From positions 1 through 64,000 of the forward strand of contig DYNE01000009.1 of the NCBI GenBank assembly GCA_020721225.1: 64,000 nucleotides of DNA. The letters are read 5' to 3'. Origin of the DNA: Pelodictyon luteolum. GTDB lineage: Bacteria > Bacteroidota > Chlorobiia > Chlorobiales > Chlorobiaceae. Below the pieces are notes generated by a model. It saw only the letters and a program-made list of their open reading frames with translations. It ran no database searches and was not told the origin of the DNA. Both the position numbers and the translations under genes were made by a program. Positions 1 through 64,000 of this stretch are shown piece by piece. Each line of letters starts with the position of its first letter. Position 1 is the stretch's first letter.

Positions 1-700
1 TATTATATAATAACTAAAAGGGTTTTATGTTTTCAACAGTTGGACACTAGTGAGAGATTATTTAACCGAGCAAAAAAACACACGCATACTCGTTCGCATC
101 ACTTAACCGGAAAACCCTGTGAAGAAACAAATCCGGGCTATCTTCCCACATGGGCTTTTTCCGATATTTCCATTGCCCCGACGAGTCCGATCCCTTACAC
201 GCCTGCAGCAATTCATCGAAATCCCCTTGCATTATTGCATACGAATCGGATCCGGCATGCCCGTACAACCGGAGCCTGAACTGTAGCAAAGCGTTCGGAA
301 TGTTCATGATCTTCGACAGGAAGCAGACACATTGCCGAGTGATTCCGTCTGCTGCAACAAGGAGATCCTGCACTCAATCTCTTTCATTTACGACGGCATC
401 ATCTTCACAGACAAAACCAGCGGTTACCATATCAGGAATGGTTAATTAGCGTCCAAACGGCCAAATCCTGAAACTGATATATTACAAATATTATTACAAG
501 CAAAATATAAGAAACTGTTAAACGTCTCTCTACCTCATTCACGAAGAACCCACTGCAAACACACTGAAACATTGGATTCTTCAAGAAAATAATGTATGTC
601 CGACAGCCACTGAATCAGCTAAAAAGCTGATATGACATCAATATGATTTGATCATTTTTATAATATTTATAATAAAAATAATATATTTTTTTAAATTTGA
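1..700. other. Gene-poor, AT-rich left flank
   Basis: No gene can be supported here. The part from about 480 to 700 is very AT-rich, with runs of T and A, and holds a small hairpin (CAGCT/AGCTG) near 617-630. On the - strand, codons from ATG 430 down to about 62 are open apart from one in-frame TGA at 374-376. The translated product resembles nothing I recognise, so it may be a decayed gene or chance. The base composition differs from the roughly 50% GC genes downstream, which fits a promoter-rich or degraded region. Confidence 0.4.
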
Positions 701-711
701 AAGCCTGTATG

Positions 712-752
712 CGAGGGGGCTCCGAGTGCATTGCGCGGTTTGCCCCCCCTAC
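712..752. repeat. GC-rich inverted repeat in AT-rich context
   Basis: A run beginning AGGGGGC near 713 is matched by GCCCCCCT near 743-750, giving a 7-8 bp stem with a loop of about 20 bases. It stands at the switch from very AT-rich DNA to the Nif11 leader region. There is no following T-tract, so it is not a typical intrinsic terminator. A leader RNA structure or a chance repeat are both possible. Confidence 0.3.
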
Positions 753-1027
753 TTGCTGTCCAAAAACAAGACGATGTGATTATGACCTTCAATAGGCTGC
801 GTGGCGGTGAACAGAACGCGACTTTCAAAATCCGATTACCTCTCGATACATCCGTAATTCCTGAACCTGCAGCTCAAATCACATCTGTGGACTACTTTTC
901 AAAGCCACCGCATGAAAAAAGAGATGCCGTCGGAGAGAGTTCACAAACGCATCTGAACAGCCCGAACGGCCGCTGCGGGTTTGCGACGGGAACTCAAGAT
1001 AAAATCAACCAACCGAGGAGTAACGAT
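753..1027 (+). other. Upstream region of the Nif11-domain gene
   Basis: This stretch is open in the frame of the downstream Nif11 gene back to about 731, but the residues it would add look non-coding and match no domain. The Nif11 domain begins exactly at ATG 1028, which has a good ribosome binding site. I therefore read this as 5' untranslated or intergenic DNA. I looked for a cobalamin riboswitch, since the next enzyme probably binds B12, and did not see the conserved B12-box. Confidence 0.35.
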
Positions 1028-1258
1028 ATGACAATAGCTCAATCGAAAGCATTGTACGAGCGACTGCAGGCGGATGAAGTCTTCCGAAACAGGGTTCTGG
1101 CTGCCGATGGAATGGAGAAATGCATTGAACTCATTGAATCTTACGGCTTCAACTGCTCGAATGACGAGGTACAGATGGCGCTGAACAAGTACACAACAAA
1201 TACGGCTTCCGACACCTGCGAGAACTTTACATTATGGGGCAACAGAATACCCCGATGA
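1028..1258 (+). CDS. Nif11-domain small protein (possible RiPP precursor-like peptide)
   Basis: This is a 76-residue peptide. Residues 1-53 fit the Nif11 domain: a start of the MTIAQSKALYERLQAD type, a central FRNRVLAAD stretch, an amphipathic helix, a GF turn at 40-41, and a second helix. Nif11 domains occur as leader sequences of ribosomally made, modified peptides and also as stand-alone proteins near nitrogen-fixation genes. The tail from about residue 54 is short and polar (NTASDTCENFTLWGNRIPR) and lacks the GG/AG cleavage motif common in Nif11 leaders. Cysteines lie at 32, 43 and 64. ATG 1028 was chosen over upstream in-frame starts because GAGG/GGAG lies 8-10 bases before it and the domain starts there. 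A B12-type radical SAM gene follows 170 bp downstream on the same strand. A link between them is inference only. Confidence 0.7.
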   Translation: MTIAQSKALYERLQADEVFRNRVLAADGMEKCIELIESYGFNCSNDEVQMALNKYTTNTASDTCENFTLWGNRIPR

Positions 1259-1296
1259 ACGGATGCTCTTACAGCCTGAAGCTTGACTGACGGATA

Positions 1297-1314
1297 CCGG
1301 GGGAGTTCTCCCGG
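1297..1314 (+). other. Hairpin between Nif11 gene and radical SAM gene
   Basis: CCGGG at 1297-1301 pairs with CCCGG at 1310-1314 around an 8-base loop. No U-tract follows, so it is more likely a transcript processing or stability element than a full terminator. If functional it would separate expression of the small upstream gene from that of the enzyme gene. Confidence 0.3.
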
Positions 1315-1427
1315 CGTTTCGGGCAAGGCAATCCCTATCAAGAAAATCAGGAAACGGTTCGACTCCCGAAGCAACATACCCTGCGACTTAATTCAGCAGT
1401 TAATACGACTACCAGAGAGCAGACAGA

Positions 1428-2828
1428 ATGGCCGAAAAAAATACCCGAAATACAGAAACGACTCTCCATACTGATCTTGGAGCATCCCTGATACAGCTTG
1501 CCGCGGAAAAGAAAAACAAAAAAAAATGGCTGCTCATCCAGCCAAAAAGCTCTACGAGCATGATGGTCGATTCAGGAAGCGTCAGCATGCCCCTGAATCT
1601 GATCATGGTCGCCACACTTGCCGGAGAACTCTTTGACGTAACGCTCATCGATGAACGTACCGGCGATCAGGTTCCTGAAGATTTCTCTGCCTATGATGTT
1701 GTAGCAATCACCGTCCGAACGTTAAATGCATCCAAGGCCTACCGCATAGGCGACAGGGCTCTCGCCCAGAAGAAAATCGTAGTGCTCGGCGGCGTACACC
1801 CGACCATGATGCAGGAAGAGGCCTCCGGGCACTGCACCAGCGTGGTTTACGGCGAGGTGGAATCCGTATGGAACGACCTGGCCCGCGATATCCTGCAGGA
1901 CACCATGAAACCCCTCTATCGCGCGGACGAGCTGCAACCGATGACCGCTATGCAGGGACCGGATTTCAGTTACGCACTGAATTCCGGAAATGCGGATAAA
2001 TACAGTTCGCGCATCCCTGTTTTAGCAACCAAGGGATGCCCCGTAGGATGCAATTTCTGCACCACGCCCACCATATACGGCAAAAGTTACCGGTACCGGG
2101 AAATCGATCTCGTGCTCGACGAAATGCAGTACCATCAGGAGCGACTTGGAAAAAAGAAAGCTACCTTTTCGTTCATGGACGACAACATCAGTTTCCGGCC
2201 CCAGTACTTTACCGAACTGCTTGAGGGCATGTCGAGAATCGACGCCCGCTGGAATGCGAATATATCCATGAATTTCCTGCATAAACCCGAGGTGGCGGAA
2301 ATCGCCGGACGGTCTGGATGCGAGTTGATGAGCATCGGTTTCGAATCGCTCAACCCTGATACCCTGAAAAGCATGAACAAGGGGGCCAACCGCCTCCAGA
2401 ACTATTCGACAGTTGTTGACAATCTCCACAGGAATGACATCGCAATCCAGGGATACTTCATGTTCGGCTTCGACGACGACAGCGAAAAAAGCTTTCAGGC
2501 AACCTATGACTTCATCATGCAGAACCGGATAGAGTTTCCGGTCTTCTCGCTTGTCACGCCGTTTCCGGGAACGCCATACTATGAAGAAATGAAACCAAGG
2601 ATAAGGCACTTCGACTGGGACAAGTACGACACCTATCACTTCATGTTCGAACCACGGAAAATGCAGGGAGAAAAGCTGCTCGATAACTTCGTAAAACTTC
2701 AGAAAGAGGTCTATAAAGGAATGTCCATCATGAAGCGGATGCAGGGAAAACCTCTCAACTGGGTCTGGTTGGCCAACTTAAAAATGCATGCTTTCACCAG
2801 AAAACTGAAACCCGGCATGTATCTGTGA
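1428..2828 (+). CDS. B12-binding-domain radical SAM protein (BchE/BchQ/BchR/BciD-like)
   Basis: This 466-residue protein has an N-terminal cobalamin-binding-like Rossmann domain at about 34-150 (WLLIQP start, GGVHPT at 121-126, YGEVE at 141-145) and a radical SAM core. The cluster-binding cysteines are C204, C208 and C211 (CPVGCNFC). The B12 domain lacks the DxHxxG motif, as is usual in BchE-like enzymes. In green sulfur bacteria this family includes the anaerobic cyclase BchE, the C-8 and C-12 methyltransferases BchQ and BchR, and BciD, which oxidises the C-7 methyl group to formyl in bacteriochlorophyll e. The neighbours bciA and a bchK-like synthase downstream make a pigment-modifying role most likely, but I cannot assign which reaction. 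A peptide-modifying role on the upstream Nif11 protein is an alternative. Confidence 0.8.
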   Translation: MAEKNTRNTETTLHTDLGASLIQLAAEKKNKKKWLLIQPKSSTSMMVDSGSVSMPLNLIMVATLAGELFDVTLIDERTGDQVPEDFSAYDVVAITVRTLNASKAYRIGDRALAQKKIVVLGGVHPTMMQEEASGHCTSVVYGEVESVWNDLARDILQDTMKPLYRADELQPMTAMQGPDFSYALNSGNADKYSSRIPVLATKGCPVGCNFCTTPTIYGKSYRYREIDLVLDEMQYHQERLGKKKATFSFMDDNISFRPQYFTELLEGMSRIDARWNANISMNFLHKPEVAEIAGRSGCELMSIGFESLNPDTLKSMNKGANRLQNYSTVVDNLHRNDIAIQGYFMFGFDDDSEKSFQATYDFIMQNRIEFPVFSLVTPFPGTPYYEEMKPRIRHFDWDKYDTYHFMFEPRKMQGEKLLDNFVKLQKEVYKGMSIMKRMQGKPLNWVWLANLKMHAFTRKLKPGMYL

Positions 2829-2907
2829 ACATCGCGATGCGCGGTACCATCCCTTCCGGAACGTACAGCAGGATCTTTTCGAAAACAGTAATCATACTCT
2901 CACCACA

Positions 2908-3033
2908 ATGCATACAGAATCGTTCAATTACACGACCATTTTCGCTCCGGTCGGTTTTTTTTTCGGAGGAATTCTTCTTGTCCTGCTGTTAAACAAATTT
3001 ATCGGGAAACATTCCGGTGAGCAGAAATCCTGA
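2908..3033 (+). CDS. 41-residue single-span membrane microprotein
   Basis: An ATG-initiated reading frame of 41 codons encodes a short polar N-terminus (MHTESFNYTT), one strongly hydrophobic helix at about 11-29 (APVGFFFGGILLVLLL), and a basic, polar C-terminus (NKFIGKHSGEQKS). This is the layout of a small one-pass membrane subunit with the positive end in the cytoplasm. It sits between the radical SAM gene and bciA on the same strand. No strong ribosome binding site is visible. I recognise no family. It could be a small partner of a pigment enzyme, or a chance hydrophobic frame. Conservation in related genomes would decide. Confidence 0.45.
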   Translation: MHTESFNYTTIFAPVGFFFGGILLVLLLNKFIGKHSGEQKS

Positions 3034-3111
3034 TGCATACCCAGTAACTACAGGCGCATACGCATTCATGAAAGTACATAACCATTCTTTCCAATAAAAT
3101 TCAAGGTACCA

Positions 3112-4149
3112 TTGGCTTCTTTCTCATGTTTTTTCGGCAGTAGTACAGCTCAACGGACAAAGAGAATATTCGTGGCCGGTGCGACAGGATATATCGGAAA
3201 ATTCGTTACCCGCGAGATTGTTTCACGAAAACACGATGTGGTAAGCTTCGCCAGGGAGCGATCGGGAATAGACGGTGCCACTTCAGCCGCTCAAACACGC
3301 AGGCAGCTGGAAGGATCCGAGGTGCGCTTCGGCGACATCTGCAATATCGATTCCCTGATCGGATCGGGCATCCGCGGGGAACGTTTCGATGCCGTGATTT
3401 CGTGCCTGACATCACGGACCGGAGGGGTAAAGGACTCCTGGATGATCGACTACCAGGCAAACCGCAACGTTCTCGATGCAGCAAAAGCTGCAGGAGCGAA
3501 ACAGTTCGTTCTTCTGTCGGCGATCTGCGTTCAGAAACCTATGCTTGAGTTCCAGAGGGCCAAGCTGAAATTCGAAAAGGAACTCATGGATTCGGGTATG
3601 ACCTACTCCATCGTACGGCCTACGGCGTTTTTCAAATCTCTCGCCGGACAGGTGGATGCCCTGAAAAATGGAAAGCCTTATGTGATGTTCGGAAATGGAG
3701 AACTGACCTCGTGCAAACCGATCAGCGAAGCCGACCTTGCGCGCTTCATGGCCGACTGCCTTGAAGACCCGACAAAAAGAAACGAAATCCTTCCCGTAGG
3801 CGGACCCGGCGAACCTGTCTCTGCGAAAGCACAGGGGGAAATGCTTTTTGAACTGCTTGGAAAGAAACCGAAGTTCAGAAAAATTCCGATCAGTATTTTC
3901 GACCTGACCATTCCGGTGCTGAGCGGACTTTCGAAGCTGTTTCCGATGCTGGAAGACAAAGCGGAATTCGCCAGAATAGGAAAGTATTATGCTTCGGAGT
4001 CAATGCTGTCGCTCGATCCGGAAACGGAAACATACGATAGTGCGGCGACCCCTTCCTTCGGGAACGACTCGCTCAGGGAGTTTTATGCGCGGATACTTAA
4101 AGAAGGATGTGCAGGTCAGGAACTGGGTGCCCATTCGATATTTCATTAA
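3112..4149 (+). CDS. bciA: Divinyl (proto)chlorophyllide a 8-vinyl reductase, BciA type
   Basis: This 345-residue NAD(P)-binding Rossmann protein belongs to the atypical SDR/NmrA-like group. The nucleotide motif GATGYIGKFV sits at about residues 23-32. The body matches BciA in features such as SCLTSRTGGVKDSW, DYQANRNVLDAAK and SIVRPTAFFKSLAGQ. BciA uses NADPH to reduce the C-8 vinyl group of divinyl chlorophyllides, a step shared by chlorophyll a and the bacteriochlorophylls. The frame is closed by TAA at 3079, so translation must start at TTG 3112, which has AAGG five bases upstream, or at an internal codon. It lies 28 bp before a bchK-like gene and is probably co-transcribed with it. The same genome segment also carries bchJ, historically named vinyl reductase. 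Confidence 0.85.
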   Translation: MASFSCFFGSSTAQRTKRIFVAGATGYIGKFVTREIVSRKHDVVSFARERSGIDGATSAAQTRRQLEGSEVRFGDICNIDSLIGSGIRGERFDAVISCLTSRTGGVKDSWMIDYQANRNVLDAAKAAGAKQFVLLSAICVQKPMLEFQRAKLKFEKELMDSGMTYSIVRPTAFFKSLAGQVDALKNGKPYVMFGNGELTSCKPISEADLARFMADCLEDPTKRNEILPVGGPGEPVSAKAQGEMLFELLGKKPKFRKIPISIFDLTIPVLSGLSKLFPMLEDKAEFARIGKYYASESMLSLDPETETYDSAATPSFGNDSLREFYARILKEGCAGQELGAHSIFH

Positions 4150-4177
4150 CAGAACTCAGGATCTCGCGAGAGCAGTC

Positions 4178-5197
4178 ATGTCAATAACAGAAAAAGCGAC
4201 AACGGTCAGACCGATCGGGTTTATAGGCAAAATCAAAGCCCATATCGAAATTCTCGATCCCGTCACCTGGATCAGCGTGTTTCCCTGCCTGACCGGTGGA
4301 GCGATGGCGTCGGGAGCCATGCAGGGAAATGTGCACGACTACCTGCTCCTTTTTGCGCTGTTTCTGATCTACGGCCCTCTCGGCACGGGGTTCAGCCAGT
4401 CGGTAAACGATTATTTCGATCTCGAACTCGATCGTATCAGCGAGCCCACCCGACCGATCCCTTCAGGACGGTTGACCAAACAGGAGGCGCTCTGGAACTG
4501 GAGCATCGTTCTTGCCATCGCAGTGCTTCTCGGCTCATGGCTCAGCCTGCACATCGGCGGTCAGCGAGGCTGGATCATCGCACTTTCCCTCTTCACCGGC
4601 CTTTCGCTCGGCTATATTTATTCGGCCCCCCCGCTCAAGCTGAAAAAAAATATTCTTCTCTCGGCACCTGCGGTCGGCATTTCCTATGGAGTCATTACCT
4701 GGATCTCGGCCAACGCCTTCTTCAGCGAAATAAGACCCGAGGCGTTATGGATGGCCGGACTCAACTTCTTTATGGCAACAGCACTCATAATCATGAATGA
4801 TTTCAAGTCCCAGGAAGGAGATGCGAAAGGGGGAATGAAGTCGCTGGCCGTGATGATCGGCCCGAAAAACACGTTCCTCGTCGCCTTCACCATCGTCGAT
4901 CTGGTATTTGCCGTATTCGCATGGCTCGCATGGAGCTGGGGTTTTCATTTGCTGATGTACTTCCTGCTGATAACTCTGCTTGTCGATATTGTCATCCAGG
5001 TGAAGCTCTACCGGGATCCGCACAAAGGCCTTTACTTCATGCAGATCGCCGTTGATGACGGATTCGGGCACACGATCGGCAAAAGCGAAATACACGAGCA
5101 CAACGCCTTCCTTCGCTTTCAGGTGGTCAACAACATCCTGTTCCTCGTCAACCAGTTCATCGCCGCCGGCCTGATCGGCATGAAATACATGCAATAG
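4178..5197 (+). CDS. bchK: Bacteriochlorophyll c synthase-like prenyltransferase, second copy
   Basis: This 339-residue UbiA-family integral membrane protein attaches an isoprenoid alcohol diphosphate to a chlorophyllide. The prenyl-diphosphate-binding motif NDYFDLELDRISEPTRPIPSG lies at about residues 76-96, and the second conserved Asp region is NDFKSQEGD at about 215. About nine hydrophobic helices are apparent. It is very similar over its whole length to the BchK at 14305-15306, including the FPCL-GG-MASGAMQ stretch, so it is a recent paralogue. The other copy has the syntenic bchK context (tail-alcohol kinase, LpxH-like, hisG, cruC), so this one is the extra copy, linked to bciA and the radical SAM gene. 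It may esterify a different macrocycle or alcohol. A BchG function is a less likely alternative. ATG 4178 was chosen because homology starts there. Confidence 0.85.
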   Translation: MSITEKATTVRPIGFIGKIKAHIEILDPVTWISVFPCLTGGAMASGAMQGNVHDYLLLFALFLIYGPLGTGFSQSVNDYFDLELDRISEPTRPIPSGRLTKQEALWNWSIVLAIAVLLGSWLSLHIGGQRGWIIALSLFTGLSLGYIYSAPPLKLKKNILLSAPAVGISYGVITWISANAFFSEIRPEALWMAGLNFFMATALIIMNDFKSQEGDAKGGMKSLAVMIGPKNTFLVAFTIVDLVFAVFAWLAWSWGFHLLMYFLLITLLVDIVIQVKLYRDPHKGLYFMQIAVDDGFGHTIGKSEIHEHNAFLRFQVVNNILFLVNQFIAAGLIGMKYMQ

Positions 5198-5441
5198 TCG
5201 CTCCAGAGCAAGCCATCAAAGAAACGATACTGTGCCGTTGAGAATTCCTCCGGGACATCCTGAATCGAAGCTTCGGTTTCCTGTTACAGATTTTTATGAA
5301 AAAATCGTAGCTTTTTCTTACAAAATCTTACTAATATCAAAACCTTTCCATGAAAGGCATCCGGTTTTCACGGAAAGGCATCTGGATCGGCTGTAACAAC
5401 GCGGGCTGCATCCTGACCCGCAAACGATATTCTTCAAGGCG

Positions 5442-8400
5442 ATGCATAAGAAACAAATTCCATCCGGCAACAATGAGAGTGAGATCGGCGCATTGCTGGA
5501 ATCCCTTCCCGATGCCGTTTTTATCATCGATGCCGAAGGAATGGTACGCAACGCAAACTCCTTGTTTGCCTCCCGGTTCGACAGAAGCCCGCAGGAGTGC
5601 ATCGGCGAAAACATCTCTTATCTGCTCTCGGATGTGCTCGGCTTTCCGGAACTTGCACTCCATATCACACAAAAAGCAACCGAGGTTTTTCATACCGGAG
5701 AGCGTCTGACGATCGATAATGAACGGGACTCTTTCAGAGTAGTCATCAATCCCGTCAGGTCAAAAGAAAAAATCGTCACGACATTATTGGTCAGCATCGA
5801 AAATGTTTCGAGGCAAAAACATGTCGAAGAGGAGCTTCAAAAAGAACGGGCACTGAAAACCGCCCTGCTTGAAGCCATGCCGGGATGCGCAATCATTCTG
5901 AACGCCGAAGGAAAACTGATCGTGTGGAACCAGTACGCCCACGACATTATCTTCGGCAAAACCGGCGACATCACCGGGAACGTCGATCCGATAGAAACCA
6001 TCTGCGCCGATCACATTTTTCCCGTTAAAAAAAAGTTCCTGAACATTCTGAATTCCGGCTCCGAGGACAGCAGCGAAGTGAAAATCTGCCCGCCGGGAAG
6101 CCCTGAACCCTTGTGGCTGGCTACCAGAGGAAGAAGGGTCATCATCGATGGCGAACCCTGTGTCGTTGCTGTCGGTGTTGATATCAGCAGGCAAAAACAG
6201 CTTGAAGAGGATCTTGTCGAGAGCAAGATGCGCTTCAACTATGCCCTCGATGCCGCGCACTCGGGAATATGGGAATGGGACATCGAAACAGACCGCCTGA
6301 GCTGGTCGGAACATGTATGGGGATTGTACGGTTTGCAGGTAAGCAGTGCGCCGTTGAACCATCAGCTCTGTGTCGATACCATCCATCCCGATGACCGGGA
6401 GACGGCATCATGGATCATAAAGGAGGCTGTCAGAAACCAGAACCCGGCGGCCGTCGAATACCGGGTCTGCCATCCCGACGGGTCCATACACTGGCTTACT
6501 TCACGCGGCATGCCCCTGCACAACGATGAGGGCAAGGTAATCCGTTATATCGGCACCATCATCGACATAACGGAGCGCAAGCAGATAGAGCTCGAACTCC
6601 TTGAAAGCAAAAGCCGGCTCAACCAGGCACTCGAAGCCGCGCAAGCAGGCGTCTGGGAATGGGATCTGCAAACCAACGAGAATATCTGGTCTGAGGAGAT
6701 CTGGCCGCTCTACGGACTGCATAAAGACGATAGAAAACCCTCTTTTCAGCTTTGTACCGACACCATCCTTCCTGAAGATCGTGAGATGGCCACCAACGGT
6801 GTCACCGACGCCGCCGAGCACTGCAAGGAAATCAATATCCAATACCGGGTCATGCACTCCGACGGCTCGACACACTGGTTGATGTCGCGCGGCAAACCGA
6901 TATGTGACTTGAACGGCAAAATTACCCGTTACATCGGGACGACTATCGATGTCACCGAAAGCAAACTGGTTGAAATTGAGCTCAGCCAGAGCAAGACACG
7001 TCTCAACCAGGCTCTCGAGGCTACGAATGCCGGTATATGGGAATGGAACGTCAAGTCCGATCAGGTGTTCTGGTCAGACCGGGTCTGGAGCCTTTACGGG
7101 ATGGAGCCAAACAGCATGAAATCCTCCCACAAGCTCTGCGAAACCAACGTCCACCCTGAAGACAGGGATTTTACATTCGAGACTGTCATGCAGGCGGCTC
7201 TCAATGAATCGGAAATCAATGTTGAATACCGTGTGAGCCACATAGATGGTTCGATTCACTGGCTCATGTGCAGGGGGATGCCCCTGCGTGAGAAGGAAGG
7301 AGAGGTATCCTGCTATATCGGTACCGTGATCGACATCACGGTACGAAAAAACACGGACCTCGCCCTTGCCGAGAGTGAATCGAAATTTCGGAGCATTTTC
7401 GACCATGCCCCTGCAGCCATTGGCATCTGGGACCTTCAGGATGGCCGTCTGATCAACGTCAATACCTCCTGGCTGCATCTTTTCGGATTCACCCGCCAGG
7501 AAGCCATTGAACGCCCTATCACGGACCACTCCCTCTATGTGGAGCTGGATGAGTGGAAACAGATCGTCTCGGTACTTAAAAACCATGGTCGGCTTTTTAA
7601 CCATCCCGTAAAACTGCGGAAAAAAAACGGAGAACAGCTCAACGTCCTTTATTCCGCGGAATTCATAAATCTGAAAGACCGTTCGATCCTGCTCGTCATG
7701 ATGACGGACATCACACTGCAGGAACTGCAGCAGAAAAGCATCAACCAGCTTGAAGAGGCAGTCACCGAACGTACCGAACAGTTGCAGCTCGAAATTGAAC
7801 GCCTCGAACGGTTCATAAGCATGGTTTCTCACGAATACCGCACACCACTGGCAATTATACGGGGAAATCTCGACCTTATCGAAGTGAAGAACCAGAGCGG
7901 CAACAGGCTCGTCAAAACAGAAATAAACAAAATCCACAGAGCCATCGACCGCCTTGTCGAGGTCATGGAGGTTTCCATGCGCGAGAGTCGCATGATCGAA
8001 ACCCAGGGAATATCGGAAAAAAACCATGTCGAGATTGCCCCGCTTATCTACTCGCAGATAACTTCGTTCAAAAACATGTGGCCGGATGTGGACATCCGTT
8101 TCTCCGAACGCCTTGACGAGAGCAGAATAATCGGCGAGCCATCGCAGCTCAAGCTGGCGATATACAACCTTGTCGATAATGCGCGGAAATATTCTACCCC
8201 TGGCACCCCCATCGCCGTCGATTGCCGGAAAAAAGCTGACGAAGTCATCATCACAATACGCAATCGGGGGAGATCGATCTCCAAGGAGGAATGCGAAACA
8301 CTTTTCGACAAGTATCAGCGCGGCAGAAACTCCATGAACACCAGCGGAGCCGGACTCGGATTATGGCTGGTGAAAAAAATTATCGAACAGCATAACGGAA

Positions 8401-8534
8401 ACGTAACGCTCAGAGGATTCCCCTCCGGTGTCGAGGCAACCGTTCGTCTCCCTCTTGCCGGTGATACCGGCCTTAACACGAACGATAGCAACACGCAGGA
8501 AACTCTTGACCATCATCTGGACATCGCCGGGTAA
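5442..8534 (+). CDS. Multi-PAS sensor histidine kinase
   Basis: This 1030-residue sensor kinase has six PAS/PAC units followed by a kinase core. PAS units start at about residues 8, 140, 263, 391, 519 and 647. The third to fifth share the motif GIWEWD/N and EYRV-H-DGSIHWL-SRG and repeat with a period of 128 residues. A coiled segment at about 765-790 leads to the H-box with phospho-acceptor His797 (SHEYRTPL). The N-box is LYNLVDNARKYS and the G2 box is GAGLGLWLVKK. There is no transmembrane segment or signal peptide, so it should act in the cytoplasm, perhaps sensing redox state, oxygen or a ligand. The cognate regulator follows 48 bp downstream. Confidence 0.93.
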   Translation: MHKKQIPSGNNESEIGALLESLPDAVFIIDAEGMVRNANSLFASRFDRSPQECIGENISYLLSDVLGFPELALHITQKATEVFHTGERLTIDNERDSFRVVINPVRSKEKIVTTLLVSIENVSRQKHVEEELQKERALKTALLEAMPGCAIILNAEGKLIVWNQYAHDIIFGKTGDITGNVDPIETICADHIFPVKKKFLNILNSGSEDSSEVKICPPGSPEPLWLATRGRRVIIDGEPCVVAVGVDISRQKQLEEDLVESKMRFNYALDAAHSGIWEWDIETDRLSWSEHVWGLYGLQVSSAPLNHQLCVDTIHPDDRETASWIIKEAVRNQNPAAVEYRVCHPDGSIHWLTSRGMPLHNDEGKVIRYIGTIIDITERKQIELELLESKSRLNQALEAAQAGVWEWDLQTNENIWSEEIWPLYGLHKDDRKPSFQLCTDTILPEDREMATNGVTDAAEHCKEINIQYRVMHSDGSTHWLMSRGKPICDLNGKITRYIGTTIDVTESKLVEIELSQSKTRLNQALEATNAGIWEWNVKSDQVFWSDRVWSLYGMEPNSMKSSHKLCETNVHPEDRDFTFETVMQAALNESEINVEYRVSHIDGSIHWLMCRGMPLREKEGEVSCYIGTVIDITVRKNTDLALAESESKFRSIFDHAPAAIGIWDLQDGRLINVNTSWLHLFGFTRQEAIERPITDHSLYVELDEWKQIVSVLKNHGRLFNHPVKLRKKNGEQLNVLYSAEFINLKDRSILLVMMTDITLQELQQKSINQLEEAVTERTEQLQLEIERLERFISMVSHEYRTPLAIIRGNLDLIEVKNQSGNRLVKTEINKIHRAIDRLVEVMEVSMRESRMIETQGISEKNHVEIAPLIYSQITSFKNMWPDVDIRFSERLDESRIIGEPSQLKLAIYNLVDNARKYSTPGTPIAVDCRKKADEVIITIRNRGRSISKEECETLFDKYQRGRNSMNTSGAGLGLWLVKKIIEQHNGNVTLRGFPSGVEATVRLPLAGDTGLNTNDSNTQETLDHHLDIAG

Positions 8535-8582
8535 AACGTATATTGAGGCCTGTTTACAACCATAACAATTCATGCCGTGGCA

Positions 8583-9308
8583 ATGTCGGAGAAGCAAATC
8601 ATCATTGTTGAAGACGACCGGGATTTCCGTGAGAGTATTATGGAGTATCTGGTACTTGCGGGGTTTGATGTCACGGGAGTCACTTCAGCCCTGGAATTCT
8701 ATCAGAAAATCGCTCAGGATCGTTTTCTCCTGGTGATTCTCGATATAGCACTGCCGGACCAGGATGGCCTTGTGCTTGCTGAATACGTCCGTAAAAACAC
8801 TGAGATGCGCATTATCATGCTGACTGCGCAATCATCCCAGAAAAGCAAAATCGTCGCTTATGAGTCCGGAGCGGATCTCTACCTGACGAAACCGGTTGAT
8901 TTCCCTGAATTGCTCGCATCTATCACCAGTATTCTGGGGCGCCTCAGCAACTCGCACTCCGGCGAACAGGGTGAGGAAAGGACAGAATACGAATCTAATC
9001 AGGAAATTAAGCCCTGGGAGCTGTCAAGAAAGGAGTGGGCTCTCTTTACGCCGGATGGGGATAAAATAATTCTGACGGCAAAAGAATTCGATTTCATTGA
9101 AAAGCTGGCCTCCTGCCCTCTGAGAGTGGTTGATCGCGAAGAACTTCTGAAAGCTCTCGATTACGAAAATACCTCATCAGGTAACCGCTCGCTTGACGCG
9201 CTTGTACATCGCATGCGAAGAAAAAAAGAAATCAGCGAACTCTACATCCCCATAAAAACCTCACACGGCTCAGGATACAGTTTTTCCGCACCGATCATCA
9301 TGGCATAA
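8583..9308 (+). CDS. OmpR/PhoB-type response regulator
   Basis: This protein of about 241 residues has an N-terminal receiver domain (IIIVEDDRDF acidic pair; phospho-acceptor Asp in VILDIALPDQDG; Lys in LTKPVDFPE) and a C-terminal winged-helix DNA-binding domain (LTAKEFDFIEKLAS through GSGYSF). It is the partner of the preceding kinase. ATG 8583 was chosen; GTG 8577, two codons earlier in frame, is possible, and neither has a strong ribosome binding site. Targets are not evident. The adjacent pigment module is one candidate by position only. Confidence 0.92.
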   Translation: MSEKQIIIVEDDRDFRESIMEYLVLAGFDVTGVTSALEFYQKIAQDRFLLVILDIALPDQDGLVLAEYVRKNTEMRIIMLTAQSSQKSKIVAYESGADLYLTKPVDFPELLASITSILGRLSNSHSGEQGEERTEYESNQEIKPWELSRKEWALFTPDGDKIILTAKEFDFIEKLASCPLRVVDREELLKALDYENTSSGNRSLDALVHRMRRKKEISELYIPIKTSHGSGYSFSAPIIMA

Positions 9309-9358
9309 GCATAAATCTCCGGCTCTCTTTTCGGCGATATTTTCACCTGATCCGAAAC

Positions 9359-9414
9359 GAAAAAATGCCTGAGGGCGCTATATCTTCAGAGATGTAGCAC
9401 CGTCAGGCATTTTC
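9359..9414. terminator. Bidirectional intrinsic terminator
   Basis: AAAAATGCCTGA at 9361-9372 pairs with TCAGGCATTTT at 9403-9413. An inner stem GCTATATCT/AGATGTAGC extends it. It has A-tracts and T-tracts on both sides and lies between the convergent response regulator (+) and WD40 gene (-), so it should stop transcription from both directions. Confidence 0.85.
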
Positions 9415-9455
9415 AGATAAAACTTCTCAAACGCCAACCTGTCAGAAACACTTTC

Positions 9456-10406
9456 TTACTTAATTCCCCAGAGCTTGATCTTGAAGTCGTCGCTGCCGCT
9501 GGCGATAACCCGACCGTCAGGTGAAATATCGACCGACTGAACCTCATGGGTGTGACCCCGGTAGGTGTGCAGAAGCGCGCCGCTTTTGACATCCCAAAGC
9601 CTGACCGACTCGTCGTTGGCCGCGCTTGCGACTGCCGAACCGTCGGGGTTGAAGCAGACACTGCGGACACCATCCTCATGACCGATGAGCACTTTCAGGA
9701 TTTCACCTGTGGCCGCATCAAGAATTTTCACCTTCGCATCGCGTCCGCAAAAAGCGATGCGGCTGTCGTCGGGGCTGAAAACAACGGCGTGGGAGAGGGT
9801 ATCGCCGGTCTGATAGTTTGCGATATTTTTTCCGGATGCGACATCCCAGATTTTAATGACCGGCTCTTCGCCGCAACTTGCGATTTTTTTGCCGTCGTGA
9901 CTCCAGGCAAGGCATTCGATATACGATTTATGTCCGAGAAAACGTGCGGTTTCCCTTCCGGTCTCCACATCCCAGAGACGGATGGTGGTGTCCCTTGAAC
10001 AGCTTGCAAGCACCCTGCTGTCAGGGCTGAAAGCAACCATGCGCACGGCAGTATCGTGCCCTTTGCATACATGGACACAATTGCCGGTCCCAGGATCCCA
10101 GATTCTGACCGTACTGTCGGTACTGCCGCTGGCCAGCCATCTGCCGTCACGACTGTAATCGATACACTCCACCCATGTTTCGTGACCTTTCATGGTATGA
10201 AGCGGCTTGCCTGTCGCCACGTCCCAGAGCATCACCAGTTCATCGAACCCTCCGCTTACCAGTTTTGTGCCGTCGGCGTTGAATTTAACCCCGAGCACCC
10301 TGTCCTGGTGGCCTTCCATGGTCTTGATAAGATTGACATCCTCCTGCACTTTCGGACGTTTCAGCTCGACTTCTTTTTTACCGAATACTTTTGATAAGAA
10401 CCCCAT
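9456..10406 (-). CDS. WD40 repeat beta-propeller protein
   Basis: This 316-residue protein has a short basic N-terminus (MGFLSKVFGKKE) followed by seven WD40 units of about 42 residues that fill the rest, enough for one closed seven-bladed propeller. Each blade shows the GH...FSPDG...LASGS-D-TIRLWD signature. There is no kinase or protease domain attached and no signal peptide, so it is probably a cytoplasmic protein-interaction scaffold. It is a single gene, separated from cruC by about 130 bp. Function unknown beyond the fold. Confidence 0.93.
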   Translation of the reverse strand: MGFLSKVFGKKEVELKRPKVQEDVNLIKTMEGHQDRVLGVKFNADGTKLVSGGFDELVMLWDVATGKPLHTMKGHETWVECIDYSRDGRWLASGSTDSTVRIWDPGTGNCVHVCKGHDTAVRMVAFSPDSRVLASCSRDTTIRLWDVETGRETARFLGHKSYIECLAWSHDGKKIASCGEEPVIKIWDVASGKNIANYQTGDTLSHAVVFSPDDSRIAFCGRDAKVKILDAATGEILKVLIGHEDGVRSVCFNPDGSAVASAANDESVRLWDVKSGALLHTYRGHTHEVQSVDISPDGRVIASGSDDFKIKLWGIK

Positions 10407-10538
10407 GATTGTTAATCCTGTTTGAAATATGAGATACAGCTTATCCCATAATTTAAGAAAAATTTATAACCTTCCCCGAAGATCAGGTAAAGGGACAAAA
10501 AAGAGCGGCAAGGTTGCCCACAACCCACCGCCCACGGC

Positions 10539-11699
10539 CTACTGCCTGCTGCCTCCAAATTGATAATGCCTCCCTTTCCATTGCGGCCCTTTTCCGAACC
10601 GGGTAATCGCAAAAGAGTTCAGCGCAATGGCTATGAGCGCCAGCTGGGAAAGGGCGTGTAAAAGCGCAAAAGCTGCCGGTTGATGGAACCTGTCGGCAAT
10701 AAGCAACCTGCAGAAAAGAGCTGTCGCGATCTGCAGAAACGGCAGAACAAAGAGGGATGCGCTGAAATCACCTGACAGGAGGGCTGCCGTAAGGAAGCCG
10801 TAAGGAAGCACATGAAAAGCAAGGGTCAGAACCACAAGAGAAAACAACCCGAAGGAACGATAACCGAGTCCAGCAAAGAGGTTTTTCGAAAAACCCCGGA
10901 TGATTTCGCCTGGCGAACGGTACATCCTGCAGCTCAGGGCATCGATGCCGTTGTAAACAGCGACGCGGCCACCCGCTTTTTTCACCTCCCTGCAGAGCCA
11001 TACATCCTCGACTATGGCTGCTTTCACGGCCCGGTGCCCACCGATATTCCGGTAGATCTCCCGTCGAAAAAGCATGAACTGGCCAATAGCCGAACAGAAA
11101 ACGCTCTTTGGCGATGTCCGCACAAAACGGAGCGGCAGATAGCACATGAGAATGAAATAAACCAGTGGAATAACCAGTTTTTCCAGAAATCCCGCCATCT
11201 CCTGATAGGGGGTAAGGGTGAGCATATCCGCTTTGGAGGCGTACAGGGCTGCAACCGAACGACTGATCACTGCCGGTTTGTGAAGGGTATCGGCATCGGT
11301 GAAAAGCAGAAGCTCGCCGCCACCGAGATCGCCAAGCTGACGGCAGGCCCATGCTTTGCCGTGCCATCCTTCGGGAAGCGGTTCCCCCTGTACAATTCGA
11401 AGCCGCGAACCTGAAGAGGCTTCAAGACGCCGAAGAATCTCCAGCGTACGGTCTTCCGAACTGTCGTCCAGCACAACCACTTCGTACCGGGGATAGTCCT
11501 GTGCAAGCAGAGACAGCACACATGCTTCGATGACATGCTCTTCGTTTCTGGCCGGAACCAGAACGGAAACGTACGGCCTGTCGCCGGAATCGTCGGACGA
11601 ATCGGGAAGGGAGTGAAGTTCGGCGAGGTTGAAAAGCAGAATACCGGTAAAAACCAGCAGCGACAGTAAAACAATAACCTGATAAGAGAGAAGCAGCAT
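10539..11699 (-). CDS. cruC: Chlorobactene glycosyltransferase (CruC-type family 2)
   Basis: This 386-residue family 2 glycosyltransferase has an N-terminal membrane helix (about 3-24), a catalytic domain with VLVPARNEE, LDDSSEDRT and the DxD motif in LFTDADTLH, an acceptor-side ED in IVEDVWLC, and three or more C-terminal hydrophobic helices. CruC adds glucose to hydroxylated chlorobactene in green sulfur bacteria. The location close to hisG, the LpxH-like gene, the tail-alcohol kinase and bchK agrees with the cruC neighbourhood I recall from Chlorobaculum tepidum. It is transcribed after a terminator that closes the hisG unit, so it probably has its own promoter. A related carotenoid or lipid glycosyltransferase is the alternative. 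Confidence 0.75.
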   Translation of the reverse strand: MLLLSYQVIVLLSLLVFTGILLFNLAELHSLPDSSDDSGDRPYVSVLVPARNEEHVIEACVLSLLAQDYPRYEVVVLDDSSEDRTLEILRRLEASSGSRLRIVQGEPLPEGWHGKAWACRQLGDLGGGELLLFTDADTLHKPAVISRSVAALYASKADMLTLTPYQEMAGFLEKLVIPLVYFILMCYLPLRFVRTSPKSVFCSAIGQFMLFRREIYRNIGGHRAVKAAIVEDVWLCREVKKAGGRVAVYNGIDALSCRMYRSPGEIIRGFSKNLFAGLGYRSFGLFSLVVLTLAFHVLPYGFLTAALLSGDFSASLFVLPFLQIATALFCRLLIADRFHQPAAFALLHALSQLALIAIALNSFAITRFGKGPQWKGRHYQFGGSRQ

Positions 11700-11713
11700 G
11701 ATGAATCATAAAA

Positions 11714-11741
11714 AAAGGCTGCCGTTCAAGCAAAGGCAGCC
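11714..11741 (-). terminator. Intrinsic terminator after hisG
   Basis: Read on the - strand, GGGCTGCC pairs with GGCAGCC around a short loop and is followed directly by TTTTTT. It lies 30 bp beyond the hisG stop and 15 bp before the cruC start, separating the two transcription units. Confidence 0.8.
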
Positions 11742-11770
11742 CTTGTTCTCATAAAAGCCGGAAAACCGTC

Positions 11771-12649
11771 TCAGTCGATCAGTTTATTGATATCGTACTC
11801 GAAAATGCCTTCTGCGCCGGCGCGTTTCAGCTCGGGAATAAGCTTGCGGACGATTTTTTCGGTCACGATCACCTCGAGCGCAACCCAGCCCTCATCGGCA
11901 AGATGCGAAACGGTCGGCTGGCGAAGTGCCGGAATAATGGAAAGAACGGCATCGAGCGAGGCCTTCGGGGTGTTCATCTTCAGTCCGACTTTTCCCTGGG
12001 CGTTGATGGCTCCCTGCAGCAGCATGGCCATGCTCTCGATCTTCTCCCGCTTCCACGGATCGTTCCAGGACGCCTTGTTGGCAATGAGTTTTGTATTCGA
12101 CTCAAGGATGGTATCGACAATCCTGAGCTTGTTGGCCCTGAGCGACGAACCGGTTTCGGTTACCTCGACAATGGCATCGGCGAGATCGGGAGGTTTCACT
12201 TCGGTAGCGCCCCAACTGAACTCAACCGAGGCGTTGACGCCGTGCTTTGCCAGATATTTTTTTGTGATGTTGACGACTTCCGTTGCGATGTGCTTCCCTT
12301 CAAGATCCTTTACCGAATTGATCGATGAGCTTTCAGGAACGGCAAGCACCCAGCGTACGGGACGCATGGATGCTTTTGAATAAACCAGATCGGCAACCTC
12401 CACCACTTCGGCGTCGGTCTCGATAATCCAGTCCTTGCCGGTCAGACCGACATCGAAAGCGCCGAGTTCCACATAATGAGCCATTTCCTGTGCTCGAATA
12501 AGGATGGCTTCAAGCTCATCATCATCTATAGATGGAAAATAAGAACGGCTTTGAACGGAAAAATGAAAGCCTGCATGTGCGAAAAGATCGAGGGTGGAAT
12601 CCTGCAGACTGCCTTTCGGCAAACCAAGCTTCAGTACGGGATTACTCAT
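11771..12649 (-). CDS. hisG: ATP phosphoribosyltransferase, long form
   Basis: This 292-residue enzyme catalyses the first step of histidine biosynthesis, joining ATP and PRPP. It is the long type with an extra C-terminal ACT-like regulatory domain (about 215-292), so it does not need HisZ. Typical features are [11 protein letters not shown] at the N-terminus, VGLTGKDW, and the PRPP-binding region [13 protein letters not shown]. It lies 21 bp after the LpxH-like gene at the end of a bchK-kinase-phosphoesterase-hisG run. No other his gene is in the window. Histidine feedback through the C-terminal domain is expected from the family. Confidence 0.95.
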
Positions 12650-12670
12650 ATCGGAAATAAGCGATTGTAA

Positions 12671-13429
12671 TTAACGTTGGAGTTCCTTTAGTTGAAACTC
12701 ACCATGCATAAACACACCATAAGGATATCTGCCGTCGATCCAGGTACCAAGATTGATATACCGGCTTTTACCGTTCGCAAGCTGATGCACTCCTTTTGCA
12801 TGATTGTGTCCGCAAACAAAATAATCAAATTCTCTTTCTGCGGCCATCGATTCTGCATAATTTAACAAACGATTCGATTCCTTTGGAATATCGACCGGTT
12901 TATGATGACGGCTCAGGTAGGAGAGTCGCTTCATAAGGGCTAAGGCCAGATCGGCATGAAAGGCGGTCAAAAGGGCGAGATTGAATCGATTCCTGACAAA
13001 ACGCGCAAAAAACTTGTACCCGAGGTCGCCTTCTCCCAGTCCGTCGCCATGCGCATAAAGAAACTTCCGACCGGCATATTCGAAACTGTTCATCCCGTAA
13101 CGGGTACGGATCCCGAGTTCGCGTTCGAAAAAGCTGCCAAGATAAAAATCATGGTTTCCCGCCACATAGAACACTTCGACATCGCTGCGCACAAGATCTG
13201 AAAGAAGACAGATCAATCTGCTGAACCCTTTCGGAATGACATGGCGAAACTCCATCCAGTAATCAAGAATATCTCCGAGCATGTAGAGCGAACTCCCGTC
13301 CTGCTTTATCCGGGTAAAAAGCCGTTCGAGCCCATCGAGTTTCAGGCGCTCCTCTTCCTCGCTCTGAAGCCCGAAGTGTATATCGCTGATAAAGTAGATC
13401 CCGTGTTTATTCTTATTACTGACGGCCAT
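12671..13429 (-). CDS. UDP-2,3-diacylglucosamine hydrolase-like metallophosphoesterase
   Basis: This 252-residue protein has the calcineurin-like metallophosphoesterase motifs SDIHFG, LGDILDYW, GNHDFY, HGDG and GHNHAKG. LpxH removes UMP from UDP-diacylglucosamine in lipid A synthesis, and the size and motif spacing agree with that family. It follows the kinase gene by 3 bp, which suggests translational coupling. The lipid A gene lpxA is elsewhere in this window. Other membrane-associated pyrophosphatase activities cannot be excluded. Confidence 0.85.
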   Translation of the reverse strand: MAVSNKNKHGIYFISDIHFGLQSEEEERLKLDGLERLFTRIKQDGSSLYMLGDILDYWMEFRHVIPKGFSRLICLLSDLVRSDVEVFYVAGNHDFYLGSFFERELGIRTRYGMNSFEYAGRKFLYAHGDGLGEGDLGYKFFARFVRNRFNLALLTAFHADLALALMKRLSYLSRHHKPVDIPKESNRLLNYAESMAAEREFDYFVCGHNHAKGVHQLANGKSRYINLGTWIDGRYPYGVFMHGEFQLKELQR

Positions 13430-13432
13430 GTA

Positions 13433-14146
13433 TCATAAGAACTGTGCGGCAAGAACAACCGCTGCAGGAATGGTAAGATTATCAACCTCTTTGGGGCTCA
13501 TCCCCTCGACTGCCGTTGCAATCAGAGCTATCAGCAGAATTTTTCCGGCATCGAAAGTCTCCGGAACGATCAAGGAAACAAAAAACAATCCGGCAGCCGC
13601 GCTTCCGACAAGAAACGCAAGACTGCCTTCAACACTCTTGTCGCTGAGAATCCGGTATTTCATTTTTCCGTAACGGGTGCCGATTACAGGAGCAAGGCCG
13701 TCGCCCCACCCAAGCATGGCCATGGCCAGAACCCCTTCGAAAGTCTTGTAGTAGAGTGTCCCGCAAAGCATGGCAACCAGCACAAAATAGAGCGTTCCTT
13801 TGAGCAATTCCCGTTTATCGCCGGTACGGGTCATGGTCTTTACCGCCTGATCGTCGTCAGCGGCAAACAGTCCTTTCTGGATCAGAAGAATGGTCCAGAC
13901 AGCGAAAACAGTAATATTCAGATACTGCGACCAGTGGCCGTCGATAAAAAGAGGCAGAAAAACGATTGCCGAACCGGCACAGATATGGGTTATTTTTCTG
14001 CTGATGTCTCGAGGCAAGCCGTGGTTGGTCACCAGATAGTCCATAAGGGGAGGAACGCTGAACACATAGACAAAGGTCAGCAGAGTAACCAGCGCATTAT
14101 GCCAGACGACTGGAAGAGAAAAGAAGGTAGCCTGAAGCATGATCAT
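13433..14146 (-). CDS. Phytol/farnesol kinase-like integral membrane protein (VTE5/dolichol kinase family)
   Basis: This 237-residue protein is mostly hydrophobic, with six or seven membrane helices. It contains a short cytoplasmic motif typical of CTP-dependent polyprenol kinases: GWGDGLAPVIGTRYGK, followed by KSVEGSLA at about 165-200. Family members phosphorylate phytol, farnesol or dolichol. Directly downstream of bchK, which consumes an isoprenoid diphosphate, it could recycle free farnesol or phytol for pigment esterification. This is inferred from family and position. It starts at MIM at 14146; the second Met is equally possible. Confidence 0.8.
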   Translation of the reverse strand: MIMLQATFFSLPVVWHNALVTLLTFVYVFSVPPLMDYLVTNHGLPRDISRKITHICAGSAIVFLPLFIDGHWSQYLNITVFAVWTILLIQKGLFAADDDQAVKTMTRTGDKRELLKGTLYFVLVAMLCGTLYYKTFEGVLAMAMLGWGDGLAPVIGTRYGKMKYRILSDKSVEGSLAFLVGSAAAGLFFVSLIVPETFDAGKILLIALIATAVEGMSPKEVDNLTIPAAVVLAAQFL

Positions 14147-14304
14147 GGGACATCAGTGATTAAGGTTTATGAAAGTTCGTCTCACTGTATTAAAAGAAAA
14201 GAACAGCACAATCGATCCATCAACTTTCAGGGATGCGGCAATAACTTCCCTTCCATCAGCATCATCCGGCCCTTTTCGACCGAGAGGATGCCTTGTAACT
14301 CCTC

Positions 14305-15306
14305 TCACATGTATTTCGCGCCGATCATACCGGCCACAATCAGGTTGTTCAGAAGAAAGAGAATATTGTTGGCGACCTGATATCGGAGAAAGGCATTGTG
14401 CTCCTGCACCTCGCTTTTCCCTATCGCATTGCCGAATCCGTCCTCGACGGTGCCTTTCATGAAGGATATACTGCTTTTCGGATCGCGCAGCAACTGTATC
14501 TGAATGACGATGTTCAACGCAAGACCTATCAGCACCAGCACGATCGCTACCGTGAACCCCCAGCTCCAGGCGAGCCAGGCAAGCACGGCAAACACAAGGT
14601 CAATGATGATAAACGAAACCAGAAACGTATTTCTGGACCCGATCATGACCGCCAGAGATTTAAGCCCGCCCTCCTTGTCTCCTTCGACAGACTTGAAATC
14701 GTTCATGATGATGAGCGCTATGGCCATGAAGAAGTTCAGGCCTGCAAGCCAGATCACTTCGGGACGTATTTCGCTGAACAGGGCATTAGCCGATAAAAAC
14801 GTAACGAAACTGTACGAAAACCCTACCGCCGGAGCGGAAGTAACGATATTTTTCTTGAGCTTGAGAGGAGGAGCGGAGTATATGTAGGCAATAACAAGCG
14901 CAGTCAGAATCGAAACGATAATAACCGTACCCCGAACGCCGCCGATATGCAGACCGAGAAAAACGCCCAGACCGATGGCAAGCAGCAGAACGACGACACT
15001 GTTCCAGAGCGCTTCCTGTATGCTCAGGCGACCTGAGGGAATAGGGCGTGTAGGCTCGTTGACGCGATCGAGTTCGAGATCGAAATAATCGTTGACAGAT
15101 TGGCTGAAACCGGTTCCAAGCGGGCCGTAAAGCAGAAAGATCGATGCAAGCAGAAGATAATCGTGAAGGGTTGGCTGCATGGCCCCCGATGCCATAACAC
15201 CGCCGGCGAGACAGGGAAAAACGCTGATCCAGGTTACCGGATCAAGCAGTTCGAGATGGGCCCTGAGTTTATCGATAAATCCAGGTCGTCGTACGGCAAC
15301 TGACAT
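14305..15306 (-). CDS. bchK: Bacteriochlorophyll c synthase
   Basis: This 333-residue UbiA-family membrane prenyltransferase has the motif NDYFDLELDRVNEPTRPIPSG at about 71-91 and NDFKSVEGD at about 210. It esterifies bacteriochlorophyllide c/d/e with farnesyl diphosphate to give the chlorosome pigments. The gene order bchK, tail-alcohol kinase, LpxH-like, hisG, cruC supports this copy as the primary BchK. A second, highly similar copy lies at 4178-5197. About 160 bp without a clear gene separate it from the kinase, so co-transcription is plausible but not proven. Confidence 0.9.
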   Translation of the reverse strand: MSVAVRRPGFIDKLRAHLELLDPVTWISVFPCLAGGVMASGAMQPTLHDYLLLASIFLLYGPLGTGFSQSVNDYFDLELDRVNEPTRPIPSGRLSIQEALWNSVVVLLLAIGLGVFLGLHIGGVRGTVIIVSILTALVIAYIYSAPPLKLKKNIVTSAPAVGFSYSFVTFLSANALFSEIRPEVIWLAGLNFFMAIALIIMNDFKSVEGDKEGGLKSLAVMIGSRNTFLVSFIIIDLVFAVLAWLAWSWGFTVAIVLVLIGLALNIVIQIQLLRDPKSSISFMKGTVEDGFGNAIGKSEVQEHNAFLRYQVANNILFLLNNLIVAGMIGAKYM

Positions 15307-15429
15307 GCTGTTCGTTCGTTAAATGATACTTTCACTGAAATTTAAATTTACAAATCGATGTTAAGATAAAAAAACTCCTGAATGCAGATAAGGTTTTTAT
15401 CTGCCGATATTGTTTCATGGGATCCGATT

Positions 15430-16758
15430 TCAATGCAAATTCTCTGCTGCCCGACCGATAAGCGTCGCCGAAGTCGATCCGGTAATCATAACCCTGACCA
15501 TATCTCCGGGTTGATAAATGCCCCGGTCGAACACGACAACGCGGTTGCCGCCTGTTCTTCCCATAAGCTGATCGGAAGAACGACGACTTTCCGATTCGAC
15601 AAGAACTTCAACGACAGAACCAAGCTCCCGGCAAAGCAGCTCCGCTGAAATACCATTCTGCAGGTCGATAATCTCCTGCAGCCGCTGTTTTTTAACCTCT
15701 TCGGGCACATCATCGGGCATGGTTCGGGCAGCAAGTGTTCCCGGTCTGACGGAATAGTAAAACATGAATGCCGAATCGAAACGGACTTCGCGCATCAGCT
15801 CGAGCGTTTGGCAATGATCGGCGTCACTTTCGCCGCAAAAGCCCGCGATAAGATCGGTGGAAAGCGATATACCGGGAATCCGTTCGCGGAGATGCTCTAT
15901 TTTATTACGGTAATCCTCGATGTCGTGCCCTCTGTTCATCCGGACAAGCATACGCGTCGAACCGGACTGTACCGGCAGATGAAGATGATTGCAGATATTC
16001 GGCCTCGACGCCATCGTATCCACAAGCGAATGCGACATATCCTTCGGATGGGAAGTAGTAAACCGTATGCGAGTTTCGGGAGCTTCCCGGCTGACTGCGT
16101 CGAGCAACCTGGAAAAATCGGCGCCGGATTGAGGATCATGGTATGAATTGACATTCTGACCGAGCAGCGTTATCTCTCTGCAGCCGCCTTCGGCAAGCGC
16201 ACGAACCTCATCGAGAACAGAACCGAACGGATGACTGCGCTCACGTCCTCTGGTGAATGGAACGACGCAGAATGCACACATGTTGTTGCAGCCCCGCATA
16301 ATCGGCACAAAAGCGGTGAGCGATTGCGTTCTTGCCTGTCTGACCCCATCATAGGTCTCGAAAGGATTGAAATCCAGCCGTGCCGCCCGGCCTTTTCCGG
16401 CCTCGGCAATCAGTCCGGGAAGAACGCGATAGGTGTCGGGGCCCGCAAGAAAATCGATCACGGGAAAAACGGTAAACAGCTCTTCCCGGCGATACTGGGG
16501 AATACAGCCGGTGAGACCGACGAGCAGTTCGGGGCACTTTCTCTTGAACCCTTTCACATGCTGAAGGTAGTGGGCGATGCGTTCAACGGCGTTCTCCCGG
16601 ACCGCACAGGTATTGAGCATAATGATGCCCGCCTCCTCTTCCGAAGAGGCCTGCTCATATCCCTCTTTTTCCAGCAGCGCCGTAATAATGCCGCTGTCGG
16701 CCTGATTCATCTGGCATCCGAAGGTATGGATATAGAATTTTCTGCGAGCTCTCGGCAT
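15430..16758 (-). CDS. miaB: tRNA-2-methylthio-N6-dimethylallyladenosine synthase
   Basis: This 442-residue methylthiotransferase adds a methylthio group to i6A37 of tRNA. It has an N-terminal UPF0004 domain (TFGCQMN, LNTCAVRE, LTGC cysteines) holding one Fe-S cluster, a radical SAM core with CNNMCAFC, and a C-terminal TRAM domain (VEVLVES to the end). The start at 16758 (MPRARRKFYIHTFGCQMN) matches the family. Upstream in-frame codons would cross the terminator of the preceding nifU unit, so a longer start is unlikely. Confidence 0.95.
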   Translation of the reverse strand: MPRARRKFYIHTFGCQMNQADSGIITALLEKEGYEQASSEEEAGIIMLNTCAVRENAVERIAHYLQHVKGFKRKCPELLVGLTGCIPQYRREELFTVFPVIDFLAGPDTYRVLPGLIAEAGKGRAARLDFNPFETYDGVRQARTQSLTAFVPIMRGCNNMCAFCVVPFTRGRERSHPFGSVLDEVRALAEGGCREITLLGQNVNSYHDPQSGADFSRLLDAVSREAPETRIRFTTSHPKDMSHSLVDTMASRPNICNHLHLPVQSGSTRMLVRMNRGHDIEDYRNKIEHLRERIPGISLSTDLIAGFCGESDADHCQTLELMREVRFDSAFMFYYSVRPGTLAARTMPDDVPEEVKKQRLQEIIDLQNGISAELLCRELGSVVEVLVESESRRSSDQLMGRTGGNRVVVFDRGIYQPGDMVRVMITGSTSATLIGRAAENLH

Positions 16759-16808
16759 CGTTACGGGTTGTCTTCTGCTCTGAAGCGGAATCTTCGGCAG
16801 GAATGGCT

Positions 16809-16846
16809 TTAAAAAAACCGGGCACAACCATCTGCGCCCGGTTATG
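16809..16846 (-). terminator. Intrinsic terminator after nifU
   Basis: On the - strand AACCGGGC (16842-16835) pairs with GCCCGGTT (16824-16817) and is followed by a run of seven T. It lies between the nifU stop and the miaB start and ends the cysK-nifS-nifU transcription unit. Confidence 0.85.
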
Positions 16847-16906
16847 GATCAGCTACCCTCCCGGGCAGTAAATAAATATACCGCCGGTCAGCGAATCGGG
16901 GACGGT

Positions 16907-17518
16907 TCAGGCTCCGAAATGAATATGCTTGAACTTCTCAAGCAGCACTTCCGCCTCATCCTTGCACTGTCCGCAAACCGTTCCGAGCTTTGTGTGCTCC
17001 TGCAGTTCGAAATAGGTGCGAGCCCCTTTGAGAACGGCCTCTTCGATATCATGATCGGTGATGCTCATGCACTGGCATATCGTCTTCGCCTGCTCCTGCT
17101 TCACCTTGTCATCCATGCCGTTACGAACGTAGTAATTGTTGATGGCAGCTCGAAGAGCCTTGTCTCCCAGCACCGAACAGTGAATTTTATTATCCGGCAG
17201 TCCACCGAGTTCCTGGGCAACCTCTTTGGGAGAGATGTGAAACGCCTGATCGAGCGTTTTACCTTTCACCATTTCAGAAAGAATCGAAGTACTCGCTATC
17301 GCGCTTGCGCAACCGTAGGTTTTCCACTGACAGTCGGTAATAACTTCGGTATCCCTGTCAACCTTAATGACCACCATCATCTGATCGCCGCACTGCAGAT
17401 TGCCTTCCATCCCGACACCGTCGAATTCATCGGTATTTTCGCCCTGCATGATATTTTTAGGGCTCATGAAATGTTCCTTCAGCTTTTCGGTATATGCCCA
17501 CTCACCTGCTTGCAGCAT
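16907..17518 (-). CDS. nifU: NifU-like Fe-S scaffold with BFD-type [2Fe-2S] domain
   Basis: This 203-residue protein has an N-terminal IscU-type scaffold domain (about 9-130) with cluster-assembly cysteines C43, C70 and C114, followed by a BFD-like [2Fe-2S] domain (about 145-195) with C148, C150, C182 and C185. The C-terminal Nfu domain of classical NifU is absent, so it is a two-domain form. It overlaps the 3' end of nifS by 17 bp and has an AAAGGAGG ribosome binding site inside the nifS end, indicating coupled translation. It probably serves general and nitrogenase or photosynthetic Fe-S assembly; no nif structural genes are near. Confidence 0.93.
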   Translation of the reverse strand: MLQAGEWAYTEKLKEHFMSPKNIMQGENTDEFDGVGMEGNLQCGDQMMVVIKVDRDTEVITDCQWKTYGCASAIASTSILSEMVKGKTLDQAFHISPKEVAQELGGLPDNKIHCSVLGDKALRAAINNYYVRNGMDDKVKQEQAKTICQCMSITDHDIEEAVLKGARTYFELQEHTKLGTVCGQCKDEAEVLLEKFKHIHFGA

Positions 17519-18698
17519 GTGTTCCTCCTTTAATGTATGCCGTTGACATGTCTCTTATCCGTTTAATTGTTTTTGGCAGTATATCGAGCATGTACTCAAC
17601 CTCCTGCATGGTGCTTTCCCGCCCAAGGCTGATGCGGATGGAGCCGTGCGCTCTCTCGGCATCGACTCCCGTTGCCAGCAGTACATGAGACGGGTCGAGA
17701 GAGCCTGAAGCGCAGGCCGATCCGGTTGATACCGCTATGCCTTCAAGATCGAGATAGAGCAGAATCGCCTCTCCCTCTGCTCCGGGAAACGAGACGTTCA
17801 GGGTTCCCGAAAGGGAGTCGGTCGGATGCCCGTTGAAATAAATATCGTCGATCCGCTCTTCAATGCCTTTTTTTAGAATTGCTTTCATCGAGGCCAGTCG
17901 CTTTTCTTCGGCTTCCATTTCAAGCTGCCGCATTTCGACAGCCTTTCCGAGACCGAGAATGCCAAGCGTATTTTCAGTTCCCGCCCGGCGACCCCTCTCC
18001 TGATGACCTCCGCGGATGAACGGACAGTAAGGAATGCCTTTTTTCACGTATAGAGCGCCAACCCCTTTCGGTCCGTAAATTTTATGCGCAGAGATCGTAA
18101 GAAAATCCACCCCGAGAGCGGCGACGTCAACCGGTATCTTTCCGACCGCCTGAACAGCATCCGTGTGCATCAGAGCACCGCATTCATGCACCATTTTCGA
18201 TATGGTGGCGATATCCTGCAGCGTACCGATCTCATTGTTTGCCATCATAACAGAAACAAGGCCCACATCATCTCCAAGCATACCGGCGAGCTGATCGAGA
18301 TCTACTTTTCCGTAACGGTCAACATTGAGATACTTTACCCTTGCCCCTCGATGAGCGAGACATTCCGACGTTTCAAGCACACAGGGGTGCTCGATTTTCG
18401 TCGTAATAATAGAACTGCGCATCTTTGTACCGGGAATACACTGGTTTGACGCGCAGACAAAGAGAGAGAGCACGGTATTATTTGCCTCGGAACCACTGCC
18501 GACAAATACAATCTCATCGTCATGCGCCCCAATAAAACCGGCTACCCGGCTCCGGGCATCCTCGACATTGGCCCGAGCCTCGCGGCCCCAGGCGTGCATA
18601 CTCGAAGGGTTACCGAACATCCCCATCGCTTCGATCAACTCCTTTTTAACTTCCGGATGCAGAGGAGTGGTTGCGTTATTATCAAAATAAACCTTCAT
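17502..18698 (-). CDS. nifS: Cysteine desulfurase (NifS/IscS family)
   Basis: This 398-residue PLP enzyme takes sulfur from cysteine for Fe-S cluster building. The N-terminus VYFDNNATTPLHPEV is typical. The PLP lysine is in SAHKIYGPKG, and the persulfide-forming cysteine lies in the STGSACASGS loop, the long-loop style of NifS/IscS. It is downstream of cysK, which makes its substrate, and overlaps the scaffold gene nifU. It ends with IKGGTHAASR. No IscR-type regulator is encoded nearby. Confidence 0.95.
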   Translation of the reverse strand: MKVYFDNNATTPLHPEVKKELIEAMGMFGNPSSMHAWGREARANVEDARSRVAGFIGAHDDEIVFVGSGSEANNTVLSLFVCASNQCIPGTKMRSSIITTKIEHPCVLETSECLAHRGARVKYLNVDRYGKVDLDQLAGMLGDDVGLVSVMMANNEIGTLQDIATISKMVHECGALMHTDAVQAVGKIPVDVAALGVDFLTISAHKIYGPKGVGALYVKKGIPYCPFIRGGHQERGRRAGTENTLGILGLGKAVEMRQLEMEAEEKRLASMKAILKKGIEERIDDIYFNGHPTDSLSGTLNVSFPGAEGEAILLYLDLEGIAVSTGSACASGSLDPSHVLLATGVDAERAHGSIRISLGRESTMQEVEYMLDILPKTIKRIRDMSTAYIKGGTHAASR

Positions 18699-18764
18699 GG
18701 CAGCTGTAATACTTCAGGGTTAACTTCAGGGATCCGATAGTAAATATCGTTAATATAAAAAGTT

Positions 18765-19694
18765 TTAAGGCAGCTCTTCGAAAAGCCAGGTGGAAAGATA
18801 ACGCTCCCCGCTGTCAGGAAGAAGCACGACAACCATTTTTCCCTCCATCCCTTCACGCCGGGCGATGCCAAGCGCAGCATACAAAGCCGCCCCGGAAGAG
18901 ATTCCGCAGAGAATACCCTCTTCAGCGGCAAGCCGCCTTGCCGTCGCACCCGCGTCTTCGTTAGTAACTTTCACAATCTCATCGATGATATCGCGGTTGA
19001 GTATTGCAGGCACAAATCCCGCTCCAATACCCTGAATTTTGTGCGGACCTGGCTGACCGCCGGACAGCACAGGAGAATCGAGCGGTTCGACGGCAATGAT
19101 GCCGACTCCCGGCTTATGTTTTTTCAACACCTCTCCCACGCCGGTTATGGTACCTCCCGTACCGACGCCTGCGACAAACACATCCACCATACCTCCTGAG
19201 TCCTCCCATATTTCAACCGCCGTAGTCGCCCGGTGAACAGCAGGATTTGAAGGATTCCGGAACTGCTGCAGAATCAGGCTGCCGGGAATCGATTCCGCAA
19301 GTCGCTCCGCCTCGGCGATAGCTCGATTCATGCCGCCGGAACCCTCAGTCAGAACCAGTTCCGCACCAAGAAACTGCATGAGCTTGCGTCGCTCGATACT
19401 CATGGTATCCGGCATAACGAGCATGAGGCGATACCCTTTTGCCGCACAGGCAAAAGCGAGACCGATTCCTGTATTTCCGCTTGTAGGCTCGATAAGCGTC
19501 GTCCCGGGCACAATCATGCCGCTCTTTTCAGCGTCCTCAAGCATGGCGACCGCAATCCTGTCTTTCACGCTTGATAGAGGATTGAAGGATTCGATCTTAA
19601 CAAGCACGTCGGCGCGGCACCCCCTGGAAAGGTGATGCAACCGGACAAGGGGAGTGCGGCCGACCGTCTCTGTAATGTTGTCGTATATCTTCAT
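18765..19694 (-). CDS. cysK: Cysteine synthase A (O-acetylserine sulfhydrylase)
   Basis: This 309-residue fold-type II PLP enzyme makes cysteine from O-acetylserine and sulfide. The PLP lysine lies in [13 protein letters not shown], the substrate loop is [12 protein letters not shown], and the phosphate-binding loop is [12 protein letters not shown]. It heads a cysK-nifS-nifU run, giving an operon that supplies cysteine and then Fe-S clusters. An SDR gene ends 24 bp upstream of it. Confidence 0.95.
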
Positions 19695-19718
19695 GGCAGA
19701 ATCACTTGTTTTACTGTT

Positions 19719-20432
19719 TCAACATAAGCCGTAAACCGGTATCGATGCCCCATGTATCGCGCGGGAAGCGTCGGAAGCGAGAAACAGAATCACATCGGCC
19801 AGAGCATCGGGAGAAACCCAGGTACTGAAATCGGCATCAGGCATATCTTTCCGGTTCTGCGGCGTATCGATAATGCTGGGAAGCACAGAGTTTACATTGA
19901 TTCCATACCGCTTGTTCTCTTCCGAGAGGCTCTCGGTCAAGCGGATAACCGCCGCTTTAGATGCGGTATAGGAAGCCATCAGAGATTTTCCGGCAAGCGC
20001 GGTTCTTGCGCCAACCGTAATAATCCTGCCCGATCCCCTCTCCCGCATATGGGGAACAACCGCATGGGCAGTATTGAAAACCGTCCCCGCATTGAGCTTC
20101 ATCATGAACTCCCAGACATCGGGAGGCGTCTGATGCAGGGGCGATCCCATGGTAAAACCTCCGGTCAGCGCCGCTACGACGTCAATGCGCCCAAAACGGT
20201 CGATAACACTGCCCGCCATTGTTTCCGCGACGTCCGGCAGTCTCAGATCGGACTTGAGCATCTGTACGAGTCCGGAATCCCTGTAAAGAGCATCGAGCGC
20301 CCCTAAGTGCAGGTCGCAGAGCGCAAGAGTTGCGCCCGCGTCAAAAAAAGCCCGGGCCACAGCTTTTCCCAGATTCCCTCCGGCTCCCGTAATGAGAACG
20401 ACCTTATTTTTGAAATCCTGCATCTCGATCAT
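19719..20432 (-). CDS. Short-chain dehydrogenase/reductase (SDR)
   Basis: This 237-residue classical SDR has the cofactor motif TGAGGNLGKA, a catalytic YTASK (Tyr and Lys) and a conserved Ser region near IITVGAR. The ADLCDLH-type segment after strand 2 has an acidic Asp, which suggests NAD(H) preference. Substrate is unknown; it resembles 3-oxoacyl-ACP reductase-like enzymes only in general fold. The central TGG motif (ALTGG) replaces the usual NAG/NNAG. It lies just upstream of cysK and may share its transcript. A start at the second Met (20423) is possible. Confidence 0.85.
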   Translation of the reverse strand: MIEMQDFKNKVVLITGAGGNLGKAVARAFFDAGATLALCDLHLGALDALYRDSGLVQMLKSDLRLPDVAETMAGSVIDRFGRIDVVAALTGGFTMGSPLHQTPPDVWEFMMKLNAGTVFNTAHAVVPHMRERGSGRIITVGARTALAGKSLMASYTASKAAVIRLTESLSEENKRYGINVNSVLPSIIDTPQNRKDMPDADFSTWVSPDALADVILFLASDASRAIHGASIPVYGLC

Positions 20433-20596
20433 TGTTTATAAACCGTTTCCCTGCGTAGTGAATTATAATGCAATAAGAAATGATCAAACAAATTTATTAA
20501 TTCCCTAAATATAAGACTATTTTTATCCTATTTATAAAACAGAATAAATATTGCACGGAAGCCTGAACAACGCTCGCTGCGGCGTCCGGATGGGAG

Positions 20597-21514
20597 TTAT
20601 TGAAAAACGAGAGTTCTCTGCGAAAAAGGAGGAATTTTTTTACCATCGAGATACAACTCGACATAGGATGGCCGGCCGATGTTCACCCAGAACTTGCTTC
20701 TGGCCTCATAACGAAGAACATCTCCTTTTTTGAACTGTCCTCCGGCATATACCCGGGCGCTGTCGTCGGCAATAACTTTAACCCAGGTCTGATCTGCGAC
20801 TATCCGCACCTCGAGCGACCTTCGAGCCGACTGGGGCTGCGATAAGCTCTTTGAAGAGTCGGCAAGTAACGAAACCTCTTTGGCAATCAAGGCAGAACGG
20901 ACACTTTCTTTTGTTGCGAATTCCGTTGTATCTCTTGAAAGAGAGTCTGCTGATACTTCCATTACAGGAGCAAATCCCTTATCGAAAACCCGTTCAGCAA
21001 CAGCGGCCGTATCTGATTCAAGCAGAGCGTCCGGTGAGATAATCGCCGATCGTTCCGGAGATGAAGAGAAAGGAAGAAACATCCTGCCTGCAAAAAACAG
21101 GCCACCCACGACAAGCAGTGACCACAAAATCAGGAGGGCTCTTCTGGAAAGGATAATGGCCGACAATGAAGGTCGGGAAACAAGGGTATCGAGAGAATGT
21201 TTACCTTTCCAGCCCGTATTCGGAGCATCGGAAGAAATCCGTTGTTCTTTGCGAGAAAGCAATGCCTGCCTGCACTGTTCAAAAGCATCTTCATTGCCTA
21301 TTCCAAGCAACCCGGCATACTCCTTGATATAAGCAAGCACATAAACCCCGGGCAGAAAACTGAAATCCCCCTCCTCGATTTTTTCAATATAACTCCGATT
21401 GACCCCGACATGCCTGCTTACATCGTCAATGGACATATTTCTCTGCAGCCGAGCATTTTTAAGCGCGCCAACCAGCTGTTCCAGAGAAAAATTGCTTTCC
21501 CTGCTTGCATCCAT
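20597..21514 (-). CDS. RodZ-like protein: Xre HTH, membrane segment, DUF4115 domain
   Basis: This 305-residue protein has an N-terminal Xre-type helix-turn-helix (about 10-75: LGALKNARLQRNMSIDDVSR, then VNRSYIEKIEEGDF), a linker, one membrane helix at about 122-145 (AIILSRRALLILWSLLVVGGLFFAG) and a periplasmic C-terminal beta domain (about 220-305: VRIVADQTWVKVIADD...VLRYEARSKFWVNIGRPS...) as in RodZ/DUF4115. RodZ links the MreB cytoskeleton to the envelope and helps set cell shape. No mre genes lie in the window, so the cell-shape role is inferred from the architecture. Confidence 0.85.
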   Translation of the reverse strand: MDASRESNFSLEQLVGALKNARLQRNMSIDDVSRHVGVNRSYIEKIEEGDFSFLPGVYVLAYIKEYAGLLGIGNEDAFEQCRQALLSRKEQRISSDAPNTGWKGKHSLDTLVSRPSLSAIILSRRALLILWSLLVVGGLFFAGRMFLPFSSSPERSAIISPDALLESDTAAVAERVFDKGFAPVMEVSADSLSRDTTEFATKESVRSALIAKEVSLLADSSKSLSQPQSARRSLEVRIVADQTWVKVIADDSARVYAGGQFKKGDVLRYEARSKFWVNIGRPSYVELYLDGKKIPPFSQRTLVFQ

Positions 21515-21682
21515 GTGTGTTTCGCTGCAAATGAAATGGACAGAATTATATCATATGACCGGTAATGTACAAAAAAACCGTCGAGTAGACTAAAAAGGGC
21601 GACGTGACCAACAGCTGCCAAAACTCTGTAAAATAAGTTTTAACATCGAACCCTCAAGAGGAAAAAATATACATAAACACCT

Positions 21683-23776
21683 TCAGTCAGAGCCATAAGA
21701 AGTAACAAAAAGCCATTTATGCCGGTCTGCTTCCGAGTTATCCCGTGTCAGTCCGTAGAGAACTTCAACAGGAGAAGCACCCTTCCCGGAAGGCGTTGAA
21801 AGCATGCTGCGCATAGAGTTCAATTCCTCCTGACGGAACGGTCTCCATAAAAGAAAGACCTTTTTACCGGGATTGAAAAGCCTGGAAAGCTGTACCTTGT
21901 CGAGTTGATCGGCAATATAAAAAGCTGGTACCAAATCTTTTTTTCTGCCCTCAGGCTCATTTGACGACTGCACGATTTCTCTGAAAGAACCCGCCATGGA
22001 AATCTTTTTTTCATAAGCGATATAATTGCCGGTACCAAGAACTGAAAACGGCAGAAGAGGATCGGAAACGACAACAAAATGATCATACCTGCCGGACACA
22101 GAAACGAGAGGGCCGGTTACGGCTCGACTGTACCACAAGCGATCCGGGTTCTGCAGAAAACCCTCGACACCTGTGAGCGGAAGAGCGGCAAGGCTCTTGA
22201 CGAGACGCCGAAACCCCGGTTCGGGAGCATAGATCGAATCGATCTGAACCGGTGTACCGACAATGCCCACCTCACGTTTACCTATGGTCATAACGGCATA
22301 GAGAGAGTCTGTCAGCACCGGAGTTACAACAAGTTGTCTGCTTCCGAGAGCTGCCTGCAGCGTATGCAGGGTGACTGGAGTCATCTGCAGAACCGTGGCG
22401 GCTGCCGGATTTATTTTTTTTACATCATCGAGCAGCGCAAACAATCTGCCTCGTTTGGTCTGGAGAGCATAGTCGGCTGAACGGTTAAGCTCATATCCCG
22501 ATCCTGTCAGAAATATATTTGCTTTGCGCTGCATAAGGCCGGAAATCTCCCTCTGTAATGTTTCCACCCGGCGCTCAAGTTCGTCATGTTCAGGGCCAAG
22601 CTCCAGATAACCGGAATTACTCTGAATTCTCCTCTGGATGGCAAGCTGTTGGCTCTGTTGCTGCGTATCGAAAAGTTCAAAAATTTTTGAGCTGCTGATA
22701 AGAAGTCCGGCAAGCTTGCGTTGAGCGTTTTTTTCAAGCAGCAGCATCTCCTGACCGGGATAATTCGGCATATAGTCCTGCAGAAGCAATAGCCCTCTGC
22801 GCAGTGCGTCGATCCGCTCTGAAGGAGCAAGATCGGCACTGCTTGTACCTAACCGGAGATTTGCCGCCGCTTCCGCAAACTGCATATGCTTCATACCGAA
22901 CCAATCGCCTGTTTCCCGATACGGAACCGGTTTCTGCACGATCAACGTATTGGACTCATAACGCAGCAGCTGTATCAAAAAGGAATCCCGGGACTGTTCG
23001 GCAAGCATCAGCGCACGGAAAAGGAGATAGCTCGCGTTTCTTCGATGCTTATCGAGCAGCTGCAGGCTTCTTGCCGACTCCCGGAGTGCCTGAACTCTTC
23101 TTTTCAGATCACCGTCCAATGAAAGCACTTTCCCCGAAAGAGTCGCAATGTTCATGGCAAGCTTATCGGCACCCTTCAGGTCGGGAGCGGCTTGACGCAT
23201 GCGGCATTGCAGCAAACCGGCAACTCCCCTTATCTGAGAGACAGGATCAAGAGACTGCTCAGCAAAACGTTCGTAAATGGCAAGGGCCTGACTGATATCG
23301 CCTGTTCGGAATGCGAAAGCGGCTAACCCGAAACGTTGCTCTTCGGATGGAGAAGAAATCCGTGCAAGTGTTTCAGCCGCACTTCTGAAATAGCCCAGTT
23401 CTGAAAGCCATGCCGCTTTTTCGGCAGACATCTCCGCCCGAAGTGAATCAGGCAGATATGTTCCTGCTTTTTTTTCAAGAAACGATGTCGTGTTGAAGGC
23501 CGCATAATACTCCCCCGAAATTCCTTCGAGGTGCCGTTTCCTGTTCAGCTCCAGAACTGAACGCTGCGAAAGTCCGCCGAGGGTATCGAAAGCCAGCGCT
23601 TTATTGTAACATGCTATAGCATTCTCATAATCATGCTGGGCCGCCAGTTTTGCCGCTTTTCTGTACAAAGCTTCAGAATCACCGTTAAAATCATCCTGTA
23701 AAGAGCAGGCAGCGAAAAAGAACAATGAAACCACCAGAAGACAAACCGAAACAATCGATACGTTACCCGTTTTCAT
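21683..23776 (-). CDS. Large lipoprotein with TPR-like repeats and degenerate CHAT-like domain
   Basis: This is a 697-residue protein. A signal peptide (MKTGNVSIVSVCLLVVSLFFFAAC) has a lipobox Cys at about 24. TPR-like helices cover at least about 35-220 (ALYRKAAKLAAQHDYENAIACYNKAL; GDISQALAIYERFAEQ). A coiled coil follows near 405-440. The C-terminal third has strands and spacing like CHAT caspase-like proteases (LQAALGSRQLVVTPVLTDSLYAVMTI; HFVVVSDPLLPFSVLG), but I cannot find the expected catalytic His and Cys. The start at 23776 has AGGAG upstream and gives a clean signal peptide. Function unknown; an outer-membrane-anchored scaffold is likely. The CHAT assignment is tentative. Confidence 0.75.
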   Translation of the reverse strand: MKTGNVSIVSVCLLVVSLFFFAACSLQDDFNGDSEALYRKAAKLAAQHDYENAIACYNKALAFDTLGGLSQRSVLELNRKRHLEGISGEYYAAFNTTSFLEKKAGTYLPDSLRAEMSAEKAAWLSELGYFRSAAETLARISSPSEEQRFGLAAFAFRTGDISQALAIYERFAEQSLDPVSQIRGVAGLLQCRMRQAAPDLKGADKLAMNIATLSGKVLSLDGDLKRRVQALRESARSLQLLDKHRRNASYLLFRALMLAEQSRDSFLIQLLRYESNTLIVQKPVPYRETGDWFGMKHMQFAEAAANLRLGTSSADLAPSERIDALRRGLLLLQDYMPNYPGQEMLLLEKNAQRKLAGLLISSSKIFELFDTQQQSQQLAIQRRIQSNSGYLELGPEHDELERRVETLQREISGLMQRKANIFLTGSGYELNRSADYALQTKRGRLFALLDDVKKINPAAATVLQMTPVTLHTLQAALGSRQLVVTPVLTDSLYAVMTIGKREVGIVGTPVQIDSIYAPEPGFRRLVKSLAALPLTGVEGFLQNPDRLWYSRAVTGPLVSVSGRYDHFVVVSDPLLPFSVLGTGNYIAYEKKISMAGSFREIVQSSNEPEGRKKDLVPAFYIADQLDKVQLSRLFNPGKKVFLLWRPFRQEELNSMRSMLSTPSGKGASPVEVLYGLTRDNSEADRHKWLFVTSYGSD

Positions 23777-23956
23777 CAGAGCAAATCTCCTGTTTTCCTT
23801 GTAACCATCTAATAAATAAGCGCATAATACACATATTCGATGAACGTCCTGCACGCTTTCGAAGTTTCACCGCGATACTGATTTCAATAATCGTCGGGGT
23901 TTGTGTATCTTCGCACGATATTTGGTTATTCGATTAATAATAATGAAGCTTATCTC

Positions 23957-24379
23957 ATGGAAAGAACGCTTACCATTCTCAAGCCGGACTGTGTCCGCAA
24001 ACAGCTCATCGGTGCCGTCATCGATAAAATCGAACGAGCAGGCTTCCGTGTCGTAGCCATGAAAAAAACCAGACTTACCCAGGCAACTGCCGGTGAATTT
24101 TATGCTGTGCATCGTGAGCGTCCGTTTTACGGAGAACTTGTCGAGTTCATGTCTTCGGGTCCCTGCGTACCGATGATCCTTGAAAAGGAGAATGCCGTAG
24201 CTGATTTCCGCACCCTTATCGGCGCAACCGATCCGGCTCAGGCCGACGAGGGCACCGTGCGCAAACTCTATGCCGACAGCAAGGGAGAAAACATCGTTCA
24301 CGGTTCAGACTCGGCAGAAAACGCCGCTGTCGAAGCCGGTTTTTTCTTCTCTGCCGAAGAAGTGGTGAGAGTCGACTGA
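23957..24379 (+). CDS. ndk: Nucleoside diphosphate kinase
   Basis: This 140-residue enzyme equilibrates nucleoside di- and triphosphates using ATP. It has the family start [27 protein letters not shown] and the active-site His in NIVHGSDS. The segment between [14 protein letters not shown] and the His motif departs from the usual GTIRGDFG form but keeps the length. ATG 23957 matches the family start. It diverges from the lipoprotein gene over about 180 bp and converges on the permease gene, separated by a strong terminator. Confidence 0.95.
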
Positions 24380-24403
24380 TCGTCCATACCGGATGCTATA
24401 CAT

Positions 24404-24446
24404 GCAAAAAGGCTGTCCCGGTTTTGCTTCCGGGACAGCCTTTTTC
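24404..24446. terminator. Bidirectional intrinsic terminator
   Basis: GGCTGTCCCG at 24411-24420 pairs perfectly with CGGGACAGCC at 24431-24440 across a 10-base loop, flanked by AAAAA and TTTTT. It lies between convergent ndk and the AI-2E permease gene and closes both, including the long - strand operon that begins at glgA. Confidence 0.9.
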
Positions 24447-24533
24447 GTTTCCGGATTAACCCGATACCGCACAATCGATAATTCTTCACGGAGCCATGAC
24501 AACCAGAGTAGTCGTCTCTGAATTCAACCCCTT

Positions 24534-25619
24534 TCAACTATCGATACGACGCCCACTCTTCCGCTTCACCTCTTGCAGGTAATCGTTGAATGTCTCACCG
24601 TAGATTTCCCAGACGGTAATGAATAGAGCGGCGACAATCGGACCGATAATAAAACCGAAAAGGCCGAACAGTCCCAGACCTCCGAGGGTACCGAAAAAGA
24701 TCATAAGCTCATGCATCTGCGTATCGCGACCGATGAGAATGGGACGAAGCACGTTGTCGAGCTGACTGACTATAATGCTGCAGAAAAGAAAAACCGCAGC
24801 CGCTTCGGTATAGTGACCTGTTGCAGCAAGATAGATTGCCGCAGGCAGCCAGACAAGCGGAGGACCGAGCACCGGCACAACCGAAAGCACGCTCATGATC
24901 GTTCCCCAGAACAGAGCGCTTCCTATGCCGGCAAGATGCAGCGCCAGACCGGCAAGTGATCCCTGAATAAGACCGACAACCATGGTGCCCTTTAGGGTTG
25001 CTCTGGTTACCGAAAGAAAGCGGTCAAGCAGACGATACTGATCCGACTCATCCAAAGGGAGATAGTACAAGATTTTTTCAAGCAGAAGCCGCCCGTCCTT
25101 GAGAAAAAAGAACATGGTATAGAGAAAAATGAACATCAGAAAAAGCTCGTTCATCGCTGTAACGGTAATCGATGAAAGACTGTTAAAGAGAAAGGTCCCG
25201 GCAGTACCGGCCAATTCGGCTGCTTTCTGCAGAATCTCTTCGCGATACAGTTCCAGTTCACGGTAATAGGGAAACGACTGCAGCATGGTGTTATACGTGG
25301 CCGGCTCCTTCAGTTGCGCCTGAATCCACGGTACAGCCGCCCGGCTGATGCTGACGGCCTGAACGGCGACAATGCCCATAACTGCCGTAAACGGAAGAAA
25401 AACCATGATAAAAAGCGAAATCATGGTCAATGCCGAGCTCAGATTTTTCCGTCCTCTTACAAATCGCTCGATCCGGCTGTAAATCGGCATGGACAATGCC
25501 GAGAATATCGCCGCAAGAAAAATCGCCATGAAAAAATACCGGATCATGGCAAAAAAAAGCGCCGAGATCACGAAGACAATCAAGAGAAGCACAACCTTGC
25601 TGGCAGTAAACCTGTTCAT
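24534..25619 (-). CDS. AI-2E transporter family (PerM-like) membrane protein
   Basis: This protein of about 361 residues has roughly seven or eight membrane helices and the family hallmarks FLAAIFSALSMPIYSRI near the N-terminus, GLIQGSLAGLALHLAGIGSALFWG and PLVWLPAAIYLAATG in the second half. Members export autoinducer-2, Na+/H+ or unknown solutes; the substrate cannot be deduced. Start 25619 has an AGGG upstream; Met 25625 is also possible. It is the last gene of the co-directional run and overlaps no neighbour at this start. Confidence 0.88.
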   Translation of the reverse strand: MNRFTASKVVLLLIVFVISALFFAMIRYFFMAIFLAAIFSALSMPIYSRIERFVRGRKNLSSALTMISLFIMVFLPFTAVMGIVAVQAVSISRAAVPWIQAQLKEPATYNTMLQSFPYYRELELYREEILQKAAELAGTAGTFLFNSLSSITVTAMNELFLMFIFLYTMFFFLKDGRLLLEKILYYLPLDESDQYRLLDRFLSVTRATLKGTMVVGLIQGSLAGLALHLAGIGSALFWGTIMSVLSVVPVLGPPLVWLPAAIYLAATGHYTEAAAVFLFCSIIVSQLDNVLRPILIGRDTQMHELMIFFGTLGGLGLFGLFGFIIGPIVAALFITVWEIYGETFNDYLQEVKRKSGRRIDS

Positions 25620-25671
25620 CGTCATCCCTGTTTTGTTGATCGTTTCCTTTTCATATGCAGCCTCCCCCACT

Positions 25672-26418
25672 TCAGAGCCACTCCCCTGCGGCCTGTTCGA
25701 GAAGCCGGGCGCGAACCATCGATACGGCAAAAATGCCTGCCGTTTCGGCACGCAGAACAGATCTGCCGAAAGAGATCTCCGTAAAACCCGCATCTCTGGC
25801 GCACAGCACCTCTTCAGCGGTAAAGCCTCCCTCCCCCCCGATCAGAAACAATACGTTTCCTCCGGTACAGCGAAAGTCAGATACCGTATGGGGCGAAAGC
25901 TCATAAGGAATCAGTTTCCGGTCATATCCGCTCAGCCCGATAACCTTGCCGAAAGGCAGCGGCTCGATGATATCCGGCAAATAGTATCGTCCGGACTGCC
26001 GGGAGGCGGAGAGTATGATGGTTTTCCACCGGATAAGCCTTTTGGCGATCCGGTCTCCGGGAGGCTGAGCAACGGTACGACCGGTGATCATGGGAATCAC
26101 CGCCGTAACGCCTAGTTCGGTCGCTTTTTCGAGAAAAAGTTCAAACCGCGGCGGAGCTTTAAGCAGCGAAAGAGCGACGGTCACCGTCGTCGCCGAACGA
26201 GCAACTGTCCGCTCCGCAGTAATCGCTCCTTTTAGAACGCTCTTTTCGATCGCGCTGATACGAACATCGAAATGCGTTCCCTTCCCATCGGTAACGGCAA
26301 TGCATTCGTTCCGCTTTTTCCGCAGAACACGTACAAGATGATGGAACTCATCCCCATCCAGCATCACCAGGCCTGCCTTCCGGTCTATCTGGCCGGGTAA
26401 GGCATAAAACAGTTCCAT
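25672..26418 (-). CDS. rsmE: 16S rRNA m3U1498 methyltransferase
   Basis: This 248-residue SPOUT-family methyltransferase modifies U1498 of 16S rRNA. It has an N-terminal PUA-like domain (FHHLVRVLRKK) and a C-terminal trefoil knot with LIGGEGGFTAEEV and SFGRSVLRAETAG, which bind SAM. Start 26418 is preceded by a strong AGGAGG and follows the comF stop by 7 bp. Confidence 0.93.
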   Translation of the reverse strand: MELFYALPGQIDRKAGLVMLDGDEFHHLVRVLRKKRNECIAVTDGKGTHFDVRISAIEKSVLKGAITAERTVARSATTVTVALSLLKAPPRFELFLEKATELGVTAVIPMITGRTVAQPPGDRIAKRLIRWKTIILSASRQSGRYYLPDIIEPLPFGKVIGLSGYDRKLIPYELSPHTVSDFRCTGGNVLFLIGGEGGFTAEEVLCARDAGFTEISFGRSVLRAETAGIFAVSMVRARLLEQAAGEWL

Positions 26419-26425
26419 AATCCTC

Positions 26426-27118
26426 CTACTCTTTTCCGGTAAGTGCAAGGGTTGCAACCGAGACGCTCCCGACGCCCCCATTCCTCAGGGCGGAAGCTGC
26501 GGCAACTACTGTGGAACCGGTCGTAACTACATCGTCAACAAGAAGAATCCGTCCAGGTATATCCGATAAGGGCGTCCGGAATGCCCCGTCAAGATTTTTA
26601 CGTCTTTCGGTAATCGCCAGTCCTGTCTGAGTGGCGGTATAGTGCGTTCTTACAAGAATATCCGTCCTTACCGGTTTATGAAATACTTCGGCTATACCCT
26701 CCGCTATTTTTTCGGCCTGATTGAAGGAGCGTTCGATGCGTTTCAGCGGATGCAAAGGCACCGGCACGAGACAGTCAATGCTTTCCGCCGGCACGGCATC
26801 GAGAATCCATACACCGAGTTCCCTTCCGAAAGCCTTGCCGAGATTGAACATCCCCTCATATTTCATGGCATGCAAAGCCTTTTGAAGCGGACTGTGCCTG
26901 TGATAGACGTAACGGCAATAAGCCCTTTCAAACGAACATTTTCCCCTGAAATGCGACTCGATCGAATGCAGAAGCGTATGACCGGCAGCCGTACAGTCGG
27001 GGAACGTTTCAAAGGCGTTCATGCAGCTGCTGCAGCAACCGTATTCGGAAGGCATCAGCAGTTTTCCGCAGACGATACAGACCTCCGGAAAGAGAAAATG
27101 GAAAAGTCGTTCTCTCAT
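26426..27118 (-). CDS. comF: ComF-family phosphoribosyltransferase-like protein
   Basis: This 230-residue protein has a short N-terminal zinc-ribbon-like cysteine set (CIVCGK and CCSSC), then a type I phosphoribosyltransferase fold with the PRPP motif ILLVDDVVTTGST near residue 190. ComF is needed for DNA uptake in competent bacteria; elsewhere family members may act in DNA repair or nucleotide salvage. Other competence genes are absent from the window. It lies 15 bp after the ROK gene in the same run. Confidence 0.9.
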   Translation of the reverse strand: MRERLFHFLFPEVCIVCGKLLMPSEYGCCSSCMNAFETFPDCTAAGHTLLHSIESHFRGKCSFERAYCRYVYHRHSPLQKALHAMKYEGMFNLGKAFGRELGVWILDAVPAESIDCLVPVPLHPLKRIERSFNQAEKIAEGIAEVFHKPVRTDILVRTHYTATQTGLAITERRKNLDGAFRTPLSDIPGRILLVDDVVTTGSTVVAAASALRNGGVGSVSVATLALTGKE

Positions 27119-27133
27119 ATATCGTGGAATGAA

Positions 27134-28120
27134 TCAACTGAAACACAACGCTGCCGCACCATAAATTCCCGCACTGTTGCCGAGCTCGGCAGGAACCAGC
27201 TCGAGCCCTTCATGCATCGAAGGCAGGGTCGAGCGGAGCAACTGCTGGAAAGCCGGTTCGAAAACAAGAGCGCCGGCTGCCGATATCCCCCCCCCGATAA
27301 CAAATTTTCGTATATCCATGAGCGAGGTAACACAAGCGAACCCGGTTCCAAGAATCGCCCCGACATGGTTCCAGACCGCAAGAGAGAGCTGATCGCCCAT
27401 TTTTGCAGCCTGTTCGATATGTCGGGGAGAGAGCGATGAAAAATCCTGACCGCAGAGAGACGCAAGCAATGAGCCGGCTTCAGCGTTTTCACGAATAAGG
27501 CCGCAGGCATATTCGACAATGCGCTCTTTGCCGATCATCCCTTCGATGGTACCGTGAATACCGGCATGCACAGCCGGACTATGATAATCGACAATCATAA
27601 ACCCGATTTCACCGGCCGTTCCGTTCGGCCCCCGGTACAATTTGCGATTCAAAACGATGCCGCCTCCCACTCCGGTACCGAGCGTCACCATCATAAAGTC
27701 CAGAAAATTGCGACCGGCGCCATAGACAGCTTCACCGAAAGCCGCTGCGTTGGCGTCGTTCTCGATGACCACCGGTACAGGTTTCGGCAGTATATCCAGC
27801 AGGGCCCGCTCAAGCTCGCTGCGCAGGGGAAAGGTAGTCCATCCGGGAAGATTGGGCGGATAGCTCAATGTTCCGGCTTCCATATCAACAGCTCCCGGCG
27901 CTCCGAAGCCCACACCTGAAAAGTCTTGATGGAAAAGATCTGCAGAAGCATCGGTATAAAGCGAAGCGATGAGAGCGGCAAGCTGCAGGACGATCCCCTC
28001 CGGTCCGGAAGCTGTATCGGTAGGAACCGTCCTTTTTTTGAGAATTCCTTTTTTACGGCTCACTATTGCCGCTTTGACCGCCGTACCGCCGAGATCGATA
28101 CCAATTGCCCATTGGGACAT
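27134..28120 (-). CDS. ROK-family sugar kinase (glucokinase-like)
   Basis: This 328-residue protein has an ASKHA phosphate motif (IGIDLGGTAVKAAIV), a catalytic Asp in ENDANAAAFGEA, and GTGVGGGIV. It follows the glucokinase side of the ROK family. The usual ROK zinc motif with three cysteines after GEIGH is replaced here by GEIGFMIVDYHSPAVHAGIHGTIE, which has no cysteine. The activity may still be glucose phosphorylation, feeding glycogen metabolism with glgA of the same run, but this is inference. Confidence 0.88.
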   Translation of the reverse strand: MSQWAIGIDLGGTAVKAAIVSRKKGILKKRTVPTDTASGPEGIVLQLAALIASLYTDASADLFHQDFSGVGFGAPGAVDMEAGTLSYPPNLPGWTTFPLRSELERALLDILPKPVPVVIENDANAAAFGEAVYGAGRNFLDFMMVTLGTGVGGGIVLNRKLYRGPNGTAGEIGFMIVDYHSPAVHAGIHGTIEGMIGKERIVEYACGLIRENAEAGSLLASLCGQDFSSLSPRHIEQAAKMGDQLSLAVWNHVGAILGTGFACVTSLMDIRKFVIGGGISAAGALVFEPAFQQLLRSTLPSMHEGLELVPAELGNSAGIYGAAALCFS

Positions 28121-28139
28121 ATATCCTGCCTTGTTCCGG

Positions 28140-28937
28140 TTAACTGTTGAAGGGCCTTATGAACTTTCTTCCATGCGTACCCGATTTGAAAAATCCGAGA
28201 ATTTCAAGGATTTCCGGCTCGGGAGCGAACTCCGCTTCCACTTTTTCAAGAGCGTTGGAAAGCAGCAGACCGGACTGAAAAACAATACGATAGACATCCC
28301 TGATGCGGCTGATACTTTCAGGAGAAAACCCTCGCCGTTTCAGGCCGATGGCATTGAGTCCCTCATAACGGAAAGTACTGTGCCCGCCAGCCATAACGAA
28401 CGGAGGAACATCGAGCGAAGCTCGCGCTATACCTCCGACCATGGTATAACGACCTATCCTGACAAACTGGTGGACTCCGGTAAGGCCGCCGATAACGGCA
28501 TAGTCGCCCACTTCACAATGACCGCCGAACTGTACGGAATTGGCAATCACCACATGATTGCCGATAACGCAGTCATGACCGGCATGGACATAGGCCATGA
28601 TCAGATTATCCGAACCCACGACGGTCTTGCCGCTCGCCTTTGTCCCCCGGTTGAGCGTGACGCATTCGCGAATAACGGTACGATCGCCGATATAGAGATA
28701 GGTTTTCTCTCCTGCAAATTTCAGATCCTGCGGTTCACCGGCGAGTACGGCCCCGGTATGAATCCTGCAATCATTTCCGATACGGGTACCGGAAGCGATA
28801 TGTACCTGAGGACCGATCACCGTACCCTCGCCGACAGTTACATCCTCTTCGATAACGCTGTATGGCCCTACCGACACTCCTGCACTCAGAGAAGCTTCCG
28901 GACTGACAATAGCGGTTGCATGAATACTGCTGCTCAT
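28140..28937 (-). CDS. lpxA: UDP-N-acetylglucosamine O-acyltransferase
   Basis: This 265-residue left-handed beta-helix enzyme transfers a 3-hydroxyacyl chain from ACP to UDP-GlcNAc, the first step of lipid A synthesis. Hexapeptide repeats fill residues 5-180. The catalytic His is in YVHAGHDCVIGNH, and the substrate region is GGLTGVHQFVRIGRYTMVGG. A helical C-terminal domain follows (GLNAIGLKRRGFS). It starts 3 bp after the DUF2723 stop with AAGGAG at the junction. Lipid A in green sulfur bacteria is consistent with a Gram-negative envelope. Confidence 0.95.
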   Translation of the reverse strand: MSSSIHATAIVSPEASLSAGVSVGPYSVIEEDVTVGEGTVIGPQVHIASGTRIGNDCRIHTGAVLAGEPQDLKFAGEKTYLYIGDRTVIRECVTLNRGTKASGKTVVGSDNLIMAYVHAGHDCVIGNHVVIANSVQFGGHCEVGDYAVIGGLTGVHQFVRIGRYTMVGGIARASLDVPPFVMAGGHSTFRYEGLNAIGLKRRGFSPESISRIRDVYRIVFQSGLLLSNALEKVEAEFAPEPEILEILGFFKSGTHGRKFIRPFNS

Positions 28938-28940
28938 AGC

Positions 28941-31589
28941 TTAAGGCTCCTTCTTTTGTTCAAACGCTTCCTTTATACGGGGCTCCTGCAGCTCCCGGGC
29001 AAGTGATTCAATGATTTTTTCAGCCTCGCGCGGCCTTCCGGCATCGCGATACGCTCCGGCAAGCACAAAAAACAGCTTCGGATCGGAACGGTAGCTGCTC
29101 CCGGCAGCAAGGTTTTCAAGATAATCAATATACGGATCAGCTTTCTTTTTCGATCCAAGACGGTTGTACAGGGAAACAACCGATGCTGCGAGCTCGGGAT
29201 TCATGGGATAACGATCGGGCGGCAATACCTTCGCTGCAGCGTCGAGCACCTCAACGGCAAGCTCTCCCCTTACGGCACTGCGAAGAGATCCGTCGCGACC
29301 GTCAATCCGGATGGTTCCTCCGGGTTCGAGAGCGAGTTCGAGAGCAAGACGGACAAAAAGCGGCGTGTAGTTCCCGCATAACTTCCGTGAAGTCTCTTCA
29401 AGCGCTACCTCGGGGTTGTTGAGATTCCTGAAACGGTAAACCTCGTTCAGCAAACGGTAGAGCCCGGCAGAATCGATAAAACTCATCGGATCGGAGCTCT
29501 CCAGCGGCACAAGCTTGTACGCAAGACCGTCAAGCCTCAGATGGCGCTGAAGACCGATCATGCTTTCCGGATCGACCGTCAGTGCGAAATAAATTGGTCG
29601 ATCCGGAAAATTGTTGGCGACAATCTCATAAACGGCGATATCCTGAGGACGAAGATACCCCTGACCATCATAGGAAAAACCAGGCTTCAATACCCATTTC
29701 AGGCTGTCCGCCGGCCTGGACGGCAGAGAAATGCCATAACGGACAGCTTTCCGCTCAAGCAACAATCCGGCATTCCCCGCAGAAATCCCGACATCGACAG
29801 AATCGATGGGGATGTACGTGATTGAACTCAGCTCTCCGTCGGCGGAACTGAAAGCGACAGGTTTTGCCCCTCTCGGGCTGCTGTTTTTCAACTGCAGAAG
29901 ATACCAGCCGGTATTGGCAAGACTGAGATTTACTACCCGGACATCGGTCCTGATCCGCTCGACCTCCTGCAGGTACCAGAGCGGAAAGGTATCGTTATCT
30001 CCATTGGTAAAGATAATGGCATCCTTTTCACAGCTCTGCAGCATATTCCATGCCCAGTCCCACGGCACATAGTTACCCGAACGGTCGTGCACCCGATAAT
30101 TCGCCTGAAGCATCCGCCCGTTGACGAGCAGTAACGACGCCGTTATCAGCACAACGGCCAATGCCGTCTGCGATTTGCCGTTTGCTCCGGTCGTCCGCTC
30201 TTTCAACCAGCCCCAGAGAGCCTCGATACCTATACCGATCCATAATGCAAACGCAAAGAAACTTCCGGCATAGCTGTAATCGCGCTCGCGCGGCTGCGGT
30301 TCAGTCTGGTTCAGATAGATGACAAGCGCCGCTCCGGTCAGTATGAACAGCGCCGTCACGACGAGCCCCATCTTCCACTGCCGCCTGAAATGCGCTACAG
30401 CGCCGGCAAATCCGGCAAGAAACGGAAGACCCCACAGTACAGACCAGTCGACTCTTGCCCCCTCCATGTCATGCTCGCGCCCTATAAACTGCCAGCCGAA
30501 ATAGCGAAGGTACATCCGGTTGAGCTGATAGCCCACAAAATAATCGAGATCGCTTTTGTACTGCTGGTAAAAATACTGATGCAAGGGTTCCGGAGACCAC
30601 CGCCGTGGCCAGAGAGGCATGTCGCCATATTGTTCACGGTTCAGATAGGAAAAAAATGCCTCGGGAGTCGAAGGATTGTTCTCGTTGATCGGCGGTCCTG
30701 CCTGCGCGCGGACATAGATCATACCGTAAGAGGTATAACCGATAATGATGAGAAACAGAGATACGAGCAGGGTGTTGACCATTGCAAACCGTTCCTTGTG
30801 CGTGTACCAGACCCCATAGGCAAGCAGGGCGAGCAGAAGCAGAAACCCCCACCATGAAGCGAACTGAAACAGAACGGGAAGCCCCTTGATGATCACCTGG
30901 TAGATCAGCACAAAAAGTCCCGAAGAGGCCGCGACGAGCATGGCAAACGATTTCAGGGTAACTTCGTACTTCCGGAAATAATAGATCATGGCTGCAGCAA
31001 AAACCGCAAGCAGACTCAGAAGGTGAACGCCGATGGAGAGTCCGACCATATACATCATCAGCATCAGCCATCGCTCATGACCGGGATTCGGGTAATCTTC
31101 ATGCCAGCGAAGCATCAGCCATACCACCATGGACGTAAAAAATGACGAAAACGCATAAACTTCCGTTTCAACGGCGTTGAACCAGAAACTGTCCGAAAAA
31201 GCCAGTGCCAGTGCCGCTACCAGAGCACTGCCGCAGGCGGAAACCCTGTCGCCCGGGCTCCAGCTTTCAGGATCGCTTTTACGATACATGACAATGAACC
31301 GCAAAGTTATGAGATAGGTAAGCATAACCGTAGCCGAACTTGCCAGGGTACTGATGAGATTTACCCTCGCTCCGATATCGCTGAAAAAAGGAATCATCGA
31401 AAAAACTCGGCCAAGCAACAGAAAAAGCGGAGCCCCCGGGGGATGAGGAACGCCGAGCGTATAGGCCGTAGCGATAAATTCCCCGCAATCCCAAAATGAG
31501 AGCGTGGGCGCCATGGTCCTGAGATAGAGCAGTTCCACTGCAATAAAAAGCACAATTGCAAGCAGACGGTTAAGTGCCCGGTGTGTCAT
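28941..31589 (-). CDS. DUF2723 multi-pass membrane protein (PMT-like glycosyltransferase candidate)
   Basis: This 882-residue protein has about 12 membrane helices in the first 520 residues and a soluble C-terminal part of some 350 residues. The N-terminal region LRTMAPTLSFWDCGEFIATAYTLGVPHPPGAPLFLLLGR is diagnostic of the DUF2723 family, which is distantly related to protein O-mannosyltransferases and uses the acidic D-C-G-E loop. The C-terminal part contains ALxVDPESMIGLQR and TPR-like helices near 800-870. Lipid-linked sugar transfer to protein or lipopolysaccharide at the outer face of the inner membrane is likely, but the substrate is unknown. It sits next to lpxA. Confidence 0.88.
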   Translation of the reverse strand: MTHRALNRLLAIVLFIAVELLYLRTMAPTLSFWDCGEFIATAYTLGVPHPPGAPLFLLLGRVFSMIPFFSDIGARVNLISTLASSATVMLTYLITLRFIVMYRKSDPESWSPGDRVSACGSALVAALALAFSDSFWFNAVETEVYAFSSFFTSMVVWLMLRWHEDYPNPGHERWLMLMMYMVGLSIGVHLLSLLAVFAAAMIYYFRKYEVTLKSFAMLVAASSGLFVLIYQVIIKGLPVLFQFASWWGFLLLLALLAYGVWYTHKERFAMVNTLLVSLFLIIIGYTSYGMIYVRAQAGPPINENNPSTPEAFFSYLNREQYGDMPLWPRRWSPEPLHQYFYQQYKSDLDYFVGYQLNRMYLRYFGWQFIGREHDMEGARVDWSVLWGLPFLAGFAGAVAHFRRQWKMGLVVTALFILTGAALVIYLNQTEPQPRERDYSYAGSFFAFALWIGIGIEALWGWLKERTTGANGKSQTALAVVLITASLLLVNGRMLQANYRVHDRSGNYVPWDWAWNMLQSCEKDAIIFTNGDNDTFPLWYLQEVERIRTDVRVVNLSLANTGWYLLQLKNSSPRGAKPVAFSSADGELSSITYIPIDSVDVGISAGNAGLLLERKAVRYGISLPSRPADSLKWVLKPGFSYDGQGYLRPQDIAVYEIVANNFPDRPIYFALTVDPESMIGLQRHLRLDGLAYKLVPLESSDPMSFIDSAGLYRLLNEVYRFRNLNNPEVALEETSRKLCGNYTPLFVRLALELALEPGGTIRIDGRDGSLRSAVRGELAVEVLDAAAKVLPPDRYPMNPELAASVVSLYNRLGSKKKADPYIDYLENLAAGSSYRSDPKLFFVLAGAYRDAGRPREAEKIIESLARELQEPRIKEAFEQKKEP

Positions 31590-31625
31590 ACGTATAAACT
31601 TTCGCTCCTCTATACAGTTACGTGA

Positions 31626-32840
31626 TTACCCGGAAATAAACTCTCCGGCAATATGATCGGCAAACAGAAACCCTTTTCCTGTCAGAAAAATCTGACCGCT
31701 TTCAATCACAATCCACCCCCTGGCAAGAAAATCCTCAACAGCCGTTGAAAGGTTCAGCCCTAATTTATTGTGTTTTCGCAAAAACTCAACATCAAGACCG
31801 AGGTTTATGCGCAGCGTCAAAAAAACTTGTTCGACAAATCTGTCTTCTTCTGAAAGAATCTCCTCGAAAGCCACACACTCCCGCGGGTTGTCAAGATAGC
31901 GCAAAAGCGTTCCGGCATTTGCCCGACGTCTCTCGGATCCGTCATCACGCATGAAACTGTGGGCCGAAGGACCGAATCCGAGATAGGGCTCACGCATCCA
32001 GCAGGCAAGATTGTAGCGTGAGTGATGACCGGAAAGCGCAAAATTTGATACCTCGTAGTGCTGATATCCGCTGCTCCCCAACGTATCGATTGCCGCTGCA
32101 TACATTGACGCCTGAACGGCTTCCTCGGGAACCCGCACCCGTCCTTTGGCAATGCTGCGTTCCAGAATGGTTTTTGGTTCAACGGAGAGCATATATACCG
32201 AAATATGCGGTACGACCAGAGAACGCGCCGCCTGAAGATCGACCAACCACTCCGGAAGGGTTTCTCCGGGCACCCCGCAGATAAGATCGACACTGACGGC
32301 AGCAAACCGGTTCAGCGCCTCTGCGGTTATGACAGACGCTTCCTCTGCGGTATGCCTTCGTCCAAGGGCGGAGAGCTTACGAGGCAGAAATGACTGCACT
32401 CCAAGACTGAGACGGTTTATTCCTGCCGCTTGCAGCTCCGCCATGGAATTTCCGCCGAGATCCTCGGGATTGGCTTCAAGCGCTATTTCCACGTCGGGAG
32501 TAAACGTGCAGAGGGATGCGGCAAGATCGAGCCACCCGGTAAGCAACCGCACCGGCACCAGCGAGGGGGTCCCGCCGCCAATATGTACGGCTTTGACTCT
32601 GCGGCCCCGCAACAGCGGCGCGGCAGCGAGCGTTTCAACTGCGAGCGCGTTAAAAAAAGCTTCGATGTGATCAAGTCGGGTAACAAGAAAAAAGTCACAG
32701 TAGCTGCACCTTCTGCGGCAGAACGGAACATGAACGTAAAGACTGAGCGGCTCGTCACTGGCCGGCCCGCACGCATGATCCGGGCAGGATTCAGACAAGG
32801 ATATGTCCGGTAACCGCCCGGTACAGGTCATCGGCGACAT
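31626..32840 (-). CDS. hemW: HemW-type radical SAM protein (heme chaperone, formerly HemN-like)
   Basis: This protein of about 404 residues has LYVHVPFCRRRCSYCDFF, where three cysteines bind the [4Fe-4S] cluster. The fourth Cys typical of genuine coproporphyrinogen oxidase HemN is replaced by Phe, which marks HemW. HemW handles heme and lacks oxidase activity in characterised members. The C-terminal HemN_C-like domain ends at about 400. The start is uncertain: ATG 32840 or 32831, or TTG 32864; all overlap the 3' end of gmhB, suggesting translational coupling. Confidence 0.9.
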   Translation of the reverse strand: MSPMTCTGRLPDISLSESCPDHACGPASDEPLSLYVHVPFCRRRCSYCDFFLVTRLDHIEAFFNALAVETLAAAPLLRGRRVKAVHIGGGTPSLVPVRLLTGWLDLAASLCTFTPDVEIALEANPEDLGGNSMAELQAAGINRLSLGVQSFLPRKLSALGRRHTAEEASVITAEALNRFAAVSVDLICGVPGETLPEWLVDLQAARSLVVPHISVYMLSVEPKTILERSIAKGRVRVPEEAVQASMYAAAIDTLGSSGYQHYEVSNFALSGHHSRYNLACWMREPYLGFGPSAHSFMRDDGSERRRANAGTLLRYLDNPRECVAFEEILSEEDRFVEQVFLTLRINLGLDVEFLRKHNKLGLNLSTAVEDFLARGWIVIESGQIFLTGKGFLFADHIAGEFISG

Positions 32841-33375
32841 ATTCAGGCAGAATACCCCTTTCAAGGCAGAGATGTTCTTCGTTATGTCCGGTTCTTACCA
32901 GCACCGGCCTCAATCCGGCCCGCAGGCCACACTCGACATCGACCATTTTATCGCCGATAAAGAATGAACCGCTCCGGTCAACCACGAACCCGTCGGCCAG
33001 AAAATCGCCGATGGCTCTTTCCACCATACCGGTTTCCGGCTTGCGGCATGCGTTAAAACGGTCATAAAGCGGATGAGGATAGTCCGGATGAGACGGGCAG
33101 TAATAACAGCGGTCGTAAGCGGTGTTCCAGCCGGAGAGCAGTTCGTTCAGGTAGCGGTTGAGATCCTCTACCTCCTCGATTGTGGTGATTCCCCGGGCAA
33201 TCCCTGCCTGGTTGGTAACGATAACTATCCTGAACCCCGCATCACGGGCAAGTGCTACGGCCTCACCGGCTCTCTCTATCAACCTGAACTGCTCCCTCGA
33301 CGTTATATAGGAACCGGCGTCTTCGTTGATTGTACCGTCCCTGTCAAGAAAAAGCACCCTGATGGTTTCAGACAT
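32791..33375 (-). CDS. gmhB: D-glycero-D-manno-heptose 1,7-bisphosphate phosphatase-like HAD protein
   Basis: This 194-residue HAD phosphatase of the HisB-N/GmhB group has the catalytic pair FLDRDGTIN, VTNQAGIARG, and a zinc loop CYYCPSHPDYP...CRKPETGM with the expected Cys and His. GmhB removes the C-7 phosphate on the way to ADP-heptose for lipopolysaccharide cores. It lies 5 bp after glgA and overlaps hemW. No other heptose gene is in the window, so the exact sugar substrate is inferred. Confidence 0.88.
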   Translation of the reverse strand: MSETIRVLFLDRDGTINEDAGSYITSREQFRLIERAGEAVALARDAGFRIVIVTNQAGIARGITTIEEVEDLNRYLNELLSGWNTAYDRCYYCPSHPDYPHPLYDRFNACRKPETGMVERAIGDFLADGFVVDRSGSFFIGDKMVDVECGLRAGLRPVLVRTGHNEEHLCLERGILPEYVADDLYRAVTGHILV

Positions 33376-33380
33376 GCCTC

Positions 33381-34850
33381 TTACTCTTCAAGCATTTTAC
33401 GGTAGAGCTGGTCGTACTCACCGGCAGAACTCTTCCAGGAAAAATCCTTGCCCATAGCCTCGAGAACAAGTTGCAACCAGCGCTCTTCGTCATGATAATG
33501 ATCAAGAGCCTCCTGCACCTTGCCGGCAAACGCATCGGCAGTATAATCGTAGAAAAGGAAACCGGATCCGCTCTTGTCGGTGACTTCATCGATCGTTTCC
33601 ACAATACCTCCGCCCGCATAGGCAACCGGAATAGTGCCATAGCTCATGGCAAACAACTGCAGCATGCCGCACGACTCGATTCTGCCCGGCATCAGAAGCA
33701 TATCGAAACCGGCAATAGCAAGATGCAGCAGTGTATCGGCATAATCGGTCCGTACGGAAACCTGCTCGGGATACTCTGCGGCAAAATCCTGAAAATATTT
33801 TTCATACTCCTTGTCGCCCGAACCACAGATAATGAGCTGCATATCGAGTTCAACAAGTTTCGCAAGGCTCTCTTTAAGCAGTTCGGCTCCCTGGAACGCA
33901 TCGAAACCTATAATAACGCCCGCAAGAGGACGCCCATCGGTAAAAGGAAGACCCGCCTCATCGAGAAGGGCTTTTTTATTGTCAAGCTTGCCATCGAGCC
34001 GGTCGACAGCATAACGCTTCTTGATCAGCTTGTCAGTTGACGGATTCCACTGTCGGGTATCGATACCGTTGAGAATGCCGTGAAACGTGGATTTACGCTC
34101 CTCGACGACAGGACCAAGACCATAGGTATCCGAGCCGTTCCCGACAATCTCGTCGGCATAAAGCCTGGAAGTTGTCGTCAGAAGATCGGCATGCTCAGCC
34201 CCCGTGTAGAGCATGTTCACATTATCGCCTGCCCGGTACAGGGCACTGGATACCTCTTCAGGGAGAAGTTTCTGAAACACCTTGAAGGGCAATATTCCCT
34301 GACGGTAAACATTATGAATGGTCAGCACTGTCTTAACGTCGCTGAAAAAACTGTTCGAAGCATAAACGGTTTTCAGCAGCAGCGGAAGCAGGCCGGCATA
34401 CCAGTCGTGACAGTGAATAATATCCGGCTTCCAGCCCAGGCGCTGAAGGGTTTCAAGCACGCCGACATTGAAAAATATCACCTTTTCGGTATTACCTTTC
34501 AAGTCACCGCCATTATGGATATCGGTAAAAAGACCGTTACGCTTGAAATATTTTTCGTTGTAAAGGAAATAAGTCTGAATTTTGCTCGATGGCAACGCCG
34601 TAACCTTGACATGCAGCAACTCAGTTTTATCCCTGAGGTTCACCTCGATGTCAGAAAGCCGCAACACATCATGCAGCCGGAATTTCCGGTCGTTGATAGT
34701 GCCATATTTCGGCATCATGATACGGGCCTCAAAGCCTTCTTCCTCAAGAGCCTGGGGGAACGAGGCCATAAAATCAGCAAGTGCGCTGATTCTCACAAAA
34801 GGGGAAACTTCACCAGAGACATAAAGAACCTTGAAATTTCTTCTGGCCAT
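33381..34850 (-). CDS. glgA: Glycogen synthase (GT5 starch synthase family)
   Basis: This 489-residue enzyme extends glycogen from ADP-glucose. The N-terminal GT5 domain begins KVLYVSGEVSPFVR; HCHDWYAGLLP and TIHNVYRQGI follow. The C-terminal domain has ICGSGDKEYEKYF and the ESCGMLQLFAM region. The N-terminal KTGGL motif that contacts ADP-glucose is replaced here by RISAL (VRISALADF), and the usual STPYEIE-type entry to the C-terminal domain is also divergent. As I recall, other Chlorobi share the altered start, so it may be a lineage form rather than loss of function. It is the first gene of the long - strand run and diverges from the Ig-like lipoprotein gene. Confidence 0.9.
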   Translation of the reverse strand: MARRNFKVLYVSGEVSPFVRISALADFMASFPQALEEEGFEARIMMPKYGTINDRKFRLHDVLRLSDIEVNLRDKTELLHVKVTALPSSKIQTYFLYNEKYFKRNGLFTDIHNGGDLKGNTEKVIFFNVGVLETLQRLGWKPDIIHCHDWYAGLLPLLLKTVYASNSFFSDVKTVLTIHNVYRQGILPFKVFQKLLPEEVSSALYRAGDNVNMLYTGAEHADLLTTTSRLYADEIVGNGSDTYGLGPVVEERKSTFHGILNGIDTRQWNPSTDKLIKKRYAVDRLDGKLDNKKALLDEAGLPFTDGRPLAGVIIGFDAFQGAELLKESLAKLVELDMQLIICGSGDKEYEKYFQDFAAEYPEQVSVRTDYADTLLHLAIAGFDMLLMPGRIESCGMLQLFAMSYGTIPVAYAGGGIVETIDEVTDKSGSGFLFYDYTADAFAGKVQEALDHYHDEERWLQLVLEAMGKDFSWKSSAGEYDQLYRKMLEE

Positions 34851-35009
34851 CTATCTATCAGTCAATCTATATTTTTTCATCAAAAACTTTCATAGAACTA
34901 CATTAGTTTTTAATTTACGAATTTTTAAAGATAGAAACAATCTGAGCTGCAGGCAACTCAAGCTTCCGGAGAAACTCTTCTGAAATACACTCCTTATATC
35001 GGTCGGATT
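34851..35009. promoter_or_regulatory. Divergent intergenic region between glgA and lipoprotein gene
   Basis: About 130-160 bp, AT-rich around 34880-34935, separate two divergent genes and should contain promoters for both. No sigma-factor boxes stand out clearly enough to place. A ribosome-binding-like CGGAG lies at about 34967-34971, eight bases before an in-frame CTG at 34980 that may be the true start of the + strand gene. Confidence 0.4.
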
Positions 35010-36068
35010 ATGGCCTTGCTGTTCTGGAGCGTTGCCGCCGGCTGCGCTTCTGACAGACCCCCATCGGGAGGTCCCGTCGACAACAGCCCACTTCAGGTTA
35101 TCTCTTCGGAACCCCGACAATCGGCAGCCGGTTTTTCTTCGGGGACGATCCGCATCAACTTCAGTCATCCCGTCAGCGGCCGCGAGCTTCTCAAGGCGCT
35201 TGTAATTTCCCCGTCGGTCGGGAATTACGACATCGCCGCCAGGGGAAAAACCGCTGAAATACGAATTTACGAACCCCTGAAACCCGGCTCGACCTACAGG
35301 ATTATCCTGAACAAATATATACGCGATTTCCGAGGGCGAAACCTCGACAACACAGCCATCCTTGCATTCTCGACCGGCCCGGGAACCGATGCGTCCGCTA
35401 TTGCAGGAAAAGTCTACCTCTACAATTTGAAGCCAGCCTCAGATGCGCTGCTTCTGGCATTCTCGGAAACCGGCAGCGGAACCGAACCGGACTATCTCGT
35501 TCAGACCGACGCCGACGGCTCCTTTATGCTCGACTATCTTGCAGCGGGCAGGTACCGCCTCATTGCCATCAAAGACACAAACCACGATCTGCGCTTCGAC
35601 CGGCCGTCCGAAGCCGTAGCCGTTCCCGACAGGGCACTGGTTGCCACAGGAACCAGATCGATCATGCTTCGCTTCCCTGCGGACGAAACTACCGGAACAA
35701 CCCTGCCCCCGTCCGCATCGACGGAGGAAGCCGAGCCGCCGGGAACGCTTTCAGGAATCTGCAAGGCAGAGGCGCAGGCCCTTACAGTCGAAGCAAGACG
35801 CCACAAGGACGAGGCATCGTTTCTCACCTCGGCAATCCGAACGGCTAAAGGAATTTTCCGCTACAGCTTCCCATCCCTGCCGCCGGGAACCTATACGGTC
35901 AGCGCATCCATTCCTTCCGAGCCGAAACAAAGCAAACGAGCGCAAGCCTGGAAGCCCGGTCGCCTTGACCCTTTCACCCCATCGGAAGCTTTCGGAATCT
36001 ATCCCGATACCGTCAGAATCCGCCCTGAATGGGTAACCGATGCTATTGACTTCAGTATCCGCCCATGA
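35010..36068 (+). CDS. Lipoprotein with Ig-like (SbsA/Big_5) domain
   Basis: This is a 352-residue protein if it starts at ATG 35010. The lipobox VAAGC gives Cys 12, and the mature part begins ASDRPPSGGPVDNSP. Residues about 28-120 form an Ig-like domain (IRINFSHPVSGRELLKALVISP...YRIILNKYIRDFRGRNL), typical of Bacteroidetes/Chlorobi envelope proteins. A carboxypeptidase-regulatory-like domain follows (about 130-205: FMLDYLAAGRYRLIAIKDTN). The signal peptide from ATG 35010 is very short. An in-frame CTG at 34980 with a good ribosome binding site adds ten residues including Lys and makes a normal signal peptide. Function unknown; outer membrane anchoring is likely. Confidence 0.8.
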   Translation: MALLFWSVAAGCASDRPPSGGPVDNSPLQVISSEPRQSAAGFSSGTIRINFSHPVSGRELLKALVISPSVGNYDIAARGKTAEIRIYEPLKPGSTYRIILNKYIRDFRGRNLDNTAILAFSTGPGTDASAIAGKVYLYNLKPASDALLLAFSETGSGTEPDYLVQTDADGSFMLDYLAAGRYRLIAIKDTNHDLRFDRPSEAVAVPDRALVATGTRSIMLRFPADETTGTTLPPSASTEEAEPPGTLSGICKAEAQALTVEARRHKDEASFLTSAIRTAKGIFRYSFPSLPPGTYTVSASIPSEPKQSKRAQAWKPGRLDPFTPSEAFGIYPDTVRIRPEWVTDAIDFSIRP

Positions 36069-36155
36069 CCATTTTCAGCACACGCTTTTCCTGTGTATCT
36101 TTGCTCCGGAACAGCATAAAAACATTGAGCATTTCCATTAATTGATAACCCTGAT

Positions 36156-36728
36156 ATGAACGCTCCTTCGAAAATCGGCCCCAACTCCATTATACAAACC
36201 GTAGCCGCCCTTGAAGAGAGCTTCGGAAAAACCGAAGCTGAAGCCATACTGCAACGCATCGGACAGGGACAATGGATCGGCAACCTGCCGAAAGAAATGA
36301 CCGAGGAGTCGAAATTCCACAGCCTCGTAACCGCAATTGAAAAAGAGATCGGGGAAAGAAAAACCTCCTCGATTCTCGAAGAAGCCGGCCGCCGCACCGC
36401 CGCCTACCTGCTCAGGGTTCGCATACCGGGTTTCTTCCAGAAAATCCTCAAACCGCTTCCTCCCGGGCTCGCATTCAAGCTCTTTCTCTTCGCCATCAGC
36501 AAAAATGCCTGGACCTTCGCGGGAAGCGGCGAATTCAGCTACACCACGGGAAAAGCCCCGGAGATCAAGGTCAAGGTGACGCACCCGAGCAAGCCTGTTG
36601 TGGGCAACTTCTACCTCGGCACCTTCGAAGCACTGCTCGAAGAACTGGTAAACCCTAAAACAAAAATCAAGGCGACGATCAAACAGCAGAAAAACTGCAT
36701 CCTCTGCACCTACCGCTGCATGATCTGA
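36156..36728 (+). CDS. bchJ: BchJ, V4R-domain protein of bacteriochlorophyll synthesis
   Basis: This 190-residue protein has a C-terminal V4R (4-vinyl reductase) domain at about 120-190 with GSGEFSY, a GNFYLGTFEALLEEL segment and closing cysteines (CILCTYRCMI). BchJ was first named for vinyl reduction; later work showed BciA does that in Chlorobi, and BchJ seems to help substrate flow or enzyme assembly at that stage. It follows the lipoprotein gene by about 90 bp on the same strand. BciA is encoded elsewhere in this window, at 3112-4149. Confidence 0.85.
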   Translation: MNAPSKIGPNSIIQTVAALEESFGKTEAEAILQRIGQGQWIGNLPKEMTEESKFHSLVTAIEKEIGERKTSSILEEAGRRTAAYLLRVRIPGFFQKILKPLPPGLAFKLFLFAISKNAWTFAGSGEFSYTTGKAPEIKVKVTHPSKPVVGNFYLGTFEALLEELVNPKTKIKATIKQQKNCILCTYRCMI

Positions 36729-36805
36729 GAGCCGCATACCTTGTCGGGCAGGCCACCTGAGCCTGTCCGACCGTTATTCCGTACCGGCTTCGACCGTAGG
36801 CGAGA

Positions 36806-37190
36806 ACGTAACCGCGTTTATCCCCTCCCCGCAGCCTCCTTCACCACCTGTCGAATGAACACCTGAATTGCGCAGCAAATTCGATCAGGCACTGCTTGCG
36901 CTCGGTCGCCTTGACAAGTGTTTCGACACTTCTGACGGACACGTGGCTTTTTCTCAATATGTATGCTCTCAAAAAGGCTGTTCTTTCGTCCATGATCGAG
37001 GGCACACTGTCGTCTCTTTGAGATCTGCTTCTGTTCGAACTCGACGAGAAACCCGGAGACCCGGTTGATGATGGAGAGGAAGTAAGCAATTACACTGCTG
37101 CACTTAACCGTGGACCGGAAAGACTCAACGGCGGCTTTCCCTTGTCATTGCGTTTGATGAAAGAGGTGCACGGGATTCTATTTTACCAAA
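36806..37190 (+). pseudogene. Decayed Fic-family protein, N-terminal remnant
   Basis: Read in two frames, the DNA matches the N-terminal helical region of Fic/DOC adenylyltransferases. The first frame gives AFIPSPQPPSPPVE, a TGA at 36856, then LRSKFDQALLALGRLD. A +1 shift near 36916 leads to LLTDTWLFLNMYALKKAVLSS, then MIEGTLSSL, a TGA at 37019, then DLLLFELDEKP...EEVSNYTAALNRG and FPLSLRLMKEVHGILF. Similarity stops near 37180. The catalytic HPFxxGNGR motif is missing. Two stops, one frameshift and truncation show a dead gene. Intact relatives AMPylate proteins, often as toxins. Confidence 0.8.
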
Positions 37191-37213
37191 GGAAGAGACA
37201 GCGAAAAAACGCA

Positions 37214-37897
37214 TCAACGCAACTGATACACTGCGATCCTTTTATCAAGCTCATGGAGCCCCTCAACGGTAAGGGTGGGCTCCATGCCCAAGGGGTCGAA
37301 AACCGCTTCGGGCGAACGCCTGACCCATACGGCCTTCATACCTGCCGAAACGGCTCCGATAACATCGAAAGGATTGCCGGAAACCAGCCACGCGCTGTTG
37401 GCCTCCGTACCGGCAATGCCGAGAAAATGCCAGTACACTGCAGGGTCGGGCTTGAACGAATGCACATCGTGGACGCTCACCACGCCGAGAAAGAACTCTC
37501 TTATCCCTGCCCCTTCGAGCAGGGTTTCAACGGCTTCCGCTGTGCCGTTGGAGAAGGCCCACAAACGGAATCCGGACGTTTTCAGGCTTGCCAGCCCTGC
37601 AGAAACGTCGTCGAAAGCAGGAAGGGTGCGGTAGCTATCGAGCAACTCCTGTTTCTCCCCGGCTGTCAGGCAGATTCCAAGAAATTCAGAGGCATAGTCG
37701 AGCGCATCGCGCGTGCATACGGCAAAGGGTTCATAACGGCGCATGAGCGCACGCCGGAAGGAGTACTCGAGCTGCTTCTGGCGCCACAGTTGCGAAAAAT
37801 CCGCAGCTTTCACGCCGCACGTTTTCCGCAGCCGTTCGACAAGGCCATCCGTGTCGATCAGAGTGCCATAGACGTCGAATGCAATGGTCTGGGTCAT
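37214..37897 (-). CDS. Haloacid dehalogenase type II-like hydrolase
   Basis: This 227-residue HAD-superfamily protein has the nucleophile Asp in FDVYGTLID, motif II in WAFSNGTAEAV, the Lys in FKPDPAVYW and the acidic motif in VSGNPFDVIGA. The pattern matches L-2-haloacid dehalogenase/phosphatase (subfamily IA, type II). The substrate is unknown; small phosphoesters or haloacids are possible. Its 3' end abuts the Fic remnant, which is on the opposite strand. Confidence 0.88.
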   Translation of the reverse strand: MTQTIAFDVYGTLIDTDGLVERLRKTCGVKAADFSQLWRQKQLEYSFRRALMRRYEPFAVCTRDALDYASEFLGICLTAGEKQELLDSYRTLPAFDDVSAGLASLKTSGFRLWAFSNGTAEAVETLLEGAGIREFFLGVVSVHDVHSFKPDPAVYWHFLGIAGTEANSAWLVSGNPFDVIGAVSAGMKAVWVRRSPEAVFDPLGMEPTLTVEGLHELDKRIAVYQLR

Positions 37898-37995
37898 GGG
37901 ACTTATTGGACTATTAACTTATTAAAAAATTAAGACAGTGTTTTTGAGCATTGCAAAAACAATATTCGTCCCATACTCCGGTCTTCCCATAAAAG

Positions 37996-38022
37996 CAAAA
38001 GCGGGCATTTCGCCCGCTTTCA
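37996..38022 (-). terminator. Intrinsic terminator after bchL
   Basis: AAAGCGGGC at 37998-38006 pairs with GCCCGCTTT at 38012-38020. Read on the - strand the stem is followed by TTTTGCTTTT. It lies about 30 bp beyond the bchL stop and ends the bchNBL operon. Confidence 0.8.
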
Positions 38023-38050
38023 TGAATAGTATGCTTACAAACCCGATCGC

Positions 38051-38878
38051 TTACTGCCAGCCGCCGACCATGCTGAATATTTCGCGGTCGCCGATCGGCA
38101 CTGGTACGGTTGCTGCCGGATTTTCCTGCATGAGGAAATCGGCGATTTCATTGTAGGGGACAAGACAATCGTCCTTGCCTGGCTGGTCTTCCATGGCAAA
38201 AAGGGTTTTTCCGGCAAACCGGCTCTTGCGGATCAGCTCGTGATAGGGCACTTTGGCCAGCAGTCGTGTGCCTACCTTTTCGGCAAACTGATCGAGCATA
38301 TTGGTGCCGCCTCCGGTAGTGTAATCGACCCTGTTGGCGACGATACCGGCAAGTTTGACCTTGTAGCGTACGCTTTTCTGCTGGATGGCCATGCAGAGAC
38401 GATTCGCGGCAAAAATGCTGTCGAAGTCGTTGGTCGCGATGATGATTGCATAATCCGCATAGTTCAGCGGCGCGCTGAATCCACCGCAGACCACATCGCC
38501 GAGCACGTCAAAAAGAATTACATCGTATTTATCGTAAAGACCGAGCTCCTGCAGAAGGGTAACCGATTCGCCAACCACGTAACCTCCGCAGCCGCTCCCT
38601 GCGGGAGGGCCGCCGGCCTCCAGGCCGTCGATGCCAGCGAAACCGGTTTCGATAACATCCTCGGCGGTAAGATCTTCGTGATGGAAATCAACCTCTTCAA
38701 GAGCTTCGATGACGGTTTTCTGAAGTTTTCCGGTAATGGGAAATGTGCTGTCGTGTTTAGGATCGCAGCCGATCTGCAGCACTTTCGCGCCCTTCAGCGC
38801 CAGAGCAGCAGATATGTTGGCACTTGTCGTGCTTTTTCCGATACCGCCCTTACCGTATACAGCCAAGACTAAACTCAT
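38051..38878 (-). CDS. bchL: Light-independent protochlorophyllide reductase, ATP-binding subunit
   Basis: This 275-residue NifH-like Fe protein donates electrons to BchNB, with two ATP per electron. The P-loop is [16 protein letters not shown] near residue 10. The cluster cysteines are in [11 protein letters not shown] and [11 protein letters not shown]; the homodimer shares one [4Fe-4S] cluster. It is the last gene in the bchN-bchB-bchL operon and lies 35 bp after bchB. The reaction reduces the D ring of protochlorophyllide in the dark, a step needed for all chlorophylls in this organism. Confidence 0.97.
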
Positions 38879-38913
38879 AATAGAAACAGGAAAAATGTGA
38901 TTGAATAAAATCC

Positions 38914-40521
38914 TTATCCGCCAAGCGATTCTTTTGCCTGCCTGAACACCTCGGCCGTTACGCTGAGCGAACCCTGCTCACGGGCAAAGTTTTCTGTGTT
39001 CTTTCTCACTTTTTTACGCACGAAAAACGGTACCTTTTTAAGCATGTTCTCAGCCTCGTCGGTCCAGCTCATCCCGTCAGCCTCCGTTGCGGCTTGCACC
39101 GGAGACGATACGGCGGAACTTCCGGCAGAGTCGCTGTCGTGACAGTTCGAAGCCTGCGGCGCACCTTCGGACGGAGCGGTTTCGTCCTCGTATTCAAGAC
39201 CGGCGTCACCGAAGAAATCAATCAGGTGCTTTTCGAGACCGAGCTTGCATGAAAGATAAACCCTGTCGGCAATAACATCGGCTCCATCGAACCCGAAGAA
39301 CGGGTAATAGCCAAGCAGGTGGTTTTCGATATGGGTAGGAGGACAGACCACCATGCAGGGCACATCGAGCTTGCGACAGCTGTGACGCTCCATCTGTGTT
39401 CCGCAGACGAGGTCGGGCATCTCCTCCTCTATGACTTTCGAAACATCCTGAAACTTGTCGGTAACCATAAGCGGGCCGGGAAGGTACCCTTCAAGCTCTT
39501 TTCGTACCGCATCCGCATGCCGGTGCATGTAGGTTCCGGCTCCGATGATCTGCATGCCGAGCTCATCGCGAAGAAACTTCACGATGCTGACCGTATGGGT
39601 GGCATCGCCGAAAACAAAGGCCCGTTTATTGCTGAAACTTTCCATATCGGCTGTTCTCGCAAACCAGGGAACTCCGCTTGGGGCGCTCATGCCGTCAAGC
39701 GAAAAAGCATTGAGCTTCGGCATGCCGAGAGGAGGAACGCCCCGTTCAGCGCCGACAACGTTGATTTTTTCAATGACGGAACGGAGCCATGCAAGGGTGG
39801 GCTCCACGCCTATCGGAGCTTCATAGATTGCCGGCATGCCGAACGTTTCGCCGAGGTACCCGGCAGCTGTCGCGCCGATCTCCCGATAGGGAGCGATATT
39901 GAGCCAGGCAGCAGGCAGTTTCCTGAGATCCTCGATGCCTGCGCCCCACGGCGCGACGACATTGACGGAAATTCCAAGCGTCTGAAGCATCCGCCGGAGG
40001 CTTGTCAGGTTGGCGCGAAGATGAAAACCGAGCGAGGTAAAACCGATAAGGTTGACCGAAGGAATGGCCGTTTTTTCCTGTGCGACGGCAAACCGCTTCA
40101 CCAGTTCGACAAGAAGACCGTCGGCCGCCTCGTTTTCGGATACTCTGAAGGGATTGAGCGCATAGACCAGAAGCTTCTCTTCCGGAACTCCGGAATGAGC
40201 GGCAAGCTGATAAAGATCTTCCTGAAGAAGCGCCGTACTGCAGCTCGGAGCGATAACCGTAAGATCGGGATTGTAATGGTGAGCTACCTGCTGCAGGGTT
40301 CCGGGAAGTCTCGATACGCCCTGCGCAAGGTCTCTTCCGCGAACCACGCTGATCGACAGGCCGGGAAAATCTGGAGTTCGTTCAAGCATGCTATAGGTCG
40401 CCGTAATGTAATCGTCGCCCTGCGGGGCATGATAGACGGTATGAACCCCTTTCATGCTGTTTGTGATACGGCTGATACCATGAAGGGCAGTGCCCTCATA
40501 GAGCCAGAAAGCTAAGCGCAT
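38914..40521 (-). CDS. bchB: Light-independent protochlorophyllide reductase subunit B
   Basis: This 535-residue NifK-like subunit has Asp36 (HAPQGDDYI), the unusual ligand that with three BchN cysteines holds the [4Fe-4S] NB-cluster. [11 protein letters not shown] and the [17 protein letters not shown] region follow. A Ser/Ala/Pro-rich, low-complexity stretch of about 35 residues (around 440-480) links the core to a C-terminal helical domain ([23 protein letters not shown]) conserved in the family. It is the middle gene of the operon. Confidence 0.97.
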
Positions 40522-40560
40522 ACTCTAATGACGTTTGTTATTGCATTTCTTTTCGGAGAA

Positions 40561-41823
40561 TTATTCAGCGCTCGGCATGACCCCTTCAAGCCATACCTCT
40601 TTGTCGAAAGCGGGCAGTTTGCTGCGACGCATAAGCGGCGAAACAAACAAATTAGCCAGGGATATTACTCCCGACCAGCTGTGAATGGGCACAAGCATGA
40701 ACTCCATGCTCCATTTGACGACAAAGCCGTGACCGGCAAACGGATTGGCGGTCATCAGGGAGGTAACGATCAGATCGGGCTGTATGCGCTCGACATCCTC
40801 GAGCTGGCGATGAAAATTGGGCTGCTCTACGACACGCACGCCGTCAAGCGCGGCAAGTTCACGTCCGAGAAATTTTTTATTTATATAGGCACTGCTGCAC
40901 TCCACCACATCGGCTCCGGCGCTTTTAAGAAAACGCGCAAGCGGCAGTTCCATCATGGTATCAGCGGTAAGAAAAACCTTTTTGTCGCGAAGAAGCTCAG
41001 TCTGTTTGCGAATCTTCTCCCATGCGGCCTGTTCGCGATCGCGAAGATCGACGGTAATGCCGAATTCGCAGGCCAGATCTTCCCAGAAAGCTCTGGTACC
41101 ATCGGGACCGAAAGGAAAGAGCGAGTGGAGCGTTCTGGCTCCCCGTTCACGCTCCAGCTTGACGGCAACCCTTGATAGATAAGGCTGGATCGGGGCAAGT
41201 ACAGTATCGGGACCGATTGCGGGCATCCTGTCGAAACGGGATTCCGGGAGGAAACCGCCGACAGGAATACCGAGCGCTTCCGCCTCCGCCCTGAGATCGT
41301 CGGCCGTAGCATCGTTCACAGAACCGAGAAAAACCACATTTTTCTGTCCGGCAGGAGCTTCGGGGCAATAAGGCACCAGAGCGTGCAGCACAGAGTCCTC
41401 GGCTTGCGTGAAATTGTAAACCAGACCGCTGGCGGGCACGAAAAGCACCGGGACGTCCTGAGTGCTGAGATGATGGGCAAGGCCCTTGAAATCGACTTTC
41501 ATGACCTCGGGAGTACACGAGGAGAGAAGAAAAATCACTGACGGATTGTGGTCGGCCTTGATTTCAGCGATAATCTCTTCGAGAGTCGGCTCCTGCTTCG
41601 CGAGATCGCCCTCCTCTATCAGGGCAATGCCGAAACGGGGTTTGGCAAAAATCATCATGCCAAGCGCGTTCTGCAGAAAATGCGCGCAGGTATGCGTACC
41701 GAGAATCAGAAAAAAACTGTCCTTTATTTTCTGATACATCCAGCCGACACAGGCAAGGCCGCAGAAACTGTGCGTAACATTATCTTCCTTGATTATCGGA
41801 AATTCGCCGGGAACCTGCATCAT
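40561..41823 (-). CDS. bchN: Light-independent protochlorophyllide reductase subunit N
   Basis: This 420-residue NifD-like subunit has the cluster ligands in [19 protein letters not shown] and LLSSCTPEV. The start at 41823 ([15 protein letters not shown]) is preceded by AGGAGG nine bases away; the longer frame upstream lacks support. It is the first gene of bchN-bchB-bchL. An AT-rich leader of about 130 bp upstream should contain the operon promoter. Confidence 0.97.
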
Positions 41824-41951
41824 GAAGTTTTTCCTCCTGAAATCGTTACCGACCGCACTCAATCCCGGAATCGGGAACAAGCGAAATTGTGCTCGCGGCG
41901 GTCAAACTTAAAGAAACTGAAGATATAATATTTTTCATTAATCCTGTACTC

Positions 41952-42257
41952 TCAGGCTCCCCCTATTTTCGCATGAACCGAAGCCTGTTTATCGCCAAGA
42001 TGCACGTCGCGATCGCGGCGGTCGTCGATTTTAAGTACCGTATAAACTCTCTGAACTCCCATACCGAAAGCTTGCTCATGCAGAAGCCCGGCAATGGAAA
42101 ACAGCTCGGACGCCGGCCCTTCGACCGTCGTACCCATATCGTGAAGCCGATAGCTGCAGCCGCTTCCGGCAAGAAGTTCCTGCAGTGAGGCTATAAAGGA
42201 GCTGAAACCCGTGCTTCGGCCGTCGAGAGGAATAACGGTAATGTCCATGAGTGCCAT
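41952..42257 (-). CDS. MTH1187/thiamine-binding-like small protein (DUF77)
   Basis: This 101-residue protein begins MDITVIPLDG and has YRLHDMGTTVEG and VQRVYTVLKIDDRRDR, as in the MTH1187/YkoF-like fold that forms small ligand-binding oligomers; some members bind thiamine. It lies 20 bp downstream of purA and probably shares its transcript. Function in this organism is not known. Confidence 0.8.
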   Translation of the reverse strand: MALMDITVIPLDGRSTGFSSFIASLQELLAGSGCSYRLHDMGTTVEGPASELFSIAGLLHEQAFGMGVQRVYTVLKIDDRRDRDVHLGDKQASVHAKIGGA

Positions 42258-42277
42258 CGCAGTACCCGGATCGACCC

Positions 42278-44172
<1,895 letters not shown>

Positions 44173-44329
44173 GCAACAAAGAAAAAAAACAATCCGGCCC
44201 ACCTTTGGCAGACCTGAAATACTGTAGGAAAAAGGAAGCTAAAAAACCTTGCGTTAAAAACCCAAATGTTTAACTTTCGTGAGCTTTTCCAACGATTTTG
44301 CTTATCATCATAAGGCGTAAAACGGCACC

Positions 44330-45784
44330 ATGGCACTACAGATCTACAACTCTCTTTCACGCAGCAAGGAAACTTTCGAACCGGTCCATCCCGGAGTTGT
44401 CGGCATGTATGTATGCGGACCTACCGTTTACGGTCATGCACATCTCGGCCATGCGAAAAGCTATGTTTCGTTTGACGTTGTAGCCAGATGGCTGCGACAG
44501 AGCGGGTATCGGGTGCGATACGTGCAGAACATCACCGACGTAGGACATCTCACCGACGATGCCGACCAGGGCGAGGACAAGATAGCACGCCAGGCCCGAC
44601 TCGAGAAAACCGATCCGATGGAAGTTGCCCAGTACTATACGCGCAGCTTCTATGAAGACATGGACCGTCTGGGCGTCGAACGCCCGAATATCGCACCGAC
44701 CGCTACCGGACATGTGCCCGAGCAGATAGCCCTGATCAGGCAGCTGGTCGAGTCATCTCATGCATATGTTGTGAACGGCAACGTCTATTTTTCTGTACAA
44801 TCCTTTCCGGACTATGGAAAACTGTCGGGCAGAACCGATCAGGATGCCCTTCAGTCAGGTACGCGAGTTGAGGTAAGAAGCGAAAAACGGCATCCTTCCG
44901 ACTTCGCTCTCTGGAAAAAAGCCGAAGAGGGTCATATCATGAAATGGGAGTCGCCATGGGGAACCGGTTACCCTGGATGGCATGTCGAATGCTCAGCGAT
45001 GTCGATGAAATATCTTGGAGAGACCGTCGATATTCACGGCGGAGGCATGGAAAACAAGTTTCCCCATCACGACTGCGAGATTGCCCAGTCGGAAGCTGCT
45101 ACCGGCAGACCATATGTGCGATACTGGATGCACAACAACATGGTGACCGTTGGCGGAATCAAAATGGGTAAGTCTCTGAAAAATTCCGTAAATCTGAAGG
45201 ATCTGTTTCTCGAAACCGACCCGATGGTAATCCGCTTTTTCATTCTTCAGTCCCACTACCGTTCACCTCTCGATTTTTCGGAAGCGGCAATCCGGGCCTC
45301 TTCAGCAGGTCTCGAAAAACTGCAGGATACCCGCCAGCGACTGCAAAAAACCCAACCGGAAACCGGAAAATTCGACAGCGCAGCTTTCACGGAAAGATTC
45401 ACTGCAGCAATGGATGACGACTTCAACACGCCGCTTGCCATTTCAATCCTTTTTGATTTTTCAAAATCAGTCAACAGCGCGCTTGATAAACAGGAAGGAC
45501 TTTCAACGGACTCGATAGCCGAAGCAACAGCATTTCTCGATACGTTCGCGGGAAAAGTTCTGGGAGTCATCTCTGCCTGCAATGAGACGTCCGGACATAT
45601 ATCAGGAAACAGCCATCAGACGCTTGAGAGGGTTATTGCCATCCTGCTCGATATGCGTATCGAGGCCCGAAATAACAAGGACTTTGCCTTGAGTGACCGT
45701 ATTCGGGACAGGCTGCTCGAAGCCGGGGTTGAAGTAAAGGATACCAGAGAGGGTGCAATCTGGTCGCTTAAAACCGAACCATGA
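44330..45784 (+). CDS. cysS: Cysteinyl-tRNA synthetase
   Basis: This 484-residue class I synthetase has the zinc Cys in YVCGPTVYG, the HIGH-type motif HAHLGH and the KMSKS-type loop as KMGKS (GGIKMGKSLKNSV). Ser in that loop is changed to Gly while both lysine-side anchors remain. The GWHVECSAMS and HHDCEIAQSEA zinc ligands are present. It charges tRNA-Cys. Converges with the guanylyltransferase gene. Confidence 0.96.
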   Translation: MALQIYNSLSRSKETFEPVHPGVVGMYVCGPTVYGHAHLGHAKSYVSFDVVARWLRQSGYRVRYVQNITDVGHLTDDADQGEDKIARQARLEKTDPMEVAQYYTRSFYEDMDRLGVERPNIAPTATGHVPEQIALIRQLVESSHAYVVNGNVYFSVQSFPDYGKLSGRTDQDALQSGTRVEVRSEKRHPSDFALWKKAEEGHIMKWESPWGTGYPGWHVECSAMSMKYLGETVDIHGGGMENKFPHHDCEIAQSEAATGRPYVRYWMHNNMVTVGGIKMGKSLKNSVNLKDLFLETDPMVIRFFILQSHYRSPLDFSEAAIRASSAGLEKLQDTRQRLQKTQPETGKFDSAAFTERFTAAMDDDFNTPLAISILFDFSKSVNSALDKQEGLSTDSIAEATAFLDTFAGKVLGVISACNETSGHISGNSHQTLERVIAILLDMRIEARNNKDFALSDRIRDRLLEAGVEVKDTREGAIWSLKTEP

Positions 45785-45828
45785 AGCCAGAACTCGGCTT
45801 CTTCGATGTGACTCCGCAACTTCTTGAT

Positions 45829-46950
45829 CTACAGGAACTCTTCGCGCTTTTCGCGTCTCAGCAGATCGACAATTGCGGAAACCTTGCCCGTATCGTCTTT
45901 ATTGCAGATCATCAGCACATCACCGGTGTCCACCACGATCAGATCGTTGACACCGACCAGGCAAACAAGCTTCCCCTGCGGTTTTCTCAGAAATACACCT
46001 GAACTTTCCACCCTCATTACGTCCAGTTCGCAAGTATCTTCAGGATTTTCATGACTGGCGCTTATCCGCGCAACCTCATCCCAGCTGACGAGATCGCTCC
46101 ACCCGAAATCGCCCGCCAGCATATATACCGGATCGGCTTTTTCCATAATTCCGTGATCGATGGAAACCGGATGAATCCAGCTGTAAACATCCTCGATAAC
46201 CTCATCTTCGGTATCGGTGCCGAGATGCTCATGAATAGTGAGAAGATCCTTGTACAGTTCAGGCATTGAACGCTCGAACTCCCGGCAGATCGCATCGATA
46301 TGCCAGATAAACACACCGCTGTTCCAGAAAAAGTCCCTGCTTTCAAGAAATTGCACCGCAGTTGCATAATCAGGCTTCTCCGCGAACGTCTTCACCCTGA
46401 AAAGCGTGTATCCCCGCACTCCATCTTCTGGCGGCATCTCCTCGGAATGGCCGGCCGACTGTATATAGCCATATTCGGTTTCAGGATAGACAGGAGTAAG
46501 GCCAATGGTGATCAGCCCTTTTTTTTCAGAAGCGATCCGTATGCCAACTTCAAGAATTTTTATAAACGACTCCACATCACGCACATCATGATCAGAAGGA
46601 AGCACAACGGTGACCGCGTCCGGATCTCTCTTTTTAATATGGGCTGTTGCAAGAGCTATACAGGGAGCCGTATTGCGCGCCGATGGTTCGGCAATGATAT
46701 TTTCCGGACTGATATCCGTGCCTCCGGCTATGATGCACTCTCTGCCCTCCCTGCTGGTGATGACGATTATCCTTTCAGGAGGAACAAGCGAAGCGATCCG
46801 CCTGACGGTAAGCGAAAACATCGAATCGAGCTGGAAAAGCTCAAGACACTGTGCAGGCTGTTTTTTCCTTGCAGCCGGCCATAGGGCTTTAGCCGATCCC
46901 CCGGCCATGATAACGGCATAAACATGACTGTTCGGCATAGTATTCACCAA
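45829..46950 (-). CDS. Mannose-1-phosphate guanylyltransferase-like nucleotidyltransferase
   Basis: This 373-residue NTP-transferase is similar to ManC/GMP family enzymes without the isomerase domain. It has VLPSDHDV, the metal and sugar site FAEKP, NSGVFIW and SIDHGIMEK. The N-terminal signature, usually GGSGTRLWPLSR, reads GGSAKALWPAARKKQPAQ, so the conserved Arg of GTR is gone and the downstream KRPKQ is KQPAQ. This may shift or weaken activity. The start is MVN at 46950 or Met four codons later. It probably provides GDP-sugars for the envelope. Confidence 0.85.
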   Translation of the reverse strand: MVNTMPNSHVYAVIMAGGSAKALWPAARKKQPAQCLELFQLDSMFSLTVRRIASLVPPERIIVITSREGRECIIAGGTDISPENIIAEPSARNTAPCIALATAHIKKRDPDAVTVVLPSDHDVRDVESFIKILEVGIRIASEKKGLITIGLTPVYPETEYGYIQSAGHSEEMPPEDGVRGYTLFRVKTFAEKPDYATAVQFLESRDFFWNSGVFIWHIDAICREFERSMPELYKDLLTIHEHLGTDTEDEVIEDVYSWIHPVSIDHGIMEKADPVYMLAGDFGWSDLVSWDEVARISASHENPEDTCELDVMRVESSGVFLRKPQGKLVCLVGVNDLIVVDTGDVLMICNKDDTGKVSAIVDLLRREKREEFL

Positions 46951-47073
46951 TTCGTTATCGCCAATTGAAAGCCGTATTATCGGTACTCTTCCGCGGCCTT
47001 TCGAAATGGCTGTTGTCTATAAGCCTAAAAAGTCTTTTTTTCCTTTAACCATAGTAATCAATAAACCGTTAAG

Positions 47074-47736
47074 ATGAAACGTCACACAGAGGAGCTCGAT
47101 GCGCTGAAAGAACTCTGCTCCCGCGAACAGATGGCACTCACAGAGTCACAGTATGAACTGCTGGCAGCCTATGCGTTGCTGCTCGAACAGTGGAACAAAA
47201 AAATTAATCTTATCAGCAGAAAAGAAGATGCACCCGTTATCATCAAACATGTTTTTCACTCTCTGCTTATGGGTCTGTTCCATCCGTTCTCTGCTGGTGA
47301 AAAAGTGCTTGATCTTGGAACAGGAGGAGGATTGCCGGGTATTCCGCTGGCTATCGCCTGGCCTGATACAAGGTTTCTGCTCGTCGATTCTACCGGAAAA
47401 AAAATTGCCGCATGTCAGTCCATGATCAAAGAGCTGGGAATCAGCAACGCCATTGCGCTGCATTCAAGAGTTGAGGAGTTGAAAGGGCTCACGTTCGATA
47501 CGGTGCTGAGCCGTCAGGTTGCGCAGCTTGAGCAACTGTGCGCCTATACATATCGCTTTCTGAAACCGGAAGGCTGTCTTATCTGCCTGAAAGGAGGAAA
47601 TCTTGAGGAGGAGATCAAAACGGCTCTCGAAGCCAGGCATGCCCACCATGGCTTTCCGTCAACGATCGAACATTTTGCTATCAGCGGATTCAGTCCGTTT
47701 TTCGCGGAAAAAGAGATAGTCATTGCCAGGATGTAA
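47074..47736 (+). CDS. rsmG: 16S rRNA m7G527 methyltransferase
   Basis: This 220-residue RsmG/GidB enzyme has WNKKINLIS, the SAM motif VLDLGTGGGLPGIPLA, LLVDSTGKK and the catalytic-region SRQVAQLEQL. In many bacteria it lies near the origin with gidA, but here it stands alone, diverging from the guanylyltransferase gene. It methylates G527 of 16S rRNA. Confidence 0.95.
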   Translation: MKRHTEELDALKELCSREQMALTESQYELLAAYALLLEQWNKKINLISRKEDAPVIIKHVFHSLLMGLFHPFSAGEKVLDLGTGGGLPGIPLAIAWPDTRFLLVDSTGKKIAACQSMIKELGISNAIALHSRVEELKGLTFDTVLSRQVAQLEQLCAYTYRFLKPEGCLICLKGGNLEEEIKTALEARHAHHGFPSTIEHFAISGFSPFFAEKEIVIARM

Positions 47737-47768
47737 GATGACCTTCCAGGCAATGACTATGAATGTTT
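47718..47768 (+). terminator. Probable rsmG terminator overlapping its stop codon
   Basis: AGTCATTGCC at 47718-47727 pairs exactly with GGCAATGACT at 47749-47758. A T-rich stretch (GTTTTTG) follows about six bases later. The left arm lies inside the last codons of rsmG and the TAA at 47734 is in the loop. The loop is long and the U-tract displaced, so efficiency is uncertain. Confidence 0.5.
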
Positions 47769-47798
47769 TTGTAATAACCCGATTAGCCGAAAAGGGAA

Positions 47799-48254
47799 TT
47801 ACTCGGCTGTTGCGGTAGCAGTGGCTTCAGTTTTTTTCGATCCCTTGACGCGTTTTGCGCGATCCTGCTTTCCTGGTAACTGCTTTGACGGTGCTTCTGC
47901 ATAATCAACCAACTCGATGACGGCCATTTTCGCTGCATCGCCGAAACGCGGTGCAAGCTTGATTATTCTGGTATATCCGCCATTACGGTCTCCGATTTTC
48001 GATACGATATCTTCAAAAAGCATTTTGACGGCATCTTTGTCTCTTATGCTTTTAAATATTTCGCGCTGTGCATGCACTGTACCTTTACGCGCTTTCGTGA
48101 TAATTTTCTCTACGACTTTCCTTGTTTCCTTGGCCTTTGCTTCTGTCGTTTCGATACGTTTGTAAACAAGCAGCTGTGTTGACAGATTGGCAAGAGTCGC
48201 CTTTCTATGAGCTGCAGTTCTTCCGAGTTTTCTTGCCGGCTTAACTTTACGCAT
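47799..48254 (-). CDS. rplQ: 50S ribosomal protein L17
   Basis: This 151-residue protein starts [19 protein letters not shown] and has the family body [17 protein letters not shown], with an added C-terminal tail rich in Lys, Thr and Ala ([11 protein letters not shown]). It is the last gene of the ribosomal cluster, 48 bp after rpoA. No strong terminator was found beyond it; a small AGCCGA/TCGGCT stem overlaps its end. Confidence 0.96.
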
Positions 48255-48302
48255 GACTGATTCCTGATCTCAAAAATTCGAAAAATAATCCAATTAATTT
48301 TG

Positions 48303-49289
48303 TTACCCTTTCATCTGATATTTGGTAATGTCCATACCGAATTTCAGATCGAACTTTTCCAGCTGCTCCTTCAGTTCGGTCAGAGACTTCTTGCCGAAAT
48401 TTTTATAGTTAAGAAGCTCATCCTCTTTTCTTGATACAAGATCACCGATAGTATCGATTTCAGCAAGGCGAAGGCAGTTGTGTGAACGGACCGAAAGATC
48501 GAGATCCTCGATCTTTGTATTGAAAAGCTTGCGCATATTCTCGAACTCATCATCCTGCTGCTTGAACTCCTCTTCGGTAAACTCTTCCTCGGTCGGCGAG
48601 AAATCGGCAAAAAAGGTGACATGCTCGTTTATGATCTTTCCGGCAAGACTTATAGAGTCGTCCGGAGTTATCGAGCCATCGGTTTCAACATCGAGAATCA
48701 TTTTTTCATAGTCGGTACGCTGTCCGACTCGCATATTTTCAACCGTGAATTTCACGTTCCTGATCGGTGTGAAAATAGCATCGATAGCGATAAAACCGAT
48801 CGGCATGCCATCGGGACGATTCTCTTCAGAAGGAAGGTATCCCCGTCCTCTGCCGACAAAAATATCGATTTTCAGTGTTGCTCCCTCATTGACGGTAGCG
48901 ATATGAAAATCTTTATTGAGTACCTCGAACTCACCTTCCTGAGCGATAATATCGCCAGCGGTGAACTCTTTATGCCCGGTCAGTACCAATGAAGTCTTGC
49001 AGTTTCTCTTGCAGTTCGAACGGAACCGCACCTTTTTCAGATTCAGAACAATCTCGGGAACATCTTCCCTGACACCGTTTATGGTCGAAAACTCGTGAAA
49101 AACACCATCTATTTTTACACCTGTTATTGCAGTTCCTGGAAGTGAAGCCAGAAGCGCTCTTCTCATAACATTACCGAGGGTTACACCATAACCCCTTTCA
49201 AGAGGTTGTGCGACAAAACGACCGAACCTGTCCGTATGAGTAGCTTCATCAACCTCTATTTTAGCAGGCATCTGCATCTGGTATATCAT
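48303..49289 (-). CDS. rpoA: RNA polymerase alpha subunit
   Basis: This 328-residue subunit has the N-terminal assembly domain ([27 protein letters not shown]) and C-terminal DNA-binding domain ([23 protein letters not shown]) joined by an acidic linker. It sits between rpsD and rplQ as in most bacteria. Confidence 0.98.
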
Positions 49290-49318
49290 AATCGTTTATA
49301 CCTTTGATTTCATTAACA

Positions 49319-49930
49319 TCACTTAGAGTACAACTCTACTACAAGCTGTTCATTGAACGGTTCCTGAATATCCTCACGCTCAGGAACACTGAGAAAAACG
49401 GCTTTCTGATTAGCCTTGTCCACCTGGATCCATGAAGGAAAACGGGATTCAGGGGATTTGCTGAGTGAATCGGTTACAGCACCCATATTGCGGCTTCTCT
49501 GACGAAACTCTATAAGATCGCCGGGAGATACCTGGAATGAAGGAATATTGACCTTTTTACCATTCACGACAAGATGGCCATGAGAAACAAGCTGACGGGC
49601 ACCTGCACGCGAAGCGGCAAAACCCGAACGAAAAACAACATTATCTAAACGCCTTTCAAGAAGTTTAACAAGGTTATCACCGGTAACACCTCTCTGGGCT
49701 ACAGCTTTCTTGTAGTAGTTTCTGAACTGCTTTTCAAGAATACCATACAGGTATTTCATCTTCTGCTTCTCTCTGAGCTGCAGTGCATACTCAGAAACCT
49801 TCCCTTTCCGCGACTGCCCATGCTGCCCAGGCGCGAATGGTCTTCTTTCAAGATATTTTTCAGCTTTCGGTGAAAGAGCAACACCTAACCGACGGGATAC
49901 TTTTGTTATTGAGCCTCTAAATCTTGCCAT
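49319..49930 (-). CDS. rpsD: 30S ribosomal protein S4
   Basis: This 203-residue primary 16S-binding protein starts [16 protein letters not shown] and has the S4 RNA-binding domain ([26 protein letters not shown]). It lacks the N-terminal zinc cysteines of some S4 proteins. In other bacteria S4 represses its own operon. Confidence 0.97.
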
Positions 49931-49967
49931 ATCAATTGCTTCATTGAAATTCTATGAATATATAAAA

Positions 49968-50351
49968 TCAGACCCTTCTGCGTTTCGGAGGCCTGCAGCC
50001 GTTATGAGGGAGGGGAGTAATATCCCTGATGGAACGAACTTCCAGTCCGGCTCCCTGCAAAGCTCTGATTGCAGCATCCCTTCCGGCACCAGGTCCTTTT
50101 ATAAAAACCTGTACATTTCGCATACCAAGATCAAAAGCCTCTTTTGCGGCAGCTTCAGATGTTACCTGCGATGCATAAGGGGTGTTCTTTTTGGATCCCC
50201 TGAAGCCGTTTTTACCTGCACTCGACCAGGAGACCGTATTACCCTGTACGTCAGTAATGGTTACCATGACATTATTGAACGATGCCTTGATATGGACGAC
50301 ACCTTCAGGGGTAACCTTTACTTTTTTTCTTTTTCTGCTTACTGTTGCCAT
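49968..50351 (-). CDS. rpsK: 30S ribosomal protein S11
   Basis: This 127-residue protein has the typical [36 protein letters not shown] core and the basic [19 protein letters not shown] end. It lies 43 bp after rpsM and 37 bp before rpsD. Confidence 0.97.
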
Positions 50352-50394
50352 GAGCTTACACTCTTAAGTAATCAAAGTTGATATATTGCTGTCA

Positions 50395-50772
50395 CTACTT
50401 CTTCGTTGCCTTCTTCTTGCCTGCGACGGTCTTGCGCTTGCCTTTTCTTGTCCTCGCATTAGTCTGCGTCCTCTGACCTCGCACAGGAAGTGATCTCCTG
50501 TGCCGCAGCCCTCTATAACAACCGATATCCATCAGTCGCTTGATAGCAGTCTGCTGTTCACCACGCGCCTGACCTTCAACTTTGTAGTCCTCGGCAATAA
50601 TCTCTCTTATTGCATGCGCCTCTTCATCATTCAGCTCTGATATTTTCCTTTCGGGAGCAATACCTGCTCTCTGCAGAATGTTCTCGGCCGATGTCCTTCC
50701 GATACCATAAACATGAGTCAGAGCGATGACTGCATGTTTGTTTAACGGCAAATTTACCCCAGCTATCCTCAT
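50395..50772 (-). CDS. rpsM: 30S ribosomal protein S13
   Basis: This 125-residue protein starts [25 protein letters not shown] and ends in the basic [23 protein letters not shown] tail that touches P-site tRNA. It follows rpmJ. Confidence 0.97.
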
Positions 50773-50807
50773 ATGCTCTTTAAAGTTCTATTGATTATTT
50801 CTGAAGA

Positions 50808-50924
50808 TCAACCTTGGCGCTGCTTATGGCTTGGATTCACTTTGCAGATCACAAACCGTTTCCCTTTGCGCTTGATGATACGGCAGTGTTCACAACGCTT
50901 TTTGATGGATGAATATATTTTCAT
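50808..50924 (-). CDS. rpmJ: 50S ribosomal protein L36
   Basis: A 38-codon frame encodes [20 protein letters not shown] and continues to a [12 protein letters not shown] end. Cysteines at 11, 14 and 27 and a His at 33 form the zinc-binding form of L36. It lies between infA and rpsM, the usual place. It is too short for common length cut-offs and easily missed. Confidence 0.95.
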
Positions 50925-51036
50925 ATTTGGCCCCACATACAATAATTAAGTCGTCTGTCTATCGAAAAATCTGAAAGGCATGTAATGTAAGAAAATTAGT
51001 TCTAAAAATCAATATATGATTATTGATTTTAGTCCA

Positions 51037-51255
51037 CTATTTATATCGATACGTTATACGTCCTTTCGATATGTCATAGGGAGAAATCTGCACCTTGACC
51101 TTGTCGCCAGGTAATATCCGGATGTAGTGCATCCTGATTTTTCCCGATACATGCGCAAGAACCTCAAGACCATTTTCAAGCTTTACCTTGAACTGCGCGT
51201 TAGGAAGCGCATCAATTATAACGCCTTCAATCTCGATTGCTTCTTCTTTGGCCAA
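51037..51255 (-). CDS. infA: Translation initiation factor IF-1
   Basis: This 72-residue OB-fold protein starts [29 protein letters not shown] and ends with [15 protein letters not shown], matching IF-1. It assists 30S initiation. It stands between map and rpmJ. Confidence 0.97.
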
Positions 51256-51294
51256 AAGTATGCTCCTTTGAATTCATTGGTTTTTCTGGAAGCC

Positions 51295-52092
51295 TCAGGG
51301 CGTTTCCTTTTCAAGTAACGAGCGGGTCAGTATCTCAGCTATTCCCAGCCTTACAATAATAGTATGCTCAAAATGTGCGGAATGCTTTCCGTCTTCGGTT
51401 ACAGCCACCCATCCCCCTTTTTTACTGACAGCCTTCCTTGATCTGCCGAGAGCTATCATCGGTTCGATGGCCAACGCCATGCCCTCTCTCAGTTTAACGC
51501 CCGTATGCTTTTTTCCGTAGTTGGGTACAGCCGGATCTTCATGCAGCTCGCTGCCGATCCCATGCCCTACCATATTCTCAATAACACTGAATCCGAAAGA
51601 GCGTGCATGTTCTTCAACTGCTGCCGAAATATCATGCAATCTGTTCCCCTCGACAGCCTGTGCTATCCCACGATAAAGGCACTCTCTGGTTACATCGACA
51701 AGGAGTTGTACTTTGGGGTCAATCGTGCCCAGCACAAATGTTCTTGCCGCATCTCCATGATAACCGCCTTTATAAACGCCGCAATCAACCGACACGATAT
51801 CGCCTTCACGAATGATTCGCTTTGCAGTCGGGACTCCGTGCACCACCTCTTCATTGATCGAAACGCAAAGGGTCGCGGGATAGGGCGTAACGTCAGGATC
51901 GCCTTTTGGAGCATAATTCAGAAAACTCGGTACCGCATGATGATCTCTTATAAACGACTCAGCCATCTCATCGAGCCGTTTTGTAGACATCCCCGGCTCT
52001 ATTTCCCGTTCGAGCATATCGAGAACCATAGCCGTCAAAGCTCCCGATTCACGCATTAGCTCAATTTCGCGTTCACTCTTGATGGTAATCAT
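51295..52092 (-). CDS. map: Methionine aminopeptidase
   Basis: This 265-residue type I enzyme removes N-terminal Met. Metal ligands lie in VSVDCGVYKGGYHGDAART (two Asp), GHGIGSELHEDP (His), AIEPM (Glu) and the final TEDGKHSAHFEHT (Glu). It is in the standard secY-map-infA order. Confidence 0.96.
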   Translation of the reverse strand: MITIKSEREIELMRESGALTAMVLDMLEREIEPGMSTKRLDEMAESFIRDHHAVPSFLNYAPKGDPDVTPYPATLCVSINEEVVHGVPTAKRIIREGDIVSVDCGVYKGGYHGDAARTFVLGTIDPKVQLLVDVTRECLYRGIAQAVEGNRLHDISAAVEEHARSFGFSVIENMVGHGIGSELHEDPAVPNYGKKHTGVKLREGMALAIEPMIALGRSRKAVSKKGGWVAVTEDGKHSAHFEHTIIVRLGIAEILTRSLLEKETP

Positions 52093-52101
52093 AAGTGGTT
52101 C

Positions 52102-53433
52102 TTAAGGCCTCTGGCGGCCTCTTGTTTTACCAGTCTTCATAAAACCGTCATAGTGACGCATCAACAGATGACTTTCTACCTGCTGGAGAGTATCGAGACC
52201 AACGCCGACAATGATCAACAGACTGGTACCACCAAAAAACTGTGCAAACCCGGGCGTTACGTTTGCAAATTTAGTCAGAAAAGTAGGCAATACCGCAATG
52301 ATAGCAAGCGATATGGCTCCGGGAAGCGTAATCCTCGTAAGGATATTATCGATAAAATCCGCAGTGCTTTTACCAGGTCTCACTCCGGGAATAAATCCGC
52401 CCTGACGGCGCATGGTATCAGCGACTTCCTTTGGATTAAAAGCGATAGCCGTATAAAAGTAGGTAAAGAAAACGATCATGGTGCCAAATATGAGCGCATA
52501 CCACCAGGAATCATATGCGAGGGCACTTGAAATACTCTGCATCACTTCGTTTTCAGGAAAAAACGATACGAAGGTTCCCGGAAGAAACATGATGGACTGA
52601 GCGAAAATGATCGGCATGACCCCAGCCGTATTGATGCGCATGGGAATATACTGAGTACTTCCACCATAGACTTTTCGGCCTACAACGCGTTTTGCATGCT
52701 GAACAGGAACTCTTCGGGTACCTACTGTAAGCACTACCACAAATGCAACGATGGCAACCATCATGGCTAAAATGATAATCTCGACAATCCAGTTCTTGCT
52801 GCCGAGTGAAACCGAGCGGAACTCGGCAACCAGCGACTGCGGAAAACGGGCGAGAATACCGATCATGATGATAAGAGAAATACCGTTACCGATGCCTCGC
52901 TCGGTAATCCTTTCTCCAAGCCACATGACAAACACGGTCGAGGCAGTAAGCACCACAACGGCAGTAAAGGTGAAAAACCATCCGGGATCAGGGACTACTG
53001 CTGTACCGAACGAAGCCGGACTGGCAAGACTTACGCTTACCCCCCATGCCTGGAGGGCAGCAATGAGTACCGTGCCATAGCGTGTCATCTGGTTGATTCT
53101 CTGACGGCCCTCTTCTCCCTCTTTCTGCAGTTTCTGCACATAGGGCGTTACCGCGCCAAGCAACTGAACAATGATGGATGCTGAAATGTAAGGCATGATA
53201 CCGAGAGAAAATATCGAAGCTCTTGCAAATGCGCCTCCTACGAAAAGATCGAAGAGACCGAAAAGATCGTTCGAATGAGAGGGAGATGCGCCGGCTACAG
53301 CAGACGCATCAACACCCGGTATCGTAATGTGAGAACCAAGCCTGTATATAAACAGGAGAAGCAGTGTATAGAGGATCCGCTGCCGAAGCTCAGGGATTTT
53401 ATTGATATTGCGTATACTTTCAGTAAGCTTCAT
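52102..53433 (-). CDS. secY: Preprotein translocase subunit SecY
   Basis: This 443-residue integral membrane protein has ten expected helices and signature segments SIFSLGIMPYISASIIVQLL and VGLDTLQQVESHLLMRHYDGFMK. It forms the protein export channel with SecE and SecG. It ends 9 bp before map. Confidence 0.97.
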   Translation of the reverse strand: MKLTESIRNINKIPELRQRILYTLLLLFIYRLGSHITIPGVDASAVAGASPSHSNDLFGLFDLFVGGAFARASIFSLGIMPYISASIIVQLLGAVTPYVQKLQKEGEEGRQRINQMTRYGTVLIAALQAWGVSVSLASPASFGTAVVPDPGWFFTFTAVVVLTASTVFVMWLGERITERGIGNGISLIIMIGILARFPQSLVAEFRSVSLGSKNWIVEIIILAMMVAIVAFVVVLTVGTRRVPVQHAKRVVGRKVYGGSTQYIPMRINTAGVMPIIFAQSIMFLPGTFVSFFPENEVMQSISSALAYDSWWYALIFGTMIVFFTYFYTAIAFNPKEVADTMRRQGGFIPGVRPGKSTADFIDNILTRITLPGAISLAIIAVLPTFLTKFANVTPGFAQFFGGTSLLIIVGVGLDTLQQVESHLLMRHYDGFMKTGKTRGRQRP

Positions 53434-53451
53434 AACGGCTCGGTACTATAT

Positions 53452-54015
53452 TCAGGACTTTGCAGATTTCTTGACTCTTTTGACTTTGACAAGCGGAGCT
53501 TTTGGTTTCAAAAGAGCTTCTTCTACCTGCATATCGCCGATTTTTGAAGCTTCTTCGAGTGTACGATAAGCTTTTACAACCTCACCGCCGGCCTTGATAA
53601 TTTTTTCTTCAGCACTTTTGCTGAAAAAGTGAGCAGTGACTTTCAGCGCTTTTGTAAGTTCACCACTGCCGAGAATCTTGAAATAATCTGCATAGCTCGC
53701 ATTGCAGAGCGCCTTCAGATCAAGAACAGAAATATCCTCTCCGGTAATGAGGCCTTCCTCGATCCACGCATCGATCTGTTCCAGATTGACCGTCTTGATA
53801 GACTTTCTGTTCGGAGGCGTAAAACCGAATTTAGGAAGTCTGCGATAGATCGGTATCTGACCGCCTTCATTAATCGGCGTCTTGTAACCGCTTCTTGCCT
53901 GCTGACCTTTGTTTCCTTTCCCGGCAGTGGTACCGTTACCTGATCCCTGTCCGCGGCCAACTCTTTTTTTGCTTTTTACTGCGCCTTTTGCAGGACGAAG
54001 TGAACTTAAATCCAT
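53452..54015 (-). CDS. rplO: 50S ribosomal protein L15
   Basis: This 187-residue L15 has the glycine-rich N-terminal RVGRGQGSGNGTTAGKGNKGQQARSG region. It is about 40 residues longer than the common L15, with a Lys-rich C-terminal extension (LLKPKAPLVKVKRVKKSAKS). Confidence 0.96.
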   Translation of the reverse strand: MDLSSLRPAKGAVKSKKRVGRGQGSGNGTTAGKGNKGQQARSGYKTPINEGGQIPIYRRLPKFGFTPPNRKSIKTVNLEQIDAWIEEGLITGEDISVLDLKALCNASYADYFKILGSGELTKALKVTAHFFSKSAEEKIIKAGGEVVKAYRTLEEASKIGDMQVEEALLKPKAPLVKVKRVKKSAKS

Positions 54016-54047
54016 GATATCAATCCCTACTTGCTATTTGTAAAATC

Positions 54048-54233
54048 TTAAAGCTCTTCAACTTTAACGAGGTGCTGCACAACTCTTATCTGACCGCGTA
54101 AGCTGGGGTTATCCTGCTTTTCCACCTGATAGTTCGGACGACCGAGACCAAGAGCCTTGATAGTTGCTTTCTGTTTTTTAGTACAACCTATCACACTGCG
54201 TACCTGGATAATCCGTATTGTTTTATCACTCAT
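54048..54233 (-). CDS. rpmD: 50S ribosomal protein L30
   Basis: This 61-residue L30 starts MSDKTIRIIQVRSVIGCTKKQK and ends with VQHLVKVEEL. The start at 54233 matches the family; a longer in-frame start would overlap rpsE heavily. Confidence 0.95.
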   Translation of the reverse strand: MSDKTIRIIQVRSVIGCTKKQKATIKALGLGRPNYQVEKQDNPSLRGQIRVVQHLVKVEEL

Positions 54234-54252
54234 GTCTCTACTTTCTCTCTTT

Positions 54253-54771
54253 TTAGCTTTCAAAAACCTCTTTAAGGCTCTTCGAACGTCTTTCGGCAAC
54301 TTCAAGGGCATCGGACATGCTCTGTAATCCTTTTATTGCTGCCTTTACCACATTGTGCGGATTTGACGAACCGAGCGATTTGGTAAGCACATCATGAACA
54401 CCGGCCATTTCGAGAACTGCACGAACGGCTCCACCGGCAATCAATCCCGTACCGGGAGTCGCAGGCTTCATCAAAACTTTTGCCGAACCGTATTTTGCAA
54501 TAACCTGATGAGGAATGGTACCCTTGACAATAGGAACCTTGATCACATTCTTCTTGCCGTCCTCTACTCCTTTTGCAATCGCATCCTGAACCTCGTTTGC
54601 TTTCCCAAGTCCATAACCGACATGCCCCTCTCTGTCACCGACAACAACAATAGCATTAAATCCAAATCGTTTGCCGCCTTTGACAACTTTAGCCGTTCTA
54701 TTGATATGAACCAGCTTCTCTTTCAGATTCAATTCACCGGGCCTGATATTCTTAGCAGATATTTTCGCCAT
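54253..54771 (-). CDS. rpsE: 30S ribosomal protein S5
   Basis: This 172-residue protein has the double-stranded-RNA-binding N-domain ([26 protein letters not shown]) and the conserved [19 protein letters not shown] segment. It contributes to accuracy in decoding. Confidence 0.97.
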
Positions 54772-54794
54772 TTACTTTCTCTTTGAGAGGTTTT

Positions 54795-55163
54795 TTAAAA
54801 GACCAGACCGGCTTCTCTCGCACCATCAGCCAACGCTTTCACCCTGCCATGATAACGGAATCCGTTCCTGTCGAATATAACTTTGGTAATTCCCTGCGCC
54901 TTCGCTTTTTCACCAAGCTGGAGACCTACAATACGACACACATCACTTTTGGTGCCTTCAAGAGCCCTGTTCTCTTTTGACATGCTCGATACGGACATGA
55001 TGGTTTTGCCGTTATCGTCATCAATCAGCTGCGCGTAAATCTGCGACAGGCTGCGGTACACACAAAGTCTCGGTTTTTTTTCATTTCCGTGAACCTGCGT
55101 CCGGCTCCTGTCCTTGATTTTCTGCCTGCGTGAGGCTTTATCGATTTGACTCATTCTCTTCAA
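54795..55163 (-). CDS. rplR: 50S ribosomal protein L18
   Basis: This 122-residue 5S-rRNA-binding protein has [19 protein letters not shown] in the middle and the [23 protein letters not shown] end typical of L18. Confidence 0.97.
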
Positions 55164-55210
55164 CCCTAAAAAATGTTATTGCCTGACTGTTATAGCTTTA
55201 TGGCCGGGTT

Positions 55211-55750
55211 TTACTTACCGGCTGCCTTTCCTTCCTTGCGACGGATTACCTCACCTGCGTATTTGATACCTTTGCCGCGATACGGCTCTGGCTTGCGGAA
55301 AGAGCGGATTTTTGCTGCGATCTGACCTACAAGGGCTTTATCAATACCACTGATAAGAATAGTTGTCTGATCGGGCACCTCTATTTTAATGCTGTCCGGA
55401 GCCTTGAAATAAATCATATGGGAATACCCCAATGTGAGAGCCAGAAGATCGTTTTTAAGCTCTGCTCGGTAACCGATACCGGCGATCTCGAGTTTTCTGG
55501 TAAATCCTTTCGTGACACCCTCAACCATATTGCTGACAAGCATCCTGTAGAGGCCGTGCATAGCTCTGGATTTTTTACTGTCATCAACTCTCTGCACCGT
55601 AACAACGCCATTCTCTTCCTGCAGAGTCACCTGTGCAACCAGAGCCTGCTCAAGTGTACCTTTCGGACCGGTCACCTTTACATTGGCTTCACTGATCTCT
55701 ATCTTCGCCTGATTGCTCAGGGATATCGGCATTTTTCCTATTCTTGACAT
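55211..55750 (-). CDS. rplF: 50S ribosomal protein L6
   Basis: This 179-residue L6 starts MSRIGKMPISLSNQAKI and has the C-terminal signature KPEPYRGKGIKYAGEVIRRKEGK. Confidence 0.97.
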   Translation of the reverse strand: MSRIGKMPISLSNQAKIEISEANVKVTGPKGTLEQALVAQVTLQEENGVVTVQRVDDSKKSRAMHGLYRMLVSNMVEGVTKGFTRKLEIAGIGYRAELKNDLLALTLGYSHMIYFKAPDSIKIEVPDQTTILISGIDKALVGQIAAKIRSFRKPEPYRGKGIKYAGEVIRRKEGKAAGK

Positions 55751-55778
55751 GGTATTCTTGTACGCTTTGGCTTATGAA

Positions 55779-56174
55779 TTAATAGATGCGGAAGAGGATT
55801 TCGCCGCCTACGCCCTGCTCTCTGGCCTCTTTATCGGTAATGATACCCTTTGACGACGAAAGTATATACAATCCGAGACCTCCCAGATACTTTCTGATGT
55901 CCTTCCCCTGGTACACTCTTCTTCCCGGTTTACTCACCCTGGTAATTTCCCGTATTGCCGGCTCTCCGGCTACTGAATATTTCAGATCGACACGGATAAA
56001 CGGAAACTGTTCCGTTGTTATAACCGTAAAGGCTTTTATGTATCCTTTAGCCACGAGCAATTCTGAAATGTTCTCTCTGAGCTTTGAATACGGTATATCG
56101 GTTGTTTTATTTTTTGCTCTTCCCGCATTTCTGATACGGGTGATATAATCTGCAATAGAATCCGTTACAGGCAT
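55779..56174 (-). CDS. rpsH: 30S ribosomal protein S8
   Basis: This 131-residue S8 starts [22 protein letters not shown] and ends [31 protein letters not shown], as in the family. S8 regulates the spc operon in E. coli; regulation here was not tested. Confidence 0.97.
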
Positions 56175-56237
56175 AGCGAACGTTGGTTACTTTCAAAAAT
56201 GAACAAATATCTTTTTACTCTACTCGATACGAACAAC

Positions 56238-56507
56238 TTACCAGCTTGCTTTCTTGACACCGGGAAGTTTTCCTTCCAGAGCAAACTTGCGGAACATCTG
56301 GCGGCAGAGTCCGAATTTTTCATATACACCTCTTCCGCGACCTGTAAGAACACAGCGATTTTTTACCCTTGTCGCTGAACTGTCTCTCGGCAGCTTGCGC
56401 AGAGCCTCGTAATCTCCAGCTTTCAGCAACTCTTCACGCTTTGCAGCATACTTCTCTACAAGCTTTTTTCTTTTCTCGTTCCGTGCAATAATGCTTTTCT
56501 TCGCCAT
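56238..56507 (-). CDS. rpsN: 30S ribosomal protein S14
   Basis: This 89-residue S14 has [27 protein letters not shown]. It lacks the two CxxC pairs of the zinc form and is the zinc-independent type. Confidence 0.96.
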
Positions 56508-56525
56508 CTCTGGATTCCTGATAGG

Positions 56526-57113
56526 TTAATTGTTCTTCTTTTTGAACGGCATACCAAGCTCGGCAAGCAGTACATAAGCCTCTTCATCGGTTGCTGCTGA
56601 TGTCACAAACGATATATCCATACCTGATATTCTTGGAACTTTATCGATATCGATTTCAGGAAAGATAATCTGTTCGCGAATACCTGTGGTATAGTTGCCA
56701 CGACCATCAAAACTGGTATCATTCAAACCGCGGAAATCACGAATCCTGGGAACTGCGAGACTGACGAAACGGTCTAAAAACTCGTACATGGTTTTTCTCC
56801 GGAGAGTGACCCGGCAACCAATCGGCTGGTTTTCGCGCAGTTTGAAATTCGAAATAGCTTTTCTCGACTTGCGGATCTGAGGCTTCTGGCCGGTAATCTG
56901 TGCAAGCTCGCTCATTGCTGTTTCAAGAAGCTTCGGCTCGGCAGCAGCCTCTCCTACACCTATATTAATGGCGATTTTCTGAAGTTTGGGCACCATCATA
57001 ACATTTTTGTACTGAAACCTCTCCATAAGTTTAGGAACAACCTTATCCTTATAAAAGATTTCAAGGCGGGCTTCAACGTTCTCTGCAGGTGCTTTTTCTT
57101 TTGTTTTTGTCAT
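56526..57113 (-). CDS. rplE: 50S ribosomal protein L5
   Basis: This 195-residue 5S-binding protein has [41 protein letters not shown] and the [18 protein letters not shown] segment. The N-terminus has about ten extra Lys/Glu-rich residues. Confidence 0.97.
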
Positions 57114-57169
57114 GCTTTACTCTCATTTGCCAGAATGGTCTTTGTCATTCTGTCTTAATAAAATACTGT

Positions 57170-57412
57170 TTAGCTTTTCTTCACATTGGATGCATGAATA
57201 GGGAATTCCCTTTCGATGATCGAACCCTGGGGATGGCTTTGCGTAGGTTTCATGTGACGCTTCCTGATATTCACGCCTTCAATGATCACTCGGCCTTTCT
57301 GAGGATATACTCTCAGTACCTTTCCTGCCTTGCCCTTATCGTTTCCGCTGATGACAACGACACTGTCGTTCTTTTTGACATGCAGCTTTACTTTTTTAAT
57401 CCCTGTTTTCAT
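57170..57412 (-). CDS. rplX: 50S ribosomal protein L24
   Basis: This 80-residue L24 has the KOW motif ([24 protein letters not shown]) and [14 protein letters not shown]. It is preceded by a tRNA-Gly gene rather than directly by rplN, an unusual arrangement. Confidence 0.97.
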
Positions 57413-57445
57413 TTTTCACTGATATGATAGTATTCATAAAATCTG

Positions 57446-57518
57446 AGCGGGAGACGAGACTCGAACTCGCGACCAACAGCTTGGAAGGCTGTGACTCTAC
57501 CAACTGAGTTACTCCCGC
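57446..57518 (-). tRNA. tRNA-Gly (anticodon TCC)
   Basis: The - strand gives a full cloverleaf of about 73 bases. The acceptor arms are GCGGGAG and CTCCCGC, the anticodon stem is CAGCC/GGCTG-like around the loop CTTCCAA with anticodon TCC, and the T arm has GTTCGAGTC. The discriminator base is U, as expected for Gly; CCA is not encoded. It lies 9 bp after the rplN stop and about 33 bp before the rplX start, in the same orientation, so it is inside the ribosomal protein operon. Confidence 0.95.
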
Positions 57519-57527
57519 TTGAAGCTT

Positions 57528-57896
57528 TTACAGCACTTCAGGCGCCAAAGATACGATTTTCATATATTTTCTATCGCGTAATTCTCTTGCAACCGGCCCG
57601 AAAATTCGTGTTCCCCTTGGTTCACCCTGAGCATTGAGCAGTACGACTGCATTTTCGTCAAACCTGATGTAGGAACCATCTTTCCTTCTCTGTTCCTTTG
57701 CGCAGCGAACCACTACTGCCTTGCAAACATCTTTTTTCTTGACAACTCCGCCTGGTACGGCAGCTTTAACCGATACGATTACCTGATCACCCAGTCCGGC
57801 ATAACGCCTTCCTGTACCGCCGAAAACATGTATACAACGAACTTTTTTCGCTCCACTGTTATCTGCTACAACCAGATTTGTTTCTTTCTGGATCAT
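57528..57896 (-). CDS. rplN: 50S ribosomal protein L14
   Basis: This 122-residue L14 starts [22 protein letters not shown] and has the family [26 protein letters not shown] end. Its stop is 9 bp before the tRNA-Gly gene. Confidence 0.97.
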
Positions 57897-57931
57897 CCTG
57901 ATTCAATCTTTTAATGTGTAAGGAGCCCTGC

Positions 57932-58231
57932 TTATTTGGCCTTTTCAATGATTTCAACGAGACGGCAGCTTTTTTTCTTGCTCAATGGCCTGCACTCGAC
58001 AACCTTTACAAGATCACCAATACCAGCTTCGTTCTTTTCGTCATGAACCATCAGCTTGGTAGTCTTTTTAAAGTATTTCTTGTAGACAGGATGCTGTACC
58101 CTGCGTTCAACAGTAACAAGGATTGCTTTATCCATTTTGTCACTGACCACTTTACCCTGCCAGCTTTTTTTCCGACCTCTTGCTGCAGCATTCTGTTCCG
58201 TTGCAGCAGTCTCTGTTCTGTTTTCTTCCAT
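57932..58231 (-). CDS. rpsQ: 30S ribosomal protein S17
   Basis: This 99-residue S17 has the core [39 protein letters not shown]. The N-terminus carries about 20 extra acidic, Ala- and Thr-rich residues ([20 protein letters not shown]). Confidence 0.96.
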
Positions 58232-58260
58232 TTATCGTAAACGGTTTTTTGTTGCCTTAT

Positions 58261-58467
58261 TCAATTCTGCTCAGCTTCGGCCGCATTCAGTTTGTGGAGC
58301 ATTGTTTTCATACGTGCAATATCACGTCGTGAATTGCGAAACACCATAGGGTTCTGCGGAAGCTCAATTACCTTGTAGAAATTGATATCAGCAAGCCTGT
58401 CTTCAAGCTGACCAATCCTGTCGATAAGTTCCTGCCTGGTCATAGCTGCGATTTCGTACTTTTTCAT
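58261..58467 (-). CDS. rpmC: 50S ribosomal protein L29
   Basis: This 68-residue helical protein starts MKKYEIAAMTRQELIDRIGQLEDRLADI and has PMVFRNSRRDIARMKTML, as expected of L29, which lies near the exit tunnel. Confidence 0.95.
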   Translation of the reverse strand: MKKYEIAAMTRQELIDRIGQLEDRLADINFYKVIELPQNPMVFRNSRRDIARMKTMLHKLNAAEAEQN

Positions 58468-58500
58468 AGTTATAATCCTCTTGTCGATTTTGTTGCTCTA

Positions 58501-58920
58501 TTATCCTTCGTAATCAGGACGGACAATAAACTTTGTTTTAATCGGCAGTTTCTGCGCTGCAAGCCTGAAAGCCTCAGTTGCAACCTCACGTGAAACACCC
58601 TCGGCTTCAAACATTATCCTTCCGGGTTTGACAACGGCTACCCAAAACTCCGGCGAACCTTTACCGGAACCCATTCGGGTTTCGGCAGCTTTTTTCGATA
58701 CCGGTTTGTCGGGGAATATTCTGATCCAGATCTTGCCATCTCTTTTCATATATCTGTTCATGGCAACACGAGCTGCCTCGATCTGGCGACTGGTTATCCA
58801 GGCTGGTTCCATTGCTTTCAGACCGAAAGAACCGAAAGAAACAGAAGTTCCGCGACCGGCATTGCCTTTCATCCGGCCTCTCTGTGACTTTCTATATTTA
58901 ACTCTCTTTGGCATTAACAT
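58501..58920 (-). CDS. rplP: 50S ribosomal protein L16
   Basis: This 139-residue L16 has [28 protein letters not shown] and [24 protein letters not shown]. It begins at MLMPKRV or, two codons later, MPKRV. Confidence 0.97.
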
Positions 58921-58962
58921 ACCGACAACTCCATTCTTTTTCTGATTATAATGTATATGTCA

Positions 58963-59718
58963 TTATGCGCGCTTGGTGCGGCTGCGGCGGCGCTTGCTGC
59001 GCGGATCACGGGGCCTGGATTTGGAATCTGCCCGGCGATCTTTCATCCGCTTCATCTCGTCTTCTTCGATAGCATCGATACGCTGTACAAGAACCTCACC
59101 TTTATAAACCCACACTTTTATTCCGATGGTACCGGCAATCGTGTGAGCCGTGACGCTTGCATAATCCACATTGGCACGAATGGTGTGCAAAGGAATCTTT
59201 CCTTCCTTGTACTGCTCCGCTCTTGCAATTTCAGCTCCACCGAGTCGCCCGGCACATCTGATTCTGATACCTTCAGCTCCGGCACGCATTGCCTGCTGTA
59301 TTGCCTGCTTCATTGCTCTTCTGAAAGAAACGCGATTCTCGAGCTGATAGGCAATATTATCTCCGATAAGCTGAGCCTCGATCTCAGGCTTTATCACTTC
59401 AACAACATCTATCTTGACCTCTTTGCCGGTAATACGGGTCAGCTCCTGTGAAAGATTGTTGATCTCTTCGCCTTTTCTGCCAACAACTGCACCAGGGCGG
59501 GTAGCATAGATATTTATCTTGACATGCTTGGTCGTTCTTTCGATGACGATACGCGCAATACCAGCCTTCTCTCTTTTCAGCCTTGCCAGTACATAGTTAC
59601 GAATAACATGGTCCTGCTTGATTTTTTCCGAAATAACGGGACTGTCGTCGTACCAGCGAGATGTCCAGTCCTTGATTATTCCAAGTCTGAATCCAGTAGG
59701 ATTAACTTTCTGACCCAA
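58963..59718 (-). CDS. rpsC: 30S ribosomal protein S3
   Basis: This 251-residue S3 has the KH domain ([25 protein letters not shown]) and S3 C-terminal domain ([14 protein letters not shown]-like). A highly basic tail of about 30 residues ends [18 protein letters not shown]. Confidence 0.97.
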
Positions 59719-59737
59719 TGTTCTCTCCTTGTTTTTT

Positions 59738-60094
59738 TTATTTACTGGACTGCTTAACCTTATCGACGATCACTGTCAGGTGATTCGAACGCTTGCGAAC
59801 CCTGTATGCGCGTCCCATCGGAGCCGGAAGCATTCTTTTAAGTGTTGCCCCCTGATCGACAAATACCGCCGTGACAACCAACTCCTGATCGCTTACCCTT
59901 TCATCAGGATTAAGTTGAGCATAGTTAGCAACAGCTGATTTGAGGGTCAACATCACATTCCGTGAAGCGCTTTTAGTAGAGTTCAGAAGAATAGCTTTTG
60001 CCTGATCGACCGGTTTCCCACGGACAAGGCCTGCCAGAAGACGCATTTTCCTGGGCGATGTTGGCGTATGACGTAATATTGCTTTAGCTTGCAT
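59738..60094 (-). CDS. rplV: 50S ribosomal protein L22
   Basis: This 118-residue L22 has [20 protein letters not shown] and [24 protein letters not shown], with the loop that reaches into the exit tunnel. Confidence 0.97.
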
Positions 60095-60122
60095 GGTAAT
60101 CTTACCCTTTCGCGTTATTCAG

Positions 60123-60419
60123 TTATTTTTTCCTTGGTGCTGAGCCGCCTTTTTCAGCCTTTCCGCCGGCATGACCGCGAAATGTCCTTGTAGGAGCGAA
60201 CTCTCCAAGCTTGTGTCCAACCATATTGTCACTGACATACACCGGAACATGGGTCTTGCCATTATGCACGGCAATGGTGTGCCCTACAAAATCAGGTGAA
60301 ATCATTGAACTTCTGGACCAGGTCTTAACAACCTTTTTCTCGTCCTTGGCGTTTAAATCAAGGATCCGCTTCTCCAGTTTGAAATCAATGAACGGCCCCT
60401 TTTTGAGTGATCTTGGCAT
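60123..60419 (-). CDS. rpsS: 30S ribosomal protein S19
   Basis: This 98-residue S19 starts [20 protein letters not shown] and has [36 protein letters not shown]. It follows rplB by 33 bp. Confidence 0.97.
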
Positions 60420-60452
60420 ACTTTCTCTGCTTGTTATAATTAAGCGCTACTG

Positions 60453-61292
60453 TTACTTGGCATTCCTGCCACGGACGATGAGTTTTGTCGATGCTTTCTT
60501 TTTATTTCTCGTTTTCAGACCCTTGGCAAGCTGTCCCCATGGAGACTTCGGATGTTTTCTGCCACCGCCTGACTTCGATTTACCTTCACCACCGCCCATC
60601 GGATGGTCAACAGGGTTCATGGCCATACCTCTCGTCTGCGGACGAATACCAAGCCAACGGCTTCTGCCTGCCTTGCCGAGAACAATGTTTTCATGATCTG
60701 AATTACCGACCACACCAATAGTGGCACGGCACTCGACCCTGACCTTGCGAATCTCACCGGAAGGGAGCCTGAGCGTGGCATAATCTCCTTCACGAGCAGC
60801 AAGAACCGCGAAAGCTCCTGCAGAACGAACGATCTGACCACCCTTTCCTGCCTTCATTTCCACATTGTGGATATCGGTGCCGAGAGGGATGTTTTTCAGC
60901 GGCATGGTATTACCGGCCTTGATCTCAACTTTATCGCCGCTTTCAACCTTATCGCCTACACTCAAACCTTTCGGGGCGAGAATATAACGTTTTTCTCCAT
61001 CATTGTAATGCAATAATGCAATTCTTGATGAACGATTCGGATCATATTCGATAGATGCGACCAAAGCCGGAATTCCATCCTTGTTCCGTTTGAAATCGAC
61101 GATCCTGTAATGGCGTTTATGTCCGCCGCCTCTGTGTCTCGAGGTTTTTCTTCCCGCGCTGTTACGGCCACCGCTCTTCTTGATCGGTACGAGAAGACTT
61201 TTTTCAGGCTCACTTTTTGTGATCTCGTCAAATCCAGGGTATGACATGAACCTTGACCCTGGTGTTATCGGCGCTAATTTCCTTATTGCCAT
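60453..61292 (-). CDS. rplB: 50S ribosomal protein L2
   Basis: This 279-residue L2 has the RNA-binding [18 protein letters not shown] region and [19 protein letters not shown] with the peptidyl-transferase-proximal His. Confidence 0.98.
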
Positions 61293-61322
61293 TGCAATTA
61301 TGATCTATCCTTTTTGTAGTTT

Positions 61323-61643
61323 CTATCCTTCGCCCTTCTGCGCAGAACCGGAATAATAGTCTATCGACTGTCCGTCTGCGAGAGTGATGACAGCTTTCTT
61401 CCAGTCACTCTTCTTGCCGGCGATCAGCCCTTTACGGGTTTGCTGCCGTTTTGCTTTACCAAGGCAATTCACGGTACGAACCGATTTTACCGTTACGCCG
61501 AATTTTTTCTCAACGGCATTTCTGATATCGGTTTTGTCTGCATCCGGCTTGACAACAAAAACGTACTGACCTTTCTTTTCAGTCAATCCTGTACTTTTTT
61601 CCGTTAACCACGGCCGTAACAACGGGTGTTTCATCTCATTCAC
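61323..61643 (-). CDS. rplW: 50S ribosomal protein L23
   Basis: This 106-residue L23 has [42 protein letters not shown]. It forms the docking site for trigger factor and SRP near the exit tunnel. Confidence 0.96.
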
Positions 61644-61666
61644 TCCTTTTTACTGGAAACCTGCAA

Positions 61667-62293
61667 TTACCCTAGGGTATCTTCTATTTTTTTCAAAGCG
61701 GCTTTCTGGAAAACAATCGCCTGACTGTCGAGTATATCATATGTCGATGCCTTTTCTGCCGACAAAATATTAAGTGCACCAATATTGCGGCCTGATCGCG
61801 CAATAATCATATCGTACTCCGAGGTCAGCATGAGCGTTTTTTTCGCCGCAAGACCGAGATTTTTCAGCATATCGGCAACCGGCTTCGTCTTGATCTGATC
61901 AAGTCTGAAATCCTCTACTACCACGATCTGACCGGCCTGCGCCTTTGCACTGAGTGCTGACCGACGCGCAAGCTGCTTAACCTTCTTGTTGACCTTCTGG
62001 TCATAGCTGCGGGGCTGAGGGCCGAAAATAGTGCCTCCACCAATCATCAGAGGAGAACGGGTAGAGCCTTGACGCGCGTTACCGGTACCTTTCTGACGTA
62101 ATGGCTTTCTTCCGCCGCCACGTACTTCAGCACGGGTTTTTGCCTTGTGCGTCCCCTGCCTTCTGTTTGCAAGTATTGATTTTACATCAAGATACATTGC
62201 ATGTTCCGATATATCAGCGCCAAAGATCTCATCACTGAGCGTAACAACCTCTCCTGTTTCAGTGCCGCCGGTATTTAAGACTTTAAGTTCCAT
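61667..62293 (-). CDS. rplD: 50S ribosomal protein L4
   Basis: This 208-residue L4 has the conserved loop TRAEVRGGGRKPLRQKGTGNARQGSTRSP. The start at 62293 (MELKVLNTGG) matches the family; an in-frame codon four residues earlier is less likely. Confidence 0.97.
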   Translation of the reverse strand: MELKVLNTGGTETGEVVTLSDEIFGADISEHAMYLDVKSILANRRQGTHKAKTRAEVRGGGRKPLRQKGTGNARQGSTRSPLMIGGGTIFGPQPRSYDQKVNKKVKQLARRSALSAKAQAGQIVVVEDFRLDQIKTKPVADMLKNLGLAAKKTLMLTSEYDMIIARSGRNIGALNILSAEKASTYDILDSQAIVFQKAALKKIEDTLG

Positions 62294-62312
62294 AACTTCG
62301 TGCAATCAGCGT

Positions 62313-62942
62313 TTACTTTTTTATAGAAACAATCTTTACGTAGGAGTTTTTCGCACCCGGCACAGCCCCTTTGATAACCAGCAGATTTGACTCCGGCATA
62401 ACCTTGACAATCTCGAGATTCTTGACCGTTACATTATCTCCACCCATACGTCCGGCCATTCTGGTACCTTTGAAAGTTCTGGAGGGATCTGAAGACCCAC
62501 CTACAGAACCAGGAGCCCTCAATCTGTCCGACTGACCATGAGTTCTTGATCCGCCGCCGAAATTATGACGTTTGACAACACCGGCAAATCCCTTTCCCTT
62601 GGTAACACCGAGAACGTTAACCTTCTCTCCTTCCTTAAAAGACTCCACACTGACAGGATTACCAGCCTCCAGATTTTCACTGAATTCGGTTTTTTTGAAT
62701 TCCGCCATCATAAAGCCTGGTGTGACTCCGGCCTTTCTGTAATGACCCTGCAGAGGCTTGTTTATTTTCTTTTCATCTCTTTCCCCGATACCGATCTGAT
62801 AAGCGTCATAGCCATCCTTCTCTGCACTTTTCACCTGCGTCACAAAGCATGGACCTGCCTGAATAACAGTACAGGATATCGCCTCGCGTTTATCATTGTA
62901 TAAACGGGTCATGCCGATTTTCTTTCCAAGAATCGCACCCAT
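62313..62942 (-). CDS. rplC: 50S ribosomal protein L3
   Basis: This 209-residue L3 starts [17 protein letters not shown] and has [36 protein letters not shown], including the Gln region that is methylated in some bacteria. Confidence 0.97.
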
Positions 62943-62965
62943 ATATGATTAGCTTTTCTAATTCG

Positions 62966-63277
62966 TTAAGACTTAATTTCAACATCAACACCACTCGGAA
63001 GCTCAAGCTTCATAAGCATATCGATAGTCCTGGTAGTGGGATTGATGATTTCGATCAACCGCTTGTGCGATGAGAACGAAAACTGCTCCCTGGACTTCTT
63101 ATCGACATGCGGCGAACGGTTTACCGTATATATATGCGCTTTTGTCGGCAGAGGTATGGGACCGAAGATGATGGCATCCGTCTGCTTAACCACATCAATA
63201 ATCCGTAAAGCCCATTTATCAACCAGGCTATGGTCGTATGACTTGAGCTTGATTCTTATCTTTTGCTGTACAGCCAC
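62966..63277 (-). CDS. rpsJ: 30S ribosomal protein S10
   Basis: This 103-residue S10 starts at GTG ([16 protein letters not shown]) and has [29 protein letters not shown]. Only about 30 bp separate its start from a strong terminator beyond tuf, so either read-through from tuf or an unusual promoter must feed the operon. Confidence 0.97.
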
Positions 63278-63304
63278 TTGTCAACCCTGTTTCTTTGTTA
63301 GCAA

Positions 63305-63340
63305 TAAAAAAGGGGCGGGGGGTTATAAGCCCCGCCCCGG
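63305..63340 (-). terminator. Intrinsic terminator or attenuator between tuf and rpsJ
   Basis: On the - strand GGGGCGGGG-type sequence (63340-63331 side) pairs with CCCCGCCCC (63319-63312 side) around a loop containing TTATAA, followed at once by TTTTTTATTGC. It is one of the strongest hairpins in the window. It sits after the tuf stop at 63358 and about 30 bp before the rpsJ start. Confidence 0.85.
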
Positions 63341-63357
63341 GACGACGTCGCCCTGGA

Positions 63358-64000
63358 TTACTCGATGATTTTGGTCACAGAACCTGCGCCAACGGTACGA
63401 CCACCTTCACGGATAGCGAAACGGAGGCCCTCGTCCATGGCGATAGGAGCTATCAGCTCGACATCGACGGAGAGGTTATCTCCGGGCATGACCATTTCAA
63501 CACCTTCGGGAAGCGTTACGGAACCGGTAACGTCAGTGGTTCTGAAATAGAACTGCGGACGGTAGCCGTTGAAGAACGGTGTATGACGACCACCCTCTTC
63601 TTTTCTCAGAATATAGACTTCAGCCTTGAACTTGGTGTGCGGCTTGATGCTGCCCGGTTTGGCAATAACCATACCGCGCTCGAGCTCGGTTTTGTCAACA
63701 CCTCTGAGCAGAAGACCTGCGTTATCGCCAGCCTGACCTTCGTCAAGAAGTTTCTGGAACATTTCGATACCGGTGACTACCGACTTGCGGGTAGGCTTGA
63801 TACCAACGATTTCGACCTCTTCGTTGATCTTGATACGGCCTCTTTCGATTCTGCCCGTACCGACGGTACCACGACCTGAAATGGAGAATACATCTTCAAC
63901 AGGCATAAGAAACGGTTTGTCAACGTCGCGGACAGGCTCGGGAATGAACTCGTCGACCGCATCCATAAGCTCCATGATGGCTTTTTCGCCTTCAGGATCG
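63358..64000 (-). CDS. tuf: Elongation factor Tu, C-terminal part (runs off window)
   Basis: This carries about 213 codons of EF-Tu; the 5' part lies beyond the window edge. Visible are the end of the G domain ([19 protein letters not shown]), domain 2 ([25 protein letters not shown] and [25 protein letters not shown]) and domain 3 ([13 protein letters not shown]-like, ending [11 protein letters not shown]). It delivers aminoacyl-tRNA to the ribosome and precedes rpsJ in transcription order. Confidence 0.97.

Follow-up and report, generated by a model that had tools for sequence, protein, structure and literature searches.

A conserved one-helix microprotein of Chlorobiaceae encoded beside bacteriochlorophyll c and chlorosome genes

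The sequence analyzed here is a stretch of 64,000 nucleotides from Pelodictyon luteolum (contig DYNE01000009.1), referred to as the window, in which a module of pigment genes lies on the forward strand. The names BchR, BchQ, BciA, BchK, and CsmB were assigned by position in genome G020, which we take to be C. tepidum. The module is headed by a frame whose C-terminal part contains a Nif11 domain (731–1258; start codon uncertain), followed by the remnant of a CsmA-family chlorosome gene (1280–1366), of which approximately the last 29 residues are recognizable (tblastn E 4e-9) and whose intact homolog belongs to PF02043. At the position of the remnant, the CsmA-family gene is intact in relatives such as L054, L065, L067, and L038. 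Downstream is a B12-binding radical-SAM enzyme assigned by Pfam (1428–2828), which is BchR-like, being 76% identical to the G020 enzyme at 1.242 Mb, and is presumably the C-12 methyltransferase of bacteriochlorophyll (BChl) c; a second copy, 75% identical, is found in the same genome at G000:C66:289-1623. A 41-residue microprotein with one predicted membrane helix, recognized by conservation, dN/dS, and AlphaFold2, occupies 2908–3033 and precedes a BciA-like 8-vinyl reductase of the NmrA/SDR type (3112–4149; Pfam), with no further close copy elsewhere in the genome, and the BChl c synthase BchK (4178–5197), which scores 604.9 bits with NF009058 (cut-off 494).

A second BchK copy (14305–15306, reverse strand) lies within 10 kb of the first and is 69% identical to it; the two window BchKs are 72.7 and 71.6% identical to the G020 copy, and since they are about equally close to it, neither is labeled BchK2. 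BchK2 is credited with the esterification of BChlides e and f in one account (PMC9066304), whereas another describes duplicate BchK enzymes as having an unknown role (PMC7242693). Directly 3' of the pigment genes are a multi-PAS sensor histidine kinase (5442–8534, forward strand; Pfam) and a response regulator with a DNA-binding C-terminal domain (8577–9308, forward strand), an arrangement which suggests that the pigment module is under its own sensor. A WD40-repeat protein with strong matches to beta-propeller models built on eukaryotic proteins is encoded on the reverse strand at 9456–10406.

The microprotein gene runs from an ATG to a TGA codon on the forward strand and encodes the sequence MHTESFNYTTIFAPVGFFFGGILLVLLLNKFIGKHSGEQKS. 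Its start lies 79 nt past the stop of the radical-SAM gene (2828), and 78 nt separate its end from the TTG at 3112, the first start listed for the bciA-like frame, the true start of which may be downstream. Across its peak 19-residue hydrophobic stretch, TIFAPVGFFFGGILLVLLL, Kyte-Doolittle values average 2.42, which ranks first among the 227 ATG frames of 30–60 residues in the window, six of which reach 2.0 or more. AlphaFold2, supplied with 37 family sequences, predicted a single helix at residues 3–31, with a mean pLDDT of 74, 94, 92, 63, and 52 for successive ten-residue blocks. The hydrophobic stretch covers residues 10–28 of 41, which places this one helix no more than ∼30 residues from the C-terminus, as is characteristic of tail-anchored proteins. 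The initial annotation had described a 41-residue frame with a one-helix profile and a charged tail beside pigment genes; the frame and its profile are confirmed by the ATG–TGA span, hydrophobicity, AlphaFold2, and conservation, and the charged tail is true of the family more than of the window copy. The tail is positive in 91 of 93 intact homologs (mean charge +2.7) and the N-terminus is not positive in 87 of them, whereas the tail of the window copy is only weakly charged and the net charge of that whole protein is +1. A scan of 2700–3300 for promoter and terminator consensus sequences found none, an Rfam search of 600–5600 returned no match and no RNA element, and no clear Shine-Dalgarno sequence was seen by eye in the 22-nt stretches upstream of the frames inspected.

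A profile built on 32 family members was used to search 394 genomes and matched 81 of the 86 Chlorobiaceae genomes at 99 places, the window included, with 18 genomes having two places; the frame is commoner than the initial annotation supposed. The source genome itself contains a second copy on another contig, which is 71% identical. At a threshold of E < 1e-15, 93 of the 99 copies are intact, with lengths of 36–54 residues and with 90 ATG and 3 GTG starts. The microprotein reading frame is open in all 93 intact homologs, while each of the other five frames is open in 0 to 32 of them, and Y8, T9, A13, G21, F31, I32, and G33 are identical in 93/93, P14 in 92, and N29 in 89. The dN/dS ratio (Nei-Gojobori) has a median of 0.28 and a maximum of 0.81, with no value above 1, across 486 pairs with pS of 0.1–0.6. 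The synonymous-biased substitutions anticipated for related genomes are seen both in G048, which retains the operon up to its contig end with a frame 90% identical (dN 0.07, dS 0.67 against the window), and in G040, which retains the whole operon with a frame 83% identical (dN 0.10, dS 0.60). Because 93 homologs are intact, the frame is kept open, and dN is far below dS, the frame is beyond chance, and 2908–3033 is, on the strength of these comparisons, a real and conserved coding gene under purifying selection.

In a scan of named genomes, all 58 loci were in records titled Chlorobiaceae, Chlorobiales, Chlorobi, Chlorobium, or Chlorobaculum, and the 12 listed genomes of the same order gave no family match at E ≤ 0.01. 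Among the 394 genomes searched, six members of the phylum outside Chlorobiaceae gave weak matches (E 2.6e-4 to 8.3e-3). Two of these, in short open frames of G150 and G337, were rejected as homologs since each runs antisense to a large gene and is missing the remainder of the motif; the other four fall in frames that are longer or contain stops. The microprotein so far appears restricted to Chlorobiaceae, with no credible homolog seen in other genomes.

Five of the 86 Chlorobiaceae genomes (G046, G073, G082, G083, and G015) gave no family match. All five contain a csmB-like gene and four contain the AmgK-like neighbor; in G046, which is 99% complete, the order DUF1997-csmB-AmgK is kept with no such frame between. 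Six of the 99 copies are broken or degraded, namely the sole copies seen in G049 and G031 and the second copies in G037, G059, G078, and G085. The frameshift in G049, the genome in which the upstream methyltransferase is closest to that of the window (91% identical), occurs in a homopolymer run of the frame, and some of the breaks may be assembly errors. Conservation in the nearest relatives, on which the initial annotation had staked its claim, was borne out in part, as the frame is intact in G040 and G048, frameshifted in G049, and absent from G046. In G090, a genome of the same order which we take to be Chloroherpeton, BchR-like (60%) and BchK-like (53%) genes are present with no microprotein match, so the microprotein is not a requirement of BChl c synthesis in itself.

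Neighboring genes were counted at a threshold of 50 bits within a range of −2.6 to +3.2 kb, using a reference set that contains no reaction-centre gene, and all counts are raw over the 99 places, ignoring shared descent and with no random-locus baseline. At least one of CsmB, the CsmA family, radical-SAM, BchK, BchU, and BciA is in range at 88/99 places, and none is in range at 11/99, in some cases owing to a short stretch. The individual counts are 56 for CsmB, 46 for radical-SAM enzymes, 12 for the CsmA family, 6 for BchK, and 4 each for BchU and BciA; other recurrent neighbors are a flavodoxin with a PCP_red domain (33), a Get3d-like ArsA ATPase with an HSP20 domain (23), Nif11-domain proteins (15), and PAS kinases (15). 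A csmB-like gene starts within 1.5 kb downstream on the same strand at 51/99 places and on the other strand at 2/99, with four stretches too short to judge fully. A same-strand radical-SAM gene of the BchQ or BchR methyltransferase type ends 3–151 nt upstream at 29/99 places, where 20 of the 29 genes are 67–70% identical to the G020 enzyme at 1.684 Mb (BchQ-type) and nine share 70–77% identity with the 1.242 Mb enzyme (BchR-type). Both types accompany the microprotein even though BchQ and BchR genes share only some 30% identity. Published accounts describe BchQ and BchR as methylating C-8(2) and C-12(1), respectively, of BChl c/d/e precursors (PMC7242693) and CT2054 as chlorosome envelope protein B (PMC12285230).

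The arrangement of these neighbors differs among genomes. For example, G020 contains a single microprotein copy 5' of csmB, and the order in G022, G028, and G038 is BchQ-type, microprotein, csmB-like, and CsmA-like. In L062, a locus from a C. limnaeum-like genome, bciD is followed by a BchQ-like gene, a gap of 3 nt, the microprotein, and a csmB-like gene. BciD was rejected as the enzyme directly upstream in L062, as the four bciD primers published for C. limnaeum match it exactly and bound ∼2.0 kb at 5514–7508, and the gene adjoining the microprotein is a separate BchQ-like gene at 8506–9939. In a weakly supported tree of the 41 residues, methyltransferase-linked microproteins are scattered over several parts, with the window copy grouping with csmB-linked copies and other BchR-linked copies placed elsewhere; these scattered positions weakly suggest that the pairing with a methyltransferase may have arisen more than once. 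A fusion of flavodoxin with PCP_red, the C-terminus of a protochlorophyllide reductase subunit (L037 172–804 family), adjoins the microprotein in many Chlorobium-type genomes and is possibly an undescribed pigment oxidoreductase. In L036 and L183, a gene for the Get3d-like ArsA ATPase with an HSP20 domain lies between two pigment methyltransferase genes and bchU.

Searches of Pfam, NCBIfam, and PDB sequences identified no convincing relative of the microprotein, and phmmer and profile searches of PDB chains with assigned residues gave nothing beyond weak matches to unrelated chains (E 0.44 or worse). The best library match, a membrane segment of human LAMP2 (Pfam E 0.0027 for one member, listed for 5/32 members; PDB E 0.44), was read as a generic hydrophobic match. 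A resemblance to PsaJ seen by eye was also set aside, as PF01701 matches neither copy in the genome and no PsaJ chain appeared in the PDB profile search. The chlorophyll-binding motif of HLIPs is of the ExxNxR type; the microprotein has no Glu at the motif position and, even with E values of up to 10 admitted, none of the 32 members matches an HLIP/CAB family in Pfam. Since the motif is absent, the microprotein is not an HLIP. Membership among the chlorosome envelope proteins was rejected in the absence of a PF02043 match in Pfam, and no likeness to CsmB was seen on inspection without pairwise scoring. PscE and PscF of C. tepidum are set apart by their published descriptions, in which PscE is rich in charged residues and PscF has four helices (PMC9529944). 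The consulted portions of open-licence papers contained no description of the gene.

The near-universal conservation of the microprotein and its antenna and pigment gene neighbors indicate that it probably helps to build the light-harvesting antenna. The initial annotation pointed out that small one-pass proteins often stabilize photosynthetic and pigment complexes; the neighbors here point to the chlorosome and the BChl c/d/e pathway, no sequence similarity to a solved photosystem subunit was found, and the proposal is narrowed to chlorosome building. Judged by gene position, we tentatively favor a microprotein that couples late BChl c/d/e synthesis to chlorosome growth, a reading to which we assign a probability of roughly 0.4. 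Since the tails are positive in 91/93 homologs and the N-termini not positive in 87/93, the positive-inside rule would place the lysine-rich C-terminus in the cytoplasm and the N-terminus toward the periplasm. The conserved helix positions (Y-T, A-P, G, L-N, and F-I-G) would pack on an integral membrane partner, most likely BchK, and this packing would hold BchQ/BchR methylation and BchK esterification at one membrane patch, the site at which growing chlorosomes would take up pigment together with CsmB and other envelope proteins. Extra microprotein copies would accompany duplicate BchQ or BchR genes because, as we propose, variant pigment sets need their own copy.

Consistent with a coupling role are the presence of the family in 81/86 genomes, its 93/99 intact copies and median dN/dS of 0.28, the csmB-like gene downstream at 51/99 places, the BchQ/BchR-type gene directly upstream at 29/99, the listed neighbors at 88/99, and the co-directional BchR-like, microprotein, BciA, and BchK genes of the window. 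In the cyanobacterial ChlG-HliD-Ycf39 complex, a known one-helix protein binds chlorophyll synthase; HliD is thought to stabilize the synthase, and Ycf39 is a member of the SDR family (PMC9066304). HliD/HliC with ChlG and Ycf39 combine a one-helix protein with a (bacterio)chlorophyll synthase and a protein of the SDR/NmrA type, and the genes for three such proteins are neighbors in the window. In contrast to HliD/HliC, the microprotein has neither the HLIP chlorophyll-binding motif nor a Pfam match, and BciA is a reductase whereas Ycf39 has no shown catalysis; by analogy, the microprotein may work like an HLIP without being a member. Against the coupling role, BchK is a neighbor at only 6/99 places and BciA at 4/99, G090 makes do without the microprotein, 11/99 places have no listed neighbor, five genomes have no frame, and six copies are broken.

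The same csmB linkage (51/99), together with the CsmA-family gene near 12/99 places and the BchQ-type, microprotein, csmB-like, CsmA-like order in G022, G028, and G038, could also reflect a chlorosome docking or assembly factor, with the helix in the cytoplasmic membrane and the basic tail recruiting CsmB-/CsmA-type proteins or the growing chlorosome with no contact to pigment enzymes. The best CsmB match in the microprotein-less G090 is only E 3.3e-4, which fits such a factor, but 29/99 copies are directly 3' of a pigment methyltransferase gene, the window retains the microprotein though its CsmA-family neighbor is a remnant, and csmB persists in the five frame-less genomes, and we consider this alternative somewhat unlikely, if still a serious one. 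The microprotein shares its gene neighborhood with CsmA/CsmE (PF02043) and CsmB/CsmF and differs from these envelope proteins in sequence, in being about half their size, and in having a hydrophobic membrane-spanning helix.

It is unlikely that the microprotein is a small subunit belonging to the reaction centre or to some other membrane complex. Such an identity would agree with the near-universal presence in Chlorobiaceae and with the size and single helix of PscU, PscV, and PscW of Chloracidobacterium, one-helix subunits of a type I reaction centre with 35, 36, and 45 residues whose function is given as unknown (PMC10968294); however, no PDB chain with assigned residues matches by phmmer or profile, C. 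tepidum PscE and PscF are by their description different proteins (PMC9529944), and the microprotein gene adjoins chlorosome and BChl c genes.

Delivery after translation as a tail-anchored-like client of the Get3d-like targeting ATPase, which is compatible with the other readings, is improbable. Genes combining ArsA_ATPase and ArsA_HSP20 are near 23/99 places, green bacteria are reported to have Get3d, to which tail-anchored proteins bind (PMC10248533), and the microprotein resembles Get3d-handled proteins in its single helix ≤30 residues from the C-terminus; it nearly lacks an N-terminal domain, however, the positive tails predict the C-terminus inside, opposite to a classical tail-anchored protein, and 76/99 places have no such gene nearby. 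A leader peptide or chance frame with no protein role, for which the missing promoter, terminator, and Shine-Dalgarno signals might speak, is barely credible given the dN/dS values, the invariant residues, the start and length kept in 93 copies, and the lack of an Rfam match.

Beyond the favored coupling of pigment synthesis to chlorosome growth, a bolder and rather doubtful extension would make the microprotein an organizer in the membrane for nascent chlorosomes. Without sequence kinship to cyanobacterial HLIPs, this platform of one helix would bring BchQ/BchR, BchK, and CsmB together at a single membrane patch, would maybe be inserted by the Get3d-like ATPase, and in duplicate form would give rise to an alternative chlorosome. 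If this were true, duplicate copies with a second BchQ, BchR, or BchK and a two-component sensor would allow a differently colored chlorosome in some species. C. tepidum has been described as genetically tractable (PMC3613366), and a near-universal Chlorobiaceae microprotein tied to csmB and pigment methyltransferases offers a candidate, small and open to deletion, for the hand-over of BChl c/d/e from membrane enzymes into the chlorosome.
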